59,610 nucleotides of DNA, taken from the NCBI GenBank assembly GCA_944390745.1, contig CALXQK010000018.1, positions 1 to 59,610 on the forward strand, read 5' to 3'. This DNA comes from an uncultured Duodenibacillus sp. Its GTDB lineage: Bacteria; Pseudomonadota; Gammaproteobacteria; Burkholderiales; Burkholderiaceae_F. Shown in pieces: positions 1 to 59,610 of this stretch; within the stretch, counting starts at the first letter, position 1; each line of letters opens with the position of its first letter. The translations under genes were made by a program, and so were the position numbers. Under the pieces are notes generated by a model. The model saw only the letters and a program-made list of their open reading frames with translations. It was not told where the DNA came from and did not search any database.

Positions 1-36
1 GAATCCGCTGCCTTAACCGGACTTGGCGATACCCCA
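1..36 (-). tRNA. tRNA-Gln, 5' part only (probably CUG anticodon), cut by window start
   Basis: The reverse complement starts TGGGGTA (5' acceptor arm), followed by a D-arm with GCC/GGC stem and an anticodon 5' stem GCGGA, then loop TT and a first anticodon base C, where the window ends. The acceptor arm and D-arm are typical of bacterial tRNA-Gln, and the first anticodon base C suggests CUG. Only positions 1-34 of the tRNA are present. It lies 5 nt downstream of tRNA-Leu on the same strand, so the two are probably processed from one transcript. Confidence 0.75.
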
Positions 37-41
37 GCACC

Positions 42-126
42 TGGTGCGGTCGGAGAGACTCGAACTCTCATGGCTCTCACCACAGCCACCTCAAGGCTGC
101 GCGTCTACCAATTTCGCCACGACCGC
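42..126 (-). tRNA. tRNA-Leu (GAG)
   Basis: A complete class II tRNA. Acceptor stem GCGGTCG pairs with CGACCGC, with encoded CCA at 42-44. The anticodon stem CAGCC/GGCTG encloses loop TTGAGGT, giving anticodon GAG. A long variable arm (GTGGTGAGAGCCAT) and the T-arm GTTCGAGTC are visible. It follows secG on the same strand; secG followed by a GAG leucine tRNA is also the arrangement in Escherichia coli (leuU), which supports both assignments. Confidence 0.95.
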
Positions 127-180
127 AGGGAATTTTCATTGCTCTTCACTGACCGTCACCGATCAGCGAAGAGCGGTATT

Positions 181-543
181 TTAGCGCGGAATCTGATTGG
201 ATTGCAAATCGTTGTTCGGCTGCGACGTCGCGCCGCCCTCAGCCGTCTGTTCGGTCGTCACCGTGCCGAGCACGCCGCCGGCCTTCTTCTCGGCGCTCTT
301 CTGGAACACGCCCGAGCCGAGCGTGATGGCAATCGTCGCGCAGAAGAAGATCGTGGCCGCCACGGCCGTCGAACGGCTCAGGAAGTTGGCCGAGCCCGTC
401 GCTCCGAAAAGCGAGCCGGAGGCGCCGGCGCCGAACGCGGCGCCGAGATCGGCTCCCTTGCCGTGCTGCAGCAGCACCAGAATAATGACGGCAATCGCGG
501 CAATGATCTGAACCACGATTGCAATGCTCATCAGCATCTGCAT
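181..543 (-). CDS. secG: SecG, protein translocase subunit
   Basis: The 120-residue product has the SecG layout: an N-terminal membrane helix (residues 4-24), the conserved short cytosolic segment LLQHGKGADLGAAFG, a Gly/Ser-rich stretch, and a second helix near residues 58-78. A polar, low-complexity C-terminal tail follows, as in many proteobacterial SecG proteins. SecG is the accessory inner-membrane subunit of SecYEG and assists SecA-driven export. It starts 50 nt after tpiA on the same strand and precedes tRNA-Leu(GAG). No strong Shine-Dalgarno is visible, only GAGAG upstream. Confidence 0.95.
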   Translation of the reverse strand: MQMLMSIAIVVQIIAAIAVIILVLLQHGKGADLGAAFGAGASGSLFGATGSANFLSRSTAVAATIFFCATIAITLGSGVFQKSAEKKAGGVLGTVTTEQTAEGGATSQPNNDLQSNQIPR

Positions 544-592
544 TTCAGTTGTCTCTCTTTTTTAGATGGAATGTTGATGCAAAAAAACTTGT

Positions 593-1336
593 TCAAGCCG
601 CACAAACGGCATGGAAGTCCTCGGCCTGAAGCGCCGCGCCTCCGATGAGCCCGCCGTCGATGTCGGGCTGGGCGAAAAGCGCCGCGGCGTTTCCCGGCTT
701 GACGCTGCCGCCGTAGAGGATGCGAAGCTCCCGGGCCACGGCCGGATCAAAGCGTGCGACCGCCTCGCGCAGCGCCGAGTGCACGTGCTGCGCAATCTCG
801 GGCGTGGCGCTTCTGCCCGTGCCGATGGCCCACACGGGCTCATAGGCAAGCGCGCAGCGCGCCAGCGCCGCCGCGCCGATGACCGAGATGACGGCCGCGA
901 GCTGGGTCTCCACCACGCGCAGCGTCTGGCTCGACTCGCGCTGCTCGAGGGTCTCGCCCACGCAGATGATGGGCGAGAGTCCGGCGGCAAGCGCGGCGCG
1001 GGTCTTGGCGGCCACCACGGCGTCGGTTTCACCGAACAGGATGCGGCGCTCCGAGTGCCCGACAATGACCCAGCGGCATCCGATGTCCGAGAGCATTGCC
1101 GCCGACACCTCGCCGGTGTAGGCGCCGGCTTCGTACTCGCTCACGTTTTCAGCCCCGAGCGAAATCCCGCAGCCCTCGAGCGCCTTGCCGAGGTTTTCGA
1201 GGTAAACAAACGGCGCGCACAGCGCGACCTCGCAGGCCGGCAGCGCAAGGCTGCGCCAGCGGGCGACCCACGCGGCATTGGCCGCGAGGGAACCGTTCAT
1301 CTTCCAATTGGCTGCGACTAGCCTGCGGCGCGTCAT
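593..1336 (-). CDS. tpiA: Triosephosphate isomerase
   Basis: A 247-residue TIM barrel that interconverts dihydroxyacetone phosphate and glyceraldehyde 3-phosphate in glycolysis and gluconeogenesis. Visible signatures are the N-terminal AANWKMNG with the substrate-binding Asn and Lys, the catalytic His in GHSERR, the catalytic Glu in AYEPVWAIGTG with the mobile loop, and the phosphate-binding LYGGSVKPGN. The ATG at 1336 starts MTRRRLVAANWKMN. The frame stays open upstream, but that extension is low-complexity and unlike the family. It lies between pnp and secG, all on one strand. Confidence 0.96.
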   Translation of the reverse strand: MTRRRLVAANWKMNGSLAANAAWVARWRSLALPACEVALCAPFVYLENLGKALEGCGISLGAENVSEYEAGAYTGEVSAAMLSDIGCRWVIVGHSERRILFGETDAVVAAKTRAALAAGLSPIICVGETLEQRESSQTLRVVETQLAAVISVIGAAALARCALAYEPVWAIGTGRSATPEIAQHVHSALREAVARFDPAVARELRILYGGSVKPGNAAALFAQPDIDGGLIGGAALQAEDFHAVCAA

Positions 1337-1519
1337 CGTCCTGGGTACTCCATCGAGGGCGGCCGCCGCAGCGGCAGCCGCTCTGTTTTGCGAATCTTTT
1401 GATTTTACCCGCTCAAGCGCCCTGCGGCTCTGCTCAAGACGGGTTGTCAGAAGGCCTGCGGGGCCCGGCCCCTCTCCCCGTGGAAGGGGGGCTCGCGCCG
1501 CACGCAGGCTCAGCAAGGC

Positions 1520-3637
1520 CTAGTTGTTCTCGTCGTTGAGAAGCGCCTTCATCGACAGACGGGCGCGGCCGCGCTCGTCAAATCCGATCACCTTCACGCG
1601 CACCACCTGGCCCTCGGACAGATAGTCGGAGACCTGGTTGACGCGCTCGTTGGCGATCTGGCTGATGTGCAGCAGACCATCCTTGCCGGGAAGCGGGCTC
1701 ACGATGGCGCCGAAGTCAAGCAGCTTCAGGACCTTGCCCTCGTAGACCTGGCCGAGCTCGAGCTCGGCGGTGATCTCCTCGATGCGCTTCTTGGCGATTT
1801 CAGCCTGCGCCGTGTCGTTGGAGGCGATCGTCACCATGCCGTCATCCTCGACATTGATCTGGCAGCCGGTTTCCTCGCACAGGCCGCGGATCGTGGCGCC
1901 GCCCTTGCCGATGACGTCGCGGATCTTCTCGGGGTTGATCTTGATGGTGATCAGGCGCGGGGCCCAGACCGAGAGCTCCTTGGCGCCGCTGCCGGCCATC
2001 TCGTGCATCTTCGAGAGGATGTGCATGCGGCCTTCATGCGCCTGCGCCAGGGCAGCCTGCATGATCTCGGCCGTGATGCCCTCGATCTTGATGTCCATCT
2101 GCAGGGCGGTGACGCCGTTTTCAGTGCCGGCCACCTTGAAGTCCATGTCGCCGAGGTGATCCTCGTCGCCGAGGATGTCGGTGAGGACCGCAAACTTGTT
2201 GCCCTCCTTGATCAGGCCCATGGCCACGCCCGCGACGTAGTCCTTGAGCGGAACGCCGGCGTCGAGCATCGACAGGCAGCCGCCGCAGACCGAGGCCATC
2301 GACGAGGAGCCGTTGGACTCGCAGATCTCGGAGACCACGCGGATGGTGTAGTTGAACTCCTCCTGGCTCGGAAGCACGGCCTTCAGGGCGCGCTTGGCCA
2401 GACGGCCGTGGCCGATCTCACGACGCTTCGGGCTGCCCACGCGGCCGGTTTCACCGGTGGCAAACGGAGGCATGTTGTAGTGCATGATGAAGCGGTCGCG
2501 GCTCTCGCCCATGATGTTGTCGATGATCTGCTCATCGGACTTGGTGCCGAGCGTCGTGACCACGAGCGCCTGGGTTTCGCCGCGGGTAAAGAGCGCCGAA
2601 CCATGGGTGCGGGGCAGAATCGACTGGCGAATTTCGATCGGACGCACCGTGCGGGTGTCGCGGCCGTCGATGCGGGGCTTGCCGGCGAGAATATTGCCGC
2701 GCACGATGTGCGCCTCCATCTCAAAGAGAATGCCGTGCACCTCGTTCATGTCGGGAGCCTCGGCGCCGGCCTTCTCGGCGTCCTCGACGAGGGTCTTCTC
2801 GACGAGCTCGTAGACCTCGCGCAGCTTGTCGTTGCGCTGCTGCTTGGAGCGGATCGTGTAGGCCTCCTCGAGACCGGCCTGCGCAATTTCGGTGATGCGC
2901 GCAATGAGCGGCTCGTTCTTGGCCGGGGGCTGCCAGTCCCAGGCGGGCTTGCCGGCCTCGGCGGTGAGCTCATGGATGGCGTTGATCGCCACCTGCATCT
3001 GCTGATGGCCGAACATGACGGCCTCGAGCATCGTCTTCTCTGGCAGACGGTCGGCCTCGGACTCGACCATGAGCACGGCGCGCTCGGTGCCGGCCACGAC
3101 GAGGTCAAGGCGGCTTTCCTTGAGCTGCGACACGGTCGGGTTCACCACGAACTGGTCGTTGATGTAGCCCACGCGGCAGGCGCCGATCGGGCCCTTGAAC
3201 GGAATGCCGGAGATGGTGAGCGCGGCCGAGGCGCCGATCATCGAGGCGATGTCGGGATCGATCTCGGGATCCACGGAGAGCACATGGATGATGACCTGCA
3301 CCTCATTGAAGAATCCGTCCGGAAAGAGCGGGCGGATCGGACGGTCGATCAGGCGGCTCGTGAGCGTCTCCTTCTCGGAGGGACGGCCCTCGCGCTTGAA
3401 GAAGCCGCCGGGGAACCTGCCCGCGGCATAGGCCTTTTCAATGTAGTCGACGGTGAGCGGGAAGAAGTCCTGGCCGGGCTTGGCCTCCTTCTTGGCGACG
3501 ACAGTCGCAAGCACCACGGTGTCGCCCATCTGACAGACGACGGCGCCCGAGGCCTGGCGCGCGATCTCACCGGTGGTGATCGTCACGTCATGGGCGCCGA
3601 AGCGGAAGGTTTTGGAGACTTTGTTGAACATGGACAT
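1520..3637 (-). CDS. pnp: Polyribonucleotide nucleotidyltransferase (PNPase)
   Basis: The 705-residue product matches the usual PNPase length and order: first RNase PH-like domain, all-alpha linker, second RNase PH-like domain (with the [16 protein letters not shown] region), then KH ([15 protein letters not shown]) and S1 ([19 protein letters not shown]) RNA-binding domains. It degrades RNA 3' to 5' by phosphorolysis, commonly in the RNA degradosome. It lies downstream of rpsO on the same strand, the widespread rpsO-pnp pairing. About 400 nt separate the two genes and hold hairpins that could mediate processing or autoregulation. Confidence 0.98.
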
Positions 3638-4036
3638 GGGTGTGTTCCTTGTAAAAGCGTTCCAACTTCACCCGATCTCCTCGCCCTGCTGTCGTCTCCG
3701 ACAACCGGGGGCCGCCCGCAGCATCTGCGTCCGGACCCCGGATCCGGCCTGACCGACGGCACGCTGCGGCACACAGGCTCTCCCCGAAGACGGCGTCGTC
3801 TTCAAAATTCGCGGGAGAAGGGCTCCAAAAAAAGAGCCTGTCTGTCGCAACGCGCGCTGACCATCATCAAGCAGAACGGGTCAACCGGGAGAATGCGAAC
3901 GGTGAAGTGAAAGAACGAAAATACTGGGTACTGGGCGCCCGCCTCCGGCAGTTCGAGAAGCGCTCGAAGGAGGGCCGCTACAAACTGACGGCCTGCTTGC
4001 CGTGCGGCAAACAGGCCGGAGTTTTTGCGAGGCGTC
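3638..4036 (-). promoter_or_regulatory. rpsO-pnp intercistronic region with hairpins
   Basis: No gene is seen in these 400 bases. Two structures stand out. At 3990-4017, just past the rpsO stop, a 12-bp stem with one mismatch (arms GGCCTGCTTGCC and GGCAAACAGGCC, loop GTGC) could end or stabilise the rpsO transcript; the U-run behind it on the minus strand is weak. At 3786-3803, GAAGAC-GGCGTC-GTCTTC forms a short perfect stem in the pnp leader. In E. coli the pnp leader carries an RNase III-cleaved hairpin used for autoregulation; whether this leader does the same is inference. Confidence 0.45.
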
Positions 4037-4303
4037 TTACTTGCGCAGGCCGAGCGCGTCAATGAGCGTGCGGTAGGCGGCCACGTCCTTGCCCTTGAGG
4101 TAGTCAAGGAGCTTGCGGCGGCGGCTGACCATCTTCAGCAGACCGCGGCGGGAGTGATGATCCTTCTTGTGCTCCTTGAAGTGGCCCGTCAGCAGATTGA
4201 TGCGGGCGGTAAGCAGGGCAACCTGCACTTCGGGGGAGCCGGTATCACCGGGCTGGCGGGCAAACTTGGCAACGATCTCGGCCTTGTTGATCTGTTCAGA
4301 CAT
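4037..4303 (-). CDS. rpsO: 30S ribosomal protein S15
   Basis: The 88-residue product contains the S15 hallmarks [33 protein letters not shown] and the C-terminal [10 protein letters not shown] segment, which bind the 16S rRNA central domain. The start is the ATG at 4303 (MSEQINKAE), preceded by the Shine-Dalgarno AGGTGA at good spacing; a GTG three codons upstream would break that spacing. It is the first gene of the rpsO-pnp-tpiA-secG run and has its own promoter and a hairpin leader upstream. Confidence 0.97.
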
Positions 4304-4338
4304 CTTTTTCACCTGGTAAAAATTGGCGTTTGAACGTG

Positions 4339-4364
4339 CGGTGCAGGTGTCAGAGCCTGCACCG
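4339..4364 (-). promoter_or_regulatory. rpsO 5' leader hairpin (candidate S15 autoregulatory site)
   Basis: A perfect 9-bp stem CGGTGCAGG/CCTGCACCG with an 8-nt loop lies about 35 nt upstream of the rpsO start and inside its predicted 5' UTR. S15 is known to bind its own mRNA leader in several bacteria through lineage-specific structures. The position fits such an element; binding itself is inference. Confidence 0.45.
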
Positions 4365-4380
4365 TGAATGAAAACGCTGT

Positions 4381-4408
4381 ATTGTACTCAATGAAGGTGA
4401 AAAAGCAA
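4381..4408 (-). promoter_or_regulatory. Probable sigma-70 promoter of rpsO
   Basis: On the minus strand, TTGCTT (4403-4408) and TACAAT (4381-4386) are separated by 16 bp. The -10 matches the consensus at 5 of 6 positions. It would start transcription about 70 nt before the rpsO ATG. Confidence 0.5.
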
Positions 4409-4659
4409 GATTTTCTCCCGGGAAATCAATCGCCTGACAAGGAGAATCGCCGCGCACCGGCCGGCACGGTTTTCTTCCCCGCGCTTCTTCGATCTTTGAT
4501 AGAGTGCGCAGCTTCCTTCTGTCGGGGCGCGCTCATCAAAGCGCCGCTTCCCCGCCCGAACTCCCCTTGCTTTTTTCAACCCCTTCCCGATTTTTCCATT
4601 CAGGACCAGACGCCCGCCTCCGCCGCCGGAGCGCGCGCCACACGCTGGACCCAGCCGCC

Positions 4660-5628
4660 ATGATTCGAAGCATCCCCAAGCAGTTTCGCAACCTTCCCAC
4701 GCCCATGGCCGGGCTTGCCCTCGGCGTTGCAAGCCTCGGCGTGTGCCTTGAGCTTGCGCTCGACCTTTCGGGCGCTGCGCAGATCGTCTGCGCCCTGATC
4801 GCCTCCGCCCTGCTCGCCCTTCTGGCAACGCGCTACGTCTTTCACGCCGACACGCTCGCGGCCGATCTGCGGCACCCGGTGCTGGGCAGCATCGCGCCCA
4901 CCTTCGCCATGTGCCTGATGGTGCTCTCGAAAACGCTCGCCATGCTGAGTCCGTCTGCGGGCATCGCCCTGTGGCTTGCGGCGATTGCGCTGCACCTGGT
5001 CTTTCTGGCGGCGTTCGTCTACAACCGCCTGCACAGCCCGAGTCTGGAGGTGATGGTGCCGAGCTGGTTCGTGCCGCCCGTGGGGCTCATCGTCGCCGAC
5101 GTCACCTTCCCGGGCGAGGAGTGGCTGCACCCCGTGGCGCTCGTCATCCTCTATGCGGGCCTGGCAAGCTATGCCGTGCTGCTGCCCGTGATGCTCTACC
5201 GCATCTTCTTTTATTCGGCCATCGCGCCCGGCGCACAGCCCACGATCGCCATCATGGCCGCGCCTGCAAGCCTCTCGCTTGCGGGCTATCTCACCGTGGT
5301 GAGGGAGCCCGACTTTCTGCTGGCGGGCATTTTGCTTGGCATTGCGCTTTTGATGACGCTCGCGGTGTACTTTGCCTTTTGGCGGCTGCTGCGGCTGCAG
5401 TTCTCCCCCGCCTACGCCGCCTTCACCTTCCCGATGGCCATCGGCGCCACGGCGCTCTACAAGGCGGCCGCCCTTGTTGAGACGATTCCGGCGGCAGCCG
5501 CCGACGCGGCGGCGCTGCGGGTTCTTGCGCACATTGAGCTTGTGATTGCATGCGCGGTCATCGGCTACGTGCTCGTGCTCTATCTCAAGAACTTCCGGAT
5601 GTTCCTGCCGGTCAAGCCGCAGTCCTAG
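4660..5628 (+). CDS. TDT/TehA (SLAC1-like) family membrane transporter
   Basis: A 322-residue membrane protein with about ten hydrophobic segments. It begins with the IRSIPKQFRNLPTPMAGLALG motif region typical of the tellurite-resistance/dicarboxylate transporter family, in which FxxxxTPMAGLALG marks the first helix. TehA homologues are anion-channel-like proteins and some family members export dicarboxylates or sulfite, so the substrate here is open. The ATG at 4660 gives the usual family length; open frame further upstream is not family-like. It is a single gene running away from rpsO and ends in a strong terminator shared with leuA. Confidence 0.85.
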   Translation: MIRSIPKQFRNLPTPMAGLALGVASLGVCLELALDLSGAAQIVCALIASALLALLATRYVFHADTLAADLRHPVLGSIAPTFAMCLMVLSKTLAMLSPSAGIALWLAAIALHLVFLAAFVYNRLHSPSLEVMVPSWFVPPVGLIVADVTFPGEEWLHPVALVILYAGLASYAVLLPVMLYRIFFYSAIAPGAQPTIAIMAAPASLSLAGYLTVVREPDFLLAGILLGIALLMTLAVYFAFWRLLRLQFSPAYAAFTFPMAIGATALYKAAALVETIPAAAADAAALRVLAHIELVIACAVIGYVLVLYLKNFRMFLPVKPQS

Positions 5629-5660
5629 AACTGCGGGCGCCTCGCGGCGCCGCAGGGACA

Positions 5661-5699
5661 AAAGCCGCCCGTCTGGAAGCGCTCCAGACGGGCGGCTTT
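5661..5699. terminator. Bidirectional rho-independent terminator (TDT gene / leuA)
   Basis: A perfect 17-bp stem (arms AAAGCCGCCCGTCTGGA and its complement) with a 5-nt loop is flanked by an A-run and a T-run, so it can end transcripts from the transporter on the plus strand and leuA on the minus strand. Confidence 0.9.
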
Positions 5700-5755
5700 G
5701 CCTTGGGGCGGCCGGGATGGCCGCCCGCGCTGAAGGTCCCGGGGACCTTTTGCGG

Positions 5756-7294
5756 CTAGACGGTGTGCTGCGGGTTGCAGGAAGCCTCGGTGGAGAGCTT
5801 GCTGAGCGCATTGAGGTAGGCCTTGGCCGAGGCGGCGATGATGTCGGGGTCCGCACCCGTGCCGTTGACCACGCGGCCGCCCTTGGCCAGGCGCACCGTC
5901 ACGTCGCCCAGACTTTCCGTGCCGCCGGTGATGGCGTTGACGCTGTAGAGCAGCATCTCGGCGCCCGACTTCACCTCGGCCTCGATCGCGCGCAGCGAGG
6001 CGTCGACCGGTCCGTTGCCGTCGGCGCTCGAGCGCTTCTCGACGCCGTCCTCGGTCCAGACGACGGTCGCACGCGGACGCTCGCCCGTCTCGGAAGTCTG
6101 CGTGAGGCTCACAAACTCATAGCGGTCGTGCTTGCGGCGGCCCTCGGAGCCCTTGAAGAGCGCCTGGATGTCCTCATCAAAGATCTGGCTCTTTCTGTCG
6201 GCGAGATCCTTGAAGCGCATGAAGGCCTCGTTCAGTTCAGCCTCGCTTGCAAGCGGGATGCCGAGCTCCTTGACGCGCTGGCGGAAGGCATTGCGCCCCG
6301 AGAGCTTGCCGAGGACGATCTTGTTGGTCGTCCAGCCCACGTCCTCTGCGCGCATGATTTCATAGGTTTCACGCGACTTGAGCACGCCGTCCTGGTGAAT
6401 GCCCGAGGCGTGCGCAAAGGCGTTGGCGCCCACCACCGCCTTGTTGGGCTGCACCGGGAAGCCCGTGATCGAGCTCACAAGCTTCGAGGCGGGCACGATC
6501 TGCTCGCAGTGAATGCCCGTTTCAAGACCGAAGTAGTCGCCGCGGGTGCGCACGGCCATCACAACCTCCTCAAGCGCGCAGTTGCCGGCGCGCTCGCCCA
6601 GGCCGTTGATCGTGCACTCGATCTGGCGCGCGCCGCCCACCTTGACGCCGGCCAGCGAGTTGGCCGTGGCCATGCCGAGGTCGTTGTGGCAGTGCACCGA
6701 CCAGATCGCCTTGTCGGAGTTGGGCACCATCTCGCGCAGCTTGCGCAGGAATTCGCCGTAAAGCTCGGGGATAGCGTAGCCCACCGTGTCGGGAATGTTG
6801 ACCGTGGTGGCGCCGGCGGAAATCGCCGCCTCGCAGATGCGCGCCAGGAAGTCAAGCTCCGAGCGGTAGCCGTCCTCGGCGGAAAACTCCACGTCGTCGG
6901 TGTACTGGCGGGCGGCCTTGACCGCGGCCACGGCGCGCTCGAGCACCTCCTCGGGGCTCATGCGCAGCTTCTTCTCCATGTGCAGGGGCGAGGTCGCGAT
7001 GAATGTGTGGATGCGGCGCCGCTCGGCGGGCTTGATCGCCTCGCCGGCGCGCTCGATGTCGCGCAGGTTCGCGCGGGCAAGCGAGCAGACCGTGCTTTCG
7101 CGCACGTGCTGCGCAATCTGATGGATCGCGTTGAAGTCGCCCTCGGAGCTTGCTGCAAAACCTGCCTCCATGACGTCAACGCCCAGGCGCTCGAGCTGTA
7201 GTGCGATGCGAAGCTTTTCTTCCTGAGTCATCGAGGCACCCGGACTCTGCTCGCCATCGCGCAGCGTCGTATCAAAAATCACCAGACGTTCCAT
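5756..7294 (-). CDS. leuA: 2-isopropylmalate synthase
   Basis: The 512-residue enzyme condenses acetyl-CoA with 2-oxoisovalerate, the committed step of leucine synthesis. The start [19 protein letters not shown] carries the DRE-TIM metallolyase motif; [13 protein letters not shown] holds the two metal-binding His residues, and a C-terminal LeuA allosteric dimer domain (from about residue 390) is where leucine inhibits. The ATG at 7294 is preceded by GGAG at acceptable spacing. No leader peptide rich in Leu codons is evident in the 140 nt upstream. It is a single gene downstream of an EamA transporter. Confidence 0.97.
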
Positions 7295-7437
7295 ATCGTC
7301 ACTACTCCAATAAAAGTTGTTGTCGCGCGCGGGGCCGCGGCCGCGGATCGCGGCCGGAGCGGATTTCGGGCGCGCTTGGGTCACAAGGTACCCGACCGCA
7401 AGCAGCGAAGTCAAGTCCGGGGCCCTCGGCATTGGCC

Positions 7438-8400
7438 CTAGTCAAGCGCCGCCGGCTCCCCGGCCTTGTGCGGCCTTCGAAAGGCCCACAGCGACAGCAG
7501 CACGCCCGCAAGCAGCATCAGAAGCCCCGCGCACATGGTGGGCTCGGGCCAGGCGCGCCGCAGGACATGCGCGTAGATCACCGCAAAGATCGTCTCAAAG
7601 ACAATGAGCTGTCCGCCCAGAGCCGTGGGCAGCCGCTGGCTCATGGCGTTCCAGAACACGATGCCCAGCCACGAGCACACGATGCCCGAGGAGGCCACGA
7701 CGAACACAAACCACCAGGGGTTGTCGCCAAGCAGCGGCCTTCCCGGCTCGTCCATCCACCAGACGACCAGATAAAAGACGACGGCAAAGGGCAGCGTTGC
7801 AATGCCCTGCGCGGTCGACCAGGTGCGCGGCGAGCGCTGCGGGTGCGCAAGAAGCCACTCGGCATTGCGAATCGGGTACCACGTCCAGGTCGCCAAGGCA
7901 AGCACGCCCATCACGACGCCGTACCAGAACCGCGTGCCGCCGTCGGCGCCCGAGGCGGCCGCCATGTCAAACTCGGTGAGGTTGGCCGTCACCATGCCCG
8001 CCAGAATGAGCGCAAGCCCCGGCAGCAGCCTTGCAAGGGGCAGCGCCGAGCCAGTTTTGCGGCTTCGGTGGTTGGAGACGAGCGCCACCAGCACGGGCAC
8101 CAGCGACATGCACATGCCGGCAAGGGGCGCGCCGGCGTACTGAATGCAGTAGGTGAGAAACCAGAAGTAGGCGATGTTGCCGATGACGCCGAGCTTGGCG
8201 ACGTAAATCCAGTCGCGCAGCGTGTAGTGCGCAAGCTCCCGGCGCTCAAGCCACACCAGCGGCCCCACAAGCAGCCCGAAGCTCACGAAGCGCCCGGCGG
8301 CAATGTATGCCGGGTCATACTCGGGAAGCACCAGGGGCACGAGATACACAAACCCCCAGATCATGCATGCGGCGATGCCGTAAAAAACGCCGATAACCAT
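7438..8400 (-). CDS. DMT superfamily (EamA-like) transporter
   Basis: About 320 residues with ten predicted membrane helices in two EamA repeats, starting [22 protein letters not shown], a typical first helix. EamA proteins export amino acids or other metabolites or drugs; the substrate cannot be read from sequence. A long insertion rich in W and Y (around residues 170-190, [15 protein letters not shown]) lies between the repeats. A TTG two codons upstream is an alternative start; neither has a clear ribosome-binding site. It sits upstream of leuA on the same strand with a 143-nt gap, so a link to leucine export is possible but unproven. Confidence 0.85.
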
Positions 8401-8579
8401 CTTCAAGGGAAATCAAGTAAAGGGATGCCTGAAAGGGGCGCGACCGGGCGCGGGCGCGCATCCGGGGCGCCGCGATATTGTGCCTTTTTTTCCAGTCTTG
8501 CCGTGCGAAGTACAATAACCTGTCAGCGCCGCTGCCCTGCGGGCGCTTTAGACAACGACAAGAGGACTCTGGTTTTTCT

Positions 8580-9296
8580 ATGACGACTGCACCTTTGACT
8601 GAATGGTTTCGCCACGTACCTGAAGACAAGTGGCTGCGCGACCCCGCGCAGAGCCGTGCGGATGCCGAGGGCATCTGGACAACGCTCGGGCTCAAGAGCG
8701 GCGTGAAGGTCTTCGAGTGCCCCTGCGGCAAGGCGGACCTGTGCTTTCCTCTGGCGCGGATGGGCGCCAGCGTCAAGGGCATGGACTTCAACGCGCACTT
8801 CATTGCCGCCGCGCGCAACAAGTTCTTTCGCGCAGGACTTGACGGGGAGTTTCGAACCGACGACATGCGCCGGGCGGCGTTTCCCACGGACATGGATCTG
8901 GTCATCAACTGGTCGAGCTCGTTCGGGTATTTCTCCGACGAGGGCAACGCCGACATGATGAAGCGCTTTGCCGGGTGCCTTGCCCCCGGCGGCCGGCTTC
9001 TCATTGAAGTCGCCAATCCCGAGCGCGTGATCGCCGGCGAGGCCACGCGCATCATCGCCTCGGGCGAGATGGTGGCCGAAAACTGGGACCCCGCCACGCA
9101 CCGCGCGGCCGTGCTCTTTCCGGCAACCGACTACCGCGGCCCGGTCTCGGCAAGCGTGCGCATCTACACCACGGCCGAGTTTGAGGAGATGACGAAGGCC
9201 GCCGGTCTTGTGAACGTCCAGTTCTTCGGACCGGGCTTTACGCCCTTTGCAAGAACGAGCCAGCGGCTCATCGTGCTCGCGCAAAAGCCCGCCTGA
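8580..9296 (+). CDS. Class I SAM-dependent methyltransferase
   Basis: The 238-residue product shows a Rossmann methyltransferase fold. Motif I is VKVFECPCGKADLCFPLARMG (residues about 40-60), followed by the acidic end of strand 2 (VKGMDFN) and motif IV (MDLVINWSSSFGYFSD). The usual DxGxGxG is replaced by ExPCGKA, seen in one subset of Methyltransf_11/25 proteins. Start ATG at 8580 follows AGAGGA. The methyl acceptor is unknown. It is divergent from the EamA gene and ends in a strong terminator, so it is monocistronic. Confidence 0.85.
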   Translation: MTTAPLTEWFRHVPEDKWLRDPAQSRADAEGIWTTLGLKSGVKVFECPCGKADLCFPLARMGASVKGMDFNAHFIAAARNKFFRAGLDGEFRTDDMRRAAFPTDMDLVINWSSSFGYFSDEGNADMMKRFAGCLAPGGRLLIEVANPERVIAGEATRIIASGEMVAENWDPATHRAAVLFPATDYRGPVSASVRIYTTAEFEEMTKAAGLVNVQFFGPGFTPFARTSQRLIVLAQKPA

Positions 9297-9337
9297 GCGC
9301 TGCGCTGCGCCTGAAGGCGCGCACGATCGCGCACCGC

Positions 9338-9375
9338 GAGCCGGCCTGCAGGTGTCTGCGGCCGGCTCTTTTTTT
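9338..9375 (+). terminator. Rho-independent terminator of the methyltransferase gene
   Basis: A 9-bp GC-rich stem GAGCCGGCC/GGCCGGCTC is followed directly by seven T residues. Confidence 0.92.
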
Positions 9376-9549
9376 GTCCGCGCGGCAGCAGGCAAAGGGT
9401 CGGGCCGATGGATTTCGTCGCGTCGCCCTGCGTCCAGAGCCTGGCAAAGGCGCTAGCATGGAGATCAGGAGAGGGCGGCTGCGCGAAGGCGCTCCCCGCA
9501 CATCGTCATCCAATTGATTTTTCAGAAACTTTCCAAGGAGTAGGACATC

Positions 9550-12006
9550 ATGCGCTTTGGTCTCAAACCTGTTGTCGGCGCCCTGGTTCTTGTCGGTGTG
9601 TATGCCGCCGCAGGGTACGTCGGCGTTCCGGCGGCCGTACGCTGGGCCGTCAACAATGTCGTGCCCGAGGCGCTCTCAGGGCGCACCGCCGCAGTGGGCG
9701 ACGTTTCCTTCAACCCCTGGAACTGGACGCTGACGGTCGAGAACTTCACCGTCAACTCGGCGGGCAATCCCAAGCAGCACATGATCGAGCTCGATCGGGC
9801 GGTTGTGGACGCCAGCTTCTCAACGCTCACCAACATGGCTCCCGTTCTTGACGCCGTCGACGTCGACGGTCTGCGCGTGCAGCTGACCGCAAGCGACCTC
9901 AACAACGCCGAGGCCCAGAAGGCGGTCGCCGGCAGCAACGCAAAGGACGCCTCCGCCTCAGGCGGCCTGCCCGCCTTCAGTCTCTCGAACGTCTCGGTGC
10001 GCAACAGCTCGGTGCGGCTTGTGAGCCCCAAGAACAATGCCGAGGTCAACATCACCGACATCAACTTTGCGCTTCCGGTGATTTCAACGCTTGAAGCAAC
10101 CGGCTCCTCGAGCCTTGCGCCCGCCCTGTCGCTCAAGATCAACGGCAAGCCCGTCACGGCCGAGGGAAGCATGCAGGGGGAGAACGCCAGCCTGTCGCTG
10201 CACCTGGCCGATCTCGACGCAGCGCAGCTTCTGAAGGCCGCCCCCGTCACCATTCCCTACGACGTGAGAAGCGCCAAGCTCTCCAGCGCGCTCAGCCTCG
10301 CCTTTCATCTGCCCAAGTCGGGCACCCCTTCGTTCACGGCCTCGGGCGTGACGACGATCTCAGACCTTGACGCCTACACCGAGCACGGAGCGCCCTTTGC
10401 CAGGGTCAAGAGCGCCACGGTCAGCATCGGCAAGCTTGACCTTGCCGCCCAGTCCGTAGACGTGAAGTCCGTGGCGGTTGCCGACCCCGAGATTGCCCTC
10501 GTCATCAACAGCAAGTCCGCCAGCGACGGCGACGGCGGCGGCAAGCCCGCCGCCGCGGCCCCCGCGGACAAGTCCTCCGGCGCATCCCCGGCCGCCTCGG
10601 CCTGGAAGTGGTCTCTGGCCGAGCTTTCCCTCACCGGCGGCAAGGTGAAGCTCACCGACCAGGGCGCAAGCCCCGCAACGACGCTCACCGTCACCGAAAT
10701 CAAGCTTGCGGCGAAGAACTTCTCCTCAAAGACCAACGCCAGCGGCACGTACGACTTCTCGGCGCGCACCGCGGGCGGCACCCTCGCCTCGGCCGGAACG
10801 CTTTCCATTGATCCGCTTGCGCTCAAGGCGAGCACAAACGTCAAGACGCTTGCCCTGTCAAGCTTCAATCCCTGGGTGAAGGCCTTCACGGGCTTCTCGA
10901 TTCCGAAGGGGTCGGCCGACGTTGCGGGCACGCTCGACTTCAAGTCGGGCGACAAGATGAATGTCTCCTGGAAGGGCCGGGCCGCGGTCAGCGACCTGCG
11001 CGCGCTCGACAGCAAGGGGGCGGAACTCGCCGCGCTCAAGAGCGCCTCGGTCGACGTGGGGCTTTTTGACCTTGCCCGGCGCGAGGTGGCCATCAACTCC
11101 GTGACGGCAACGGCGCCGTCGCTTCATGCGGTCTTTGACAGCCAGATCACGCAGGCCGCCAAAAAGACCGATGCAAAGGGCACGGACACGAAGGCGCAGC
11201 AGCCCCAGAAGGCTGCCGGCGCCGGCGAGCCCGCCTGGAACTGGTCGGTGAAGTCGGCCTCGATCCAGTCGGGCGCGGTGACGCTTCGGGACACGGGCCT
11301 GAAGCCCGCGCAAACGCTTTCGGTGAGCAAGATCGCGCTTCAGGCAGCGAACTTCTCCTCGAAGAAGGGCTCCACCGGCACGTTCAAGGCCTCGGCCTCC
11401 ATCAACGGCGGGCGCATCGAGTCCGACGGCAAGCTCACATTGTCTCCGCTTGCGCTTGACGCCTCGACCAACGTGAGCGCCCTGGGCTTTGCGGGGTTCA
11501 ACCCCTGGATCAAGGCGCTCTCAGGCGCGCAGCTCACCAAGGGCACGGCCGACGTGATGGGACGCGTGCATCTCAAGAGCGACAAGTCGCTTGCCCTCTC
11601 CTGGAAGGGGGACCTTGCGGTCGACAACTTTGAGGCCAAGAACGCCCAGGGCAAGACGCTCATGACCTGGAAGCAGGTCACGGGCAACGGCATTGAGCTC
11701 GCCTCGATCGATCCTCTGTCCGTGCGCGTGGCCGAGCTCACGGTGAAGGAGCCCGCGCAAAAGGCGGTGAAGACCACCAGCACCCTGCTCGGGCTCTTCG
11801 GCTCGATAGCCGAGGCCACGGGGCATGAAAACACCGCGCGGCGACTGGGCAAGGCCGAGCAGGCCGTCACGCAGGACATCACCCTGAGAAACCTCAACTA
11901 CGTCGACGGGCGCTTCAGCCTCGGAGCCAAGGGGCACGACCCCCTGCAGGCCCTGGTGCTCGACGCGCTCAACAGCGTCTTTACCCGGCGCAGCGGCAGC
12001 TACTAG
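9550..12006 (+). CDS. DUF748 / AsmA-like repeat protein
   Basis: The 818-residue protein begins with an N-terminal membrane anchor (residues 5-25). It continues with beta-rich AsmA/DUF748-like modules starting FNPWNWTLTVENFTV, the usual module opener. Two internal modules are clearly homologous: about 351-550 (WKWSLAELSLTGGKVKLTDQ) and about 563-745 (WNWSVKSASIQSGAVTLRDT), each with AANFSSK or AKNFSSK, LALxASTNV, GFxxFNPWxKALxG and a KGTADVxGxxxxKS block. Proteins of this class bridge the periplasm and are thought to affect outer-membrane lipid transport or homeostasis. It is shorter than many DUF748 proteins of over 1,000 residues. The start has AAGGAG at ideal spacing. Confidence 0.88.
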   Translation: MRFGLKPVVGALVLVGVYAAAGYVGVPAAVRWAVNNVVPEALSGRTAAVGDVSFNPWNWTLTVENFTVNSAGNPKQHMIELDRAVVDASFSTLTNMAPVLDAVDVDGLRVQLTASDLNNAEAQKAVAGSNAKDASASGGLPAFSLSNVSVRNSSVRLVSPKNNAEVNITDINFALPVISTLEATGSSSLAPALSLKINGKPVTAEGSMQGENASLSLHLADLDAAQLLKAAPVTIPYDVRSAKLSSALSLAFHLPKSGTPSFTASGVTTISDLDAYTEHGAPFARVKSATVSIGKLDLAAQSVDVKSVAVADPEIALVINSKSASDGDGGGKPAAAAPADKSSGASPAASAWKWSLAELSLTGGKVKLTDQGASPATTLTVTEIKLAAKNFSSKTNASGTYDFSARTAGGTLASAGTLSIDPLALKASTNVKTLALSSFNPWVKAFTGFSIPKGSADVAGTLDFKSGDKMNVSWKGRAAVSDLRALDSKGAELAALKSASVDVGLFDLARREVAINSVTATAPSLHAVFDSQITQAAKKTDAKGTDTKAQQPQKAAGAGEPAWNWSVKSASIQSGAVTLRDTGLKPAQTLSVSKIALQAANFSSKKGSTGTFKASASINGGRIESDGKLTLSPLALDASTNVSALGFAGFNPWIKALSGAQLTKGTADVMGRVHLKSDKSLALSWKGDLAVDNFEAKNAQGKTLMTWKQVTGNGIELASIDPLSVRVAELTVKEPAQKAVKTTSTLLGLFGSIAEATGHENTARRLGKAEQAVTQDITLRNLNYVDGRFSLGAKGHDPLQALVLDALNSVFTRRSGSY

Positions 12007-12087
12007 CCGCAGGCAGGGGCCGCGCCCCCTGCCGCCAGCCGCCCATCCCCCGCCCCGGCGATCCAGTAGGCCGCGGGCGGGAATTTT

Positions 12088-12429
12088 TTATGCGTCCGCG
12101 CGCGAAAACCAGCGCCGGAATGAAGCGCTGTACATGAGCGCCGCTGCAAGCGCCGAGAATGCGGCGCAGGCAAGAAGAATGACCGCCGCCGTCATCCACG
12201 GACGCCCGGCGTCCATGCGCGAGCCGACAAGGACCAGGGTCGTGCGCACCCACTCAAGCGCATAGAGCGCAAAGAGCGCGCACAGGGCGTGCTGCACGAT
12301 CGGCCTGCGCACCAGGATGACAAGGGGCAGAAGGACGACGCAAATGCTCGCGGCAAGGCCCGCACCGTGAAAAAGCACGTGTGCGGCCATCAGAATGGAG
12401 GTGAGAATCGGAAAGATCACGCGCCACAT
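12088..12429 (-). CDS. Small hypothetical membrane protein
   Basis: The 113-residue product is almost entirely hydrophobic with four likely helices (about 5-20, 23-42, 47-69 and 82-104) and a short charged tail (FRRWFSRADA). I do not recognise the family. It lies 54 nt downstream of ygbA on the same strand, so the two may be cotranscribed. Confidence 0.65.
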   Translation of the reverse strand: MWRVIFPILTSILMAAHVLFHGAGLAASICVVLLPLVILVRRPIVQHALCALFALYALEWVRTTLVLVGSRMDAGRPWMTAAVILLACAAFSALAAALMYSASFRRWFSRADA

Positions 12430-12483
12430 GACGTTGAGGAAAAAACAGGAAAGGTTGAGGAAAGTCTGTTGACGGAGCGCCGG

Positions 12484-12933
12484 CTACGAGCGGGGCGCCT
12501 TCTGATCCGCGCGCCCACGGGCCTGCCGCGCCCGGGGCTTTTCGGGGGGCGTCACGGTGAGCGACTTCCAGAGGTGCTCAAGCGCGAGCAGCGGATGCGA
12601 GAACATGACCCGCGGCCCGGCAAAGCGCATGACCGCCGAGATCTGCTCGCGCATCGCCGGCTTGTAGCAGTGCACGCGGCACTTGGCGCACACGGGCTTG
12701 TGCTCCCCGAAGGGGCAGCAGGCAAGCCGCTTCATGGCGTAGTCGGAAAGCTCCCGGCAGGCCGGGCAAAGCCCGCCGGAGGCGGGGCGCCCAGCCTTGT
12801 GGTGCGCCCGACAGTAGATCTCGATCATGGCGGCCACGGTGCGCGCCTCGCGCCCGAGCGCGCCGGATTCAAGCCTTTTCATGCGCGCCTGCATGGCTTC
12901 AGAAGGCGCGCTGCTGCCGTCGTTGGGATTCAT
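12484..12933 (-). CDS. ygbA: YgbA-like nitrous oxide-stimulated promoter family protein
   Basis: The 149-residue protein matches the YgbA/NO-stimulated promoter family: REARTVAAMIEIYCRAHH, LCPACRELSDYAMKRLACCPFGEHKPVCAKCRVHCYKP, then MRFAGPRVMFSHPLLALEHL. The conserved cysteines suggest metal or iron-sulfur binding. In enterobacteria ygbA is induced by nitric oxide under NsrR control and contributes to nitrosative-stress tolerance. Here a Lys/Arg-rich tail extends the family core. It is divergent from an EamA exporter and lies about 2.3 kb from the octaheme nitrite-reductase-type gene. I could not find a convincing NsrR or FNR box in the 205-nt divergent region. Confidence 0.9.
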   Translation of the reverse strand: MNPNDGSSAPSEAMQARMKRLESGALGREARTVAAMIEIYCRAHHKAGRPASGGLCPACRELSDYAMKRLACCPFGEHKPVCAKCRVHCYKPAMREQISAVMRFAGPRVMFSHPLLALEHLWKSLTVTPPEKPRARQARGRADQKAPRS

Positions 12934-13089
12934 GAGTGTCAGATTCTGGAGAAAGGCGAAAAAACAATTCGTCGCTTGTGATGCTTTGAAAGCGTCGACA
13001 CTCTAGCGGCCGATTCTTAGGGGCATCTTGTGCTCGCCCGTGCGGCAAATCCGACACCCCCTTTCGCGGGAATGCCGGCATACGGCGCC

Positions 13090-13095
13090 TATAAT
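13090..13095 (+). promoter_or_regulatory. Possible -10 element of the EamA exporter gene
   Basis: An exact TATAAT lies 43 nt upstream of the start codon at 13139. No good -35 hexamer is found at 16-18 bp, so the assignment is weak. Confidence 0.35.
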
Positions 13096-13138
13096 CGAAA
13101 GACGACCTCTGATTTTTCAAACTCTTTAGTGCTCGAAC

Positions 13139-14074
13139 ATGCTTCAATCCTGCTGGATGCTGGTGGCGGCGTTTTTCTTTGCCTCAATGACCGCCTTCGT
13201 CAAGTTCTCGTCTGCAGACGCGGGAACCTTTGAGATCGTCTTCTACCGCTCGCTCATCGGGCTTGCCTTCATCACCTGCTGCATGTTCGCCAAGGGCGTG
13301 TCCTTTCACACGAAGTACCCCTGGGGACACTTCAAGCGCTCGCTGCTCGGAACGATCAGCTTCACCATGTGGTTTTCGACCATGGGACACCTCCCCCTGG
13401 GCACGGCCACAACCCTCAACTACACGGCGCCGCTCTTCATCGCGGGCTACCTCATCTTCGTTGCGCTGCGCCACAAGGAGAAGGCGCCGTGGAATCTGGG
13501 CGGCGCCATTGCAATCGGCTTTGTCGGCGTCTGCCTCGTGCTGCAGCCCTCGGTCAACAACGAGCAGCTGCCCTACGCCCTGATCGGTCTGGCCGCAGGC
13601 GCCATGGGCCCCGTGATCTTCTTTCAGATCAAGCAGCTCGGCAAGCTGCGCGAGCCCTCGCTAAGGATCGTCTTTTACTTTTCACTCGTCGGAACCGTCT
13701 GGGGACTTCTTGGATGTCTGCTCTTTGAGGGCGGCCTCAAGATGCACGGCTCCGAGACCTGGATCGGTCTTCTGAGCCTCGGCGCCTGCGCCGTTTTAGC
13801 GCAGCTTGCGCTCACCCGCTCCTACGCCTACGGCAACATGATGCTCACGGCCTGCTTTCAATTTGCCACCATCCCCATTGCCGAGATCATCAGCGTGGTG
13901 GTCTTCAAGGACGAGCTGCCCGCAAGCGCCCTGCTCGGCATGGCGCTCATCCTCGTGGCCGGCTGCCTTGCGAGCATCCTGACGCGCCTGAGGGAGCAGA
14001 AAAAGGCCGTGGCGCGCATGGCCTCAAGCGACGCGCCCAACGCCCCGCACCCCGAAAAGCGCCACAAGCTCTAG
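13139..14074 (+). CDS. DMT superfamily (EamA/RhaT-like) transporter
   Basis: A 311-residue protein with ten predicted membrane helices in two EamA repeats, with typical segments ASMTAFVKFSS, EIVFYRSLIGL, LGTATTLNYTAPLFIA and IGFVGVCLVLQPS. Such proteins export metabolites or drugs; the substrate is unknown. It is not closely similar to the other EamA gene of this window (7438-8400). The C-terminus is basic (REQKKAVARMASS). It is monocistronic: divergent from ygbA and closed by a bidirectional terminator before ccmI. Confidence 0.87.
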   Translation: MLQSCWMLVAAFFFASMTAFVKFSSADAGTFEIVFYRSLIGLAFITCCMFAKGVSFHTKYPWGHFKRSLLGTISFTMWFSTMGHLPLGTATTLNYTAPLFIAGYLIFVALRHKEKAPWNLGGAIAIGFVGVCLVLQPSVNNEQLPYALIGLAAGAMGPVIFFQIKQLGKLREPSLRIVFYFSLVGTVWGLLGCLLFEGGLKMHGSETWIGLLSLGACAVLAQLALTRSYAYGNMMLTACFQFATIPIAEIISVVVFKDELPASALLGMALILVAGCLASILTRLREQKKAVARMASSDAPNAPHPEKRHKL

Positions 14075-14087
14075 CGGCAAACCCACC

Positions 14088-14132
14088 AAAAAAAAGCGCC
14101 TTGCGGACAAACCCCGTCCCAGGCGCTTTTTT
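14088..14132. terminator. Bidirectional terminator (EamA gene / ccmI)
   Basis: AAGCGCCT and AGGCGCTT form an 8-bp stem with a 19-nt loop, flanked by an A-run on the left and a T-run on the right. It serves the plus-strand exporter and the minus-strand ccmI. Confidence 0.85.
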
Positions 14133-14153
14133 GTTTTCTCCGGACTTCCCTGC

Positions 14154-15080
14154 CTACGGGGCGCCGGCAGACCGGGAGCCTTCCGCCTCGGGCGCCTTGT
14201 CGTGCGCGCGCACCATGTCGGCCGCAAAGGCCGCAAGCTGCGCAAGTCTCGGGTACTTGGGGTTGTCCATGTGAATGCGCGTGAGCAGGTACTCAAGATG
14301 CTCGAGCGCCTTCTGCCAGCGCTGCGTCTCCAGACAGGCGAGCACATAGAGCTCGTGGGCGCTGATGCTGCCCTCGTCAAGCCGCAGGGCCTCCTCCAGA
14401 GGCGCAAGCCCCTTCTCGTAGGCGCCGGGCTCGTTGATGCTCATGAGACTGCCCGCGTACTCAACCCAGACCTCGGGATCGCGCGAGACCTTGCCCTTGA
14501 GGTCGATCGCGCTGCGATAGGCCGCGGCAGCCTTCGGCCACTCCCTGTCCTGAACGTACAGACGCGCCAGAAGCACCCAGGCGCGCTCATCGTCAGAGTT
14601 TCGCTCGAGGTACCTCTCCATCAGAGGGGCGTCGTACTGCGGCGCCATGGCCTGAAGCGAGCCGTCGGCGCGCATGAGTCCCTGCGTGCGCTGCGAGTCC
14701 ACAAAGGGAATCATGCCCGGCGCCCCCACCTTCAGGTAGATCCCGAGGGCGCTTGCGGCAACCAGAGCCGACACAACGACGGCGGCAAGCCGCTTGTGCC
14801 CGATCTCGTGCCGGGTCTGTGCGCCGTGGGCGAGATCCTCAATCGCACGGCGGCGGACATCCTCGACGCTGTCGACGTAGATGGCCTCGCTGATAAGGCC
14901 TGCGTCGCGCTCGCCGCGCAGGTGCTCGAGCTCCTCATTGAGAAGCGAGCGACTCGTCTCGGCGCTCGACTCCCCGGACGCGCAGAAGCGCTGGGTGCGG
15001 AAAAAGGCGGCGGCGACAAAGGCCGCGGCCGCGGCAAGCATCAGGGCGGCGATGCACCAGAAGATGATTTCGGTCGTCAT
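14154..15080 (-). CDS. ccmI: CcmI-like cytochrome c biogenesis protein (TPR)
   Basis: The 308-residue protein has the CcmI/CycH layout: an N-terminal membrane helix, a cytoplasmic loop with NEELEHLRGERDAGLISEAIYVDSVEDVRRRAIEDL, a second helix (about 97-116), then periplasmic TPR-like repeats from about residue 145 (DERAWVLLARLYVQDREWPKAAAAYRSAI). CcmI holds apocytochrome c for the haem-lyase step. No other ccm gene is in the window. It lies directly downstream of the octaheme cytochrome gene, so the pair probably forms one transcript, with CcmI helping load many haems. Confidence 0.87.
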   Translation of the reverse strand: MTTEIIFWCIAALMLAAAAAFVAAAFFRTQRFCASGESSAETSRSLLNEELEHLRGERDAGLISEAIYVDSVEDVRRRAIEDLAHGAQTRHEIGHKRLAAVVVSALVAASALGIYLKVGAPGMIPFVDSQRTQGLMRADGSLQAMAPQYDAPLMERYLERNSDDERAWVLLARLYVQDREWPKAAAAYRSAIDLKGKVSRDPEVWVEYAGSLMSINEPGAYEKGLAPLEEALRLDEGSISAHELYVLACLETQRWQKALEHLEYLLTRIHMDNPKYPRLAQLAAFAADMVRAHDKAPEAEGSRSAGAP

Positions 15081-15133
15081 GGTTGGATGATTCTAATGGA
15101 AGCCCCTTGCTGCGGCCGCCGTCGAGACAGCAA

Positions 15134-15212
15134 GCGCCCCGGAAAAACATTTCCCCGGGGCGCCTGTCAGGAAGTCTTGAGACTTGCGCGCGGCGCCCCT
15201 TCGGAGCGCCGC
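15134..15212 (-). repeat. Two tandem hairpins between the octaheme cytochrome gene and ccmI
   Basis: Arms GCGCCCCGG/CCGGGGCGC enclose a 12-nt loop (about 15134-15163), and GCGGCGC/GCGCCGC enclose a 9-nt loop (about 15190-15212). Neither has a U-run on the minus strand, so they look like intercistronic stabilising or processing structures rather than full terminators. Confidence 0.5.
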
Positions 15213-15228
15213 ACGGCTGTGGAAGGAC

Positions 15229-16851
15229 TTACTTGGCCTTCTTCATCATCGCGTCACGCAGCAGCTTGGTGGCCTGCTGGGCGGCGTCGGCAGCCTTGGC
15301 GAGAGAAGCCTGGGCAGCCTGCGGGTTGTGGAACCACGCACCGTTGACGGCCGTCCACCACTCCCAGTTCGTGTGCGCCACGGAGTGCAGCTCACGAGCC
15401 TTGTTGAGGGTCTTCTCATCGACGCCCACGACGAGCGCGAGGTCAAAGGCGTTGAACATGTCCGTCATGCGGGACTCGGCTTCACGCAGCTTGCCGTTGT
15501 AGTAGGCGTGCATGCCGTCGATCGTGCGGTTGAGCTGTTCGGCAGTCTTGTCCTTGTGGCAGCTCTGGCAGGTCTCCTTGATGTAGTGACGCGGCGAGGT
15601 CGTCCAGTGCAGGGTCGTCACCTTGCCGTCCTTGCCCTTGACCTTGGGCATGTGGCAGGAGGCGCAGCCGACGCCGGCCTTGTCATGCGTGGAGTTCCAG
15701 TACGTCTCCGTGTCGGGGTGCTGCATCTTGGTGAGCAGGGCGCCGGTCACGGGGTGCTTGAAGTCCTTGAAGTTCATGTGTTTGTAGAACTCATCGATCT
15801 TGGTGACGTCCACGAACGGGAAGAGGTTCGTGCGGCGATCGCTCATGCCGATGGCCTTGCCGGTCTTGGGATCGATGCCCGGGTTGCAGTTGTACTCAAC
15901 GTGGCACTGCGCGCACATCAGCTTGGAGTCGGCCTTCTCGAGCATGGCGATCTTGCGCTCGAAGCCGCGAACGCCGGCGTTGACCACCTCAATCTTGGTG
16001 CGCTTGGGATCCTCGGAGTACAGCGTTGGGAAGTCGGTGCGGGTGAGCGCCTGGATCAGACCATGGCTCACGATGCGCGGCTTGGCCGAGTGCGGATCGT
16101 GGCAGAAGTTGCAGTTGAGCGAGTGGTTGACGTTGCGCATGATGTCCACAACGTTGGACTCGCGCGAGAACTTCGCATTGGGATGCTTGTCGCCCAGGTA
16201 GGCCCAGTCGAGCATCAGGTCGGTCGACTTGCAGGTCCAGCACACGGGGTTGCCCGCGGCAGCGGTGCCCGCGCGGCGCGGCTTCTGGGCATTGTCCTCG
16301 GGATACTTGTCGTTGATGACGTCCCAGACCTTGAAGGCGCCGTCGCCCATCGACAGGTACATCCAGCCTTCCTTGGGCTCGAAGCGGCCGCCGAAGGCGC
16401 GGTCCACGAGGAACTGGTCAAGCGCGGCAAAGGCGTGGCTGCGCGGCAGATCGTGCTCCTTGGTGAAGCCGTGGGCGCCCATGGCGCGGTCATAGAACGG
16501 ATCCGGAGCGATGTTGTTGGAGTTCTTCTTGGAGTCGCGCGGCGTGCGCTCCGTGTTGATCTTGTACATCGACTCGAACTGCGGCTGGTGGCAGCTGCCG
16601 CAGTTCTGCGGAGAAAGGTTCGTCACCGGACGGGTTTCCTTGCCCGGAGCCTTGACGTGCTTTTCAAGACCCGTGTGGCAGGTCGTGCAGCTCACATCCT
16701 TGTGCGAGCCGGAGGAATGGAATCCGCCGATGTTGGCATGGCAGGCAACGCAGGTCTTGGTGTCGACCTTTTCAGCGGCAAACGTGGCCGGCGCGAAAGC
16801 CAGCGAAACAGCCAGTGCAAGGCAGGCTTGGACCAATTGTTTCTTGTTCAT
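15229..16851 (-). CDS. Octaheme c-type cytochrome, nitrite reductase type (ONR/NrfA-like)
   Basis: The 540-residue precursor has a Sec signal peptide (residues 1-25, ending ATFAA) and eight haem-attachment sites: C34xxCH, C55xxCH, C84xxCH, C204WTCK, C247xxCH, C313xxCH, C396xxCH and C428xxCH. One CxxCK with seven CxxCH is the pattern of octaheme nitrite reductase (ONR), while classical NrfA has five haems. Lys208 would ligate the active-site haem. HVEY320-x-C322 keeps the Tyr-x-Cys pair that is crosslinked in characterised ONR; Q377-H378 and probably R151 complete the catalytic set. Predicted reaction: six-electron reduction of nitrite to ammonia in the periplasm. AGGAG precedes the ATG. No NrfH or NrfBCD-type electron donor is in the window. 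Confidence 0.9.
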   Translation of the reverse strand: MNKKQLVQACLALAVSLAFAPATFAAEKVDTKTCVACHANIGGFHSSGSHKDVSCTTCHTGLEKHVKAPGKETRPVTNLSPQNCGSCHQPQFESMYKINTERTPRDSKKNSNNIAPDPFYDRAMGAHGFTKEHDLPRSHAFAALDQFLVDRAFGGRFEPKEGWMYLSMGDGAFKVWDVINDKYPEDNAQKPRRAGTAAAGNPVCWTCKSTDLMLDWAYLGDKHPNAKFSRESNVVDIMRNVNHSLNCNFCHDPHSAKPRIVSHGLIQALTRTDFPTLYSEDPKRTKIEVVNAGVRGFERKIAMLEKADSKLMCAQCHVEYNCNPGIDPKTGKAIGMSDRRTNLFPFVDVTKIDEFYKHMNFKDFKHPVTGALLTKMQHPDTETYWNSTHDKAGVGCASCHMPKVKGKDGKVTTLHWTTSPRHYIKETCQSCHKDKTAEQLNRTIDGMHAYYNGKLREAESRMTDMFNAFDLALVVGVDEKTLNKARELHSVAHTNWEWWTAVNGAWFHNPQAAQASLAKAADAAQQATKLLRDAMMKKAK

Positions 16852-17004
16852 GGTTTTCTCCTAGAGCGCGGCCTGTTGTGATGTTCTGGACACTTCTGGG
16901 GTGTGTTGCGGCCCGCTTCAGGGGGAAATTCTTTCACAGCACTGGATTTTTCGGGGCTTCGCCCCAAAAAAGTGCATCTTGGCCTACCCGCCCCGGACGC
17001 CTCC

Positions 17005-17053
17005 CTTAAGCGCCTCTTAAGCCTTTGTTTTCCTGACTTAAGTCCATCTTAAG
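17005..17053. promoter_or_regulatory. Phased array of four CTTAAG boxes
   Basis: CTTAAG occurs at 17005, 17016, 17037 and 17048. The start-to-start spacings of 11, 21 and 11 bp equal about 1, 2 and 1 turns of B-DNA, so all four boxes face the same side. Paired sites 11 bp apart are typical of OmpR/PhoB-family response regulators. The array lies 154-202 bp upstream of the octaheme cytochrome start codon. The regulator is unknown. Confidence 0.6.
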
Positions 17054-17469
17054 AAAGAAAAAACCCTCTTCCAGACCCCCTGAAGCATCAGGGTAATCAC
17101 TATGTTTTTCACGCACTCCCACGGACGCAACAGGCCAAAATCACGAGTTTTTCACCTCGTTGGCCTGTTTTCATGCACCAAAAATGCAGCTCAAAACCCT
17201 TTGGAAATTGTGGTATTGATCGTTCAGACCCGAGCCCCGGCGGATCAAAAGATGAATCTTGGCCTAGAGGGGATCCTCCAGCGCTCAGCCTGGCCCTGGA
17301 AAGAGGCAAAGCCATCGCGCCAGTGAAGTGGGCCGCAAGCCTCACGCTGGCCGCGCCGGACCCTGTCTGCCGGCGGCAGCCCCAGCCCGAAGGCGGGCTG
17401 CGATCATTTCCAGAAACCCTCCCGGCAGGCAGGCGGCTCAAGCTCTTTGAAGCCGCTGCCGCCGCCGGC

Positions 17470-17483
17470 CTGATCCGGATCAA
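17470..17483. promoter_or_regulatory. FNR/CRP-like palindrome
   Basis: CTGAT-CCGG-ATCAA matches the FNR consensus TTGAT-N4-ATCAA at 9 of 10 positions. It is more than 600 bp upstream of the octaheme cytochrome gene and close to the 3' end of rimO, so function is uncertain. Confidence 0.3.
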
Positions 17484-17515
17484 TCTGAAGGCATTGAAGG
17501 CGCACAGGACGACAA

Positions 17516-17547
17516 CGCCCGCCCCCGGCTGATGCCGGGAGCGGGCG
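17516..17547 (-). terminator. Possible rimO terminator
   Basis: CGCCCGC-C-CCCGGC and GCCGGG-A-GCGGGCG form a stem of about 13 bp with loop TGAT, 35 nt past the rimO stop. The U-run on the minus strand is poor (TTGTCGTC). Confidence 0.5.
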
Positions 17548-17582
17548 CGTCAAGCAAGCGGCGCAAAGAGCGCCGTCTCGAA

Positions 17583-18962
17583 TCAGGACAGCGCAGTCTC
17601 GCGGCCGATCAGATCGTGCTCCTCGCTTGCGGTGACCTTGACGTCGACGAAGTCTCCGGGCTCAAGGTGCCGGTCGGTCGTCACGTAAATGACGCCGTCG
17701 ATGTCGGGGGCGTCGGCCGTCGTGCGTCCGACGGCCACGCCGTCCTCGTCCTCGGAGGCGTCGATGATGACGCGCTGCGTGGTGCCGATCTTGGCCTTGA
17801 GAAGTTCAGCGGAAATCTCGGCCTGAACCTCCATGAAGCGGCGCCGGCGCTCCTCGCGCACCTCGTCCGGGAGCTGTCCGGGAAGGGCGTTGGCGTGCGC
17901 GCCCTCCACCGGACTGTAGGCAAAGCACCCCACGCGGTCGAGCCTGGCCTCGCGCAGGAAGTCGAGCAGATACTCAAACTCCTCCTCGGTTTCGCCCGGA
18001 AAGCCCGCAATGAAGGTCGAGCGGATGGTGATCTGCGGGCAGATTTTCCTCCAGGCCGCAATGCGCTCAAGGTTCTTCTCGGCACTCGCAGGCCGCTTCA
18101 TGGCCTTGAGCACCCTCGGGTGCGCATGCTGAAACGGCACGTCGAGATAGGGCAGAATCCGCCCCTCGGCCATCAGCTCCACCACGTCGTCAATGGCCGG
18201 ATACGGATAGACATAGTGCAGCCGCACCCAGACGCCGAGTTCGCCAAGCTCGCGGCACAGCTCCAGAAGGCGCGTCTTCACCGGACGGCCGTTGACAAAG
18301 CCAGTGCGGTAGCGAAGGTCAAGCCCGTAGGCGCCCGTATCCTGGCTGATGACGAGAAGCTCCTTGACGCCGGCCTCGACCAGGTTCTGCGCCTCGCGCA
18401 CCACGCTTGCGATCGGACGGCTCACCAGGTCGCCGCGCAGATCCGGGATGATGCAGAACGTACAGTGGTGCGAGCAGCCCTCGCTGATCTTGAGATAGGC
18501 GTAGTGCGAGGGCGTGAGCTTGAGTCCGGCCTTGGGCACGAGTTCATCGAAGGGCTCGTGCGCACGAGGCAGATGCGCGTGCACAAGCGCCATCGTCTCC
18601 TCAAGACTGTCGGGCCCCGTGACGCCGATCACCTGCGGCACGCGGCTGCTCACCCAGTTGCTGCCGTCGGCATTGGTCTTGCCTCCGAGGCAGCCCGTGA
18701 CGATCACGCGGCCGTTTTCGCGCATCGCCTCGGCAATGGCCTCGAGGCTCTCGGCCACCGCCGCGTCGATGAAGGCGCAGGTGTTGACGATCACCAGATC
18801 GGCGTCCTTGTAGTCGGAGACGATGATGTAGCCCTCGGCGCGCAGCTCGGTGACAATGCGCTCGGTGTCGACCAGAGCCTTGGGACAGCCCAGGCTCACA
18901 AATCCCACGCGTCCGATGCGCGCACGCGGGCGCGCGGCCCCCTTGATCTCAGCTTGCGTCAT
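17583..18962 (-). CDS. rimO: Ribosomal protein S12 methylthiotransferase RimO
   Basis: The 459-residue enzyme adds a methylthio group to an aspartate of ribosomal protein S12. Domain order is UPF0004 ([35 protein letters not shown] with three cluster cysteines), radical SAM ([15 protein letters not shown], the CxxxCxxC cluster) and a C-terminal TRAM domain. The [12 protein letters not shown] motif separates RimO from the tRNA-modifying MiaB. It follows pgeF by 30 nt in the order rluD, pgeF, rimO. Confidence 0.97.
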
Positions 18963-18992
18963 GATGCTCCTGATGCCTGTTGCAATGGGTTT

Positions 18993-19805
18993 TCAGTTCT
19001 GTGCGCCCGTCTCGGGCTCAATCCAGATGAGCGCGGCATGGCGCCCGGTCCGGGCGCCGTCGCGCCGGTAGCTGTAAAAGCGCGCAGGATCCGAAACAGT
19101 GGAAAGCGCGCAGTCCTCCACGTCTGAAACGCCGGCCGCGGCAAACGCCCGGCGCGCGTATCCGGCAAGATCCAGGTACGCCTTGTCCTGCGTGCGGCGC
19201 ACGCACTCGGGCGCCTCGCCAAAGTGCGCCTCAAAGGCCGAGAGCACCTCAAGGCCCGTTTCAAAGTCGTCAAACCCGATGCGGGGCCCGAGCCAGGCGC
19301 GAAACTGCGCCTGAGCGCCCGCACCGGCGCCGTGCGCCTCATCGAGCGCCGCGCGAAGGGTGCGCACGGTCTCCTCGACAATGCCGCCGGCAAGGCTTCT
19401 CCAGCCCGCGTGCACCGCGGCCACGATGCTGCCGTCCCGGGAGGCGATGAGCACCGGCAGGCAGTCGGCCACCTGCACGACGCAAACCACGCCCGGGGTC
19501 ATGCTCCAGGAGGCGTCAGCCTCGGTCGTCTCGTCAAGGATGTCGTCGGCGCGCACCACGCGCGTGCCGTGCACCTGCGTCATCCAGCGCGGCGCCCCGG
19601 GGGCAAGCTGCGCAACGATCGAGCGGTTCATGCGCACGCAGGCGGCGTTGTCGCCCACGCGGCTGCCGACGTTCAATCCCATGACGCCCTCCGGGCCGCC
19701 CCAGGGGCCCGAGGAGACGCCGCCCAAGCGCTCGGTGAAAAGCGCCTTTGTCCGCGCGCCCAGATCCGGGCGCAGCACTTCGGTTTGCTTCTTGTAAATC
19801 GACAT
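18993..19805 (-). CDS. pgeF: PgeF/YfiH laccase-domain protein
   Basis: The 270-residue protein has the Cu-oxidase_4 (DUF152) signatures QVHGTRVV, VADCLPVLIAS, AVHAGWRSLAGGIVEETV and LGPRIGFDDFETG, including the His/Cys metal-binding set. Family members are variously described as polyphenol oxidases, purine nucleoside phosphorylases, and PgeF, which removes mis-incorporated L-Ser from UDP-MurNAc peptidoglycan precursors. The rluD-pgeF neighbourhood is conserved in many proteobacteria. A 104-nt gap separates it from rluD. Confidence 0.93.
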   Translation of the reverse strand: MSIYKKQTEVLRPDLGARTKALFTERLGGVSSGPWGGPEGVMGLNVGSRVGDNAACVRMNRSIVAQLAPGAPRWMTQVHGTRVVRADDILDETTEADASWSMTPGVVCVVQVADCLPVLIASRDGSIVAAVHAGWRSLAGGIVEETVRTLRAALDEAHGAGAGAQAQFRAWLGPRIGFDDFETGLEVLSAFEAHFGEAPECVRRTQDKAYLDLAGYARRAFAAAGVSDVEDCALSTVSDPARFYSYRRDGARTGRHAALIWIEPETGAQN

Positions 19806-19909
19806 GTTGCTGTTTGCGGCTCATGAGGCCTTCAGAATTCCAGAAGGCCTCGCACTGGCCGCGTTCTCTTGTTGAATATTCCTGGACCGGCCCCTTGCGA
19901 AAAAAGCGC

Positions 19910-21064
19910 CTAGTCCTCGTCGTCAAACACCGTCACGGGCTCGTCGAGCGGTCCAAAGCCAAGCTCCTGCATGACCTCGGCCATGTCCTGCGGCGGCGGC
20001 ACAAACCACTCGCACGTCCGGCCTGACGCCGGATGCCGCAGCCGCAGGCGGCTTGCGTGCAGCGCCTGACGGGAAAACGCCGCGGCCGCACCGGCCTCGG
20101 CAGGCATTTTGGAGGCGTTGGTACGGTAGAGCGGATCGCCCAGAAGCGGCAGCCCCACGCTCGTGAGGTGCACGCGGATCTGGTGCGTGCGGCCGGTTTC
20201 CAGCCGGCAGGCCACCCAGCTGATGGTACGGCCGGCAGCCTCGGCGACGTCCACCAGCCGGCAGTGCGTCATGGCCGGGCGGCTGCCCTGCCCTCCGCGG
20301 CAGCAGAACTTCAGGGGATTTCTTGGATCCCGCCCGATGGCGCGATCGACGTAGCCCGCCTCCGGAGCCACGCCCAGAACGAGCGCCCAGTACTCACGCC
20401 CCACGGTTCTGGCCTGCAGCTGCCGCACGAGGTCGGTCTGCGCGGCCTCGGTGCGCGCCACGACCATCAATCCCGAGGTGTCCTTGTCGAGGCGATGCAC
20501 AATGCCCGCACGCGGAATCCGGGCAAGCTCAGGATAGCGGTGCAGAAGACCGTTTAAAAGCGTTCCCGACCAGTGCCCGGCGGCAGGATGCACGACAAGT
20601 CCGGGGGGCTTGTTGACGACGATGATCGTCTCATCCTCATGGACGACATCAAAGGCAATGCCCGCCTCGGGCATGTAGGCGCGCTCCTCGGGAGCGGCAA
20701 GCCGCACGAGGTCGATCTCGTCGTACCCGCCCACCTTCAGGCGCACGCTCGAGGCGGTCTCGCCGTTGACGCGCACCGCCCCGTCCTCGATCCACCTCTG
20801 GATTCGGGCGCGGCTCACGTCGGGAACAAGCCGCGCGAGCACCTTGTCAAGACGTTCGTCGCGGGCCGCGGGGTCGATCACAAAATGTTCGCGCGCGGCC
20901 TCGTGCGGCGCGCCCGCATCGCCGGCCGTCTCGAAATCCGCATCCGCATCAATATCTTCGATATCATCGGGCTCCTGATGCGGCGAAGCGGTCGATCCGC
21001 CCGTCGGCTCAAGAGCGGTTTCAACGATATAATCGCCCAAATCCTTACCTTTTATTGCTGCCAT
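19910..21064 (-). CDS. rluD: 23S rRNA pseudouridine synthase RluD
   Basis: A 384-residue RluA-family enzyme. It has an S4 RNA-binding domain (about 70-130, ERLDKVLARLVPDVSRARIQRWIEDGAVRVNG) and a catalytic domain with the Asp-containing HRLDKDTSGLMVVA motif and the TGRTHQIRVH motif. RluD makes pseudouridines in helix 69 of 23S rRNA. Residues 1-60 are an acidic, Asp/Glu-rich extension absent from many homologues. Its ATG overlaps the ATG of bamD on the opposite strand by two bases, so each gene's promoter must lie inside the other gene. Neither start has an obvious Shine-Dalgarno. Confidence 0.93.
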   Translation of the reverse strand: MAAIKGKDLGDYIVETALEPTGGSTASPHQEPDDIEDIDADADFETAGDAGAPHEAAREHFVIDPAARDERLDKVLARLVPDVSRARIQRWIEDGAVRVNGETASSVRLKVGGYDEIDLVRLAAPEERAYMPEAGIAFDVVHEDETIIVVNKPPGLVVHPAAGHWSGTLLNGLLHRYPELARIPRAGIVHRLDKDTSGLMVVARTEAAQTDLVRQLQARTVGREYWALVLGVAPEAGYVDRAIGRDPRNPLKFCCRGGQGSRPAMTHCRLVDVAEAAGRTISWVACRLETGRTHQIRVHLTSVGLPLLGDPLYRTNASKMPAEAGAAAAFSRQALHASRLRLRHPASGRTCEWFVPPPQDMAEVMQELGFGPLDEPVTVFDDED

Positions 21065-21839
21065 GAAATTTCAAACCGTGCTGCGGCCGCTTCGCTGCGC
21101 CGCGCTTGCCGCGGTCGTTGCGCTCACCGCAGGCTGTTCCTGGCTCGAGAGCATCGAGATCGATCCCACCCGCGACTGGACGGCCAACCAGCTCTACAAC
21201 GAAGCCCGCGCGGCCGTCAGCGACGGCAATTGGGAACTCGCAAGAGACTACTATACCAAGCTCGAGGCGCGCTACCCCTTCGGAGCCTACGCCCAGCAGG
21301 CGCAGATCGACCTCGCCTACGTCTACTACAAGGACGACGACGCTCCCTCAGCCGTGCAGACGCTCGACCGGTTCCTGCGCGCCTACCCCAACCATCCCAA
21401 CAGCGACTACGCGCTCTATCTCAAGGCGCTCGCCACGCTCAACGAGCGCGACGGGTTCCTGTCGACGGTCACGCGCCAGGACATCGCCTTCCGCGATCCG
21501 CAGGCCGCGCGCGACGCCTTTGACATCTTCAAGGAAATCGCCGGCCGCTATCCGGATTCGCGCTACGCGCCCGAGGCGCGCCGCCGCATGCACGAGCTGG
21601 TGCTCGCCGGCGCCCGCCACGAGGTCTCGACCGCACGCTTTTACTTTGAGCGCAAGGCCTACATCGCCTGCATCAACCGCGCCAAGGTTGTGATCACGGA
21701 CTACCAGCAGACGCCCATGCGCGACGAGGCGCTGCAGCTCATGGCCGACAGCTACCACGAGCTCGGCATGTTCGACCTCGAAAACGACGTCCGCCGCATC
21801 ATCGAGGCCAACGCGCCCAAAACGACGAGCAGCAACTAG
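21063..21839 (+). CDS. bamD: Outer-membrane assembly lipoprotein BamD
   Basis: The 258-residue lipoprotein has a type II signal peptide with lipobox LTAGC (Cys24 or Cys25) and about five TPR repeats starting WTANQLYNEARAAVSDGNWELARDYYTKLEARYPFG. Family hallmarks include YVYYKDDDAPSAVQTLDRFLRAYPNHPN and the segment ERDGFLSTVTRQDIAFRDP. BamD is an essential BAM-complex partner of BamA for outer-membrane protein insertion. It is divergent from rluD with overlapping start codons and ends in a clear terminator. Confidence 0.96.
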   Translation: MKFQTVLRPLRCAALAAVVALTAGCSWLESIEIDPTRDWTANQLYNEARAAVSDGNWELARDYYTKLEARYPFGAYAQQAQIDLAYVYYKDDDAPSAVQTLDRFLRAYPNHPNSDYALYLKALATLNERDGFLSTVTRQDIAFRDPQAARDAFDIFKEIAGRYPDSRYAPEARRRMHELVLAGARHEVSTARFYFERKAYIACINRAKVVITDYQQTPMRDEALQLMADSYHELGMFDLENDVRRIIEANAPKTTSSN

Positions 21840-21872
21840 CCGCTGCCCCCGAGCCCTCTTTTTCTGAAGAGC

Positions 21873-21906
21873 AAAGCCCGCGTCCGGAGTCCGGAGGCGG
21901 GCTTTT
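21873..21906 (+). terminator. bamD terminator
   Basis: AAAGCCCGC and GCGGGCTTT form a 9-bp stem around a 15-nt loop, followed by a short T-run. Confidence 0.85.
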
Positions 21907-21984
21907 CCTTGCCTTTTTCTTCAGTTTTCACTTTCCTGGCCGATACTGCAGGCAGGTCCAGGATATCGGAGAGCGGGGATTGGC

Positions 21985-22578
21985 TCAGGGCTTGCAGACG
22001 CGCGCCTGAGGCAGCCTACCCTCAAGATACTGCTGCGCCCAGTTCAGTCCGATGATGGTCTTGACGTCCGTGATGCGCCCGTCGCGGGTCATGGCGAGCG
22101 CCTCGTCAAGACTGAACTTGTGCACGTCGATGAACTCGTGCTCGTCGAGCTCGCGCGCGCCGCCCTCGACAACGCCGCGGGCAAGAAAGATGTCGATGTG
22201 CTCGTCGCTGTAGCCGATGGCATTGTGGATGGTGCCGAGCGCCACCCAGTCGCTCGCCTTGATGCCGGTCTCCTCCTGCAGCTCGCGGCGGGCCGTCTCC
22301 AGAGGATCCTCGCCCGGATCGATCTTGCCGGCGGGAATCTCCCAGAAGGCCGCATCCATCGGAGCGCGCCACTGCCGCTCAAAGACCACGCGGTTGTCGC
22401 CGTCGATCACGACCATGGCGGCCGCTCCCGGGTGATGCAGCATCTCGCGCGTGGTGGTGCGCCCGTCGGGCAGCTGCACGGTACGGCGCATCAAGTGCAG
22501 AAACTTTCCGTTGTAGAGGTCCTCTTCAAAAAGAATTGCCTCCCGCAGTCCTTCATCTTCGGCAATGGGCTCGGTCAT
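21985..22578 (-). CDS. Nudix hydrolase, ADP-ribose pyrophosphatase-like
   Basis: The 197-residue product has a complete Nudix box, GKIDPGEDPLETARRELQEETGI, preceded by FERQWRAPMDAAFWEIPAG, as in NudF-type ADP-ribose pyrophosphatases. Predicted reaction: ADP-ribose to AMP and ribose 5-phosphate. The start MTEPIAEDEG (ATG at 22578) is preceded by AAGGAAG at proper spacing; longer in-frame starts at 22596 and 22617 place that site inside the gene. It runs convergent to bamD and is the downstream neighbour of smpB. Confidence 0.9.
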   Translation of the reverse strand: MTEPIAEDEGLREAILFEEDLYNGKFLHLMRRTVQLPDGRTTTREMLHHPGAAAMVVIDGDNRVVFERQWRAPMDAAFWEIPAGKIDPGEDPLETARRELQEETGIKASDWVALGTIHNAIGYSDEHIDIFLARGVVEGGARELDEHEFIDVHKFSLDEALAMTRDGRITDVKTIIGLNWAQQYLEGRLPQARVCKP

Positions 22579-22653
22579 CTCGTCGCTTCCTTGCATGCGC
22601 CCTCCCGCGCTGCGCATCCTTCAAAGGCGCGCAGCGCCAGGGGCGCACGTCTT

Positions 22654-23184
22654 CTAAACGTCCTTGTAATTCTGGCGGGGCTTGCCGCGGGTCATGTCGT
22701 TTTTCATGAGCCGCTCCTGCTGGCGCTTCCATTCCTTCTTGCTTTCATCGGAGCGCTTTTCAAACTCCCGCTTGCCGCGCGCAAGCGCCAGCTGCATCTT
22801 CACAAGTCCCTTCTTGAAGTGCAGATCGAGGGGCACAAGCGCGTACCCCGCGCGCTCGACCTTGCCGATCAGGCGCTCAATCTCGCGGCGGTGCATGAGC
22901 ACCTTGCGCGTGCGCGTGGCCTCGGGGTGCTCGTGCGTGCAGGTCTGGTCCGTGGGCGTAAAGCTCGCGTTGCACAGATAGAGCTCGCCGTCGCGGATGT
23001 AGACGTGCGAGAGGTTGATCGTGGCGCGCCCGGCGCGCACGCTCTTGACCTCCCAGCCGCGCAGCACCAGCCCGGTCTCAAAGCGCTCCTCGACTGCGTA
23101 GTCATGCAAGGCGCGCTTGTTGCGAATGGTCGTATTCAAGAAAAATTCTTCCAAAGAAGGGATTGATTCAAATGCGAGCGTCAT
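22654..23184 (-). CDS. smpB: SsrA-binding protein SmpB
   Basis: The core NKRALHDYAVEERFETGLVLRGWEVKSVRAGR, the GELYLCNASFTP segment and the basic tail RGKREFEKRSDESKKEWKRQQERLMK identify SmpB, the tmRNA partner in ribosome rescue. The ATG at 23184 gives 176 residues. A TTG at 23139 gives 161 residues, closer to the usual length, and has GGAAG at good spacing. The upstream ATG overlaps a TACAAT that looks like a -10 element, so the TTG may be the true start. Confidence 0.93.
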   Translation of the reverse strand: MTLAFESIPSLEEFFLNTTIRNKRALHDYAVEERFETGLVLRGWEVKSVRAGRATINLSHVYIRDGELYLCNASFTPTDQTCTHEHPEATRTRKVLMHRREIERLIGKVERAGYALVPLDLHFKKGLVKMQLALARGKREFEKRSDESKKEWKRQQERLMKNDMTRGKPRQNYKDV

Positions 23185-23394
23185 TGTAGTCGAGCGCGCC
23201 CCGGCCTTGCACGGGCCAGGGCGCCCCGTCCCGCGCCGGTGCGTCCGTGCAGGGGAGCGCCTCTTGCCCGATCGTTGCATTGTCTTGCCCGCCGGAGTTC
23301 ATTTCCCGGACAACGGAAAAAAAGGGCGCAAAAGCGTGTCAAATGCTGACCCAGCCCTGATGCATTTCCCTTTTTCTTTCTTGGAGTTTTGCAA

Positions 23395-23838
23395 ATGACC
23401 GACAACTGCTGCACTGCGCAAAAGCCCCTTCCCGAGGGCTACGACACCGTCTTTGCCCGCGGCCCCGTCAATCCCTACGGCAAATTCTTCACGGGCACCT
23501 CGTACCTCACCATGCTCTCGGAGGGCGAGCCCGTCTTCAACGCCCCCATCGGCAACGTCACCTTCGAGCCCGGCGCGCGCACCTTCTGGCACAGCCACAC
23601 GGGCGGCCAGATCCTGCTCGTTCTTGCCGGACGCGGCATCTATCAGGAGCGCGGCGGCAAGGCGCGCATCATCACCAAAGGCGACGTCGTGCGCATTCCC
23701 CCCAACGTCGAGCACTGGCACGGCGCTGCGCCCGACAGCTGGATGACGCACATCTCAATTGAAACAAACGTCCCCAACAACAAGGCGTCGTGGCTTGATC
23801 CCGTCACCGACGCGGACTACGAGGCCGCCTCCCGATAG
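23395..23838 (+). CDS. Cupin-domain protein
   Basis: The 147-residue product has the two cupin motifs: motif 1 around WHSHTGGQILLVLAGRGIYQE (His pair and Glu/Gln metal ligands) and motif 2 around VVRIPPNVEHWHGAAP. It resembles the small cupins related to carboxymuconolactone decarboxylase neighbours, which bind a divalent metal; the substrate is unknown. The ATG at 23395 follows GGAG at 9 nt. It stands alone between smpB (divergent) and the exporter gene downstream. Confidence 0.85.
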   Translation: MTDNCCTAQKPLPEGYDTVFARGPVNPYGKFFTGTSYLTMLSEGEPVFNAPIGNVTFEPGARTFWHSHTGGQILLVLAGRGIYQERGGKARIITKGDVVRIPPNVEHWHGAAPDSWMTHISIETNVPNNKASWLDPVTDADYEAASR

Positions 23839-23968
23839 GCAGCCGCAAGGCGCCGGGCGTCCGGCGCTCCTCCCCCAGGTACAAGGGAGTCGTCACAAGG
23901 CCCGCCGACACTCTGCGGCGCTATGCTAGGCAGTGTCTTTTCACACCGCTTCAGACGCAGGGAAAATC

Positions 23969-25201
23969 ATGGCCTTTCAAGGTGCCAGACCAACGCTTGG
24001 CGACGCCGCCGCCCTGGGCTTCATCTCCAGCCTCGGCCCCTTTGCCGTGAACGCCTACATTCCAGGCTTTCACGCCATGGCCGCCGACTTCGGAGCCGAC
24101 TTCGTCGCCGTCGAGCAGACGATGACGATCTATCTTGTCACCTATGCCGTGTCATGCCTTTTTGCGGGCACGATCTCCGACGCCGTCGGACGCAAGCCCG
24201 CCATGGCCGGCGGCATGCTCATCTTTGCCGCCGCAAGCATCGGGGCGCTCCTGAGCACATCGCTGCTTGCGCTTTACTTCTGGCGGTTTGTGCAGGGCAT
24301 CGGCGCCTCGGTCGGACAGGTGGTCTCCCAGGCAATGGTGCGCGACTGCTGGAGCGGACTCAACGCCGCGGGCATGAACGGCATGATCGCCGTCTTCTTT
24401 GCCCTGGCGCCCGCCTTTGCTCCCGTCATCGGCGGCTGGATCGTGGTGCATGCCGGCTGGCACGGCGTCTTTGCGCTGCTTGCGCTCTACTCCTGCCTGA
24501 TTGCGCTCTATACGCTCTTCGGGCTGCCCGAAACGCTGCCGCGCGAACGCCGCACGCCCTTTGCTCCCATGGCCGTTCTCGGCGGCTACCGGCGCTGCTT
24601 TGGCAACGCCGCCTTCATGGCCGGGGCGGTCTCGCACGGCCTTTGCTTCATGGGCGGCATTCTCTACACGGCGGGAGCCGCCGACTTCGTGATCAGCATC
24701 ATGGGATTCGGCGTGGACGACTTTGCCGCGCTCGCCTTCCCGCTGGTCGGAACAAGCCTCATCGGCGCCACGTGCTCAGCCGCTCTGGCAGGCCGGCTCG
24801 GGCACCGGGCGGCGCTGGCGCTGTGCTGCGCCCTGATGATCGCGCCCCAGGCAGCAATGACGCTCGTTGACCTGAACGATCCCCCGGCCTGGCCTCTCAT
24901 TCTGACCGGCCCCGTGCTCTACTGGCTCGGCATGTCGCTGGCGCGCCCGGTCATGATGGCCATGAACCTTGACTACTTCGCCCGCTCCCGCGGCATGGCG
25001 GCCTCGATTCAGCAGTTCTTCGCCACGGGAAGCTTTTCGATCTGCCCGCTTCTTTGGGTGCCGCTCGTGCTGGGAGAGGCCTGGAGGTACAGCGCCGTGA
25101 GCGGCCTGTGCGGACTGGCCGCGGCCGTTTTGTGGCTTGTCAGCCTGCGCCTGCGGCCGCGGGCTCTGGCCGCGGCCGGCGAGACCGAGACAATGCGATA
25201 G
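23969..25201 (+). CDS. Bcr/CflA-type MFS multidrug exporter
   Basis: The 410-residue protein has twelve membrane helices. Its MFS motif A variant is GTISDAVGRKPAMAGGMLIF, and it carries the Bcr/CflA signature VNAYIPGFHAMAADFGA in helix 1 and RFVQGIGASVGQVVSQAMVRD in helix 4, as in drug-H+ antiporters of the DHA1 family (Bcr/CflA). The ATG at 23969 follows AGGGA; an upstream in-frame ATG lacks such a site. The actual substrate is unknown. Its stop lies 5 nt from the convergent stop of the dehydratase activase. Confidence 0.88.
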   Translation: MAFQGARPTLGDAAALGFISSLGPFAVNAYIPGFHAMAADFGADFVAVEQTMTIYLVTYAVSCLFAGTISDAVGRKPAMAGGMLIFAAASIGALLSTSLLALYFWRFVQGIGASVGQVVSQAMVRDCWSGLNAAGMNGMIAVFFALAPAFAPVIGGWIVVHAGWHGVFALLALYSCLIALYTLFGLPETLPRERRTPFAPMAVLGGYRRCFGNAAFMAGAVSHGLCFMGGILYTAGAADFVISIMGFGVDDFAALAFPLVGTSLIGATCSAALAGRLGHRAALALCCALMIAPQAAMTLVDLNDPPAWPLILTGPVLYWLGMSLARPVMMAMNLDYFARSRGMAASIQQFFATGSFSICPLLWVPLVLGEAWRYSAVSGLCGLAAAVLWLVSLRLRPRALAAAGETETMR

Positions 25202-25206
25202 CCTTC

Positions 25207-28200
25207 CTAGGCCTGCGTGCCGGCAAAGGCCGCGCGATGCCCGTCGGCGGCCTCGGAGGCGTTGTCAGGACTGCGCGAGAGGATGCGGATGGTGCGCCGC
25301 CGCGCGCTTCCTCCATTTCCGTCGGAATGGCGATCAGCGCCGTCGCCGACGCCGCTGCGCGCAAAGTTTTCCCGCGCCTGGGCGATAAAAAGCTTCAGGC
25401 GGTTGGCGACGTTTGACTTCGAGGAGCCCGCCTCAAAGTCGATGGCGCAGAGATTGGCCTCGGGGTAGTCGCTTCTGAGACGGCGCATCACGCCCTTGCC
25501 GGTGATGTGGTTGGGCAGGCAGCCGAAGGGCTGCAGGCAGACCACGTTGGGCGTGCCGTTTTCGATGAAGTCGATCATCTCCGCCGTCAGCAGCCAGCCC
25601 TCGCCCGCCTGCTGGCCCTCGGAAATAAATCCGCGGATGTCCTCGAGCCCCTCCCTGAGCCCCATGACGCCCGCCACGGGCGTTCCCGCCACGGCCTCGA
25701 TCAGGGACTGCCTGAGATGCTCGTAGTGCTTGATGAGCAGCCAGGACACCGAGGCCTTGACCCTGCCGCCCGCAAAGCCGCGCGCCTGGTAGACGTTGTC
25801 GTTGAGACAGTAGAGGATGAAGCTGCTGATGTCGCCCAGGACCGGCTCGGCTCCCTCATTGATGATCTCCTCGACAATCTCGAGGTTGGCCCGGGGGTGG
25901 TACTTCAGAAGAATCTCGCCCACGATGCCCACGCGCGGCTTTTTCTCGCCGGTCATGGGAAGCGCGAGAAACTCGCGCACCATCTGCCTTGCGTCGCGGG
26001 CAAAGGCCGAGGCGTCTCCGCGTCCGGAGACCTCGATGCCGCGGGCAATCCACTTGCGGGTGAGCGGCCCGGTGCTGCCGCGGGTGCGCTCATAGGTGCG
26101 CACGTAAAGCGTCAGGCGCTGCAGCAGATCGCCGTACAAAAGCGCCAGCATCAGCCGGTGAAAGCCCTTGAGACCGAGCTCGAGCTGCTCGACGCCCTTC
26201 ATGCTTGCCGCCGACAGGCACACCACCGGAAGGCGCTCAAGCCCCACATCCTTCAGAGCCCACTTCAGCAGCCCCGGATAGTTCGTTGCGCGGCACGGGC
26301 CGCAGGTCTGCGCAAGCAGCAGCGCCGAATGATCGACGTCGAAGTCCGGGGCAAGCGCCGCCTCAAGCAGCTGTCCGATCACGACGATGGCCGGATAGCA
26401 GGCGTCGTTGTTGACGTGCGCCAGCCCGAGCTCAATGGCCCGCGGGCTCACGTCAGGCAAAACCTCCACGTCCCAGCCGAGGCTGCCCAGGGCGCCTGCG
26501 ACGATGGGAAAGTGCAGCGGCGCCATCTGCGGCGCATAAAGCTTGCGGCGCCGTGCGGGCAATGCTGCCGTCTGCCCGGCCTCCGGTCGTTCCTGCTCGT
26601 GCTGGTCCTGCGCGACGGGCGTGAGGCCCGCGCGGCGCGCATGACGGTCCTGGACCGCCGCGAGCAGGGAGCGCAGGCGGATGCGCACGGCGCCGAGCGC
26701 GTCGCCCTCGTCGATCTTGAGCATGGTGTAGATCTTGCCCGAGCCCTCGAGCTGGCGCTTGACCTGCTCGGAGGTGATGGCGTCAAGCCCGCAGCCGAAG
26801 CTCACGAGCTGCACAAGTTCGGCAAAGTCCGAGTCGCGCACCAGCTGCGCGGCGCGATACAGCCTTGAATGAAACGTCCACTGATTGACCACCTCAAGGT
26901 GCTCGGGGATTCTCGCAAGGTGCGCGACCGCATCCTCGGTCACCACGTCCACGCCCATCGACTCAATCAGCGCCGGAATGCCGTGGTTGATCAGCGGATC
27001 AATGTGGTAGGGATGGCCGGCAAGCACCACAAGCGGCGCCCCCGAGGCGGCGTGCCGGCGCCAGATTTCCTCACCCCTGGCGCGCACGCGCTCCTGGTAC
27101 ACGGCAAGCGCCTCGCGCGCAGCGCGCACGGCGCGGTGCACGTCGCGGGGCTTGAGGCCGGGGAATTCAGAGAGAACCGCCCGCTCGACGCTCTTGTCGA
27201 CGGTGAGATCAAGAAAGGGCACATGCAGCCGCACGCCCGGGAAGGCCTGTTCGGTGTTGAGCCTGAGCGCCTCGGGATAGCCGCCCACGACCGGGCAGGC
27301 AAAGCGCGCGTCGGCCTCCGGGGAGCGCATGCCCTCGCGGGGCACGCAGGGAAACCAGACGTCCTTGACGCCCGCGCGCACAAGCTGCGCGAGGTGTCCG
27401 TGCGCGAGCTTGGCCGGAAAGCACAGCGTCTGCGAGGGAATGGTGTCGGTGCCGAGCATGCCCGTGGCGTGATCCGAGGCGGGCGAAAGCACCACCCGCA
27501 TGCCGAGCGCGTGAAACAGGGCCCTCCAGTACGGAAAGTGCTCGTACATGTTGAGTACGCGCGGGATGCCCACCACGGGCGCATCGGCCGCCGGAGCGGC
27601 GTGCGCGGCCTGCTCGCTCTCGTCGCCAAAGAGCAGCTGCATCTTCCAGTCGACAAAGCCCGTGCGCTGCCTGCCCTTGAGGCCGCCCGACTTCATCGCA
27701 AAGTCGCAGCGGTTGCCGCTGAAGAACTTCTGCCCCGAGGGGAAGCGGTTCATCTTGAGCTCGCAGTGGTTGGTGCAACCCTTGCAGCGGAACTGCCGCA
27801 CCTGCACGCGGCTTGCGTCCATCTCCTCGATCGACAGCGCCAGATCGGGCGTTTTGCCCGTCGTGCGCTCGCGTGCGATGAGCGCGGCGCCGTAGGCGCC
27901 CATCAGGCCCGAGATGTCCGGACGAATGACCTCAAGGCCGGTCTGCTGCTCAAAGGCGCGCAGCACCGCATCATTGAGAAATGTGCCGCCCTGCACGAGC
28001 ACATGGGTTCCAAGCTCGCTCACGTCATGGATGCGAAGCACCTTGTAGAGGGCGTTGCGAACAATCGAGCGGCACAGGCCTGCGGCAATGTCCTCGATGG
28101 GCGCGGCATCGCGCTGCGCCTGTCGCACCTTGGAATTCATGAAGACCGTGCAGCGCGTGCCCAGGTCGCACGGATGGCGGCTTCTGAGGGCCGCCTCGAC

Positions 28201-29622
28201 GAAGTCCTCCAGGCTCAGGTTGAGCTGCCGCGCAAAGGTCTGCAGAAACGACCCGCATCCCGAGGAGCAGGCCTCATTGAGCTTGACGCTGCGAATGAGC
28301 CCCTCGTGCACGTCAAGGCACTTCATGTCCTGGCCGCCGATGTCGATCACGTAGCTCGTCTCGGGATCAAAGGCCACGGCCGCGCGCTGGTGCGCGAGCG
28401 TCTCAACCTCGGCAAACTGGGCGCCCACGGCCGCCCGCGCCAGATCAGCGCCGTAGCCCGTGGTCGCCGCCGCACGCACGTGCGCGCCCTCGGGAATGCG
28501 GTCCATCAGATCGCGCATGCGCTCAAAGAGCTTCTCAAGGGGATTGCCCTCGTTTTGCTCGTACCAGCTGTAGACGATGCGCCCCTGCTCGTCGAGCACC
28601 ACGCCCTTGAGCGTCGTGCTGCCCAGGTCGATGCCGAGGAAAAGCTCTCCCTGCGCCTCGGAGAGCTCTCCCCGGGGCGCCTTGTGCCGGGCGTGGCGCG
28701 CCCGGAAGGCCTCGCGCTCGGCTTCGCTTTCAAAAAGCGGCGCGAGCTCAATTTCATTGGCAACCGAAAGCTTGAGTCCCTCAAGGGCGGCGGCAAGCGC
28801 GGCAATCGACTCCCAGCGCCGCGCGTCGCGCACCTCGCCGGAGGCTTCGTCAAACCCCTGGCAGGCCGCGCCCCAGGCCACGGCATAGTGGGCGTCCTCA
28901 AACTGAAGAAATTCCGTTCCCGGCGCCTGGAGCTTGCGCATGAAGGCCTCGCGCAGGCCCCTCAGGAAGGACAGCGGTCCGCCGAGAAACGCGATGCGCC
29001 CGGCAAGCGCCCGTCCGCAGGCCAGTCCGCTCACGGTCTGCTCGACCACGGCGTCAAAGACCGAGCGGGCCACCTCGGAGCGGGGCACGCCGTTGTTAAA
29101 GAGCGCCACCACGTCGGTCTTGGCAAAGACGCCGCAGCGCGAGGCAATGGGGTGCGAGACCGAGGCCTCAAGCGCCAGGGCGTCCAGCCCCGCGGCATCG
29201 GTGTCAAGAAGGCTTGCCATCTGATCGATGAAGGCGCCCGTGCCGCCCGCGCAGGCCTCGTTCATGCGCAGCTCCACCCCGTTGGAGAGGTACAGAAGCT
29301 TTGCGTCCTCGCCTCCGAGCTCGATGGCGGCGTCAAGCCCCGGCGCGCGCCTCTTGAGGTAGATCGATGCGGCCACCACCTCCTGCACGAAGGCCGCGCC
29401 GAGCTGCTGGGCCAGTCCAAGCGCGCCCGAGCCCGAAAAGAGCACGCGCACCGCGCGGCCCGAGAGATCCACGCTGCGGGCAAGCTCCCCGAGCATCTGC
29501 CGCAGCGTCTCGACGACGGCGCTCTGATGGCGCTGATACTGTCTTGCAAGAGTCGTGCCCTTGTCGTCCAAAAGCACGTATTTGATGGTGGTGGATCCTA
29601 AGTCGATGCCTAAACAGTACAT
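25207..29622 (-). CDS. Giant acyl-CoA dehydratase activase (BcrAD/BadFG-like, DUF2229)
   Basis: A 1,471-residue protein. Domains: first ASKHA ATPase (residues 1-255; LGIDLGSTTIKY, ELGGEDAK, MNEACAGGTGAF); second ASKHA ATPase (about 327-585; LGIDLGSTTLKG, VIDIGGQDMK, NEACSSGCGSF); a Cys cluster CKGCTNHC at 613-620; a DUF2229-type region (about 685-910); and an HgdB-like C-terminal half. Activases use ATP to drive electrons into 2-hydroxyacyl-CoA dehydratases or benzoyl-CoA reductases. No separate dehydratase subunit is in the window. The last 50 or so residues are a polar Arg/Ser/Gly-rich tail. Strictly anaerobic chemistry is expected. A TetR gene lies 107 nt upstream. Confidence 0.9.
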   Translation of the reverse strand: MYCLGIDLGSTTIKYVLLDDKGTTLARQYQRHQSAVVETLRQMLGELARSVDLSGRAVRVLFSGSGALGLAQQLGAAFVQEVVAASIYLKRRAPGLDAAIELGGEDAKLLYLSNGVELRMNEACAGGTGAFIDQMASLLDTDAAGLDALALEASVSHPIASRCGVFAKTDVVALFNNGVPRSEVARSVFDAVVEQTVSGLACGRALAGRIAFLGGPLSFLRGLREAFMRKLQAPGTEFLQFEDAHYAVAWGAACQGFDEASGEVRDARRWESIAALAAALEGLKLSVANEIELAPLFESEAEREAFRARHARHKAPRGELSEAQGELFLGIDLGSTTLKGVVLDEQGRIVYSWYEQNEGNPLEKLFERMRDLMDRIPEGAHVRAAATTGYGADLARAAVGAQFAEVETLAHQRAAVAFDPETSYVIDIGGQDMKCLDVHEGLIRSVKLNEACSSGCGSFLQTFARQLNLSLEDFVEAALRSRHPCDLGTRCTVFMNSKVRQAQRDAAPIEDIAAGLCRSIVRNALYKVLRIHDVSELGTHVLVQGGTFLNDAVLRAFEQQTGLEVIRPDISGLMGAYGAALIARERTTGKTPDLALSIEEMDASRVQVRQFRCKGCTNHCELKMNRFPSGQKFFSGNRCDFAMKSGGLKGRQRTGFVDWKMQLLFGDESEQAAHAAPAADAPVVGIPRVLNMYEHFPYWRALFHALGMRVVLSPASDHATGMLGTDTIPSQTLCFPAKLAHGHLAQLVRAGVKDVWFPCVPREGMRSPEADARFACPVVGGYPEALRLNTEQAFPGVRLHVPFLDLTVDKSVERAVLSEFPGLKPRDVHRAVRAAREALAVYQERVRARGEEIWRRHAASGAPLVVLAGHPYHIDPLINHGIPALIESMGVDVVTEDAVAHLARIPEHLEVVNQWTFHSRLYRAAQLVRDSDFAELVQLVSFGCGLDAITSEQVKRQLEGSGKIYTMLKIDEGDALGAVRIRLRSLLAAVQDRHARRAGLTPVAQDQHEQERPEAGQTAALPARRRKLYAPQMAPLHFPIVAGALGSLGWDVEVLPDVSPRAIELGLAHVNNDACYPAIVVIGQLLEAALAPDFDVDHSALLLAQTCGPCRATNYPGLLKWALKDVGLERLPVVCLSAASMKGVEQLELGLKGFHRLMLALLYGDLLQRLTLYVRTYERTRGSTGPLTRKWIARGIEVSGRGDASAFARDARQMVREFLALPMTGEKKPRVGIVGEILLKYHPRANLEIVEEIINEGAEPVLGDISSFILYCLNDNVYQARGFAGGRVKASVSWLLIKHYEHLRQSLIEAVAGTPVAGVMGLREGLEDIRGFISEGQQAGEGWLLTAEMIDFIENGTPNVVCLQPFGCLPNHITGKGVMRRLRSDYPEANLCAIDFEAGSSKSNVANRLKLFIAQARENFARSGVGDGADRHSDGNGGSARRRTIRILSRSPDNASEAADGHRAAFAGTQA

Positions 29623-29729
29623 GGCTTGTTGGAAAGCATTCCCTGGTTTTTGTTTTTTGTCTCTGCCCGCGGCGACGCCAAGGGACTCCCGCGGGGGCTG
29701 CGCCGTGGTTGTTCTGTCTTCAAATTGCC

Positions 29730-30416
29730 TCAGTCACCCGGCTTTTTGAGCTTAGCAAAGCCCGGGGCGCCTTTTTCTGAAGCCGGCGCCAATCGAGCGG
29801 CATTTTGCAGCACATGCAGACACACCGAGGTGCAGTAGCTCTCAATCGTGCTCCGGTCAAGGCGTCCGGCGCCGGCCTCCCGGACCACGAAAAGCCGCAC
29901 GAACTCAACGGCCGCATTGGCCGCGCCGCGCAGAACCTCCTGCCGCTCGGGCGACAGGCCGGCAAGCTCGCCGCCGTATGCGGCCAGCAGCTGATCGACC
30001 ACGACGCGCTGCTTTTCATAGATCTTGGTGCGAAAAAGGCAACTCGTCCTGGGCGAGAGCACCAGAAGCCGGGCAAGCGCCGGACGGCGCGTCACAAAGC
30101 CCGCGTAGCTCGCCACAAGGGCGGCGACGCCCGCAGGGCCCGAGCTGCCGTCCACGGCCTCGATGTGCGAGGTGATGTCGCCGAAGACGGCGTCAATCAT
30201 CGCGCCCACGAGCGCCCCCTGGTTGGGAAAGTAATGGTAGACGAGGTTGCGCGAGATCCCCAGGCGCGCAGCCAGAACCGAGGGCGAGACCTCGCCCCCG
30301 TTCTCCTCAATCATGTAGGCAAAGGCCGCCTCAAGAATCTGCGCGCGCCGCCCCTCGGGGTCAAGCCTGTCGCGCCCCCGCTCCGAAGCGGCCGCGGCCG
30401 CACAGCGCGTAGCCAC
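29730..30416 (-). CDS. TetR-family transcriptional regulator
   Basis: The 228-residue protein has an N-terminal TetR helix-turn-helix: RRAQILEAAFAYMIEENG, then VSPSVLAARLGISRNLVYHYFPNQGALVGAMI (recognition helix about residues 50-65). The rest is a helical ligand-binding domain without a recognisable subfamily. It precedes the dehydratase activase on the same strand by 107 nt and probably controls that unit; the ligand is unknown. Confidence 0.9.
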   Translation of the reverse strand: MATRCAAAAASERGRDRLDPEGRRAQILEAAFAYMIEENGGEVSPSVLAARLGISRNLVYHYFPNQGALVGAMIDAVFGDITSHIEAVDGSSGPAGVAALVASYAGFVTRRPALARLLVLSPRTSCLFRTKIYEKQRVVVDQLLAAYGGELAGLSPERQEVLRGAANAAVEFVRLFVVREAGAGRLDRSTIESYCTSVCLHVLQNAARLAPASEKGAPGFAKLKKPGD

Positions 30417-30673
30417 GATCCTTCAAAACCTCAGAAAACAACCGATGGATCAGAAGGCCTGCTGCGCGCCACGGTATTGGATGACTGCACAATAGGCCCC
30501 ACGACGGCAGTGTAGCCGCCATTGGCCGCATGCGCAGATCGAGCCCGCGGGGAATAACCCTATCGGTCCCGGACATCCTTCAAGCAGCCGCCGGGCCGGC
30601 GGCACCCCCGATTTTTGGCAAAAATCGCCTCCAGGCCCCGCAGCACGCGGTTGGGCCCGCTAAACTTCGGGGC

Positions 30674-31171
30674 ATGAATTCAAGCTCGAGCAACACCCTG
30701 ATTCTTCTGGCCGACGAAGCACAGACCGCTGCGCTTGCCGCACGCTTTGCCTCGGCCATGAAAGGCCTGCGCAAGGAGATTGTCGAAGGCGGCCTTAATC
30801 TGCGCTTGACCGGGGATCTCGGTGCGGGAAAAACCACCTTTACGCGCGCGCTTCTGCGCGGTCTCGGCGTCGCCGGCCGCGTGCGAAGCCCCACGTTTGA
30901 GCTGGTTGAGGAGTACGACGTCCTCGAAGGCTGCGTCTTTTATCACTTTGACTTCTATCGTTTCGAGGATCCCTGCGAGTTTGAGGAGGCGGGCTTTCGC
31001 GACCTCTTCGGGCCCGGCCGCATCACCGCCTGCGAATGGAGCGCGAAGGCCGGCGCCTACCTTCCCGGAGCCGACCTCGAGATGACGCTTGGCATTGAGG
31101 GCGGCGCACGCCGTGCGGCGCTTTGCGCCTCCACCGCGCTCGGCGCGCGAATCCTTGGGGAGGTCTGCTGA
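30674..31171 (+). CDS. tsaE: tRNA threonylcarbamoyladenosine biosynthesis ATPase TsaE
   Basis: The 165-residue product has Walker A GDLGAGKTT, SPTFELVEEY, the HFDFYRFEDP motif and a late ACEWSAKAG (EW) motif typical of TsaE/YjeE. TsaE assists the TsaBD complex in making t6A37 in ANN-decoding tRNAs. The ATG at 30674 gives the usual length; open frame further upstream has no family similarity. The stop TGA lies 1 nt before the amiC start, and tsaE-amiC is a common proteobacterial pair. Confidence 0.95.
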   Translation: MNSSSSNTLILLADEAQTAALAARFASAMKGLRKEIVEGGLNLRLTGDLGAGKTTFTRALLRGLGVAGRVRSPTFELVEEYDVLEGCVFYHFDFYRFEDPCEFEEAGFRDLFGPGRITACEWSAKAGAYLPGADLEMTLGIEGGARRAALCASTALGARILGEVC

Positions 31172-31172
31172 G

Positions 31173-32447
31173 ATGCTCTGGGAGCGACGCCGTCTGATTC
31201 TGGGCGCGGCGGCTGCGGCCGCGGGCGCCAGTCCCCTTCTGAGCTGGGCCGCCCCGCAGAAGCTTGATCTGCGCATCTGGCCCGATGACGACAGCACGCG
31301 CATTTCAATTGAATCCGACCGCAGGCTCAAGTACCGGCACATGATCCTGCGCGGCACCAAGCCCTATCGCCTGGTGCTCGACATCGAGGGCGTGCAGCTC
31401 ACCCGCACGCTTGCCCAGGGGCTCAAGAACCTCAAGACGAAGGACAACTTCATCTCGGCCGTGCGCCCCGGACAGTTCAAGCCCGACGTGCTGCGCCTGG
31501 TCTTTGACCTCAAGACCGACATCAACGCCTCGGTCAACTACTCCAAGCCCATTGCGAACTTCAAGCACCGCATCATCATCGACATCACGCCCACGAACGC
31601 GGACCTGATGAAGCAGGTGATCGACTCCACGGGCGGCAACGTCAAGACGCAGATCGCCGACGCCAGTCCGCCGGCCAAGCCCAACACGGTCAAGGAGACC
31701 GAGCGCAGCGTCAAGCGCCCGAGCTCCCAGAAGAAGGGCCGCACCGAGACGCTCATCGTGGTCGTCGACCCCGGACACGGAGGCGAGGACCCGGGCGCCG
31801 TGGGCCGCCGCAAGACCAGGGAAAAGGATGTGGTGCTTGCCATTTCAAAGAAGCTTGCCGCCATGATCAACCGCACCAAGGGCATGCGCGCCGTGCTCAC
31901 CCGCAGCAAGGACGTGTTTCTGCCCCTGAGCCGGCGTGCGGGCATCGCCGTCAAGCAGAAGGCCCACATCTTCGTGAGCGTGCACGCCGACGCATGGATC
32001 AAGCCCGACGCCCACGGCTCCTCGGTCTACACGCTGAGCGTCAACGGCGCCTCGTCGCTGCAGGCGCGCTGGCTTGCGCAGTCGCAGAACCGCGCCGATG
32101 AGATCGGCGGGCAGGTGATGAAGGACGTGCCGGCCTCGGCGCGAAGCTCGCTTGTGGACCTGCTTGCGGAAACGAAGCTGCGCTACGGCATCCAGCTCGG
32201 CGACGAGGTTCTGGGCGAACTCAAGAAGCTCGGCCCCCTGCACAAGTCGAGCGTTGAGTACGCCGAATTTGCCGTGCTCAAGGCCCAGGGCGTGCCGTCG
32301 ATTCTGGTGGAGACCGCCTTCATCAGCAATCCCAAGGAGGAAAACCGCCTGCGCGACGCGCGCCAGCAGTCGCGCTTTGCGCAGGCCATCTTCAACGGCA
32401 TTCGCACCGCCATCCGCAAGGATCCATCACTTTTGCGTCATTCGTAG
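31173..32447 (+). CDS. amiC: N-acetylmuramoyl-L-alanine amidase AmiC-type
   Basis: The 424-residue precursor starts MLWERRRLILGAAAAAAGAS, a twin-arginine-like signal. It continues with an AMIN domain (about 30-130; LDLRIWPDDDSTRISIESD) for septal targeting and a C-terminal Amidase_3 domain (about 190-415). Zinc-ligand and catalytic segments are VVDPGHGGEDPGAVG, the SVHADA His, and VETAFISNPKEE with the catalytic Glu. AmiC splits septal peptidoglycan during daughter-cell separation. GGGGAGG lies 10 nt before the ATG, overlapping the end of tsaE, so translation is probably coupled. Confidence 0.94.
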   Translation: MLWERRRLILGAAAAAAGASPLLSWAAPQKLDLRIWPDDDSTRISIESDRRLKYRHMILRGTKPYRLVLDIEGVQLTRTLAQGLKNLKTKDNFISAVRPGQFKPDVLRLVFDLKTDINASVNYSKPIANFKHRIIIDITPTNADLMKQVIDSTGGNVKTQIADASPPAKPNTVKETERSVKRPSSQKKGRTETLIVVVDPGHGGEDPGAVGRRKTREKDVVLAISKKLAAMINRTKGMRAVLTRSKDVFLPLSRRAGIAVKQKAHIFVSVHADAWIKPDAHGSSVYTLSVNGASSLQARWLAQSQNRADEIGGQVMKDVPASARSSLVDLLAETKLRYGIQLGDEVLGELKKLGPLHKSSVEYAEFAVLKAQGVPSILVETAFISNPKEENRLRDARQQSRFAQAIFNGIRTAIRKDPSLLRHS

Positions 32448-32589
32448 GCGCTAAGCTTGTCGGGCGCGCGCAGGGTGCGCCGGCCCTCTTCAAGGGGCGG
32501 GGCGCACTTTTGGGGCGCGCCCCCGGCGCGTCGCTTGCGACGGGCGTCATTTTTTCGCCTGACTTCTCCTTTGAAAGGGTGACTTCTCC

Positions 32590-34308
32590 ATGCCTTTACC
32601 TCCCGCTCCCGCCAAACCCGCAGACATCGTCCCCGCCAAGGCCTACGGCAAGTCTGAGGCGGCAAAGCCGGCCGCAGCCGCAGAGCAGCCCTCCGTGCAG
32701 AAGCTGCCGGCCGCCGGCGGACAGGCCCCCGCCAGAAGGCGGGCTGCCGCAAAGCCCCAGGCTGCGGCGCCCAAGAAGTCCCCGGCCAAAAAGCGCGCTG
32801 CGGTGAAAAAGCCCGCCTCTGAAAAGACGCCCTCCGCCAAGGCGGCGCCCTCGAGGCCTGCGGCTGCCGAGCGCCAGCCCAGCGAGGGGGCCAGCCGCCT
32901 GCGGCCGCCGCGCTCGAGCGCCTCGTCCCTGAAGCCGCGCGTCTTCGTGCTCGACACCAATGTGCTGCTGCACGATCCGACGTGCCTGTTTCGCTTCGAG
33001 GAGCACGACGTCTTTCTGCCCATGACCACGCTCGAGGAGCTCGACAACCACAAGACGGGAACGAGCGACCTTGCGCGCAACGCCCGCCAGGTGAGCCGCA
33101 CGATCGATCAGCTCATCGAGGCCGGCACCGACAGCATCGACAAGGGCGTCAGGCTCGACGCCCTCGGAAACCGCGACGCGCACGGGCGGCTCTTCTTTGA
33201 AACGAGCGCCGTCTCCGCGCACCTTCCCGCGGGACTGGACCAGGACAAGGCCGACAACAAGATCCTTGCCGTCGTCAAGGCAATCGGCCCCATGTTTGCG
33301 GGCAAGAACATCGTGCTCGTGAGCAAGGACATCAACATGCGCATCAAGGCCACGGCCCTTGGCCTTGCCGCGGAGGACTACTTCAACGACAAGACGATCG
33401 ACGACACGGATCTGCTCTATACGGGGCGCACGACGGTTGCCCCCAGCTTCTGGGAGACGGACGTTGAAAACCTCAAGAGCTGGCAGTCCGACGGACGCAC
33501 CTGGTACAGCTTTGAGGGGCCGCTCGCCAGACGCCTCACCGTCAACGAGTTCGTCGTCGCCTCCGACGGCAGCTTTGCCGCCCAGGTCAAGTCCAAGTCA
33601 GACGGCACGGCGGTGCTCTCGACGCTGCGCGACTACATGCAGCCCAGAAACACCGTCTGGGGCGTGCATGCCAGAAACATCGAGCAGAGCCTTGCGCTGA
33701 ACCTGCTCATGGATCCCGACATCGACTTCGTGACGCTGCTCGGACAGGCGGGCACGGGCAAGACTCTCATCACGCTTGCGGCGGCGCTCACGCAGACGCT
33801 CGACGAGCGGCGCTTTACCGAGATCATCTTTACGCGCGCCACGGTCAGCGTGGGCGAGGAGATCGGCTTTCTGCCCGGCACCGAGGAGGAGAAGATGACG
33901 CCCTGGATGGGGGCGCTTGAGGACAACCTCGAGGTGCTCAACAAGTCGGACCGCTCCACGGGCGAATGGGGCCGCAGCGCCGCCGCCGACCTCATCCGCA
34001 GCCGCGTGCGCATCAAGTCGATGAGCTTCATGCGCGGGCGGACGTTTCTCAACAAGTTCGTCATCATCGACGAGGCGCAGAACCTCTCGCCCAAGCAGAT
34101 GAAGACGCTCATCACCCGTGCGGGCCCCGGCACCAAGATCGTCTGCATGGGCAACATCGCGCAGATCGACACGCCCTACCTCACCGAGGGCTCCTCGGGT
34201 CTTACCTACGTCGTCGAGCGCTTCCGCGGCTGGGAGCACGCCGGACACATCACGCTGCAGCGCGGCGAGCGCAGCCGTCTGGCCGACCACGCAAGCGAGA
34301 TTCTCTAG
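32590..34308 (+). CDS. PIN-PhoH fusion protein with basic N-terminal tail
   Basis: The 572-residue protein joins a PIN ribonuclease domain (about 115-255; VFVLDTNVLLHDP with acidic metal ligands, TTLEELDNHK, LVSKDINMRIKA) to a PhoH ATPase domain (about 365-570). The ATPase domain has Walker A GQAGTGKT near 385-392 and Walker B VIIDEAQN near 491. This PhoH2 architecture is associated with RNA helicase and RNase activity. Residues 1-112 are an unusual Ala/Lys/Pro-rich tail with histone-H1-like pieces such as KKSPAKKRAAVKKPA. The start follows AAAGGGTGA. It lies after amiC and ends in a bidirectional terminator. Confidence 0.93.
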   Translation: MPLPPAPAKPADIVPAKAYGKSEAAKPAAAAEQPSVQKLPAAGGQAPARRRAAAKPQAAAPKKSPAKKRAAVKKPASEKTPSAKAAPSRPAAAERQPSEGASRLRPPRSSASSLKPRVFVLDTNVLLHDPTCLFRFEEHDVFLPMTTLEELDNHKTGTSDLARNARQVSRTIDQLIEAGTDSIDKGVRLDALGNRDAHGRLFFETSAVSAHLPAGLDQDKADNKILAVVKAIGPMFAGKNIVLVSKDINMRIKATALGLAAEDYFNDKTIDDTDLLYTGRTTVAPSFWETDVENLKSWQSDGRTWYSFEGPLARRLTVNEFVVASDGSFAAQVKSKSDGTAVLSTLRDYMQPRNTVWGVHARNIEQSLALNLLMDPDIDFVTLLGQAGTGKTLITLAAALTQTLDERRFTEIIFTRATVSVGEEIGFLPGTEEEKMTPWMGALEDNLEVLNKSDRSTGEWGRSAAADLIRSRVRIKSMSFMRGRTFLNKFVIIDEAQNLSPKQMKTLITRAGPGTKIVCMGNIAQIDTPYLTEGSSGLTYVVERFRGWEHAGHITLQRGERSRLADHASEIL

Positions 34309-34335
34309 CCGGACAAGGAACGATTCTGCAAGCAG

Positions 34336-34363
34336 AAACGGGAGCCCGCGGGCTCCCGTTTTT
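34336..34363. terminator. Bidirectional terminator (PhoH2 gene / DUF456 gene)
   Basis: AAACGGGAGC and GCTCCCGTTT pair around CCGCGG, with a T-run to 34363 on the plus strand and an A-run on the other side. Confidence 0.88.
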
Positions 34364-34415
34364 GCTGCTGCGGGGGATGCGCTCCTGAAAGGGGTTTGAT
34401 CCCGCAAGCCTTCGG

Positions 34416-34925
34416 CTAGAACCAGAGCGCAAAGCACATGATGCCGATCATCATGAACGAGAGCGCAAGCTTCAGGGCCGTGCCCACAAGCATGCCCACC
34501 CAGGTCGCCCAGCCCACGTTGGTGGCCACGCGCAGATCGCGCTGCCCGATGTACTCGCCCACGAAGGCGCCGATGAGCGGCATGAAGAGAATGCCGAAGA
34601 TGCCCATGAAGAGCCCCAGGATGGTGCCCACCATGCTGCCCACGATGCCGTACTTGGTGGCGCCGGCGCGCTGCGCGCCCATGGTCTGCGCCAGCCAGTC
34701 GACGGCCAGTCCAATGATGGTGAGAACGCCCAGGATCACGAGCGTCACCCAGGTAATGTGCTCAAAGTCCCCGATCCAGGCGGCGATGAGCGCGCCGATG
34801 AAGACCATCGGAATGCCGGGCAGGGCCGGCACGACGGCGCCCGCCACGCCGATCACGATCGAGGCGACGGCAAGAATCCATAAAAGAATGTTGACCCAGT
34901 CAACGGAGGCAAGAGTCTCAAGCAT
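34416..34925 (-). CDS. DUF456 family membrane protein
   Basis: The 169-residue protein has four or five membrane helices with Gly-rich motifs: VVPALPGIPMVFIGALIAAW in the first half, and GIVGSMVGTILGLFMGIFG and GAFVGEYIG in the second, typical of DUF456. No biochemical role is established. It lies 83 nt downstream of dnaB on the same strand. Confidence 0.9.
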   Translation of the reverse strand: MLETLASVDWVNILLWILAVASIVIGVAGAVVPALPGIPMVFIGALIAAWIGDFEHITWVTLVILGVLTIIGLAVDWLAQTMGAQRAGATKYGIVGSMVGTILGLFMGIFGILFMPLIGAFVGEYIGQRDLRVATNVGWATWVGMLVGTALKLALSFMMIGIMCFALWF

Positions 34926-35008
34926 GCGTAGTCCTTGTAGGGCTGGCGGTGGTCGGAAGGTTCAAAAACAAATGATCGGGACGGCGCCCCCGGCAGAGAG
35001 CGGCCGCG

Positions 35009-36430
35009 TCATGCATACTCCGGCGGCACGTCCACGTCCTGCGCAAGGTTGTCAAAGCGCGTGAACTGCCCGTCAAAGCGCATGTTCACCGTGCCGGTGG
35101 GGCCGTTTCTCTGCTTGCCGATGATGATCTCGGCCACGTTGGCGTCGGCCGTGTCCTTGTGATAGACCCAGTCGCGGTAGATGAACATGATGATGTCGGC
35201 ATCCTGCTCGATGGCGCCCGACTCGCGCAGATCGCTCATCACGGGACGCTTGTCGGTGCGCGCATCCACGCCGCGGTTGAGCTGCGAGAGCGCAATCACG
35301 GGCACGTCCATCTCCTTGGCAAGGCTCTTGAGGCCGCGGGAGATTTCCGAGATTTCCGTGGCGCGGTTTTCCTGGCCGCGCGCGTTCGCGGAGCCCGCCA
35401 TGAGCTGCAGGTAGTCGACGACGATCAAAGACAGGGGGCCGGTCTTGCGCGCCAGACGGCGCGCGCGCGAGCGCAGCTCGTTGATCGTGAGTCCCCCCGT
35501 GTCGTCGATGTAAAAGGGCGACTTGCTCATGAGGGCCACGGTGTCGGTGTAGCGCGCCCAGTCCTCGTCGGAGAGTCTGCCGCGGCGCATCGTCTGCGCA
35601 TCAATGCGGCCCACGGAGGAAATGAGACGCTTGGCAAGCTGCACCGAGGTCATTTCCATGGAAAAGACCGCCACGGGCATCTTGAGCGTGAGGCCGGCGT
35701 ACTCGGCGATGTTCATGGCAAAGGAGGTCTTGCCCATGGAGGGACGGCCCGCGACGATGATGAGATCGCCCTTTTGCAGTCCCGAGGTCATCCGATCGAG
35801 CAGCTTGAAGCCCGTGGGCAGGCCCGTGACGTCGTCCTTGGAGTGCATCTGATAGAGCTGCTGCAGCTCGCGGGTGACGTCGGCGGCAAGCTCATTGAGC
35901 ACGCGAAAGCCGCGCTTGCCCTTGTTGGAGCGCTCATCGATGGCAAACACCTTGGCCTGCGCGGCATCAAGCAGTTGCGGCACGTCGGCCGCCTCGGGCG
36001 AGAGGGCTGAGCTTGCAATCTCCTCGCCTGCCGTGACGAGCTGGCGCAGAATCGAGCGGTCGCGCACGATCTCGGCATAGCGGCGGATGTTGGAGGCCCC
36101 GGGAACGGCGTTGACGAGATTCATGAGGTAGGCCATGCCGCCCACCTCCTGCGCCTTGCCCTCGGCATCGAGCTCGCCGTAGACGGTGACGATGTCGGCC
36201 GGACGGCCGGCGCTGCACATCTCGTGAATCTTTTCGTAGATGATGCGGTGGTCGCGCCGGTAGAAGTCGTCAGGCACCAGCACGTCGGCCACGAGATCGA
36301 AGGCGGCGTTGTCGAGCATCAGACCGCCCAGAACGCTCTGCTCGCTTTCAATGGACTGCGGCGGCCGGCGCAGGCTTGCGACGTCATGATCAAGCGCGAC
36401 GTCCTCAATCGGATTCATTTGGTCACTCAT
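35009..36430 (-). CDS. dnaB: Replicative DNA helicase DnaB
   Basis: The 473-residue helicase begins with a DnaG-binding N-terminal domain (about 22-125; QSIESEQSVLGGLMLDN). The RecA-like motor follows: Walker A GRPSMGKTSFAMNIAEY, Walker B region LIVVDYLQLM, and motif H4 region QENRATEISEISRGLKSLA. It loads as a hexamer on the lagging strand. The ATG at 36430 and an ATG four codons later are both possible starts. It follows rplI on the same strand but is separated from it by a terminator and 400 bases. Confidence 0.98.
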   Translation of the reverse strand: MSDQMNPIEDVALDHDVASLRRPPQSIESEQSVLGGLMLDNAAFDLVADVLVPDDFYRRDHRIIYEKIHEMCSAGRPADIVTVYGELDAEGKAQEVGGMAYLMNLVNAVPGASNIRRYAEIVRDRSILRQLVTAGEEIASSALSPEAADVPQLLDAAQAKVFAIDERSNKGKRGFRVLNELAADVTRELQQLYQMHSKDDVTGLPTGFKLLDRMTSGLQKGDLIIVAGRPSMGKTSFAMNIAEYAGLTLKMPVAVFSMEMTSVQLAKRLISSVGRIDAQTMRRGRLSDEDWARYTDTVALMSKSPFYIDDTGGLTINELRSRARRLARKTGPLSLIVVDYLQLMAGSANARGQENRATEISEISRGLKSLAKEMDVPVIALSQLNRGVDARTDKRPVMSDLRESGAIEQDADIIMFIYRDWVYHKDTADANVAEIIIGKQRNGPTGTVNMRFDGQFTRFDNLAQDVDVPPEYA

Positions 36431-36830
36431 AGAAATTTGGCGCGAAAGGTCCCTGCCCTCTTCAGGCCGGGGCGTTGGCGGAAAACTCCGCCGGAAAGAG
36501 CGCCCTGCACGGGCAGACGCGTGCCCGGAGGGGCCCTGCGAGAGGAAAAGTCCTGCGCCTGCGGCACAGGAGGGCGCTGGCGGTCCGACACGCGCGGCCG
36601 GCGCGGGAAGGTTCGCCGCGCGGCCGGAGCATGGATCTTAGCGCGCGGGGCGGCGCACCCCCATGACGCACGGCGCAAAAAATTGTCAGAAAAAGAAAAG
36701 CCGCCGGCTCTGACAGGCATAAAAAACCGGCTCCTTCCGGAAACAGAGGATTCCGGAAAAAGCCGGCTTTCAGGGCTTGTGCGCGCCCAGCTCCCGGACC
36801 CGGGATCAGGGCGGCGCCTCATGCGGCCGA
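36431..36830 (-). other. rplI-dnaB intergenic region
   Basis: This 400-bp stretch has no gene. It holds the terminator of the rpsF operon (36721-36769), a further GCCGGCGGC stretch before a T-rich run near 36695 on the minus strand, and presumably the dnaB promoter. I could not assign promoter hexamers with confidence. Confidence 0.5.
36721..36769 (-). terminator. Terminator of the rpsF-priB-rpsR-rplI operon
   Basis: On the minus strand a stem formed by CCGGCT/AGCCGG and TTCCGGAA/TTCCGGAA arms closes an 8-nt loop and runs into six T residues. Confidence 0.85.
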
Positions 36831-37280
36831 TTAGGCCTCGGCAACCACGCGCACCGTCACTTCGGCGGTGATGTCGGTCATCAGGCCGATCACGATCGGG
36901 AAGTCGCCCACGCTCTTGATGGCGCCCAGGGGAGTGCGCACCTGGCTCTTCTTGATCGAGAAGCCGAGCTTGTCGACGGCCTCAGCGATGTCGGCGTTGG
37001 TCACCGAGCCGAACAGACGGCCGTCAACGCCGGCCTTGCTGACGATCTCGATCACCTGGCCGTTGAGCTTGGAGGCAACCTCCTCAGCGGCGGCGATGCG
37101 CTCGGCCTGAGCCTTCTCGAGCTCGGCGCGGCGGGTTTCAAACTCAGCGATCGCAGCCTTGGTGGCGCGCTTGGCGTGTCCCTGGGGGATCAGGAAGTTG
37201 CGGGCGTAGCCGTCCTTGACCTTGACGACAGCACCGAGATCACCGAGGTGATTGATCTTTTCAAGAAGGATAACTTGCAT
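36831..37280 (-). CDS. rplI: 50S ribosomal protein L9
   Basis: The 149-residue product starts [36 protein letters not shown], the universal L9 N-terminal domain. A long connecting helix (37-75) and a C-terminal domain ending [12 protein letters not shown] follow. L9 binds 23S rRNA domain V and restrains ribosome movement. It is the last gene of the rpsF operon, 2 nt after rpsR. Confidence 0.98.
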
Positions 37281-37282
37281 GA

Positions 37283-37564
37283 TTAACGAACCCCCTGATT
37301 GTCGGTGTAGGGCAGCAGAGCGAGGAAGCGCGCACGCTTGATCGCCGTGTCGAGCTGGCGCTGGTAGTGCGCCTTCGTACCCGTCAGGCGGGCCGGCATG
37401 ATCTTGCCGTTTTCCTGGATGAAGTCGCGCAGCGTGTCGATGTCCTTGTAGTCGATCTGCTCGACGTGTTCGACGGTAAAGCGGCAGAACTTCTTGCGCT
37501 TGAAGAGCGCGTTTTGCTGGTTGCTGCGGCGGGGCTTGCCCTTACCTTTTGCACCAAAAGCCAT
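37283..37564 (-). CDS. rpsR: 30S ribosomal protein S18
   Basis: The 93-residue protein contains [28 protein letters not shown] and the terminal [26 protein letters not shown], diagnostic of S18, which binds S6 in the platform of the small subunit. It lies between priB and rplI in the conserved order. Confidence 0.98.
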
Positions 37565-37574
37565 TTTTCAACTC

Positions 37575-37880
37575 CTAATTGATTTTGAATTCCGTGACAT
37601 GCACGGTCAATCTGGAACTTCTCAGGGATCGCGTGGCGAGAAATCCTTCAAGCCTCAGTTCGCTTCCCAGGGGAACCCTGTTCAGCCTCAGGGCCGTGTC
37701 GGCAAAGGCCAGAACGGTCAATGTGAACTGAACCAGCCTTTCGGCTCCGGCCTCAAAGACCCTGCCCTTGTGTTCAAAGCGGGCCTCGAAGACCGCGATG
37801 CCCGCCGGCGTGTATCGCAGCTCGTCCTTGTCAACGAGCACGGCGCGCATCAAAACGAGGTTGTCTGGAGAAGATTCCAA
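37575..37880 (-). CDS. priB: Primosomal replication protein PriB (N)
   Basis: An OB-fold single-strand DNA-binding protein of about 101 residues. Its core ELRYTPAGIAVFEARFEHKG and the C-terminal GFLATRSLRSSRLTVHVTEFKI match PriB/primosomal protein N. It acts with PriA in replication restart. I chose the TTG at 37880 because AGGT precedes it and it places the first beta strand (NLVLMRAVLV) after a normal short N-terminus. The ATG at 37850 would cut into that strand, and a longer version would overlap rpsF with Pro-rich sequence. It lies between rpsF and rpsR as in other proteobacteria. Confidence 0.85.
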   Translation of the reverse strand: MESSPDNLVLMRAVLVDKDELRYTPAGIAVFEARFEHKGRVFEAGAERLVQFTLTVLAFADTALRLNRVPLGSELRLEGFLATRSLRSSRLTVHVTEFKIN

Positions 37881-37902
37881 ATTCGACCTGCGAAACGATC
37901 GA

Positions 37903-38301
37903 TTAAGCCTGGGCGGCGGGGGCGGCCTGGGCAGCCTCGGCGGCGGCAGCTTCAACGGCGACCTTGCGGGCCTCTTCCTTTTCCACCGTCTTCATCATGA
38001 CGGAGGGCGCGGTCTCGGCCTTCTTGGTCTTGACGACGAGGTGACGCAGCACGGCGTCGTTGTAGCGGAACCCATTCTCGATCTCAGCGAGCGTCGAGTC
38101 CGTGCACTCAATATTCATCAGGAAATAGTGAGCCTTGACGAGCTTCTGGATCGGGTAAGCGAGTTGACGGCGACCCCAGTCTTCGCAGCGGTGCACCTGA
38201 CCGCCCTGTTCGGCGACGAGAGTCTTGAGACGTTCGATCATCGCGGGGACCTGTTCAGACTGATCCGGATGCACGATGACGCACAGTTCGTAGTGACGCA
38301 T
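37903..38301 (-). CDS. rpsF: 30S ribosomal protein S6
   Basis: The 132-residue protein starts [26 protein letters not shown] and contains [32 protein letters not shown], diagnostic of S6. The C-terminal tail is Ala/Glu-rich ([16 protein letters not shown]), a common proteobacterial feature. It is the first gene of the operon with priB, rpsR and rplI. Confidence 0.98.
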
Positions 38302-38370
38302 TGAATTCCTCCTTACGGAAATAAGCCACCCGAGCGTCCTTTCGGTGTGGCAAGGATACGAAAGAGTGGG

Positions 38371-38399
38371 ATTTTATACAGAAACCCTTGAAAAATCAA
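38371..38399 (-). promoter_or_regulatory. Probable sigma-70 promoter of the rpsF operon
   Basis: On the minus strand, TTGATT (38394-38399) and TAAAAT (38371-38376) are 17 bp apart. The predicted transcript start is about 60 nt before rpsF. Confidence 0.55.
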
Positions 38400-38522
38400 C
38401 ACCGTCGATGCCGTGTGTTTTCGCCGCCCCCTTCCCGGCGCAAAGGCCTCGCCCGAAAAAGACAGAAACAAGGACCGCACAGCCCTGAGATCCTGTATTT
38501 CCGGTGCAATTTTGTACGGTGC

Positions 38523-38550
38523 TTGCATTTCTCAAAATTCTCTGTACAAT
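38523..38550 (+). promoter_or_regulatory. Probable sigma-70 promoter of tRNA-Thr
   Basis: TTGCAT (38523-38528) and TACAAT (38545-38550) are separated by 16 bp and followed by a GC-rich discriminator (GCGCAACT). They sit about 44 nt before the tRNA. Confidence 0.6.
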
Positions 38551-38593
38551 GCGCAACTCTCAGGGCGATGAGCTCTGAGGAAAAAATCTGGTT

Positions 38594-38669
38594 GCCGGTG
38601 TAGCTCAGCTGGTAGAGCAGCGCATTCGTAATGCGAAGGTCGGATGTTCGAATCCTCTCACCGGCACCA
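38594..38669 (+). tRNA. tRNA-Thr (CGU)
   Basis: A complete cloverleaf with acceptor stem GCCGGTG/CACCGGC, D-arm GCTCAGCTGGTAGAGC, anticodon loop TTCGTAA (anticodon CGT), T-arm GTTCGAATC and encoded CCA at 38667-38669. The anticodon arm is identical to E. coli thrW. Confidence 0.97.
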
Positions 38670-38690
38670 CCCCCATTCTCAAGGGGGATC

Positions 38691-38737
38691 AACAAACCTC
38701 GATAGCCTGCAGATCACGGCTTTCGGGGTTTTTTGTT
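38691..38737 (+). terminator. tRNA-Thr terminator
   Basis: A long imperfect stem (AACAAACCTCGATAGCC with GGCTTTCGGGGTTTTTTGTT) with a 10-nt loop ends in a T-run. Confidence 0.8.
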
Positions 38738-38900
38738 GCGCACAATCCCTCGCGCAAACCCCGCCGAACGGCATTTCAGCAGGGTCACGGCATCCCCAAA
38801 CTCTCGAAACGCCAGAGTCCTCCAGCCTTGCCTGAGGTCAGTCAAGGGCCTGATTTATTTATCAATCGCTGATTTTCATCGATTTTTTCCGGGCTGAACT

Positions 38901-38941
38901 GAACTGTCCCCAGAAAGTGTCTCGCTTTCTGGGGACAGTTC
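38901..38941. repeat. Perfect 17-bp inverted repeat containing TGTCCCC
   Basis: GAACTGTCCCCAGAAAG and its exact complement flank a 7-nt loop, TGTCTCG. There is no T-run, so it is not a standard terminator. TGTCCCC/GGGGACA palindromes of this kind are found in many genomes as REP-like or transposon-end-like repeats; that link is inference. Confidence 0.75.
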
Positions 38942-38971
38942 ACCGTCAGACGGCAATGCCGGCATCTCAAA

Positions 38972-39002
38972 CAATCCTGCCTCCTGTCCGCAGGCAGGAT
39001 TG
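38972..39002 (-). terminator. Terminator of the secreted Trp/Tyr-repeat protein gene
   Basis: CAATCCTGCCT and AGGCAGGATTG form a perfect 11-bp stem around a 9-nt loop; on the minus strand it is followed by TTTGAG. It lies 39 nt past the gene's stop. Confidence 0.65.
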
Positions 39003-39040
39003 CCTTGTCAACGCGACGCAGCCGTTCGAGATCAGAGCCT

Positions 39041-39472
39041 CTACCTGAAGTACTTGTCGTGAAAGCTCCCCGGATCCTCTCGAATCCGGCCGACGTTCTC
39101 GCAGAGAAAGTCCATCAGCTCGGCTGAGACCCGCTTTGAACGATAGCGATTGCACGTGAAGTATCCGTAGAACTTGCCGTCGCGGTCGACCAGAACCGGA
39201 GCCTTCTGCGCATACGCATTCCACGGGCTGTACGAGGAGTAAGACGAGCCGTAGTCGGAAAACTCATTCCAGATGGACTTCGTGGAGTAGCGGGATCCGT
39301 ACTGACCATACGTGTTCCAGATGGAGCTCGAGTTGTACCGGCTGCAGGAGAAACAACCCAGGAACGCATGGTCGCCTCCCTTGTCGACAAAGAGCAGAAG
39401 CTCGGCGGCGTGCACGGCAAAGGAGCCCGCCAGGGCCGCTGTCAAAAGAAGATGCTTGATGGAGGTTTTCAT
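39041..39472 (-). CDS. Secreted Trp/Tyr-repeat protein of unknown function
   Basis: The 143-residue precursor has a Sec signal peptide (residues 1-22, LAGSFAVHAAE). After FLGCFSCSRYNSSS come imperfect repeats: SIWNTYGQYGSRYS, SIWNEFSDYGSSYS, SPWNAYA, then VLVDRDGKFYGYFTCNRYRS. Proteins with this FLGC..C and SxWNxYGxYGSxYS pattern occur widely in bacteria as conserved hypotheticals; no function is known to me. Aromatic and Ser residues suggest a small extracellular or periplasmic beta-rich binding module. No good ribosome-binding site is visible. It lies 206 nt downstream of a lipoprotein gene on the same strand. Confidence 0.8.
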   Translation of the reverse strand: MKTSIKHLLLTAALAGSFAVHAAELLLFVDKGGDHAFLGCFSCSRYNSSSIWNTYGQYGSRYSTKSIWNEFSDYGSSYSSYSPWNAYAQKAPVLVDRDGKFYGYFTCNRYRSKRVSAELMDFLCENVGRIREDPGSFHDKYFR

Positions 39473-39678
39473 CAGTTGGATCACATGTGTTTCAAGCGCC
39501 GCCCCGAAGGGCTGGGCAGGTTGCGATGCCGGCAGCGTCAGCACTTGCAGCGGCGCCTGGCTGCGAAGAGAAAAGTTCCTGCGGCGTCGGCCGGGGAAAC
39601 GGCATCGCGCATTCCCACGGACGCCGGGAACACGACGGCTCCCGTCTGAAGGCGCCTGCTTCAAAAAATCTTGCAGGA

Positions 39679-40167
39679 CTATTTTTCTCCGAGCAATTTT
39701 CCGACCACGCTGTCGATGCGCTCGCGCGTGCGGCCCCACTTGGTGAGCGTGAGCTTTCCGGACTTGTAGCTTGCCGTCGAGACGAGCGTCTGGTTTTTGT
39801 AGAGCGACAGCTCCGCCGTGCCCAGGTAGGTCGTAAAGTCCCACGAGCGGCGCATGACGTAGTGCACGCGCCAGGGGCCGGGGCATGCGCTTGCCCGCTC
39901 GACCACCACCGCATGGATGCCGCGCTTTTCAAAGGCATCCCGCAGTCCCGGAATGGCTGCGCCGATCTTCACGCGCGGGTTGCGCACGATGCAGACCGTC
40001 CCGGGTTTTTGCGCAAGAGGCCGGTGCATCCTTCCGGAGACGGCGTTCTGCACCGAGTCCCGGGCCATCTCCACGGGATCGATGTCGGGGGTCTTCACGC
40101 TCGAGCAGCCCGCAAGAAGCCCGCAGGCGATGGTGATGCATAAAAAAAGCGCGCTGCCTCGGCTCAT
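39679..40167 (-). CDS. Sbal_3080-like family lipoprotein
   Basis: The 162-residue precursor has a lipoprotein signal with lipobox LLAGC (Cys20 or Cys21) followed by SSVKTPDIDP. The body contains VCIVRNPRVKIGAAIPGLRDAFEKRGI, CPGPWRVHYVMRRSWDFTTYLGTAELSLY and a Lys-rich TKWGRTRERIDSVVGKLLG end, which I recognise as the Sbal_3080-type lipoprotein pattern. Function is unknown. The ATG at 40167 follows AGGAG at 10 nt. Its promoter must lie in the shared region with the gltI control sites. Confidence 0.8.
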   Translation of the reverse strand: MSRGSALFLCITIACGLLAGCSSVKTPDIDPVEMARDSVQNAVSGRMHRPLAQKPGTVCIVRNPRVKIGAAIPGLRDAFEKRGIHAVVVERASACPGPWRVHYVMRRSWDFTTYLGTAELSLYKNQTLVSTASYKSGKLTLTKWGRTRERIDSVVGKLLGEK

Positions 40168-40377
40168 GACAACTTTTCTCCTGACGGCTGCGCGCCGCAC
40201 CCCGGGCGCAGACAAAGAAAACTCCACCCCTGGATCATCCCCAAAATCGCGGCGCCCTGTCAACACCGCCCGAAGAAAAAGCCGGCCTCCCCGTCCCCGG
40301 CATCCCCGCCCCGGCGTCAGGACCGCCTCTGAAAAGCGCCGCCTTTTTGTGCATCGGCCTTGCCGATCCTGAAGACT

Positions 40378-40426
40378 GCACCAGATTTGTGCGCTCTTTG
40401 CATGCATTTTTGCACTTAACTGGTGC
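40378..40426. promoter_or_regulatory. Two NtrC-type binding sites upstream of gltI
   Basis: The plus strand carries GCAC-TTAAC-TGGTGC at 40412-40426, and the minus strand carries GCAC-AAATC-TGGTGC across 40378-40392. Both match the NtrC consensus GCAC-N5-TGGTGC exactly. Their centres are 34 bp apart, close to the helical spacing of the paired sites at glnA in enteric bacteria. They lie about 245 and 280 bp upstream of the predicted sigma-54 start site, a workable enhancer distance. Confidence 0.8.
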
Positions 40427-40470
40427 ATAAAAGAGAAAGCTTCTCCTCGCCCGGCAGACTTCCGGAATTT

Positions 40471-40505
40471 CTTAAGCATTATCCCTTCCTCTCCGAATTC
40501 TTAAG
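40471..40505. promoter_or_regulatory. Two CTTAAG boxes upstream of gltI
   Basis: CTTAAG occurs at 40471-40476 (within GAATTTCTTAAG) and 40500-40505 (within GAATTCTTAAG), 29 bp apart. The motif is the same as in the array before the octaheme cytochrome gene. Confidence 0.4.
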
Positions 40506-40518
40506 AAGAGGCGAAAAA

Positions 40519-40538
40519 ACTAGTCACATCCGACTAGT
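40519..40538. promoter_or_regulatory. ACTAGTC inverted repeat upstream of gltI
   Basis: ACTAGTC-ACATCC-GACTAGT is a perfect 7-bp inverted repeat with a 6-nt spacer, centred about 135 bp before the predicted sigma-54 start. It looks like a dimer operator; the protein is unknown. Confidence 0.55.
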
Positions 40539-40635
40539 CCTCCTACGACATTTCTCCTAGAAAATCACTGGCTTTGAAGGGGTTTCCCGACAACCTCGCC
40601 CCCGGGGTCCGATTCGCGCGGGGATGGCGCACAAA

Positions 40636-40652
40636 CTGGCACGATCCTTGCT
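40636..40652 (+). promoter_or_regulatory. Sigma-54 (RpoN) promoter of gltIJKL
   Basis: CTGGCACGATCCTTGCT matches the sigma-54 consensus, with GG at 40638-40639 and GC at 40650-40651 separated by exactly 10 bp. Transcription should start near 40663, leaving a leader of about 95 nt before gltI. Confidence 0.88.
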
Positions 40653-40757
40653 TTGTTTATCGGCAGAAGGACTTGCACCGCAATCAGGCATCCCTGAGCG
40701 CAGGCAACTCCCCCGTGCATTCATTGAAAACACCAAGGACTTTTCAAGGAGCTTGTC

Positions 40758-41657
40758 ATGATTCCTGCTTCCCGCTTTGCTCTTGCCGCCGTCGCCGCCG
40801 CCGTGCTTGCGGTCAATGCCGTCACCGCCGCCGAGCTCACCGGCACGCTCAAGAAGATTCAGGAGACCGGTTCGATTACGCTCGGCTACCGCGAGAGCTC
40901 CGTTCCGTTTTCCTACCTTGACGCCGACGGCAAGCCCGTGGGCTACGCCTTCACCGTCTGCCAGAAGGTGGCTGAAGCCGCCCAGAAGGAACTCGGCCTT
41001 GCCAAGCTCGACATCAAGTACCAGGCGGTGACCTCGGCCAACCGCATTCCGCTCATCCAGAACGGCACCGTCGACATTGAGTGCGGCTCGACGACGAACT
41101 CGCTCGTGCGCCAGCGCGAGGCGGCCTTCAGCACGAGCTATTTCGGCATCCAGGTTTCCGCCGCGGTGTGGAAGTCGAGCGGCATCAACTCGCTCAAGGA
41201 CCTCAACGGCAAGACCGTTGCGGTCACCTCGGGCACCACGTCCGTGGCGCTCATGAAGAAGTTTGAAAAGGAAAACGGCATCAAGGTGCGCTACCTGATG
41301 ACGAAGGACTTTGCCGAGTCGATGCAGCTTGTGGCCAACAAGCGCGCCGACGCGTTCGTGCTTGACGACGTGCTGCTTGCCGGCCAGATCGCCAATCTCA
41401 AGAACCCGCAGGACTTCAAGATTCTTGACGCCGCCCTCTCGGTTGAGCCCTACGGCGCGATGTTCCGCAAGGACGACCCGCAGTTCAAGGCCCTCGTCGA
41501 CAAGACTGTCACGGGCATGATCAAGTCGGGCGAGCTCTCCAAGCTCTACACGCAGTGGTTCGAATCCCCGATTCCGCCCAAGAACGTCAACCTCAACTTC
41601 AAGATGAACAACTACACCAAGGAGCTCTTCGCGAACCCCTCGGACAAGGGCATCTAA
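40758..41657 (+). CDS. gltI: Glutamate/aspartate ABC transporter substrate-binding protein
   Basis: The 299-residue periplasmic protein has a Sec signal (residues 1-25) and a family 3 solute-binding fold: GTLKKIQETGSITLGYRESSVPFSY, PVGYAFTVCQKV, VDIECGSTTNSLVRQREAAFST, then YTQWFESPIPPKNVNLNF. These are typical of GltI/GtlI-type proteins that bind L-Glu and L-Asp. AAGGAG lies 8 nt before the ATG. It is the first gene of gltIJKL and is followed by a hairpin likely to lower transcription of the membrane components. Confidence 0.95.
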   Translation: MIPASRFALAAVAAAVLAVNAVTAAELTGTLKKIQETGSITLGYRESSVPFSYLDADGKPVGYAFTVCQKVAEAAQKELGLAKLDIKYQAVTSANRIPLIQNGTVDIECGSTTNSLVRQREAAFSTSYFGIQVSAAVWKSSGINSLKDLNGKTVAVTSGTTSVALMKKFEKENGIKVRYLMTKDFAESMQLVANKRADAFVLDDVLLAGQIANLKNPQDFKILDAALSVEPYGAMFRKDDPQFKALVDKTVTGMIKSGELSKLYTQWFESPIPPKNVNLNFKMNNYTKELFANPSDKGI

Positions 41658-41666
41658 GGCTTTTCC

Positions 41667-41714
41667 CCCGAAACGCTCTCTGTCGAGCTCGCGTGGAGAC
41701 GTTTCGGGTTTTTT
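41667..41714 (+). terminator. Partial terminator between gltI and gltJ
   Basis: CCCGAAACG and CGTTTCGGG form a stem that can extend through CTCT/GGAG, followed by six T residues. Placed after the binding-protein gene, it would let gltI be expressed above gltJKL. Confidence 0.75.
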
Positions 41715-41830
41715 CCTTCATCCAATTCCCGCAGCCGCGCACCCCGGGCTGTCCCCACCCCGTCCTGCAGGACCGGGCGCCCGGAGCCTGCAGCCGAGAT
41801 GAGGCGCGCGGCTGAAAAGAGGAAAATCAA

Positions 41831-42565
41831 ATGGCTTTGAACTTCAATCTGGACGCGCTCATGGAGCCCGCCCTTCTGGCCGACATGCCCTGGTGGCAGT
41901 ACATCCTGGGCGGCGCCGGCTGGACCATCGGGCTCATGCTGAGCTCCTTTGCCCTGGCCCTGGTGCTGGGCATCATCGTCGGCACGCTGCGAACCTCCCG
42001 GATCCGGGTTGTGAGCCTCGTCTGCGAGGCATGGATCGAACTGTTTCGAAACATCCCGCTCATCGTGCAGATCTTCGTGTGGTACTTCGTCATCCCCGAG
42101 TTCATCCCCTGGTACAAGCAGTGGATGATCGAGGTCGATCCGGTCTACTCGCAGTTTCTGACCGCCTTCATCTGCATGGGGTTCTTCACCTCCTCGCGCG
42201 TGGCCGAGCAGGTGCGCGCGGGCATCGCCTCAATCCCCGCGGGGCTGCCCAACGCCGCCCGGGCGCTCGGCATGACGCAGGTGCAGACCTACGGCTACGT
42301 GATCATTCCCCTGGCCATGCGGCTCATCGTGCCGCCGCTCACGAGCGAGGCGATGAACCTCGTCAAGAACACGGCCGTCGCCCTCACGATCGGACTGCCG
42401 GAACTTACGATGCGCGCCAATGAGATGGGAGAAAACACCTTCCAGTTCTTTGCGGCCTACATCTGGGCGACCTTCATCTACATCGTGATCGCGCTCGTGG
42501 TCAACGGGTTCATGCGCTATGTGGAAGCCCGCAGCGCCGTTCCCGGTCTCATTCTTGCCAAGTAG
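41831..42565 (+). CDS. gltJ: Glutamate/aspartate ABC transporter permease GltJ
   Basis: A 244-residue His/Glu/Gln-type permease with about five membrane helices: TIGLMLSSFALALVLGIIVGTLRTS, ELFRNIPLIVQIFVWYFVIPEF. Its EAA-loop region SIPAGLPNAARALGMTQVQTYGYVIIP contacts the ATPase. GAGGA precedes the ATG. The 15-nt gap to gltK shows cotranscription. Confidence 0.95.
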   Translation: MALNFNLDALMEPALLADMPWWQYILGGAGWTIGLMLSSFALALVLGIIVGTLRTSRIRVVSLVCEAWIELFRNIPLIVQIFVWYFVIPEFIPWYKQWMIEVDPVYSQFLTAFICMGFFTSSRVAEQVRAGIASIPAGLPNAARALGMTQVQTYGYVIIPLAMRLIVPPLTSEAMNLVKNTAVALTIGLPELTMRANEMGENTFQFFAAYIWATFIYIVIALVVNGFMRYVEARSAVPGLILAK

Positions 42566-42580
42566 GGGAGGAAAAGGAAG

Positions 42581-43264
42581 ATGTTTGACTTTTCGTCCAT
42601 TACCGCATCCTGGGAATACATCCTGCGCGGCGCGGCCTACACGGTGGAGCTTACGGTCATCACGGCCGTCCTGGGCCTGGCGCTCGGCACGGGGCTGGCG
42701 CTGTGCCGGCTGTCGACCTCGCGCATTCTCTCGGAGTTCTCCCGGCTCTACACCAACCTGATGCGCGCCGTTCCGCTCGTGCTCGTGCTCTTCTGGTTCT
42801 TCCTGCTCATGCCCGAGGTGCTCAAGGTCATCCTGGGGCTCGACCACCCGGTGATGATCGGCGCCGATCTCACGGCCATCATCACGTTCGTGCTCTTTGA
42901 GGCGGCCTACTTCGCCGAGATCATGCGCGCGGGCATCCAGTCGGTGAGCAAGGGCCAGATGGGCGCGGCCAAGGCGCTCGGCCTCACCTACGCGCAGACC
43001 ATGCGCTACGTCATCCTGCCGCAGGCCGTGCGCAACATGCTGCCCGTGCTGCTCACCCAGACCATCATTCTCTTTCAGGACACGAGTCTGGTCTACGTCA
43101 TCAGCGGCAACGACTTCATGGGCGCGGTGAGCAAGATCGCGCAACGCGACGGCCAGCTCGTGCTCATGTACAGCTTTGCGGCCGTGTGCTACCTCACGGT
43201 CTCGGTGTCGCTGTCGATGCTCGTGCGGCGCCTGCAGGCCAGAATGGCCGTGGTCTCGCGCTGA
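42581..43264 (+). CDS. gltK: Glutamate/aspartate ABC transporter permease GltK
   Basis: The 227-residue second permease carries TVELTVITAVLGLALGTGLALCRLS, the NLMRAVPLVLVLFWFFLLMP motif and the EAA loop SVSKGQMGAAKALGLTYAQTMRYVILPQAVRNMLP. It forms the GltJ-GltK heterodimeric channel. A strong GGAGG lies upstream. It is followed after 83 nt by gltL. Confidence 0.95.
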   Translation: MFDFSSITASWEYILRGAAYTVELTVITAVLGLALGTGLALCRLSTSRILSEFSRLYTNLMRAVPLVLVLFWFFLLMPEVLKVILGLDHPVMIGADLTAIITFVLFEAAYFAEIMRAGIQSVSKGQMGAAKALGLTYAQTMRYVILPQAVRNMLPVLLTQTIILFQDTSLVYVISGNDFMGAVSKIAQRDGQLVLMYSFAAVCYLTVSVSLSMLVRRLQARMAVVSR

Positions 43265-43347
43265 TCGCGCAAACACGATGAATTGAAGTTTTCGGCCGTC
43301 TGCGCACACCGCGGACGGCCCCGGCAACAAGAAGGAACAACACGCTT

Positions 43348-44082
43348 ATGCCGATGATTGAAATCAAGAACGTCAGCAAGTGGTACGGCGACTTTCAGGT
43401 GCTCAAGAACTGCTCGGTGAACGTTGAAAAGGGCGAGGTGGTCGTCGTCTGCGGTCCCTCGGGCTCGGGCAAGTCCACGCTGATCAAGACGGTCAACGCG
43501 CTCGAGCCCTTCCAGCAGGGCGAAATTCTCATCAACGGCATCTCCGTCGGGGACCCCAAGACGGACCTGCCCAAGCTCAGAAGCCGCGTCGGGATGGTGT
43601 TTCAGCACTTTGAGCTCTTTCCGCACCTCTCGATTCGCCAGAACCTGGCTCTGGCGCAGATCAAGGTGCTCGGCCGCCCCAAGGACGAGGCCGAGGAGCG
43701 CGGACTGAAGCTTCTTGACCGCGTGGGACTTTTAAAGCACGCCGAGAAGTATCCGGGACAGCTCTCGGGCGGCCAGCAGCAACGCGTGGCCATTGCGCGG
43801 GCCCTCGCCATGGATCCGGTGTGCATGCTCTTTGACGAGCCCACCTCGGCGCTTGACCCCGAGATGATCAACGAGGTGCTCGACGTGATGATCGAGCTCG
43901 CGCAGGAGGGCATGACCATGATGGTGGTCACGCACGAAATGGGCTTTGCCCGCAAGGTGGCCGATCACGTGATCTTCATGGACGCGGGCGAGGTCATTGA
44001 AAACCTCCCCGGAGAAGAGTTCTTCAGCGCCCCGCACACCGACCGCGCGCAGAAGTTTCTCTCAAAGATCCTCAACCACTGA
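43348..44082 (+). CDS. gltL: Glutamate/aspartate ABC transporter ATP-binding protein GltL
   Basis: The 244-residue ATPase has Walker [11 protein letters not shown]-loop [12 protein letters not shown], signature [16 protein letters not shown], Walker [15 protein letters not shown] and H-loop [10 protein letters not shown], all of the polar amino-acid importer class. Starts at 43348 (MPMIEIKN) and 43354 are both possible. It ends the operon and is followed by a strong terminator. Confidence 0.96.
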
Positions 44083-44144
44083 GCTTAACCGCAAAAAAAA
44101 GGGAGGCCGCCCAGCGCCAGAGCGGCGTCCCGGCCCAGGGACCA

Positions 44145-44183
44145 GGGCTCCTGCCGGAGATCATGCGGCCGGAGCCCTTTTTT
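44145..44183 (+). terminator. gltIJKL terminator
   Basis: GGGCTCCTGCCG and CGGCCGGAGCCC pair around a 9-nt loop and are followed by six T residues. Confidence 0.9.
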
Positions 44184-44195
44184 GACCCTGCGCGC

Positions 44196-44939
44196 CTAGC
44201 GCATCATCGCGTCAAAGAACATCCACTCGTGCCAGCAGCCCGCGGCAAACACGTCGGTCATGCGCGCACGGCCCGCCTGGCTCTCACGGGCGGCAAAGTG
44301 ATCGGCAATGGCAAGAATGCGGCGCGCCGACTGCGCGGCAGCCTCCGAGCCCATGCCTTCAACCCATTCGCGAAAGGGGTTGCCCTCAATGCGCGCCGTC
44401 GGGCGCAGGGCGCGGCCGAACTCGTCCCAGATCAAAAAGCACGGCAGCGCCGAGGCAACCGCGGCGGCAGGGCTTGCATCCGCGCAATAGCGCGACTCAT
44501 AGGCAATGTAGCTTTGCGCCGCAGGCTCGGCCGCAGCGTCCGGGAGGGTCTTGGCGCCGGTGAGCCTCAGGATGTAGTCGGCCGTCCACGTGCGCAGATC
44601 GCGCGTCTCCTGCGCCCAGACCGAAAAGCTCTGCGCGCTGCCGCCCGGGCCGCCCTCGCGGTTCATGCGCCCTGAGAGCGCATCGAGCACGCGCGCGTAG
44701 TTGTCAAGGTATGCAAGGTTCTGCTGCAGGTAGCCCGCAAGCGTCTCGCGCGGCAGCGTGCCCGCAAAGACGCCCGCAACAAAGGGGTGGCGCGCGACGG
44801 CCTGCGCGACCGGGCGCGCAATCGCAAGCGCTTCCGCGCTCCAGGCGCCGGAGGCGGCGCCGGCAACCCGGGCAAGCCCTGCAGCCGGGACCAGGGCGCC
44901 TGCCGCGGCCGTCAGAAGAAAGGTTCGACGATTCGTCAT
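44196..44939 (-). CDS. TenA-family protein with Tat signal peptide
   Basis: The 247-residue precursor begins MTNRRTFLLTAAAGALVPAAG, a twin-arginine signal (RRTFL). The mature part is TenA/THI-4-like: HPFVAGVFAGTLPRETLAGYLQQNLAYLDNYARVL, the active-site Cys in SALPCFLIWDEFG, and a C-terminal CWHEWMFFDAM segment. TenA proteins hydrolyse thiamine breakdown products in the cytoplasm, so a Tat-exported version is unusual. No thiamine genes or TPP riboswitch lie nearby. It overlaps the end of the arginase-family remnant by ATGA, so the genes were or are translationally coupled downstream of thrC. Confidence 0.85.
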   Translation of the reverse strand: MTNRRTFLLTAAAGALVPAAGLARVAGAASGAWSAEALAIARPVAQAVARHPFVAGVFAGTLPRETLAGYLQQNLAYLDNYARVLDALSGRMNREGGPGGSAQSFSVWAQETRDLRTWTADYILRLTGAKTLPDAAAEPAAQSYIAYESRYCADASPAAAVASALPCFLIWDEFGRALRPTARIEGNPFREWVEGMGSEAAAQSARRILAIADHFAARESQAGRARMTDVFAAGCWHEWMFFDAMMR

Positions 44940-45122
44940 GATTGTTCAATGGCCTTGGTGCGGCCGGTGAGGATGGGAAGCTTCGCAAAAAAGCCCGCGA
45001 GCCGCTCCTCGTCAAAGGGAAGATATTCGGCGATGGTGAGCGCGGCCACGTCGGAGGCCCCGGCGACGGCCCTTGGAACCGCCGCCGACGTGGTCCGGAT
45101 AAAAGAGCCGAACGGTCTTCAT
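44936..45122 (-). pseudogene. Arginase-family gene remnant (internal deletion and frame break)
   Basis: From the ATG at 45122 the first codons read MKTVRLFYPDHVGGG, like the N-terminus of one group of arginase-superfamily proteins. In a different frame the segment then reads VAGASDVAALTIAEYLPFDE and on to LPILTGRTKAIEQS before TGA at 44936-44938, like the C-terminus of the same group. The length, 187 nt, is not a multiple of three, so most of the gene is gone and the ends are out of frame. The stop overlaps the start of the TenA gene (ATGA), and the start lies 7 nt after thrC, so it was once a full operon member. Confidence 0.6.
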
Positions 45123-45129
45123 GCGGACT

Positions 45130-46587
45130 TCACGCCTTGCAATCCTGCAGCGTCCTGCGAATGAATGCCTTGACGGCCTCGACGTCGGCGTCCATCACGA
45201 GCACCTTCTGCGGGCGCTTTTCAATGCCCCGGTAGGCCTCGGGCTCAACGGGATCAACTCCCGTCGCCTCGCGGATCGTCTCGGCAAACTTGGCCGCAAG
45301 CGCCGTTTCAAGCACAAGCATCTTGACGCCCTCGCGCCGGTGGGCGCGCGCGGCGTTGAGGCCGTCGGCGGTGTGCGGGTCGATCATGACGCCCTCGCGC
45401 TGCCAGAGTTCGGCAATCGTCCTCACCCGGTCGGCATGGGTGCTTCGTGCGGCCGCAAAGCCGCTGGCGCGCACGGCCGCCATTTCCTCGGGCGAAAGCG
45501 CAAAGCCGCCCTTGTCGGCAACCTCGCTCCAGAGCGCGCGCACGCGCCCGGGGTCGCGCCCGACGATGTCGTAGATGTAGCGCTCGAAGTTGCTTGCCTT
45601 GGAGATGTCCATCGAGGGCGAGCTCGTCACGTAGGTGTGGGCGGCGTCGCGCACGCGGTAGACGCCCGTCGTGAAGAACTCATAGAGCACGTCGTTTTCA
45701 TTGGTGGCAACGACGAGCTGCCCCACGGGAAGCCCCATCTGCTTGGCGATCCACCCTGCGAGCACGTCGCCGAAGTTGCCCGAGGGCACCGAGAAGTCGA
45801 CGATCTCATCGGGTCGCGCGGCAGCCTGCAGCCAGCCCTTGAAGTAGTAGACCACCTGTGCGGAGATGCGCGCCCAGTTGATGGAGTTCACTGTTCCGAT
45901 CGAGCACTCGGTCTTGAAGCGCGCGTCGCTGCTTGCGGCCTTGACGATGTCCTGCGCGTCGTCAAAGGCGCCGCGCACGGCGATGTTGTAGATGTTGGCG
46001 TCGTCGAGCGAATACATCTGCGCGCGCTGAAACGCGCTCATGCGTCCCTCGGGCGAGAGCATGAAGACGCGAATGCCGCGGCGCCCGCGCATGGCGTATT
46101 CGGCCGCCGACCCCGTGTCGCCCGAGGTCGCCCCGAGGATGTTGAGCTGCGCGCCGCGCTCGGCCAGAAGCATTTCAAACAGGCCCCCGAGGTACTGCAT
46201 GGCCATGTCCTTGAAGGCAAGCGTGGGGCCGTTGGACAGCGACAAGAGCCCGCAGGCGCCGCCATCAATCCAGTGCACGGGGGTGATGAGCGTCGCGTCG
46301 TCCTCGGGCCTTCCGTTGCAAAAGCGCCCGGGCACGTAGGTCGCGCGCAGCAGATCGCGCAGCTTCTGGGGATCAATGTCGTCGGCAAAGCGGCGCATCA
46401 CCTCAAAGGCGAGATCGGCGTAGGAGAGATTTTTCCAGCTGAAGATCATCCCGGCGTCAATCTGCGGATAGTGCGCCGGCAGATACAGGCCGCCGTCGCG
46501 GGCCAGGCCCGTGAGCACGATGTCGCTGTAGCCCTCCCCGGCGTCTTCGCCGCGGGTGGAGCGGTAGGTCATCTTTTGGGTCGTCAT
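45130..46587 (-). CDS. thrC: Threonine synthase
   Basis: The 485-residue PLP enzyme converts O-phosphohomoserine to threonine. Evidence includes MTYRSTRGEDAGEGYSDIVLTGLARDGGLYLP at the N-terminus, the PLP-lysine motif TLAFKDMAMQYLG, ATSGDTGSAAEYAMRGR (phosphate loop) and the long-form insert KASNFERYIYDIVG. The ATG at 46587 (MTTQKM) is preceded by CAGGAAA at good spacing. It follows hom by 40 nt. Confidence 0.97.
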   Translation of the reverse strand: MTTQKMTYRSTRGEDAGEGYSDIVLTGLARDGGLYLPAHYPQIDAGMIFSWKNLSYADLAFEVMRRFADDIDPQKLRDLLRATYVPGRFCNGRPEDDATLITPVHWIDGGACGLLSLSNGPTLAFKDMAMQYLGGLFEMLLAERGAQLNILGATSGDTGSAAEYAMRGRRGIRVFMLSPEGRMSAFQRAQMYSLDDANIYNIAVRGAFDDAQDIVKAASSDARFKTECSIGTVNSINWARISAQVVYYFKGWLQAAARPDEIVDFSVPSGNFGDVLAGWIAKQMGLPVGQLVVATNENDVLYEFFTTGVYRVRDAAHTYVTSSPSMDISKASNFERYIYDIVGRDPGRVRALWSEVADKGGFALSPEEMAAVRASGFAAARSTHADRVRTIAELWQREGVMIDPHTADGLNAARAHRREGVKMLVLETALAAKFAETIREATGVDPVEPEAYRGIEKRPQKVLVMDADVEAVKAFIRRTLQDCKA

Positions 46588-46627
46588 GAGTTGTTTCCTG
46601 AACGCATTCAAGCAGCGTTGAATCCTC

Positions 46628-47947
46628 TTAGTTCATCTCTTCCTTGCGCAGCATCACCACCGGGCCGTGGACGTTGTCCAGAGCCTCGATGGCGGCGATG
46701 GCGCGCCGCACGGCGCCCTCGACGGCACTGTGGGTGAGGATGACGATTTCAGTGCTCTCCTCGCCGGGCTCGGAGCCGCGCTGCACCATCGTCTCAATGG
46801 AGATGGCGTTGTCGGCGAAGATGCGCGCAATGTCGGCCAGAACGCCGGGCTTGTCGGCCACGCCGATGCGCATGTAGTAGGAGCTCACCGTCTCGTCCAT
46901 CGGCAGCCAGACGGTGTTGTCCTGCGGCGCAAGCGCAGCCATGCGCTCGGCAAGATAGGTCGGGTTGGCGCGGCGGCCATGCATCAGGCGCGCGATGTCC
47001 ACAAGGTCGGCGACCACGGCCGAGGCGGTGGGCTCGGCGCCGGCGCCGCGGCCGTGATAAAGCGTCGTGCCGACCGCATCGCCCTTGACGACGACGGCGT
47101 TCATCACGCCCTCGACGCTTGCCATGAGACGCCGCTTGGGCACCAGGGCCGGGTGCACGCGAAGCTCGATGCCGCGCGCGGTGCGCTTGGTGATGCCCAG
47201 CAGCTTGATGCGGTAGCCGAACTCCTCGGCGTACTCGATGTCCTCGGCGGCAAGCTTCGTGATGCCCTCGACGGAGGCCGCCTTGAAGTTCACGGGCGTG
47301 TGAAAGGCAAGAGCGCTCAGAATCGTGATCTTGTGCGCGGCATCGATTCCTTCGATGTCGAAGGTGGGATCGGCCTCGGCGTAGCCCAGGGCCTGCGCCT
47401 GCGCAAGCGCCTCGTCAAAGGAGAGGCCCTTTTCGCGCATGGTGGTGAGAATGAAGTTGCTCGTGCCGTTGATGATGCCCATCACCCACTCGATGCGGTT
47501 GGCTGCCAATCCCTCGCGCAGCGCCTTGATGATGGGAATGCCGCCCGCGACGGCCGCCTCGAAGGCCACGACGACGCCCGAGCGCCGGGCGGCGTCAAAG
47601 ATTTCATTGCCGTGCAGCGCCAGCAGCGCCTTGTTGGCGGTCACCACGTGCTTGCCCGCGGCAATCGCCTCGAGCACAAGCGTGCGCGCGGGCTCAATGC
47701 CGCCCATCACCTCGACGACGATGTCGATGTCGGGATCGCGCGCGAGCGCGTGCACGTCCGAGGTGACCTCCACGCCCTCGTCGACCACCCCGCGGGCGCG
47801 CTCAAGATTGCGGCACGCCACGGTCTTCACCACGAGCTCTGCGCCGCAGGCGGCCAGAAGGTCCCGGGCATTGCGCTTGAGAACGGCGTATGTGCCGCCG
47901 CCCACGGTTCCGAGTCCCGCAAGGCCCAGACGAATGACTTCCTTCAT
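46628..47947 (-). CDS. hom: Homoserine dehydrogenase
   Basis: A 439-residue enzyme: an NAD(P)-binding domain starting IRLGLAGLGTVGGGTYAVLKRN, a catalytic domain with the TANKALLA and GGIPIIKALREGLAANRIEWVMGIINGTSNFILT motifs and the conserved Lys, and a C-terminal ACT domain (from about 360) for threonine feedback. It reduces aspartate semialdehyde to homoserine. The ATG at 47947 gives the normal length; open frame upstream belongs to no family. Order alaC-hom-thrC on one strand is typical of betaproteobacteria. Confidence 0.97.
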   Translation of the reverse strand: MKEVIRLGLAGLGTVGGGTYAVLKRNARDLLAACGAELVVKTVACRNLERARGVVDEGVEVTSDVHALARDPDIDIVVEVMGGIEPARTLVLEAIAAGKHVVTANKALLALHGNEIFDAARRSGVVVAFEAAVAGGIPIIKALREGLAANRIEWVMGIINGTSNFILTTMREKGLSFDEALAQAQALGYAEADPTFDIEGIDAAHKITILSALAFHTPVNFKAASVEGITKLAAEDIEYAEEFGYRIKLLGITKRTARGIELRVHPALVPKRRLMASVEGVMNAVVVKGDAVGTTLYHGRGAGAEPTASAVVADLVDIARLMHGRRANPTYLAERMAALAPQDNTVWLPMDETVSSYYMRIGVADKPGVLADIARIFADNAISIETMVQRGSEPGEESTEIVILTHSAVEGAVRRAIAAIEALDNVHGPVVMLRKEEMN

Positions 47948-48054
47948 ATTGCGTTTGAGATGCAAGAGCGCGCAGCGCGCGCTCCCTGTCTCTTCTCCTT
48001 GTTGTATCTTGTCCTGGGTTTTCAGATGGATGTCGGCATCAAGTCCGCGGGCTC

Positions 48055-49263
48055 TCAGCTGCGGGGCGCATCCGGATCGATGAGCCCGTCCTGGCGAAAC
48101 ATCTGCTTGATGCCGTGAAGGGCCTGGCGGCACCGGTACTCGTTCTCGATGAGCGCAATGCGCACATGATCGTCGCCGTACTCGCCGAAGCCGATGCCGG
48201 GGCTGACGGCCACCTTGGCCTTTTCGAGCAGTTGCTTGCTGAACTCGACCGAACCGAGGTGCGCATAGGGCTCGGGGATCTTCGCCCAGATGTACATCGA
48301 CGCCTTCGGGCACTCGACGGGCCAGCCGATGTCGTTGAGCCCCTTGACCATGATGTTGCGGCGCTTGGTGTACTTCTGGCGCACCTCCTCAACGCAGCTC
48401 TGGTCGCCCTCGAGCGCCTCAATGGCCGCCACCTGGATGGGCGTGAAGGTGCCGTAGTCGTGATAGCTCTTGATGCGCGCCAGGGCGTGCACGAGGTCCT
48501 TGTTGCCCACCATGTAGCCGATGCGCCAGCCGGCCATGTTGTAGGACTTCGACATCGTGAAGAACTCCACGGCCACATCCTTGGCGCCGGGAACCTGCAT
48601 GATCGAGGGCGCCTTGTAGCCGTCGTAGCAGATGTCGGCGTAGGCAAGGTCGTGCACCACCCAGATGCCGTAGCGGCGGCCAAGCTCGACCACCTTCGAG
48701 AAAAACTCCAGATCAGCGCACTGCGCGGTCGGGTTGGAGGGAAAGCCCAGAATCATCATCTTCGGGCGCGGCACGGTCTCCACGATGGCGCGCTCGAGCT
48801 CGGCCAGAAAGTCCGTTCCCGGAATCATCTTCACCGAGCGCACGTCGGCGCCGGCAATCACCGCGCCGTAGATGTGGATCGGATAGCTCGGATTGGGCAC
48901 AAGCACCGTGTCGCCGCGATCGGTGCAGGCAAGCATCAGGTGCGCGATGCCCTCCTTGGAGCCGATGGTGACGATCGCCTCGGTCTCGGGGTCGATGTCG
49001 ACGTCGAACTTGCGCTTGTACCAGTTGGAGATGGCCTTGCGCAGGCGCGGAATGCCGCGCGAGACCGAGTAGCCGTGCGTGTTGTCGCGCCCTGCAACCT
49101 CAATGAGCTTGTCGACGATGTGCCGCGGCGTCGGGCCGTCGGGGTTTCCCATTGAGAAGTCGATGATGTCCTCGCCCCGGCGGCGTGCCGCCATCTTGAG
49201 CTCATTGGTGATGTTGAAGACGTAGGGCGGAAGACGTTTGATGCGCGCAAAATCTGTGTTCAT
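48055..49263 (-). CDS. alaC: Alanine/glutamate aminotransferase AlaC-type
   Basis: The 402-residue PLP aminotransferase (fold type I) starts [42 protein letters not shown]. It has [27 protein letters not shown] and the PLP-lysine motif [19 protein letters not shown]. These features match AlaC, which makes alanine from pyruvate. The gene commonly precedes hom in Burkholderiales. The gap to hom is 107 nt. Confidence 0.93.
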
Positions 49264-49828
49264 ATCGCTGTTGAGGGCGCTTTTTGTGGGCTGAGGGATG
49301 CCCGGAAAGGCGCACGTCTAAAAAAAAGGTGAAAAAAAATGACGGCTGCGGTCTGGCGGGAGGTCCGCTTGGGGCGGTGCGCGAAAGGGGCCCTCGAGGC
49401 GCCTGGCCGGTGAACTGCCGCGCGCTTGCGCACGAGGCTTTTCATGGGAACATGGGTCCCATGTCTGGCAGCATTCCGGCATTTTCGTCCTGCTGACAAA
49501 CGCCGGAGCACTGCGGGCGCGTCCACGCCGCCCCCTCGGGTCCGGAAAAGTCCTCACGGCCGCCCGGCGCCCGAGTTCCTGAAGTCAGAAGAATTGCAGG
49601 GGTTGGAAAAACGCCTGCAAGTGCAACTATACCTGCTATCCACTCCCTTTCCCGCGCAAGGCGCGGTTCGTGCGGATGCGCCCGCGCGCAGACAAAGCCG
49701 AAATCTGTCGCGAAAGCTGCCTTCAGCGGGCCTTTTTGCGGCAAAATTCCCGCATCCGCACCCGCTCTGGCGGCCCTTCATCATCAGGGGCCGCCTGCGG
49801 GGCGCCAATTTTTCGGAGATACAGGATC
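49264..49828. other. Divergent intergenic region between alaC and bcp
   Basis: In 565 bp no reading frame looks coding. Visible items are an A-rich run of eight near 49320 and another near 49332, a perfect ACATGGG-T-CCCATGT palindrome (49450-49464), and TATACC near 49629 that could be a -10 for bcp. Promoter assignments are not secure. Confidence 0.5.
49450..49464. promoter_or_regulatory. Perfect palindrome ACATGGG-T-CCCATGT
   Basis: A 7-1-7 inverted repeat lies 187 bp before alaC and 365 bp before bcp. Size and symmetry fit a dimeric repressor operator; the cognate protein is unknown. Confidence 0.35.
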
Positions 49829-50296
49829 ATGTACAGCATCGGCGACTCGGCGGCCGGCATCAAGGCCCCGTCCACGCTCGGCACCTTCGACATGCAGGCC
49901 CGCAGGGGCCGCTGGGTGGTGCTCTACTTCTACCCCAAGGACAACACCTCGGCCTGCACGCTTGAGGCGCGCGACTTTTCCGCGGCGCGCGAGACCTTCG
50001 CCGCCGAGGGCTGCGACATCGTCGGCGTCTCGCGCGACAGCCTGCGCACGCACCAGGGCTTCTGCACGCGCCAGGAGCTTTCCATCGAGCTCGTCAGCGA
50101 CGCTGACGAGACGCTGTGCACGGCCTTTGACGTGATCAAGCCCAAGGTGATGTACGGCAAGCCCTGCCGCGGCATTGTGCGCTCGACCTTTCTCATCAAC
50201 CCCGAGGGCGTGATCGTGCGCGAGTGGCGCAAGGTGAAGGTCCCCGGCCATGTCGAGGCCGTGCTCGCGGCGCTGCGCGAGGAAAAGGCCGCCTGA
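49829..50296 (+). CDS. bcp: Peroxiredoxin, Bcp/PrxQ type
   Basis: The 155-residue thioredoxin-fold peroxidase has WVVLYFYPKDNTSACTLEARDFSAARETF with the peroxidatic Cys in TSACTLEA, then VGVSRDSLRTHQGFCTRQELSIELVSDADE. The usual motif is TPGCTxE; TSACTLE is a mild variation. The second CysPrxQ position (five residues after the first) is Ala, so resolution may be 1-Cys type. It reduces hydrogen and organic peroxides. GGAG lies 10 nt before the ATG. Confidence 0.92.
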   Translation: MYSIGDSAAGIKAPSTLGTFDMQARRGRWVVLYFYPKDNTSACTLEARDFSAARETFAAEGCDIVGVSRDSLRTHQGFCTRQELSIELVSDADETLCTAFDVIKPKVMYGKPCRGIVRSTFLINPEGVIVREWRKVKVPGHVEAVLAALREEKAA

Positions 50297-50410
50297 CGCC
50301 CTGCGCCCCCTCGGGCCTCGGCCTGAGGGACGGGCGACGTCAATATTTTCAAATCCGGCCTTCCCCGGGGTCGTCCCATTTGCAAGAACTGCAAGACCCT
50401 TCAGGACCTC

Positions 50411-53400
50411 ATGTCAACATCACTTCAGCATCTTCCCCGACCGGTTCTTTCCCAGCTTGCCCGCGCCGCGCGCGGACAAAGCGAGCAGCCTGCCCCGGAG
50501 CGCGCGCTGCGCGCGCTTTTTGCGCAGCTTCCCTCCCCGATCCTGCGGCGGCTTTTTTCCCTTCGCAAGGGAACGATTCGCCTTGTCCCCTCGCGAAGCA
50601 TCCTGCCGCCCGAGGCGAGCTGCACGCATGCAGGCCGGGTCTTTGCGCTGCCGGCGGTCTGCTTTCGCGACCGCGTCGTGGTCGACATCGGCTCACCGGC
50701 GACAGCCGGGCGGATGGCCGCCTCCATCCTCTCGGCCGCAGGCATCGCCTCGGCCTCGGAGGCGCCCCTTGTGAAGCGGCTGCAGCTGCGCGCGTTTCAG
50801 GTCATGCAGGCCTGCGCCTGCCGCGGCGGCAGCAGGGGTGAGTTCTGGCGGCGCGTGCGCAGCCGCATGATCGCCGCGGGCATCACCCCGGCCGAGGCCC
50901 TGGTTGAGGAGGCCTTTGCGGCGCTTGACTTCGACTTCAGTCGCCTTGAGGCGCTGCGGCCCCAAAACCTGCGCAGGATTCAGTCCGGCGGCGCCTCGCA
51001 CCCCGAAATGGACGGTCTCGGTCTGGAAGAGCCGCTTGCTGTGACGGCGCTTGCGCTTGCCTGGCGCAGCATGCTGCGCCTTCAGGGCCGCGCGAAGCGG
51101 ACCCTGCCCTGGTCGCGGTGCAGGATCAGCGCCGGATCCGCCCGTGCGGCCCGCCGTGAAGTGTTCCTGATGCGTCTGGGCATTGATTGCGAGGGTGATC
51201 GTCCCTTTGCCGCCGACGTCTTCGACCATCCGCAGCTTGCCGCCTCAACAACCCCGCTGCGCGTGCCCGGACCCGGGGATTTCTGGCCGGGCGCTGATTT
51301 CGGCGGCAACATGGTGCAGGGGCTTTATTTCCCGCGCATTCCGACCCCCGAGCTCAGGGCGGGCAAGACGTACTTCTACGATCCGGCCACGACGAGTCTG
51401 GGCGGCCGGGACTTCTGCCAGCCCTTCAGCAGCAACACCCAAATCCGGCTCGGCGCACCGGGCCGGGAGATTGACATTGAGGCGTTCGAGGGGCTCTGCA
51501 GGCAGCCTGCGTCGGAGATCGCGCTCTTTGAGCTGCCCTCGGAGAATCTGCAGAAGGACGGCTCGGCAAGGGGCAGCCATCCCGTCCCCGCGCTTCTGAC
51601 TGCGGCGTGCTTTTGCAAGGGGTCCGCAAGCAAGATGACGCTGCCGCCGATTCCGTCGCTGCGCTTTCACGACCTTCAGACAGGCATTCTGATTGAGTCG
51701 GTGCGCAGCACAAACCACCCGGCGCTGCCTGCCATGCGGCTCAGAATGCATGCTCTGGGCGTCGTCGACGCCCTGTGCTCGTCGTGGGTTGACCAGTGCG
51801 AAAAACTGCGGCTCAACACGCCCTACCGGGCAAGCCTCAGCTTCTGGGCCTCCCGGATCGAGCCCGCCGCGAGCAGCTGCAGCGGCGCCAGAACGGGCGT
51901 GCTGCGCCGCAACCCCGGCACGGCCCAAAGCGAGCTTTATTTTCTCGCGGGCGCCGTCGCAGGAAAGGCGCGGATTGCAAAGGGCGTCATGGTGCTGCTT
52001 GAGGCAAGGCTTGACGCAGCGCAGAAGCTTCCCGACACCTACGTCGTCGTTTCCGAAGCGCTTCTGAAAAAGCTTGACGTCAAGCCGGGCGCCCCGCTTC
52101 TGGCGCGCGGCGTCTTCGTGTGCGAGAACTTCACGAGAACCTCGGGCTTCATGACCACGGGCGAGGAGCTCAATCAAATTCCAAGGGCGTTCCTGCCGCC
52201 CGCTGCCGGCGAACCCCGGCGGCGGCGCCGGCCTTCGATCGCTCCCTCCGAGCGGCTGATGACGCCCCAGGGCATTTCGCCCGACAACCGCAGGATGATG
52301 CGAAGGCGCTCGTTCACCGAGCTTGAGGCGCGCGCAAGGACCGGCGACACGGCCTCGCTGATGATGCTCTACAAGAGGCTTCCGAACGCCAGGCGCACGC
52401 AGGCCGCGAGAAGCCTTTCGCTTGAAGTCGACCGCATCGTGGTGCACGCGCTTGCCTGCGGCTCGGAGGGCGCCTACGAGGTGCTTGCCGCAAGCGGCAT
52501 GTGCAGGACGGTTCTCGGGCCGGATCTTGCGGCGTGCGCCCGGCGCTGGTTTCTGTGCCACGGACGCAGTGCGCGCGCCATTGTCGAGGACGCCGCCCCC
52601 GAATTCTTCGCGCTTCTCAAGGACAAGGGCGACCGCGGGGCGCGGGCGCTTCGAGCAGCCGAGCTCACCGAGCGCATTGAGCAGGCGGCCTGGTACCTCG
52701 GCGACATGCGCGCCATGCCCTTCTTTGCGCGCCTGCTTGACTATGCCGGGGCGCTGCAGCGCCCGGGCGCACTGCGCAAGGACGAGCCGCTCAACCTGAT
52801 GTCGAGCATGTCCTACAACATGCTCAAGATGATGTACGACGAGAAGCTTGCGGACCTTGCCGGCGCCTACGTCACGTCGTGCTACGAGCGCTTCGGCCGC
52901 CGCACCTGGGAGACGACCTTTGCCGAACGGCTCAGTTCGTTTGTCGAGGAGGCCGCCGCGGGGCCGCTTGAGAACATTCTCGCGATTGCCTCCATGCTTG
53001 ACATGGAGGGCGGGGCGCTTGGCGGGGACTTTGAGGCCTTCGTCATGCGCCCGGGACTCATTGAGGACGAGACGCGGCCGGACAACCGCACGCTTCGAAT
53101 TGCCGCCATGAAGCTCATGCGGTGGTTTCACCAGAAGATGCAGGCCCCGGCCCTGGCCGAGGACCTTGACTTTCTCTCCGAGGGAGACTGGCGGCAGCTC
53201 GGCTCGCAAGACGAGGTGCTCTCGGAAATCCAGCACTTTGATCTCTGGGGATTCCTCGGGCGCGAGCTCAAAAACGAGTCCCTGCCGCTTGCCGAGACAG
53301 CCATTGCGGTTGAACGCGAGCAGCTTTTGTACGGCTTGTTCTGGTCGATTCTTTACCTCGAGAAGGAGGCGGACGAGCAGAAGAAAACCGGCATCGGCGG

Positions 53401-54181
53401 GGGCGGCGCTGCAAGCGCCGGCAGCGTGATTGCCAGTCAGGTGACCTTCATTCTGTCGCACTGCTCGTCCTTTTATCCGGTGCTGCCGAGCACGCAGGGC
53501 ATCGAGCTCTCCGAGACCGTGCCCATCATGCGCTACGGGCCCCTTGATGCGACGCTGGAGCGCTCGGCGCTTTTTGTCACGCTGCCCGCGACGCTGCCGT
53601 CCGAAAAGTCCGGTACCGTGATGGAGTTGCCCTCGGGCCTGCCCTACTTTTCCGAGACGACCGCCGCAAGCGCGCTGCTGCTTGAGGCCGCCGCCTCGCG
53701 CGGCGCCTTCAGCGACGGCGGCCTGCGCGTGCAGCTGCTGAGTCCCGGCGGCGAGCCGGGGCTGCCGCTGGCATTTACCGACATCTTCTGGACGTGCCTC
53801 GAGGACGAGTACAAGTGCCTGCAGGCCTGCACGGTGCGCTTCTACGTTCTGGCCGCGGAGTTCACCGCGCTCTCGCCCGAGCAGCACCATGAGCCCTGGA
53901 CGCCCTCAACGAACAACTTCTCCCTGCTGTCCTTTGTCGGACAGGTCAAGAGCGTTCAGACGGACTGGACCGCAATCGCAGGCGTGTCATTTGACCGCTG
54001 CCAGATGTACGTCCCCGAGCTCGATGGGATTGTCGAGAACGGCATCGTCGAGGTGTACTGGCACTCTAAAAACCGCCCGAAGCAAAGAACGCTTCGCGGC
54101 ATGCTCCGCGTCTCCGGCTATGTCTATGGATATGTTGAGTCGCTTGACCGCGAAAGCGAGCGCAAGCGCAAGCTCAACTAG
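50411..54181 (+). CDS. Large hypothetical protein, 1,256 residues, no recognised family
   Basis: A single long open frame with CAGGA 6 nt before the ATG and a strong terminator after it. I recognise no domain. There is no signal peptide or membrane helix, so it is probably cytoplasmic. The N-terminal half (1-600) is mixed alpha/beta with scattered Cys. An Arg-rich linker (about 600-640, GEPRRRRRPS, NRRMMRRRSF) separates it from a helical region (about 640-980) resembling TPR/SEL1-like repeats (ELEARARTGDTASLMMLYKRLP). A Gly-rich hinge near 990 (TGIGGGGAASAG) leads to a beta-rich C-terminal part (VGQVKSVQTDWTAIAGVSFDRCQMYVPE). It lies 114 nt after bcp with no other partner. Confidence 0.8.
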   Translation: MSTSLQHLPRPVLSQLARAARGQSEQPAPERALRALFAQLPSPILRRLFSLRKGTIRLVPSRSILPPEASCTHAGRVFALPAVCFRDRVVVDIGSPATAGRMAASILSAAGIASASEAPLVKRLQLRAFQVMQACACRGGSRGEFWRRVRSRMIAAGITPAEALVEEAFAALDFDFSRLEALRPQNLRRIQSGGASHPEMDGLGLEEPLAVTALALAWRSMLRLQGRAKRTLPWSRCRISAGSARAARREVFLMRLGIDCEGDRPFAADVFDHPQLAASTTPLRVPGPGDFWPGADFGGNMVQGLYFPRIPTPELRAGKTYFYDPATTSLGGRDFCQPFSSNTQIRLGAPGREIDIEAFEGLCRQPASEIALFELPSENLQKDGSARGSHPVPALLTAACFCKGSASKMTLPPIPSLRFHDLQTGILIESVRSTNHPALPAMRLRMHALGVVDALCSSWVDQCEKLRLNTPYRASLSFWASRIEPAASSCSGARTGVLRRNPGTAQSELYFLAGAVAGKARIAKGVMVLLEARLDAAQKLPDTYVVVSEALLKKLDVKPGAPLLARGVFVCENFTRTSGFMTTGEELNQIPRAFLPPAAGEPRRRRRPSIAPSERLMTPQGISPDNRRMMRRRSFTELEARARTGDTASLMMLYKRLPNARRTQAARSLSLEVDRIVVHALACGSEGAYEVLAASGMCRTVLGPDLAACARRWFLCHGRSARAIVEDAAPEFFALLKDKGDRGARALRAAELTERIEQAAWYLGDMRAMPFFARLLDYAGALQRPGALRKDEPLNLMSSMSYNMLKMMYDEKLADLAGAYVTSCYERFGRRTWETTFAERLSSFVEEAAAGPLENILAIASMLDMEGGALGGDFEAFVMRPGLIEDETRPDNRTLRIAAMKLMRWFHQKMQAPALAEDLDFLSEGDWRQLGSQDEVLSEIQHFDLWGFLGRELKNESLPLAETAIAVEREQLLYGLFWSILYLEKEADEQKKTGIGGGGAASAGSVIASQVTFILSHCSSFYPVLPSTQGIELSETVPIMRYGPLDATLERSALFVTLPATLPSEKSGTVMELPSGLPYFSETTAASALLLEAAASRGAFSDGGLRVQLLSPGGEPGLPLAFTDIFWTCLEDEYKCLQACTVRFYVLAAEFTALSPEQHHEPWTPSTNNFSLLSFVGQVKSVQTDWTAIAGVSFDRCQMYVPELDGIVENGIVEVYWHSKNRPKQRTLRGMLRVSGYVYGYVESLDRESERKRKLN

Positions 54182-54207
54182 TCCAGGCGCCGCATATCGC
54201 AGACGCG

Positions 54208-54241
54208 AAAAAAGCCCCGGGCGCGCGCCCCGGGGCTTTTT
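54208..54241. terminator. Bidirectional terminator (1,256-residue ORF / FAD oxidase)
   Basis: AAAAAAGCCCCGGG and CCCCGGGGCTTTTT form a long GC stem with A- and T-runs on the two sides; it separates the two convergent genes. Confidence 0.9.
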
Positions 54242-54261
54242 CACATTTCAAGGCTGCCTGT

Positions 54262-55725
54262 TCAGGCGCAGACGTCGTCGCGCAGAAGCTTTCCCGGGTT
54301 GAGAATGCCGCGGGGGTCAAGGGCGCGCTTGATCGACTCCATCACCTCGAGCTCCAGGGGGCTCTTGAGCGCGAGGAAGTGCCCGCGCTTGAGCTGTCCG
54401 ATGCCGTGCTCGGCCGAGATCGAGCCGTTGTGCGCCTCAACGCATCGATAGACGATCTCGCGGATGCCCTCCTCGTTTTCAAAGGCAAGATGCGCGGGCG
54501 TGGAGCCGATGTTGAAGTGCAGGTTGCCGTCGCCGAGGTGCCCGAAGATCGAGGGATCGATCCAGTCGTAGGCGGCGTTGAGCCCGGCGAGCGCCTCCTC
54601 AACGAAGGCGGGGATGTCGGAGATCTCAAGGCTCACGTCATTGTGCAGATTGCCGCCCACGTGCGCATCGGCGCTCGGAATCGACTCGCGGATGGCCCAG
54701 AAGGCGCGGCTTTCCTTGACGGAGTTGGCGAGAAACGCGTCGAGCACCAGCTCCCTTTCAAAGGCATTCTCAAGAATGGCCTCAAGCGGATTGACGCCCG
54801 GGTCGCGCGAGTAGGAAAGCTCCACGAGGCACCACCAGGGAGCCGCCTCGATTCCCTCGGGCACGCTCACTGCGTCAATCGTCTCGCCCACGCGGCTGAT
54901 GCACTTGGCCTGCATGAGCTCAAACCCCGTGAGCGCGGGACCCGCGGCGTTCTTGACAAGCTCAAGCAGCCGCGCGGCCGAGGCGACGTCGGCCACGCCC
55001 GCGAGCGCCGTGTAGGAGGCCTGCGGTAGCGCAAAGAGCTTCACCACGGCGCGGGTGATGACCCCGAGCGTTCCCTCGCTGGAAATGAAGAGCTGCTTGA
55101 GGTCGTAGCCCGTGTTGTCCTTTCGAAGGCCCCGCATCATGTTGAGCACGCGCCCGTCGGAGAGCACCACCTCAAGCCCGAGCACGAGTTCGCGCGTGTT
55201 GCCGTAGCGCAGCACCGCCGTGCCGCCCGCATTGGTGGCGATGCAGCCGCCGATGCAGGCCGTCCCCTCGGCGGCAAAGCTCAGGGGAAAGAGCCTTGAG
55301 GCCTCGCGCGCGACCTCCTGCGCCTTTTCAAGCACGACGCCCGCCTCAAGCGTCATCGTGTCGTTGATGGCGTCGACGGCCTCCACGCGGTTCATGCGCG
55401 AAAGCGACAGCAAAATGGCCCGGCCCGAGGCGTCGGGCGTGCCGCTGCCCACGAGGCTCGTGTTGCCCGACTGCGGCACCACGGGCGTGCCGGTCTCCCA
55501 GGCAAGCCGCATGACGCGCGAGACCTCGTCGGTCGAGGCCGGGCGAACGACGGCGACGACCCTGCCGTGAAAGCGGTCGGTCCAGTCCACAAGATATCCT
55601 GCGACGTCGCTTTCACTCACAAGCACGTTTGCCTCGCCCACAATGTCCGAGAGCTCGCGCAGCAGCTGCTCGCGTCCAATCGCGCGAAGCGCGCTCGCGC
55701 TGCCGGCCTGCACTGTCTGCCCCAT
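54262..55725 (-). CDS. FAD-binding oxidase, GlcD/D-2-hydroxyglutarate dehydrogenase-like
   Basis: The 487-residue flavoprotein has an FAD-binding (PCMH) domain: VVAVVRPASTDEVSRVMRLAWETGTPVVPQSGNTSLVGSGTP, and the ACIGGCIATNAGGTAVLRYGNTRELVLGLEVVL motif. A C-terminal FAD-linked oxidase domain follows with FGHLGDGNLHFN (metal site) and SISAEHGIGQLKRGHF. It oxidises a D-2-hydroxy acid (D-lactate, glycolate or D-2-hydroxyglutarate); which one cannot be decided here. The ATG at 55725 (MGQTVQAG) has AAGGAG at ideal spacing; upstream ATGs do not. It follows an AbrB-type gene by 65 nt. Confidence 0.9.
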   Translation of the reverse strand: MGQTVQAGSASALRAIGREQLLRELSDIVGEANVLVSESDVAGYLVDWTDRFHGRVVAVVRPASTDEVSRVMRLAWETGTPVVPQSGNTSLVGSGTPDASGRAILLSLSRMNRVEAVDAINDTMTLEAGVVLEKAQEVAREASRLFPLSFAAEGTACIGGCIATNAGGTAVLRYGNTRELVLGLEVVLSDGRVLNMMRGLRKDNTGYDLKQLFISSEGTLGVITRAVVKLFALPQASYTALAGVADVASAARLLELVKNAAGPALTGFELMQAKCISRVGETIDAVSVPEGIEAAPWWCLVELSYSRDPGVNPLEAILENAFERELVLDAFLANSVKESRAFWAIRESIPSADAHVGGNLHNDVSLEISDIPAFVEEALAGLNAAYDWIDPSIFGHLGDGNLHFNIGSTPAHLAFENEEGIREIVYRCVEAHNGSISAEHGIGQLKRGHFLALKSPLELEVMESIKRALDPRGILNPGKLLRDDVCA

Positions 55726-55790
55726 CACCTTCTCCTTGATCATCATTGAACCCAGACTGAAACCTTCAGAACCTGCGGTGCGCACCGCAC

Positions 55791-56048
55791 TCAGGCAAAG
55801 CTGCCCGACAACAGCGCGAGCACGCGGTCGCAGGCGCTGTAGTCCCCCGGACGCGCAAGGTGCGCGGGCGAGGCCGGGGCCCGCCCCGCGGCGCTGCGCG
55901 GCCTGGCGCAGTCGGCCTTGCGAATGCGCACCGAGCCGTCGTCATCGATGGAGAAGTCGATGGCCGAGGCGCCGGCCGTCAGGCCGAGAAAATCACGCAC
56001 GTTCTTGGGAATCGTCACCTGTCCCTTGATGGTCAGACGGTTGCTCAT
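55791..56048 (-). CDS. AbrB/MazE/SpoVT-type DNA-binding protein
   Basis: The 85-residue protein starts MSNRLTIKGQVTIPKNVRDFLGLTAGASAIDFSIDDDGSVRI, the swapped-hairpin AbrB domain. A disordered Pro/Ala/Arg tail follows. Such proteins are antitoxins or transcription regulators. No toxin (PIN, MazF or YhaV) is adjacent, and the next gene on the strand is the FAD oxidase, so a regulatory role for that gene is more likely. AAGGAG precedes the ATG at 56048. A terminator-like structure lies 105 nt upstream. Confidence 0.85.
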   Translation of the reverse strand: MSNRLTIKGQVTIPKNVRDFLGLTAGASAIDFSIDDDGSVRIRKADCARPRSAAGRAPASPAHLARPGDYSACDRVLALLSGSFA

Positions 56049-56152
56049 GTTCACTCCTTTTTAGCCGGTTTACCGCCCTTCCAAGGCGGGATTACGGGGC
56101 CGGCAATTTGGCTTAAATCCACCCGTACTGGTGTTGAAAAATAAATCACCAC

Positions 56153-56336
56153 AAAAAAGCCGCCCGAATCATTTCGATTCAGACGGCTGCGTCGACCCGT
56201 TTGCGTTGCTCTCGGGGGTCCGCGTTCACGGAGCCAGGCCCAAGGCCACATTCGCTGTCAGAAGCGTCACCACCTTGCCCGGGGAGGCAGGTTGGCGTAG
56301 GCGCATGGTGGTTGCACGCGCCTAACTCGAAATGCG
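56153..56336 (-). ncRNA. Candidate structured small RNA or attenuating leader
   Basis: On the minus strand a promoter-like pair, TTGCAA (56366-56371) and TAAGAT (56343-56348) with a 17-bp spacer, predicts a start near 56336. The transcript would form a 10-bp hairpin TAGGCGCGTG/CATGCGCCTA with loop CAACCAC, then a hairpin with the C-rich loop TCCCC (56281-56287 region), and smaller stems. It ends with a strong terminator (56153-56188; AGCCGTCTGAATC/GATTCGGGCGGCT followed by six T). CATTTCGA at the 5' end can pair with TCGAAATG inside the terminator, so it may instead be an antitermination leader for the AbrB-type gene 105 nt downstream. Confidence 0.5.
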
Positions 56337-56352
56337 TCGATGATCTTAGATA

Positions 56353-56403
56353 ACAAAAAGGCCGTTTGCAATAGGTCAAACAACCTAATCGGCAAACGAC
56401 CTG
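56353..56403 (-). terminator. serS terminator
   Basis: On the minus strand AGGTCGTTTGC and GCAAACGGCCT pair with an inner TAGG/CCTA stem, followed by TTTTTG. It lies about 60 nt past the serS stop. Confidence 0.85.
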
Positions 56404-56461
56404 CAGGCGCGCCGCCTGCCCCCTCAAGGGCGGCCGGCGCGCAAAGGGCGGGCTGCGGCGT

Positions 56462-57871
<1,410 letters not shown>

Positions 57872-57952
57872 TTATTTTCGCCCGTTTGAAGCAAAAGCGG
57901 TCGCAGCGGCCCGCCTTTTAGGTGTTAACCCCAAGGCCCGACAGCCTCCGGA

Positions 57953-59371
57953 TCAACGCCTGCGGCCCTCGCCGCGGGCCTGCGCCTCGTCGTTTCGTGC
58001 CTTGAACTGCGCCATGCGGTCCCGGATGCGCGCCTCAACCCCGCGGTCGGTGGGGTGATACCAGTGCCGGCCCTCGAGTCCCTCGGGCAGGTAGATTTCC
58101 CCGGCGGCAAAAGCGCCTGGCTCGTCGTGGGCGTAGCGGTAGCCCTCGCCGTAGCCGAGCTCGTCCATGAGCTTGGTGGGGGCGTTGCGCAGATAAAGGG
58201 GCACGGGGCGGGTGCCGTCCTCGCGCACGAAGGCGCGCACGGCGTTGTAGGCCTTGTAGACGGCGTTGCTCTTGGGGGCGACGGCCAGATAGACCACGGC
58301 CTGCGCCAGGGCGAGCTCGCCCTCGGGCGAGCCCAGCCGCTCGTAGATGTCGGCGGCATTGACGGCGACCTCGGCCGCGCGCGGATCCGCAAGAGAAATG
58401 TCCTCGACGGCCATGCGGATGAGACGCCGGGCGATATAGCGCGGGTCGCAGCCGCCGTCGAGCATGCGGCACATCCAGTAGAGCGCCGCATCGGGGTCGG
58501 AGCCGCGCACGCTCTTGTGAAGCGCGCTGATGGTGTCGTAGAAGTTCTCGCCGCCCTTGTCAAAGCGCCGGAACGTTGCCGGAAGCGCCTGGCGAAGAAA
58601 GTCGGCCGTGATCTTCTTCATGCCGCGGTCCTGCGCCATGCCGCAGGCAACCTCGATGCTGTTGAGGCAGCGGCGCGCGTCTCCGTCAGAAAGCGACACG
58701 AGAATCTCGCGCGCCTCGTCCTCGAGCGTCATGTCGGGATAAAACCTCGAGAAGGCGCGGTCGATGAGCTCATTGATCTCCCCGGTCGTGAGGCTTTCGA
58801 GGACATAGACCGCCGCACGGCTCAGGAGGGCGGAGTTGACCTCAAACGAGGGATTCTCGGTGGTGGCGCCCACAAAGATGAATAGCCCGCTTTCAACGTG
58901 CGGCAGGAAGGCATCCTGCTGGCTTTTGTTGAAGCGGTGCACCTCGTCGACAAAGACCAGCGTCGGGCGCCCGGTCTGCTGCATGCGCAGCTGCGCCTCG
59001 TCGACAGCCTCACGAATTTCCTTGACGCCGCAAAGCACGGCCGAAATGCTGATGAAGGCCAGGCCGAAGGCGTCGGCCATGAGGCGCGCAAGCGTCGTCT
59101 TTCCAACGCCGGGCGGCCCCCAGAGAATCATCGAGTGCGGGCGGTGCGTCTCAAAGGCAACCCGCAGCGGCTGTCCGGGACCGAGCAGCTTCTTCTGCCC
59201 GATCACCTCATCAATCGTCTGCGGACGCATGCGCTCGGCAAGGGGCTGGAAAAGGCGCTGAGGCCGGGTGCGGCGGCTTGCGCCGGCTGCCGGCCTCGAG
59301 GCGCCGGCAGCGGGACGAGCCGGCGCCGCGGACTTGACGACGTCGCCAAAAAGATCGAGCTCCTGCGTCAT
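57953..59371 (-). CDS. rarA: Replication-associated recombination protein RarA (MgsA)
   Basis: The 472-residue AAA+ ATPase has Walker A GPPGVGKTTLARLMA, Walker B LVFVDEVHRFNKSQQDAFLPHVE, sensor 1 FVGATTENPSFEVNSALLSR and a C-terminal MgsA tetramerisation domain (KSVRGSDPDAALYWMCRML, HPTDRGVEARIRDRM). It acts at stalled replication forks. The N-terminal 35 residues hold a small repeat (AAGASRPAAGASR). It lies between serS and the rRNA operon. Confidence 0.96.
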   Translation of the reverse strand: MTQELDLFGDVVKSAAPARPAAGASRPAAGASRRTRPQRLFQPLAERMRPQTIDEVIGQKKLLGPGQPLRVAFETHRPHSMILWGPPGVGKTTLARLMADAFGLAFISISAVLCGVKEIREAVDEAQLRMQQTGRPTLVFVDEVHRFNKSQQDAFLPHVESGLFIFVGATTENPSFEVNSALLSRAAVYVLESLTTGEINELIDRAFSRFYPDMTLEDEAREILVSLSDGDARRCLNSIEVACGMAQDRGMKKITADFLRQALPATFRRFDKGGENFYDTISALHKSVRGSDPDAALYWMCRMLDGGCDPRYIARRLIRMAVEDISLADPRAAEVAVNAADIYERLGSPEGELALAQAVVYLAVAPKSNAVYKAYNAVRAFVREDGTRPVPLYLRNAPTKLMDELGYGEGYRYAHDEPGAFAAGEIYLPEGLEGRHWYHPTDRGVEARIRDRMAQFKARNDEAQARGEGRRR

Positions 59372-59483
59372 GGACGGTTGTATGAAAGCATTGAAAAAAA
59401 TGAACCAGAAATGAGCCGCCGGCAGCGGGCGGCGACGAAAATTGTACCGCCCCGCTGCGCGGCATCAGGACGGCTCATATGAC

Positions 59484-59518
59484 AAAACCCCCGGCTGCGC
59501 AAGCAGTCGGGGGTTTTC
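59484..59518 (-). terminator. rRNA operon terminator
   Basis: On the minus strand AAAACCCCCGACTGC and GCAGCCGGGGGTTTT pair around TTGC, just past the 5S rRNA 3' end, ending in a T-run. Confidence 0.9.
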
Positions 59519-59527
59519 AATGGGAGA

Positions 59528-59610
59528 GCCTGGCAGTGACCTACTTTCACTGGAAATACAACCAACTATCATCGGCCCAGAAGCGTTTCACTGTCCTGTT
59601 CGGAATGGGA
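59528..59610 (-). rRNA. 5S ribosomal RNA, 3' part, cut by window end
   Basis: The reverse complement reads TCCCATTCCGAACAGGACAG, then GGCCGATGATAGTTGG and GTAGGTCACTGCCAGGC, the standard conserved 3' two thirds of proteobacterial 5S rRNA. The 5' end and the presumed 23S and 16S genes lie beyond the window. It is followed by a strong terminator. Confidence 0.95.

Follow-up and report, generated by a model that had tools for sequence, protein, structure and literature searches.

We found that the DNA upstream of the gltIJKL genes of an uncultured Duodenibacillus sp. carries a perfect sigma-54 promoter element together with two exact NtrC-type dyads, and we consider it very probable (about 0.9) that these genes are transcribed from an NtrC-activated, sigma-54-dependent promoter. 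The window, that is, the whole stretch of DNA analysed, comprises 59,610 nt (GCA_944390745.1, contig CALXQK010000018.1, positions 1-59,610). The DNA elements, the encoded machinery and the recurrence of the elements in relatives were observed directly, and they lend support to the preliminary description, which had read the region as NtrC/sigma-54 control of gltIJKL. Since such control is known in E. coli and Salmonella, the finding is largely expected: the elements at gltI are ordinary in kind, well supported and, as far as the open-access literature shows, a new instance. Mildly new are the failure to find an ammonium transporter, a second arrangement before a GsiA-like gene and a conserved CTAGTCACA element. 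This organization would couple the import of glutamate/aspartate to the response of little-studied gut bacteria to nitrogen starvation, and it offers a concrete, testable start for an Ntr regulon of Sutterellaceae.

Putative promoter and enhancer elements upstream of gltI

The gltIJKL genes encode a binding protein, two permeases and an ATPase, of the right types and in the right order, all on the plus strand. The GltI and GltK models were the best ones for the first and third genes, and all four genes scored below the cut-offs of the specific names: gltI, for a glutamate/aspartate-type binding protein (40758-41657; NF008063, 300.1 bits, cut-off 375), a polar amino acid ABC-type permease in the gltJ position (41831-42565; PRK15100, a cystine permease model, 129.4 bits, cut-off 300), a gltK-type permease (42581-43264; NF011687, 228.1 bits, cut-off 318) and an ATPase in the gltL position (43348-44082; GlnQ model NF007027, 307.8 bits, cut-off 379). 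The names GltJ and GltL were taken from gene order. On the minus strand, a divergent gene at 39679-40167 resembles an Sbal_3080-type lipoprotein gene (70.9 bits, below the cut-off of 80; its start at 40167 was picked by reading), and it is separated from gltI by the intergenic region 40168-40757.

The sequence CTGGCACGATCCTTGCT is located at 40636-40652, 106 bp upstream of the gltI ATG at 40758, where the preliminary description had placed a sigma-54 element. The putative promoter TGGCACGATCCTTGCT within it (40637-40652, plus strand; -24 GG at 40638-40639, -12 GC at 40650-40651) matches the pattern TGGCAC-N5-TTGCW with 0 mismatches, and predicts a transcription start around position 40663. This is the only match in the window, with 0.08 expected and at least one match in 8 of 100 shuffles, and one of 4 exact matches in the whole genome. 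When one mismatch was allowed, the genome gave 27 matches versus 84 for the reversed control, and one-mismatch matches, taken alone, therefore mean little. A consensus scan of the gltI upstream region detected no sigma-70 promoter on the gltI strand; on the minus strand it revealed a sigma-70-type promoter at 40263-40234, which could serve the divergent lipoprotein-like gene. No Rfam match was obtained at the gathering threshold between 39600 and 42000.

Further upstream, both predicted NtrC sites are exact copies of GCAC-N5-TGGTGC: site 1 (GCACAAATCTGGTGC, 40378-40392) on the minus strand and site 2 (GCACTTAACTGGTGC, 40412-40426) on the plus strand. Their opposite orientation and the distance of 34 bp between their centres, both claimed earlier, were confirmed at these positions. 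The 17-mer TGCACTTAACTGGTGCA of site 2 matches TGCAC-N7-GTGCA with 0 mismatches, and the outer arms of the two dyads form TGCACCAG/CTGGTGCA. The dyad cores begin about 225 and 259 bp upstream of the sigma-54 element. The window holds four exact dyads versus 0.26 expected, a number reached in 0 of 100 shuffles; the remaining two lie at 19553 and 55476, so that one exact dyad on its own says little. In the whole genome we counted 19 exact dyads versus 1 match for the reversed control pattern, and simple arithmetic from 19 matches in 2.22 Mb gives about 0.008 chance pairs less than 50 bp apart. Each element alone can arise by chance, while for the dyad pair together with the exact sigma-54 element a chance origin would be very unlikely. 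The case is carried, as we see it, by the combination of elements and by its recurrence in relatives.

Recurrence of the elements in related genomes

A search for gltI in the family (E <= 1e-70) yielded 26 copies in 25 of 67 genomes, and the 600 bp upstream of the start of each match were scanned. A sigma-54 element with at most one mismatch precedes 19 of these copies, and 14 of the 26 carry in addition an exact GCAC-N7-GTGC dyad. The conservation in relatives that the preliminary description had proposed to look for was thus found. Shuffling 24 of the upstream regions gave 0.075 and 0.325 expected copies for the single elements; the two copies outside this shuffle test, L158 (with only about 450 bases upstream) and L164, have neither element. 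Among the 12 copies lacking the combination (L143, L154-L160 and L162-L165), five retain a sigma-54 element (L154, L155, L157, L159 and L160), which in L154, L155, L157 and L159 is perfect and stands without an exact dyad. Relaxing the dyad to one mismatch was uninformative (21 of 24 copies versus 7.0 expected). The family copies of gltI are related and therefore do not represent independent events. At the same threshold, neither element was present before seven other binding-protein genes of the own genome, one of which (L140) has a sigma-54 match with two mismatches.

We also inspected the best 80 of at least 423 named gltI loci, one of which (L081) came without upstream DNA. Among four loci named Duodenibacillus or Sutterella, both elements were seen in L054 and L055, the sigma-54 element alone in L056 and neither in L053. 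In the other 75, which are defined by not bearing these names and whose family was not checked one by one, a sigma-54 element (at most one mismatch) was found in 7 and the dyad in 0. NtrC-type control is therefore not general for gltI, and in this sample the arrangement appears to be a property of this family. The closest named record among the matches listed was an uncultured Duodenibacillus, Sutterellaceae, with 90% identity.

Within the genus, gltI occurs in 4 of 10 genomes as 5 copies, and in four of these copies (the window, G006, G008 and the contig C75 copy of G007) two dyads are found 33-34 bp apart, the second beginning 183-226 bp before the sigma-54 element. The C75 copy has one imperfect dyad and one mismatch in its sigma-54 element. 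The upstream neighbour varies, being divergent in the window and apparently also in G007, and apparently co-directed in G006 and G008. Between enhancer and promoter, the element AAAACTAGTCACA (40516-40528, plus strand) is present in all four aligned upstream regions of the genus, and all four (the window, L141, L142 and L144) share AAAWCTAGTCACA between the dyads and the promoter. In the own genome, the only match to AAAWCTAGTCACA at 0 or 1 mismatch is the one upstream of gltI. The conservation of the intervening CTAGTCACA element suggests a further control of gltI. As a genome-wide regulon motif, CTAGTCACA was rejected: at up to two mismatches it gave 12 matches (one with 0, eleven with 2) versus 24 for the reversed control, and hence no sign of a regulon. 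Together with further CTAG/CTAC-like repeats, the conserved element is seen within 40516-40570 and in L141, L142 and L144. Separately, two gltI copies 90-91% identical to that of the window, L053 and L143, are devoid of NtrC and sigma-54 elements and sit, by reading, behind a gene resembling gamma-glutamyltransferase; the L143 copy (91% identity) shares genome G007 with the two-dyad copy.

Nitrogen-regulatory machinery and other putative targets

Both rpoN and ntrBC, the genes whose presence the preliminary description had left to be checked, were found in the genome (2.22 Mb, 99.83% complete). RpoN (TIGR02395, 367.6 versus a cut-off of 277.35), NtrC (TIGR01818, 675.5 bits versus 558.6) and NtrB (NF008293, 303.6 bits versus 240) all pass, the latter two at curated cut-offs, and one PII protein, GlnD (above its cut-off) and glnA (TIGR00653, 650.7 versus 429.15) are also encoded. 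Sigma-54 activator domains were sought as well, and five matches exceeded the cut-off, two strong, one lower and two weak; of the three best proteins, which were scanned further, a single one passes the NtrC model, matching it from end to end. By coordinates, with 257 bases between the two loci that were viewed, glnA on contig C9 adjoins ntrB and ntrC on the same strand. The glnA promoter resembles that of gltI in having a perfect sigma-54 element and an exact NtrC dyad, and differs from it in that the exact dyad core begins 90 bp upstream of the element and is accompanied by a partial dyad only.

A comparable arrangement was found on contig C13 (L040/L015). There, 160 bp separate an exact dyad (C13:314728-314742) from a downstream sigma-54 element with one mismatch (C13:314903-314918). 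The pair precedes a GsiA-like ATPase gene, whose truncated protein reached 629.4 with its best model versus a cut-off of 1077; a beta-aspartyl-peptidase-like gene (best model PRK10226, 291.9 versus 567) is oriented divergently to it. The three putative promoters suggest that glnA, gltI and the GsiA-like importer gene form a small Ntr regulon around glutamate.

No ammonium transporter AmtB was found in the own genome by a search that was positive in 14 of 14 control genomes; in the family, 42 of 67 genomes gave a match, 41 of them above the cut-off. Within the genus, AmtB is absent from three of four gltI-bearing genomes (gltI at E <= 1e-60) versus one of six without gltI (Fisher p = 0.19), where the AmtB-less genome without gltI is 85% complete and G002, counted as AmtB-positive, has only a fragment below the cut-off. 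This result is just a hint that gltI may have replaced amtB in the genus, and the co-occurrence of both genes in 6 of 12 genomes of genus g16 speaks against a simple swap. Because no AmtB was found, and because dyad/sigma-54 arrangements stand before gltIJKL, the GsiA-like gene and glnA, which itself precedes ntrBC, one might propose that the Ntr response of this lineage serves to recover organic glutamate/aspartate and peptides of the glutathione type rather than ammonium, that gltI replaces amtB in the genus and that a further regulator, specific to the lineage, acts at CTAGTCACA; we regard this fuller scenario as doubtful, with odds of perhaps one in a few.

Two further perfect sigma-54 elements are located elsewhere in the genome. 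The fourth exact match is L028 (C17:16518-16533). Element L027 (C12:61215-61230) precedes a flavocytochrome c gene (TIGR01813, 449.9 versus 285.45) and lies opposite the gene of a NifA/NorR-like activator, L003, which scores below the cut-offs of those models; the locus may represent a reductase under sigma-54 control that has a dedicated activator.

Proposed mechanism, known systems and alternative explanations

For the signalling from PII through NtrB to NtrC we follow the textbook scheme. At low glutamine, uridylylated PII would no longer restrain NtrB, which would phosphorylate NtrC. The two gltI dyads would then act as a distant enhancer to which NtrC-P binds cooperatively, and DNA looping over about 220-260 bp would lead to open complex formation by the sigma-54 polymerase at 40637-40652. 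The expected outcome is an increased glutamate/aspartate uptake under nitrogen limitation. An enhancer distance of about 225/259 bp is permissible but long, and, set against the 90 bp at glnA, it counts against NtrC control of gltI, as do the 12 family copies that lack the exact combination, the 91% identical L143 among them, and the imperfect dyad in G007.

In E. coli, NtrC ChIP-seq data include a peak at gltIJKL (PMC4066584), and in Salmonella gltIJKL figures among the operons predicted to depend on sigma-54, the regulon table assigning NtrC to it and gltI being entered in the sigma-54 binding table with TGGCACGTCTATTGCTTT (PMC3844500). Operon type, sigma factor and activator of these promoters are, according to these sources, as proposed here. 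The Duodenibacillus promoter has its enhancer about 220-260 bp upstream with the conserved CTAGTCACA in between. The NtrC-regulon table of Burkholderia cenocepacia includes a glutamate-type ABC importer with negative fold changes (PMC5491218). The open-access literature found for gltI consisted of enterobacterial and rhizobial papers, and that on Sutterella and NtrC contained, by title, nothing on this subject. As far as the open-access literature on gltI, Sutterella/NtrC and betaproteobacterial NtrC/glutamate transport shows, the present instance is unreported.

Another sigma-54 activator, AauR-like or L003 itself, might drive gltI while the dyads serve something else. In Pseudomonas, the counterpart transporter aatJQMP, an ABC importer of acidic amino acids, is described as controlled by AauR and RpoN, and its layout is similar, a predicted sigma-54 promoter being preceded by two activator motifs (PMC7962211); L003 is moreover a second strong sigma-54 activator in the own genome. 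However, the published AauR site, TTCGG-N4-CCGAA, is absent from the 600 bp before gltI even at two mismatches, on which ground AauR-like control was rejected, and unlike aatJQMP gltI has nitrogen-type dyads, of the same kind as at glnA. As for L003, its match to the NtrC model begins after the receiver part, and it faces its own perfect sigma-54 element before the flavocytochrome c gene. We thus judge an activator other than NtrC improbable. Chance resemblance to the consensus is still less credible: exact single dyads are found 19 times in the genome and a sigma-54 match appears in 8 of 100 window shuffles, but the pairing and the position speak against chance, and so does the finding that 14 of 26 family copies combine both elements, where 0.075 and 0.325 copies were expected for the single elements among the 24 tested.

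The dyads might also be intrinsic terminator hairpins of the upstream gene instead of protein sites, as a dyad hairpin followed by T-rich DNA does occur in some relatives (site 1 of G006, -20.0 kcal/mol, and of G008, -25.0 kcal/mol; L153, -23.5 kcal/mol; L151, -17.7 kcal/mol). In the window, however, the neighbour is divergent, the dyad hairpins are weak (-9.0 and -7.7 kcal/mol) and the interval 40168-40757 yielded no terminator-like site; the weak hairpins and the divergent neighbour led us to reject the terminator reading there. In G007, where the neighbour is apparently divergent as well, the dyads are kept nearly without a hairpin (-0.5 and -3.7 kcal/mol). That the dyads are retained even next to genes without need of a terminator argues for a protein site, and we give the terminator reading hardly any weight beside binding of NtrC. 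In L141, L142, L151 and L153, the NtrC-type dyads are also strong hairpins followed by T-rich DNA, and it is possible that the dyads of some relatives have a dual use, as terminator and as enhancer.
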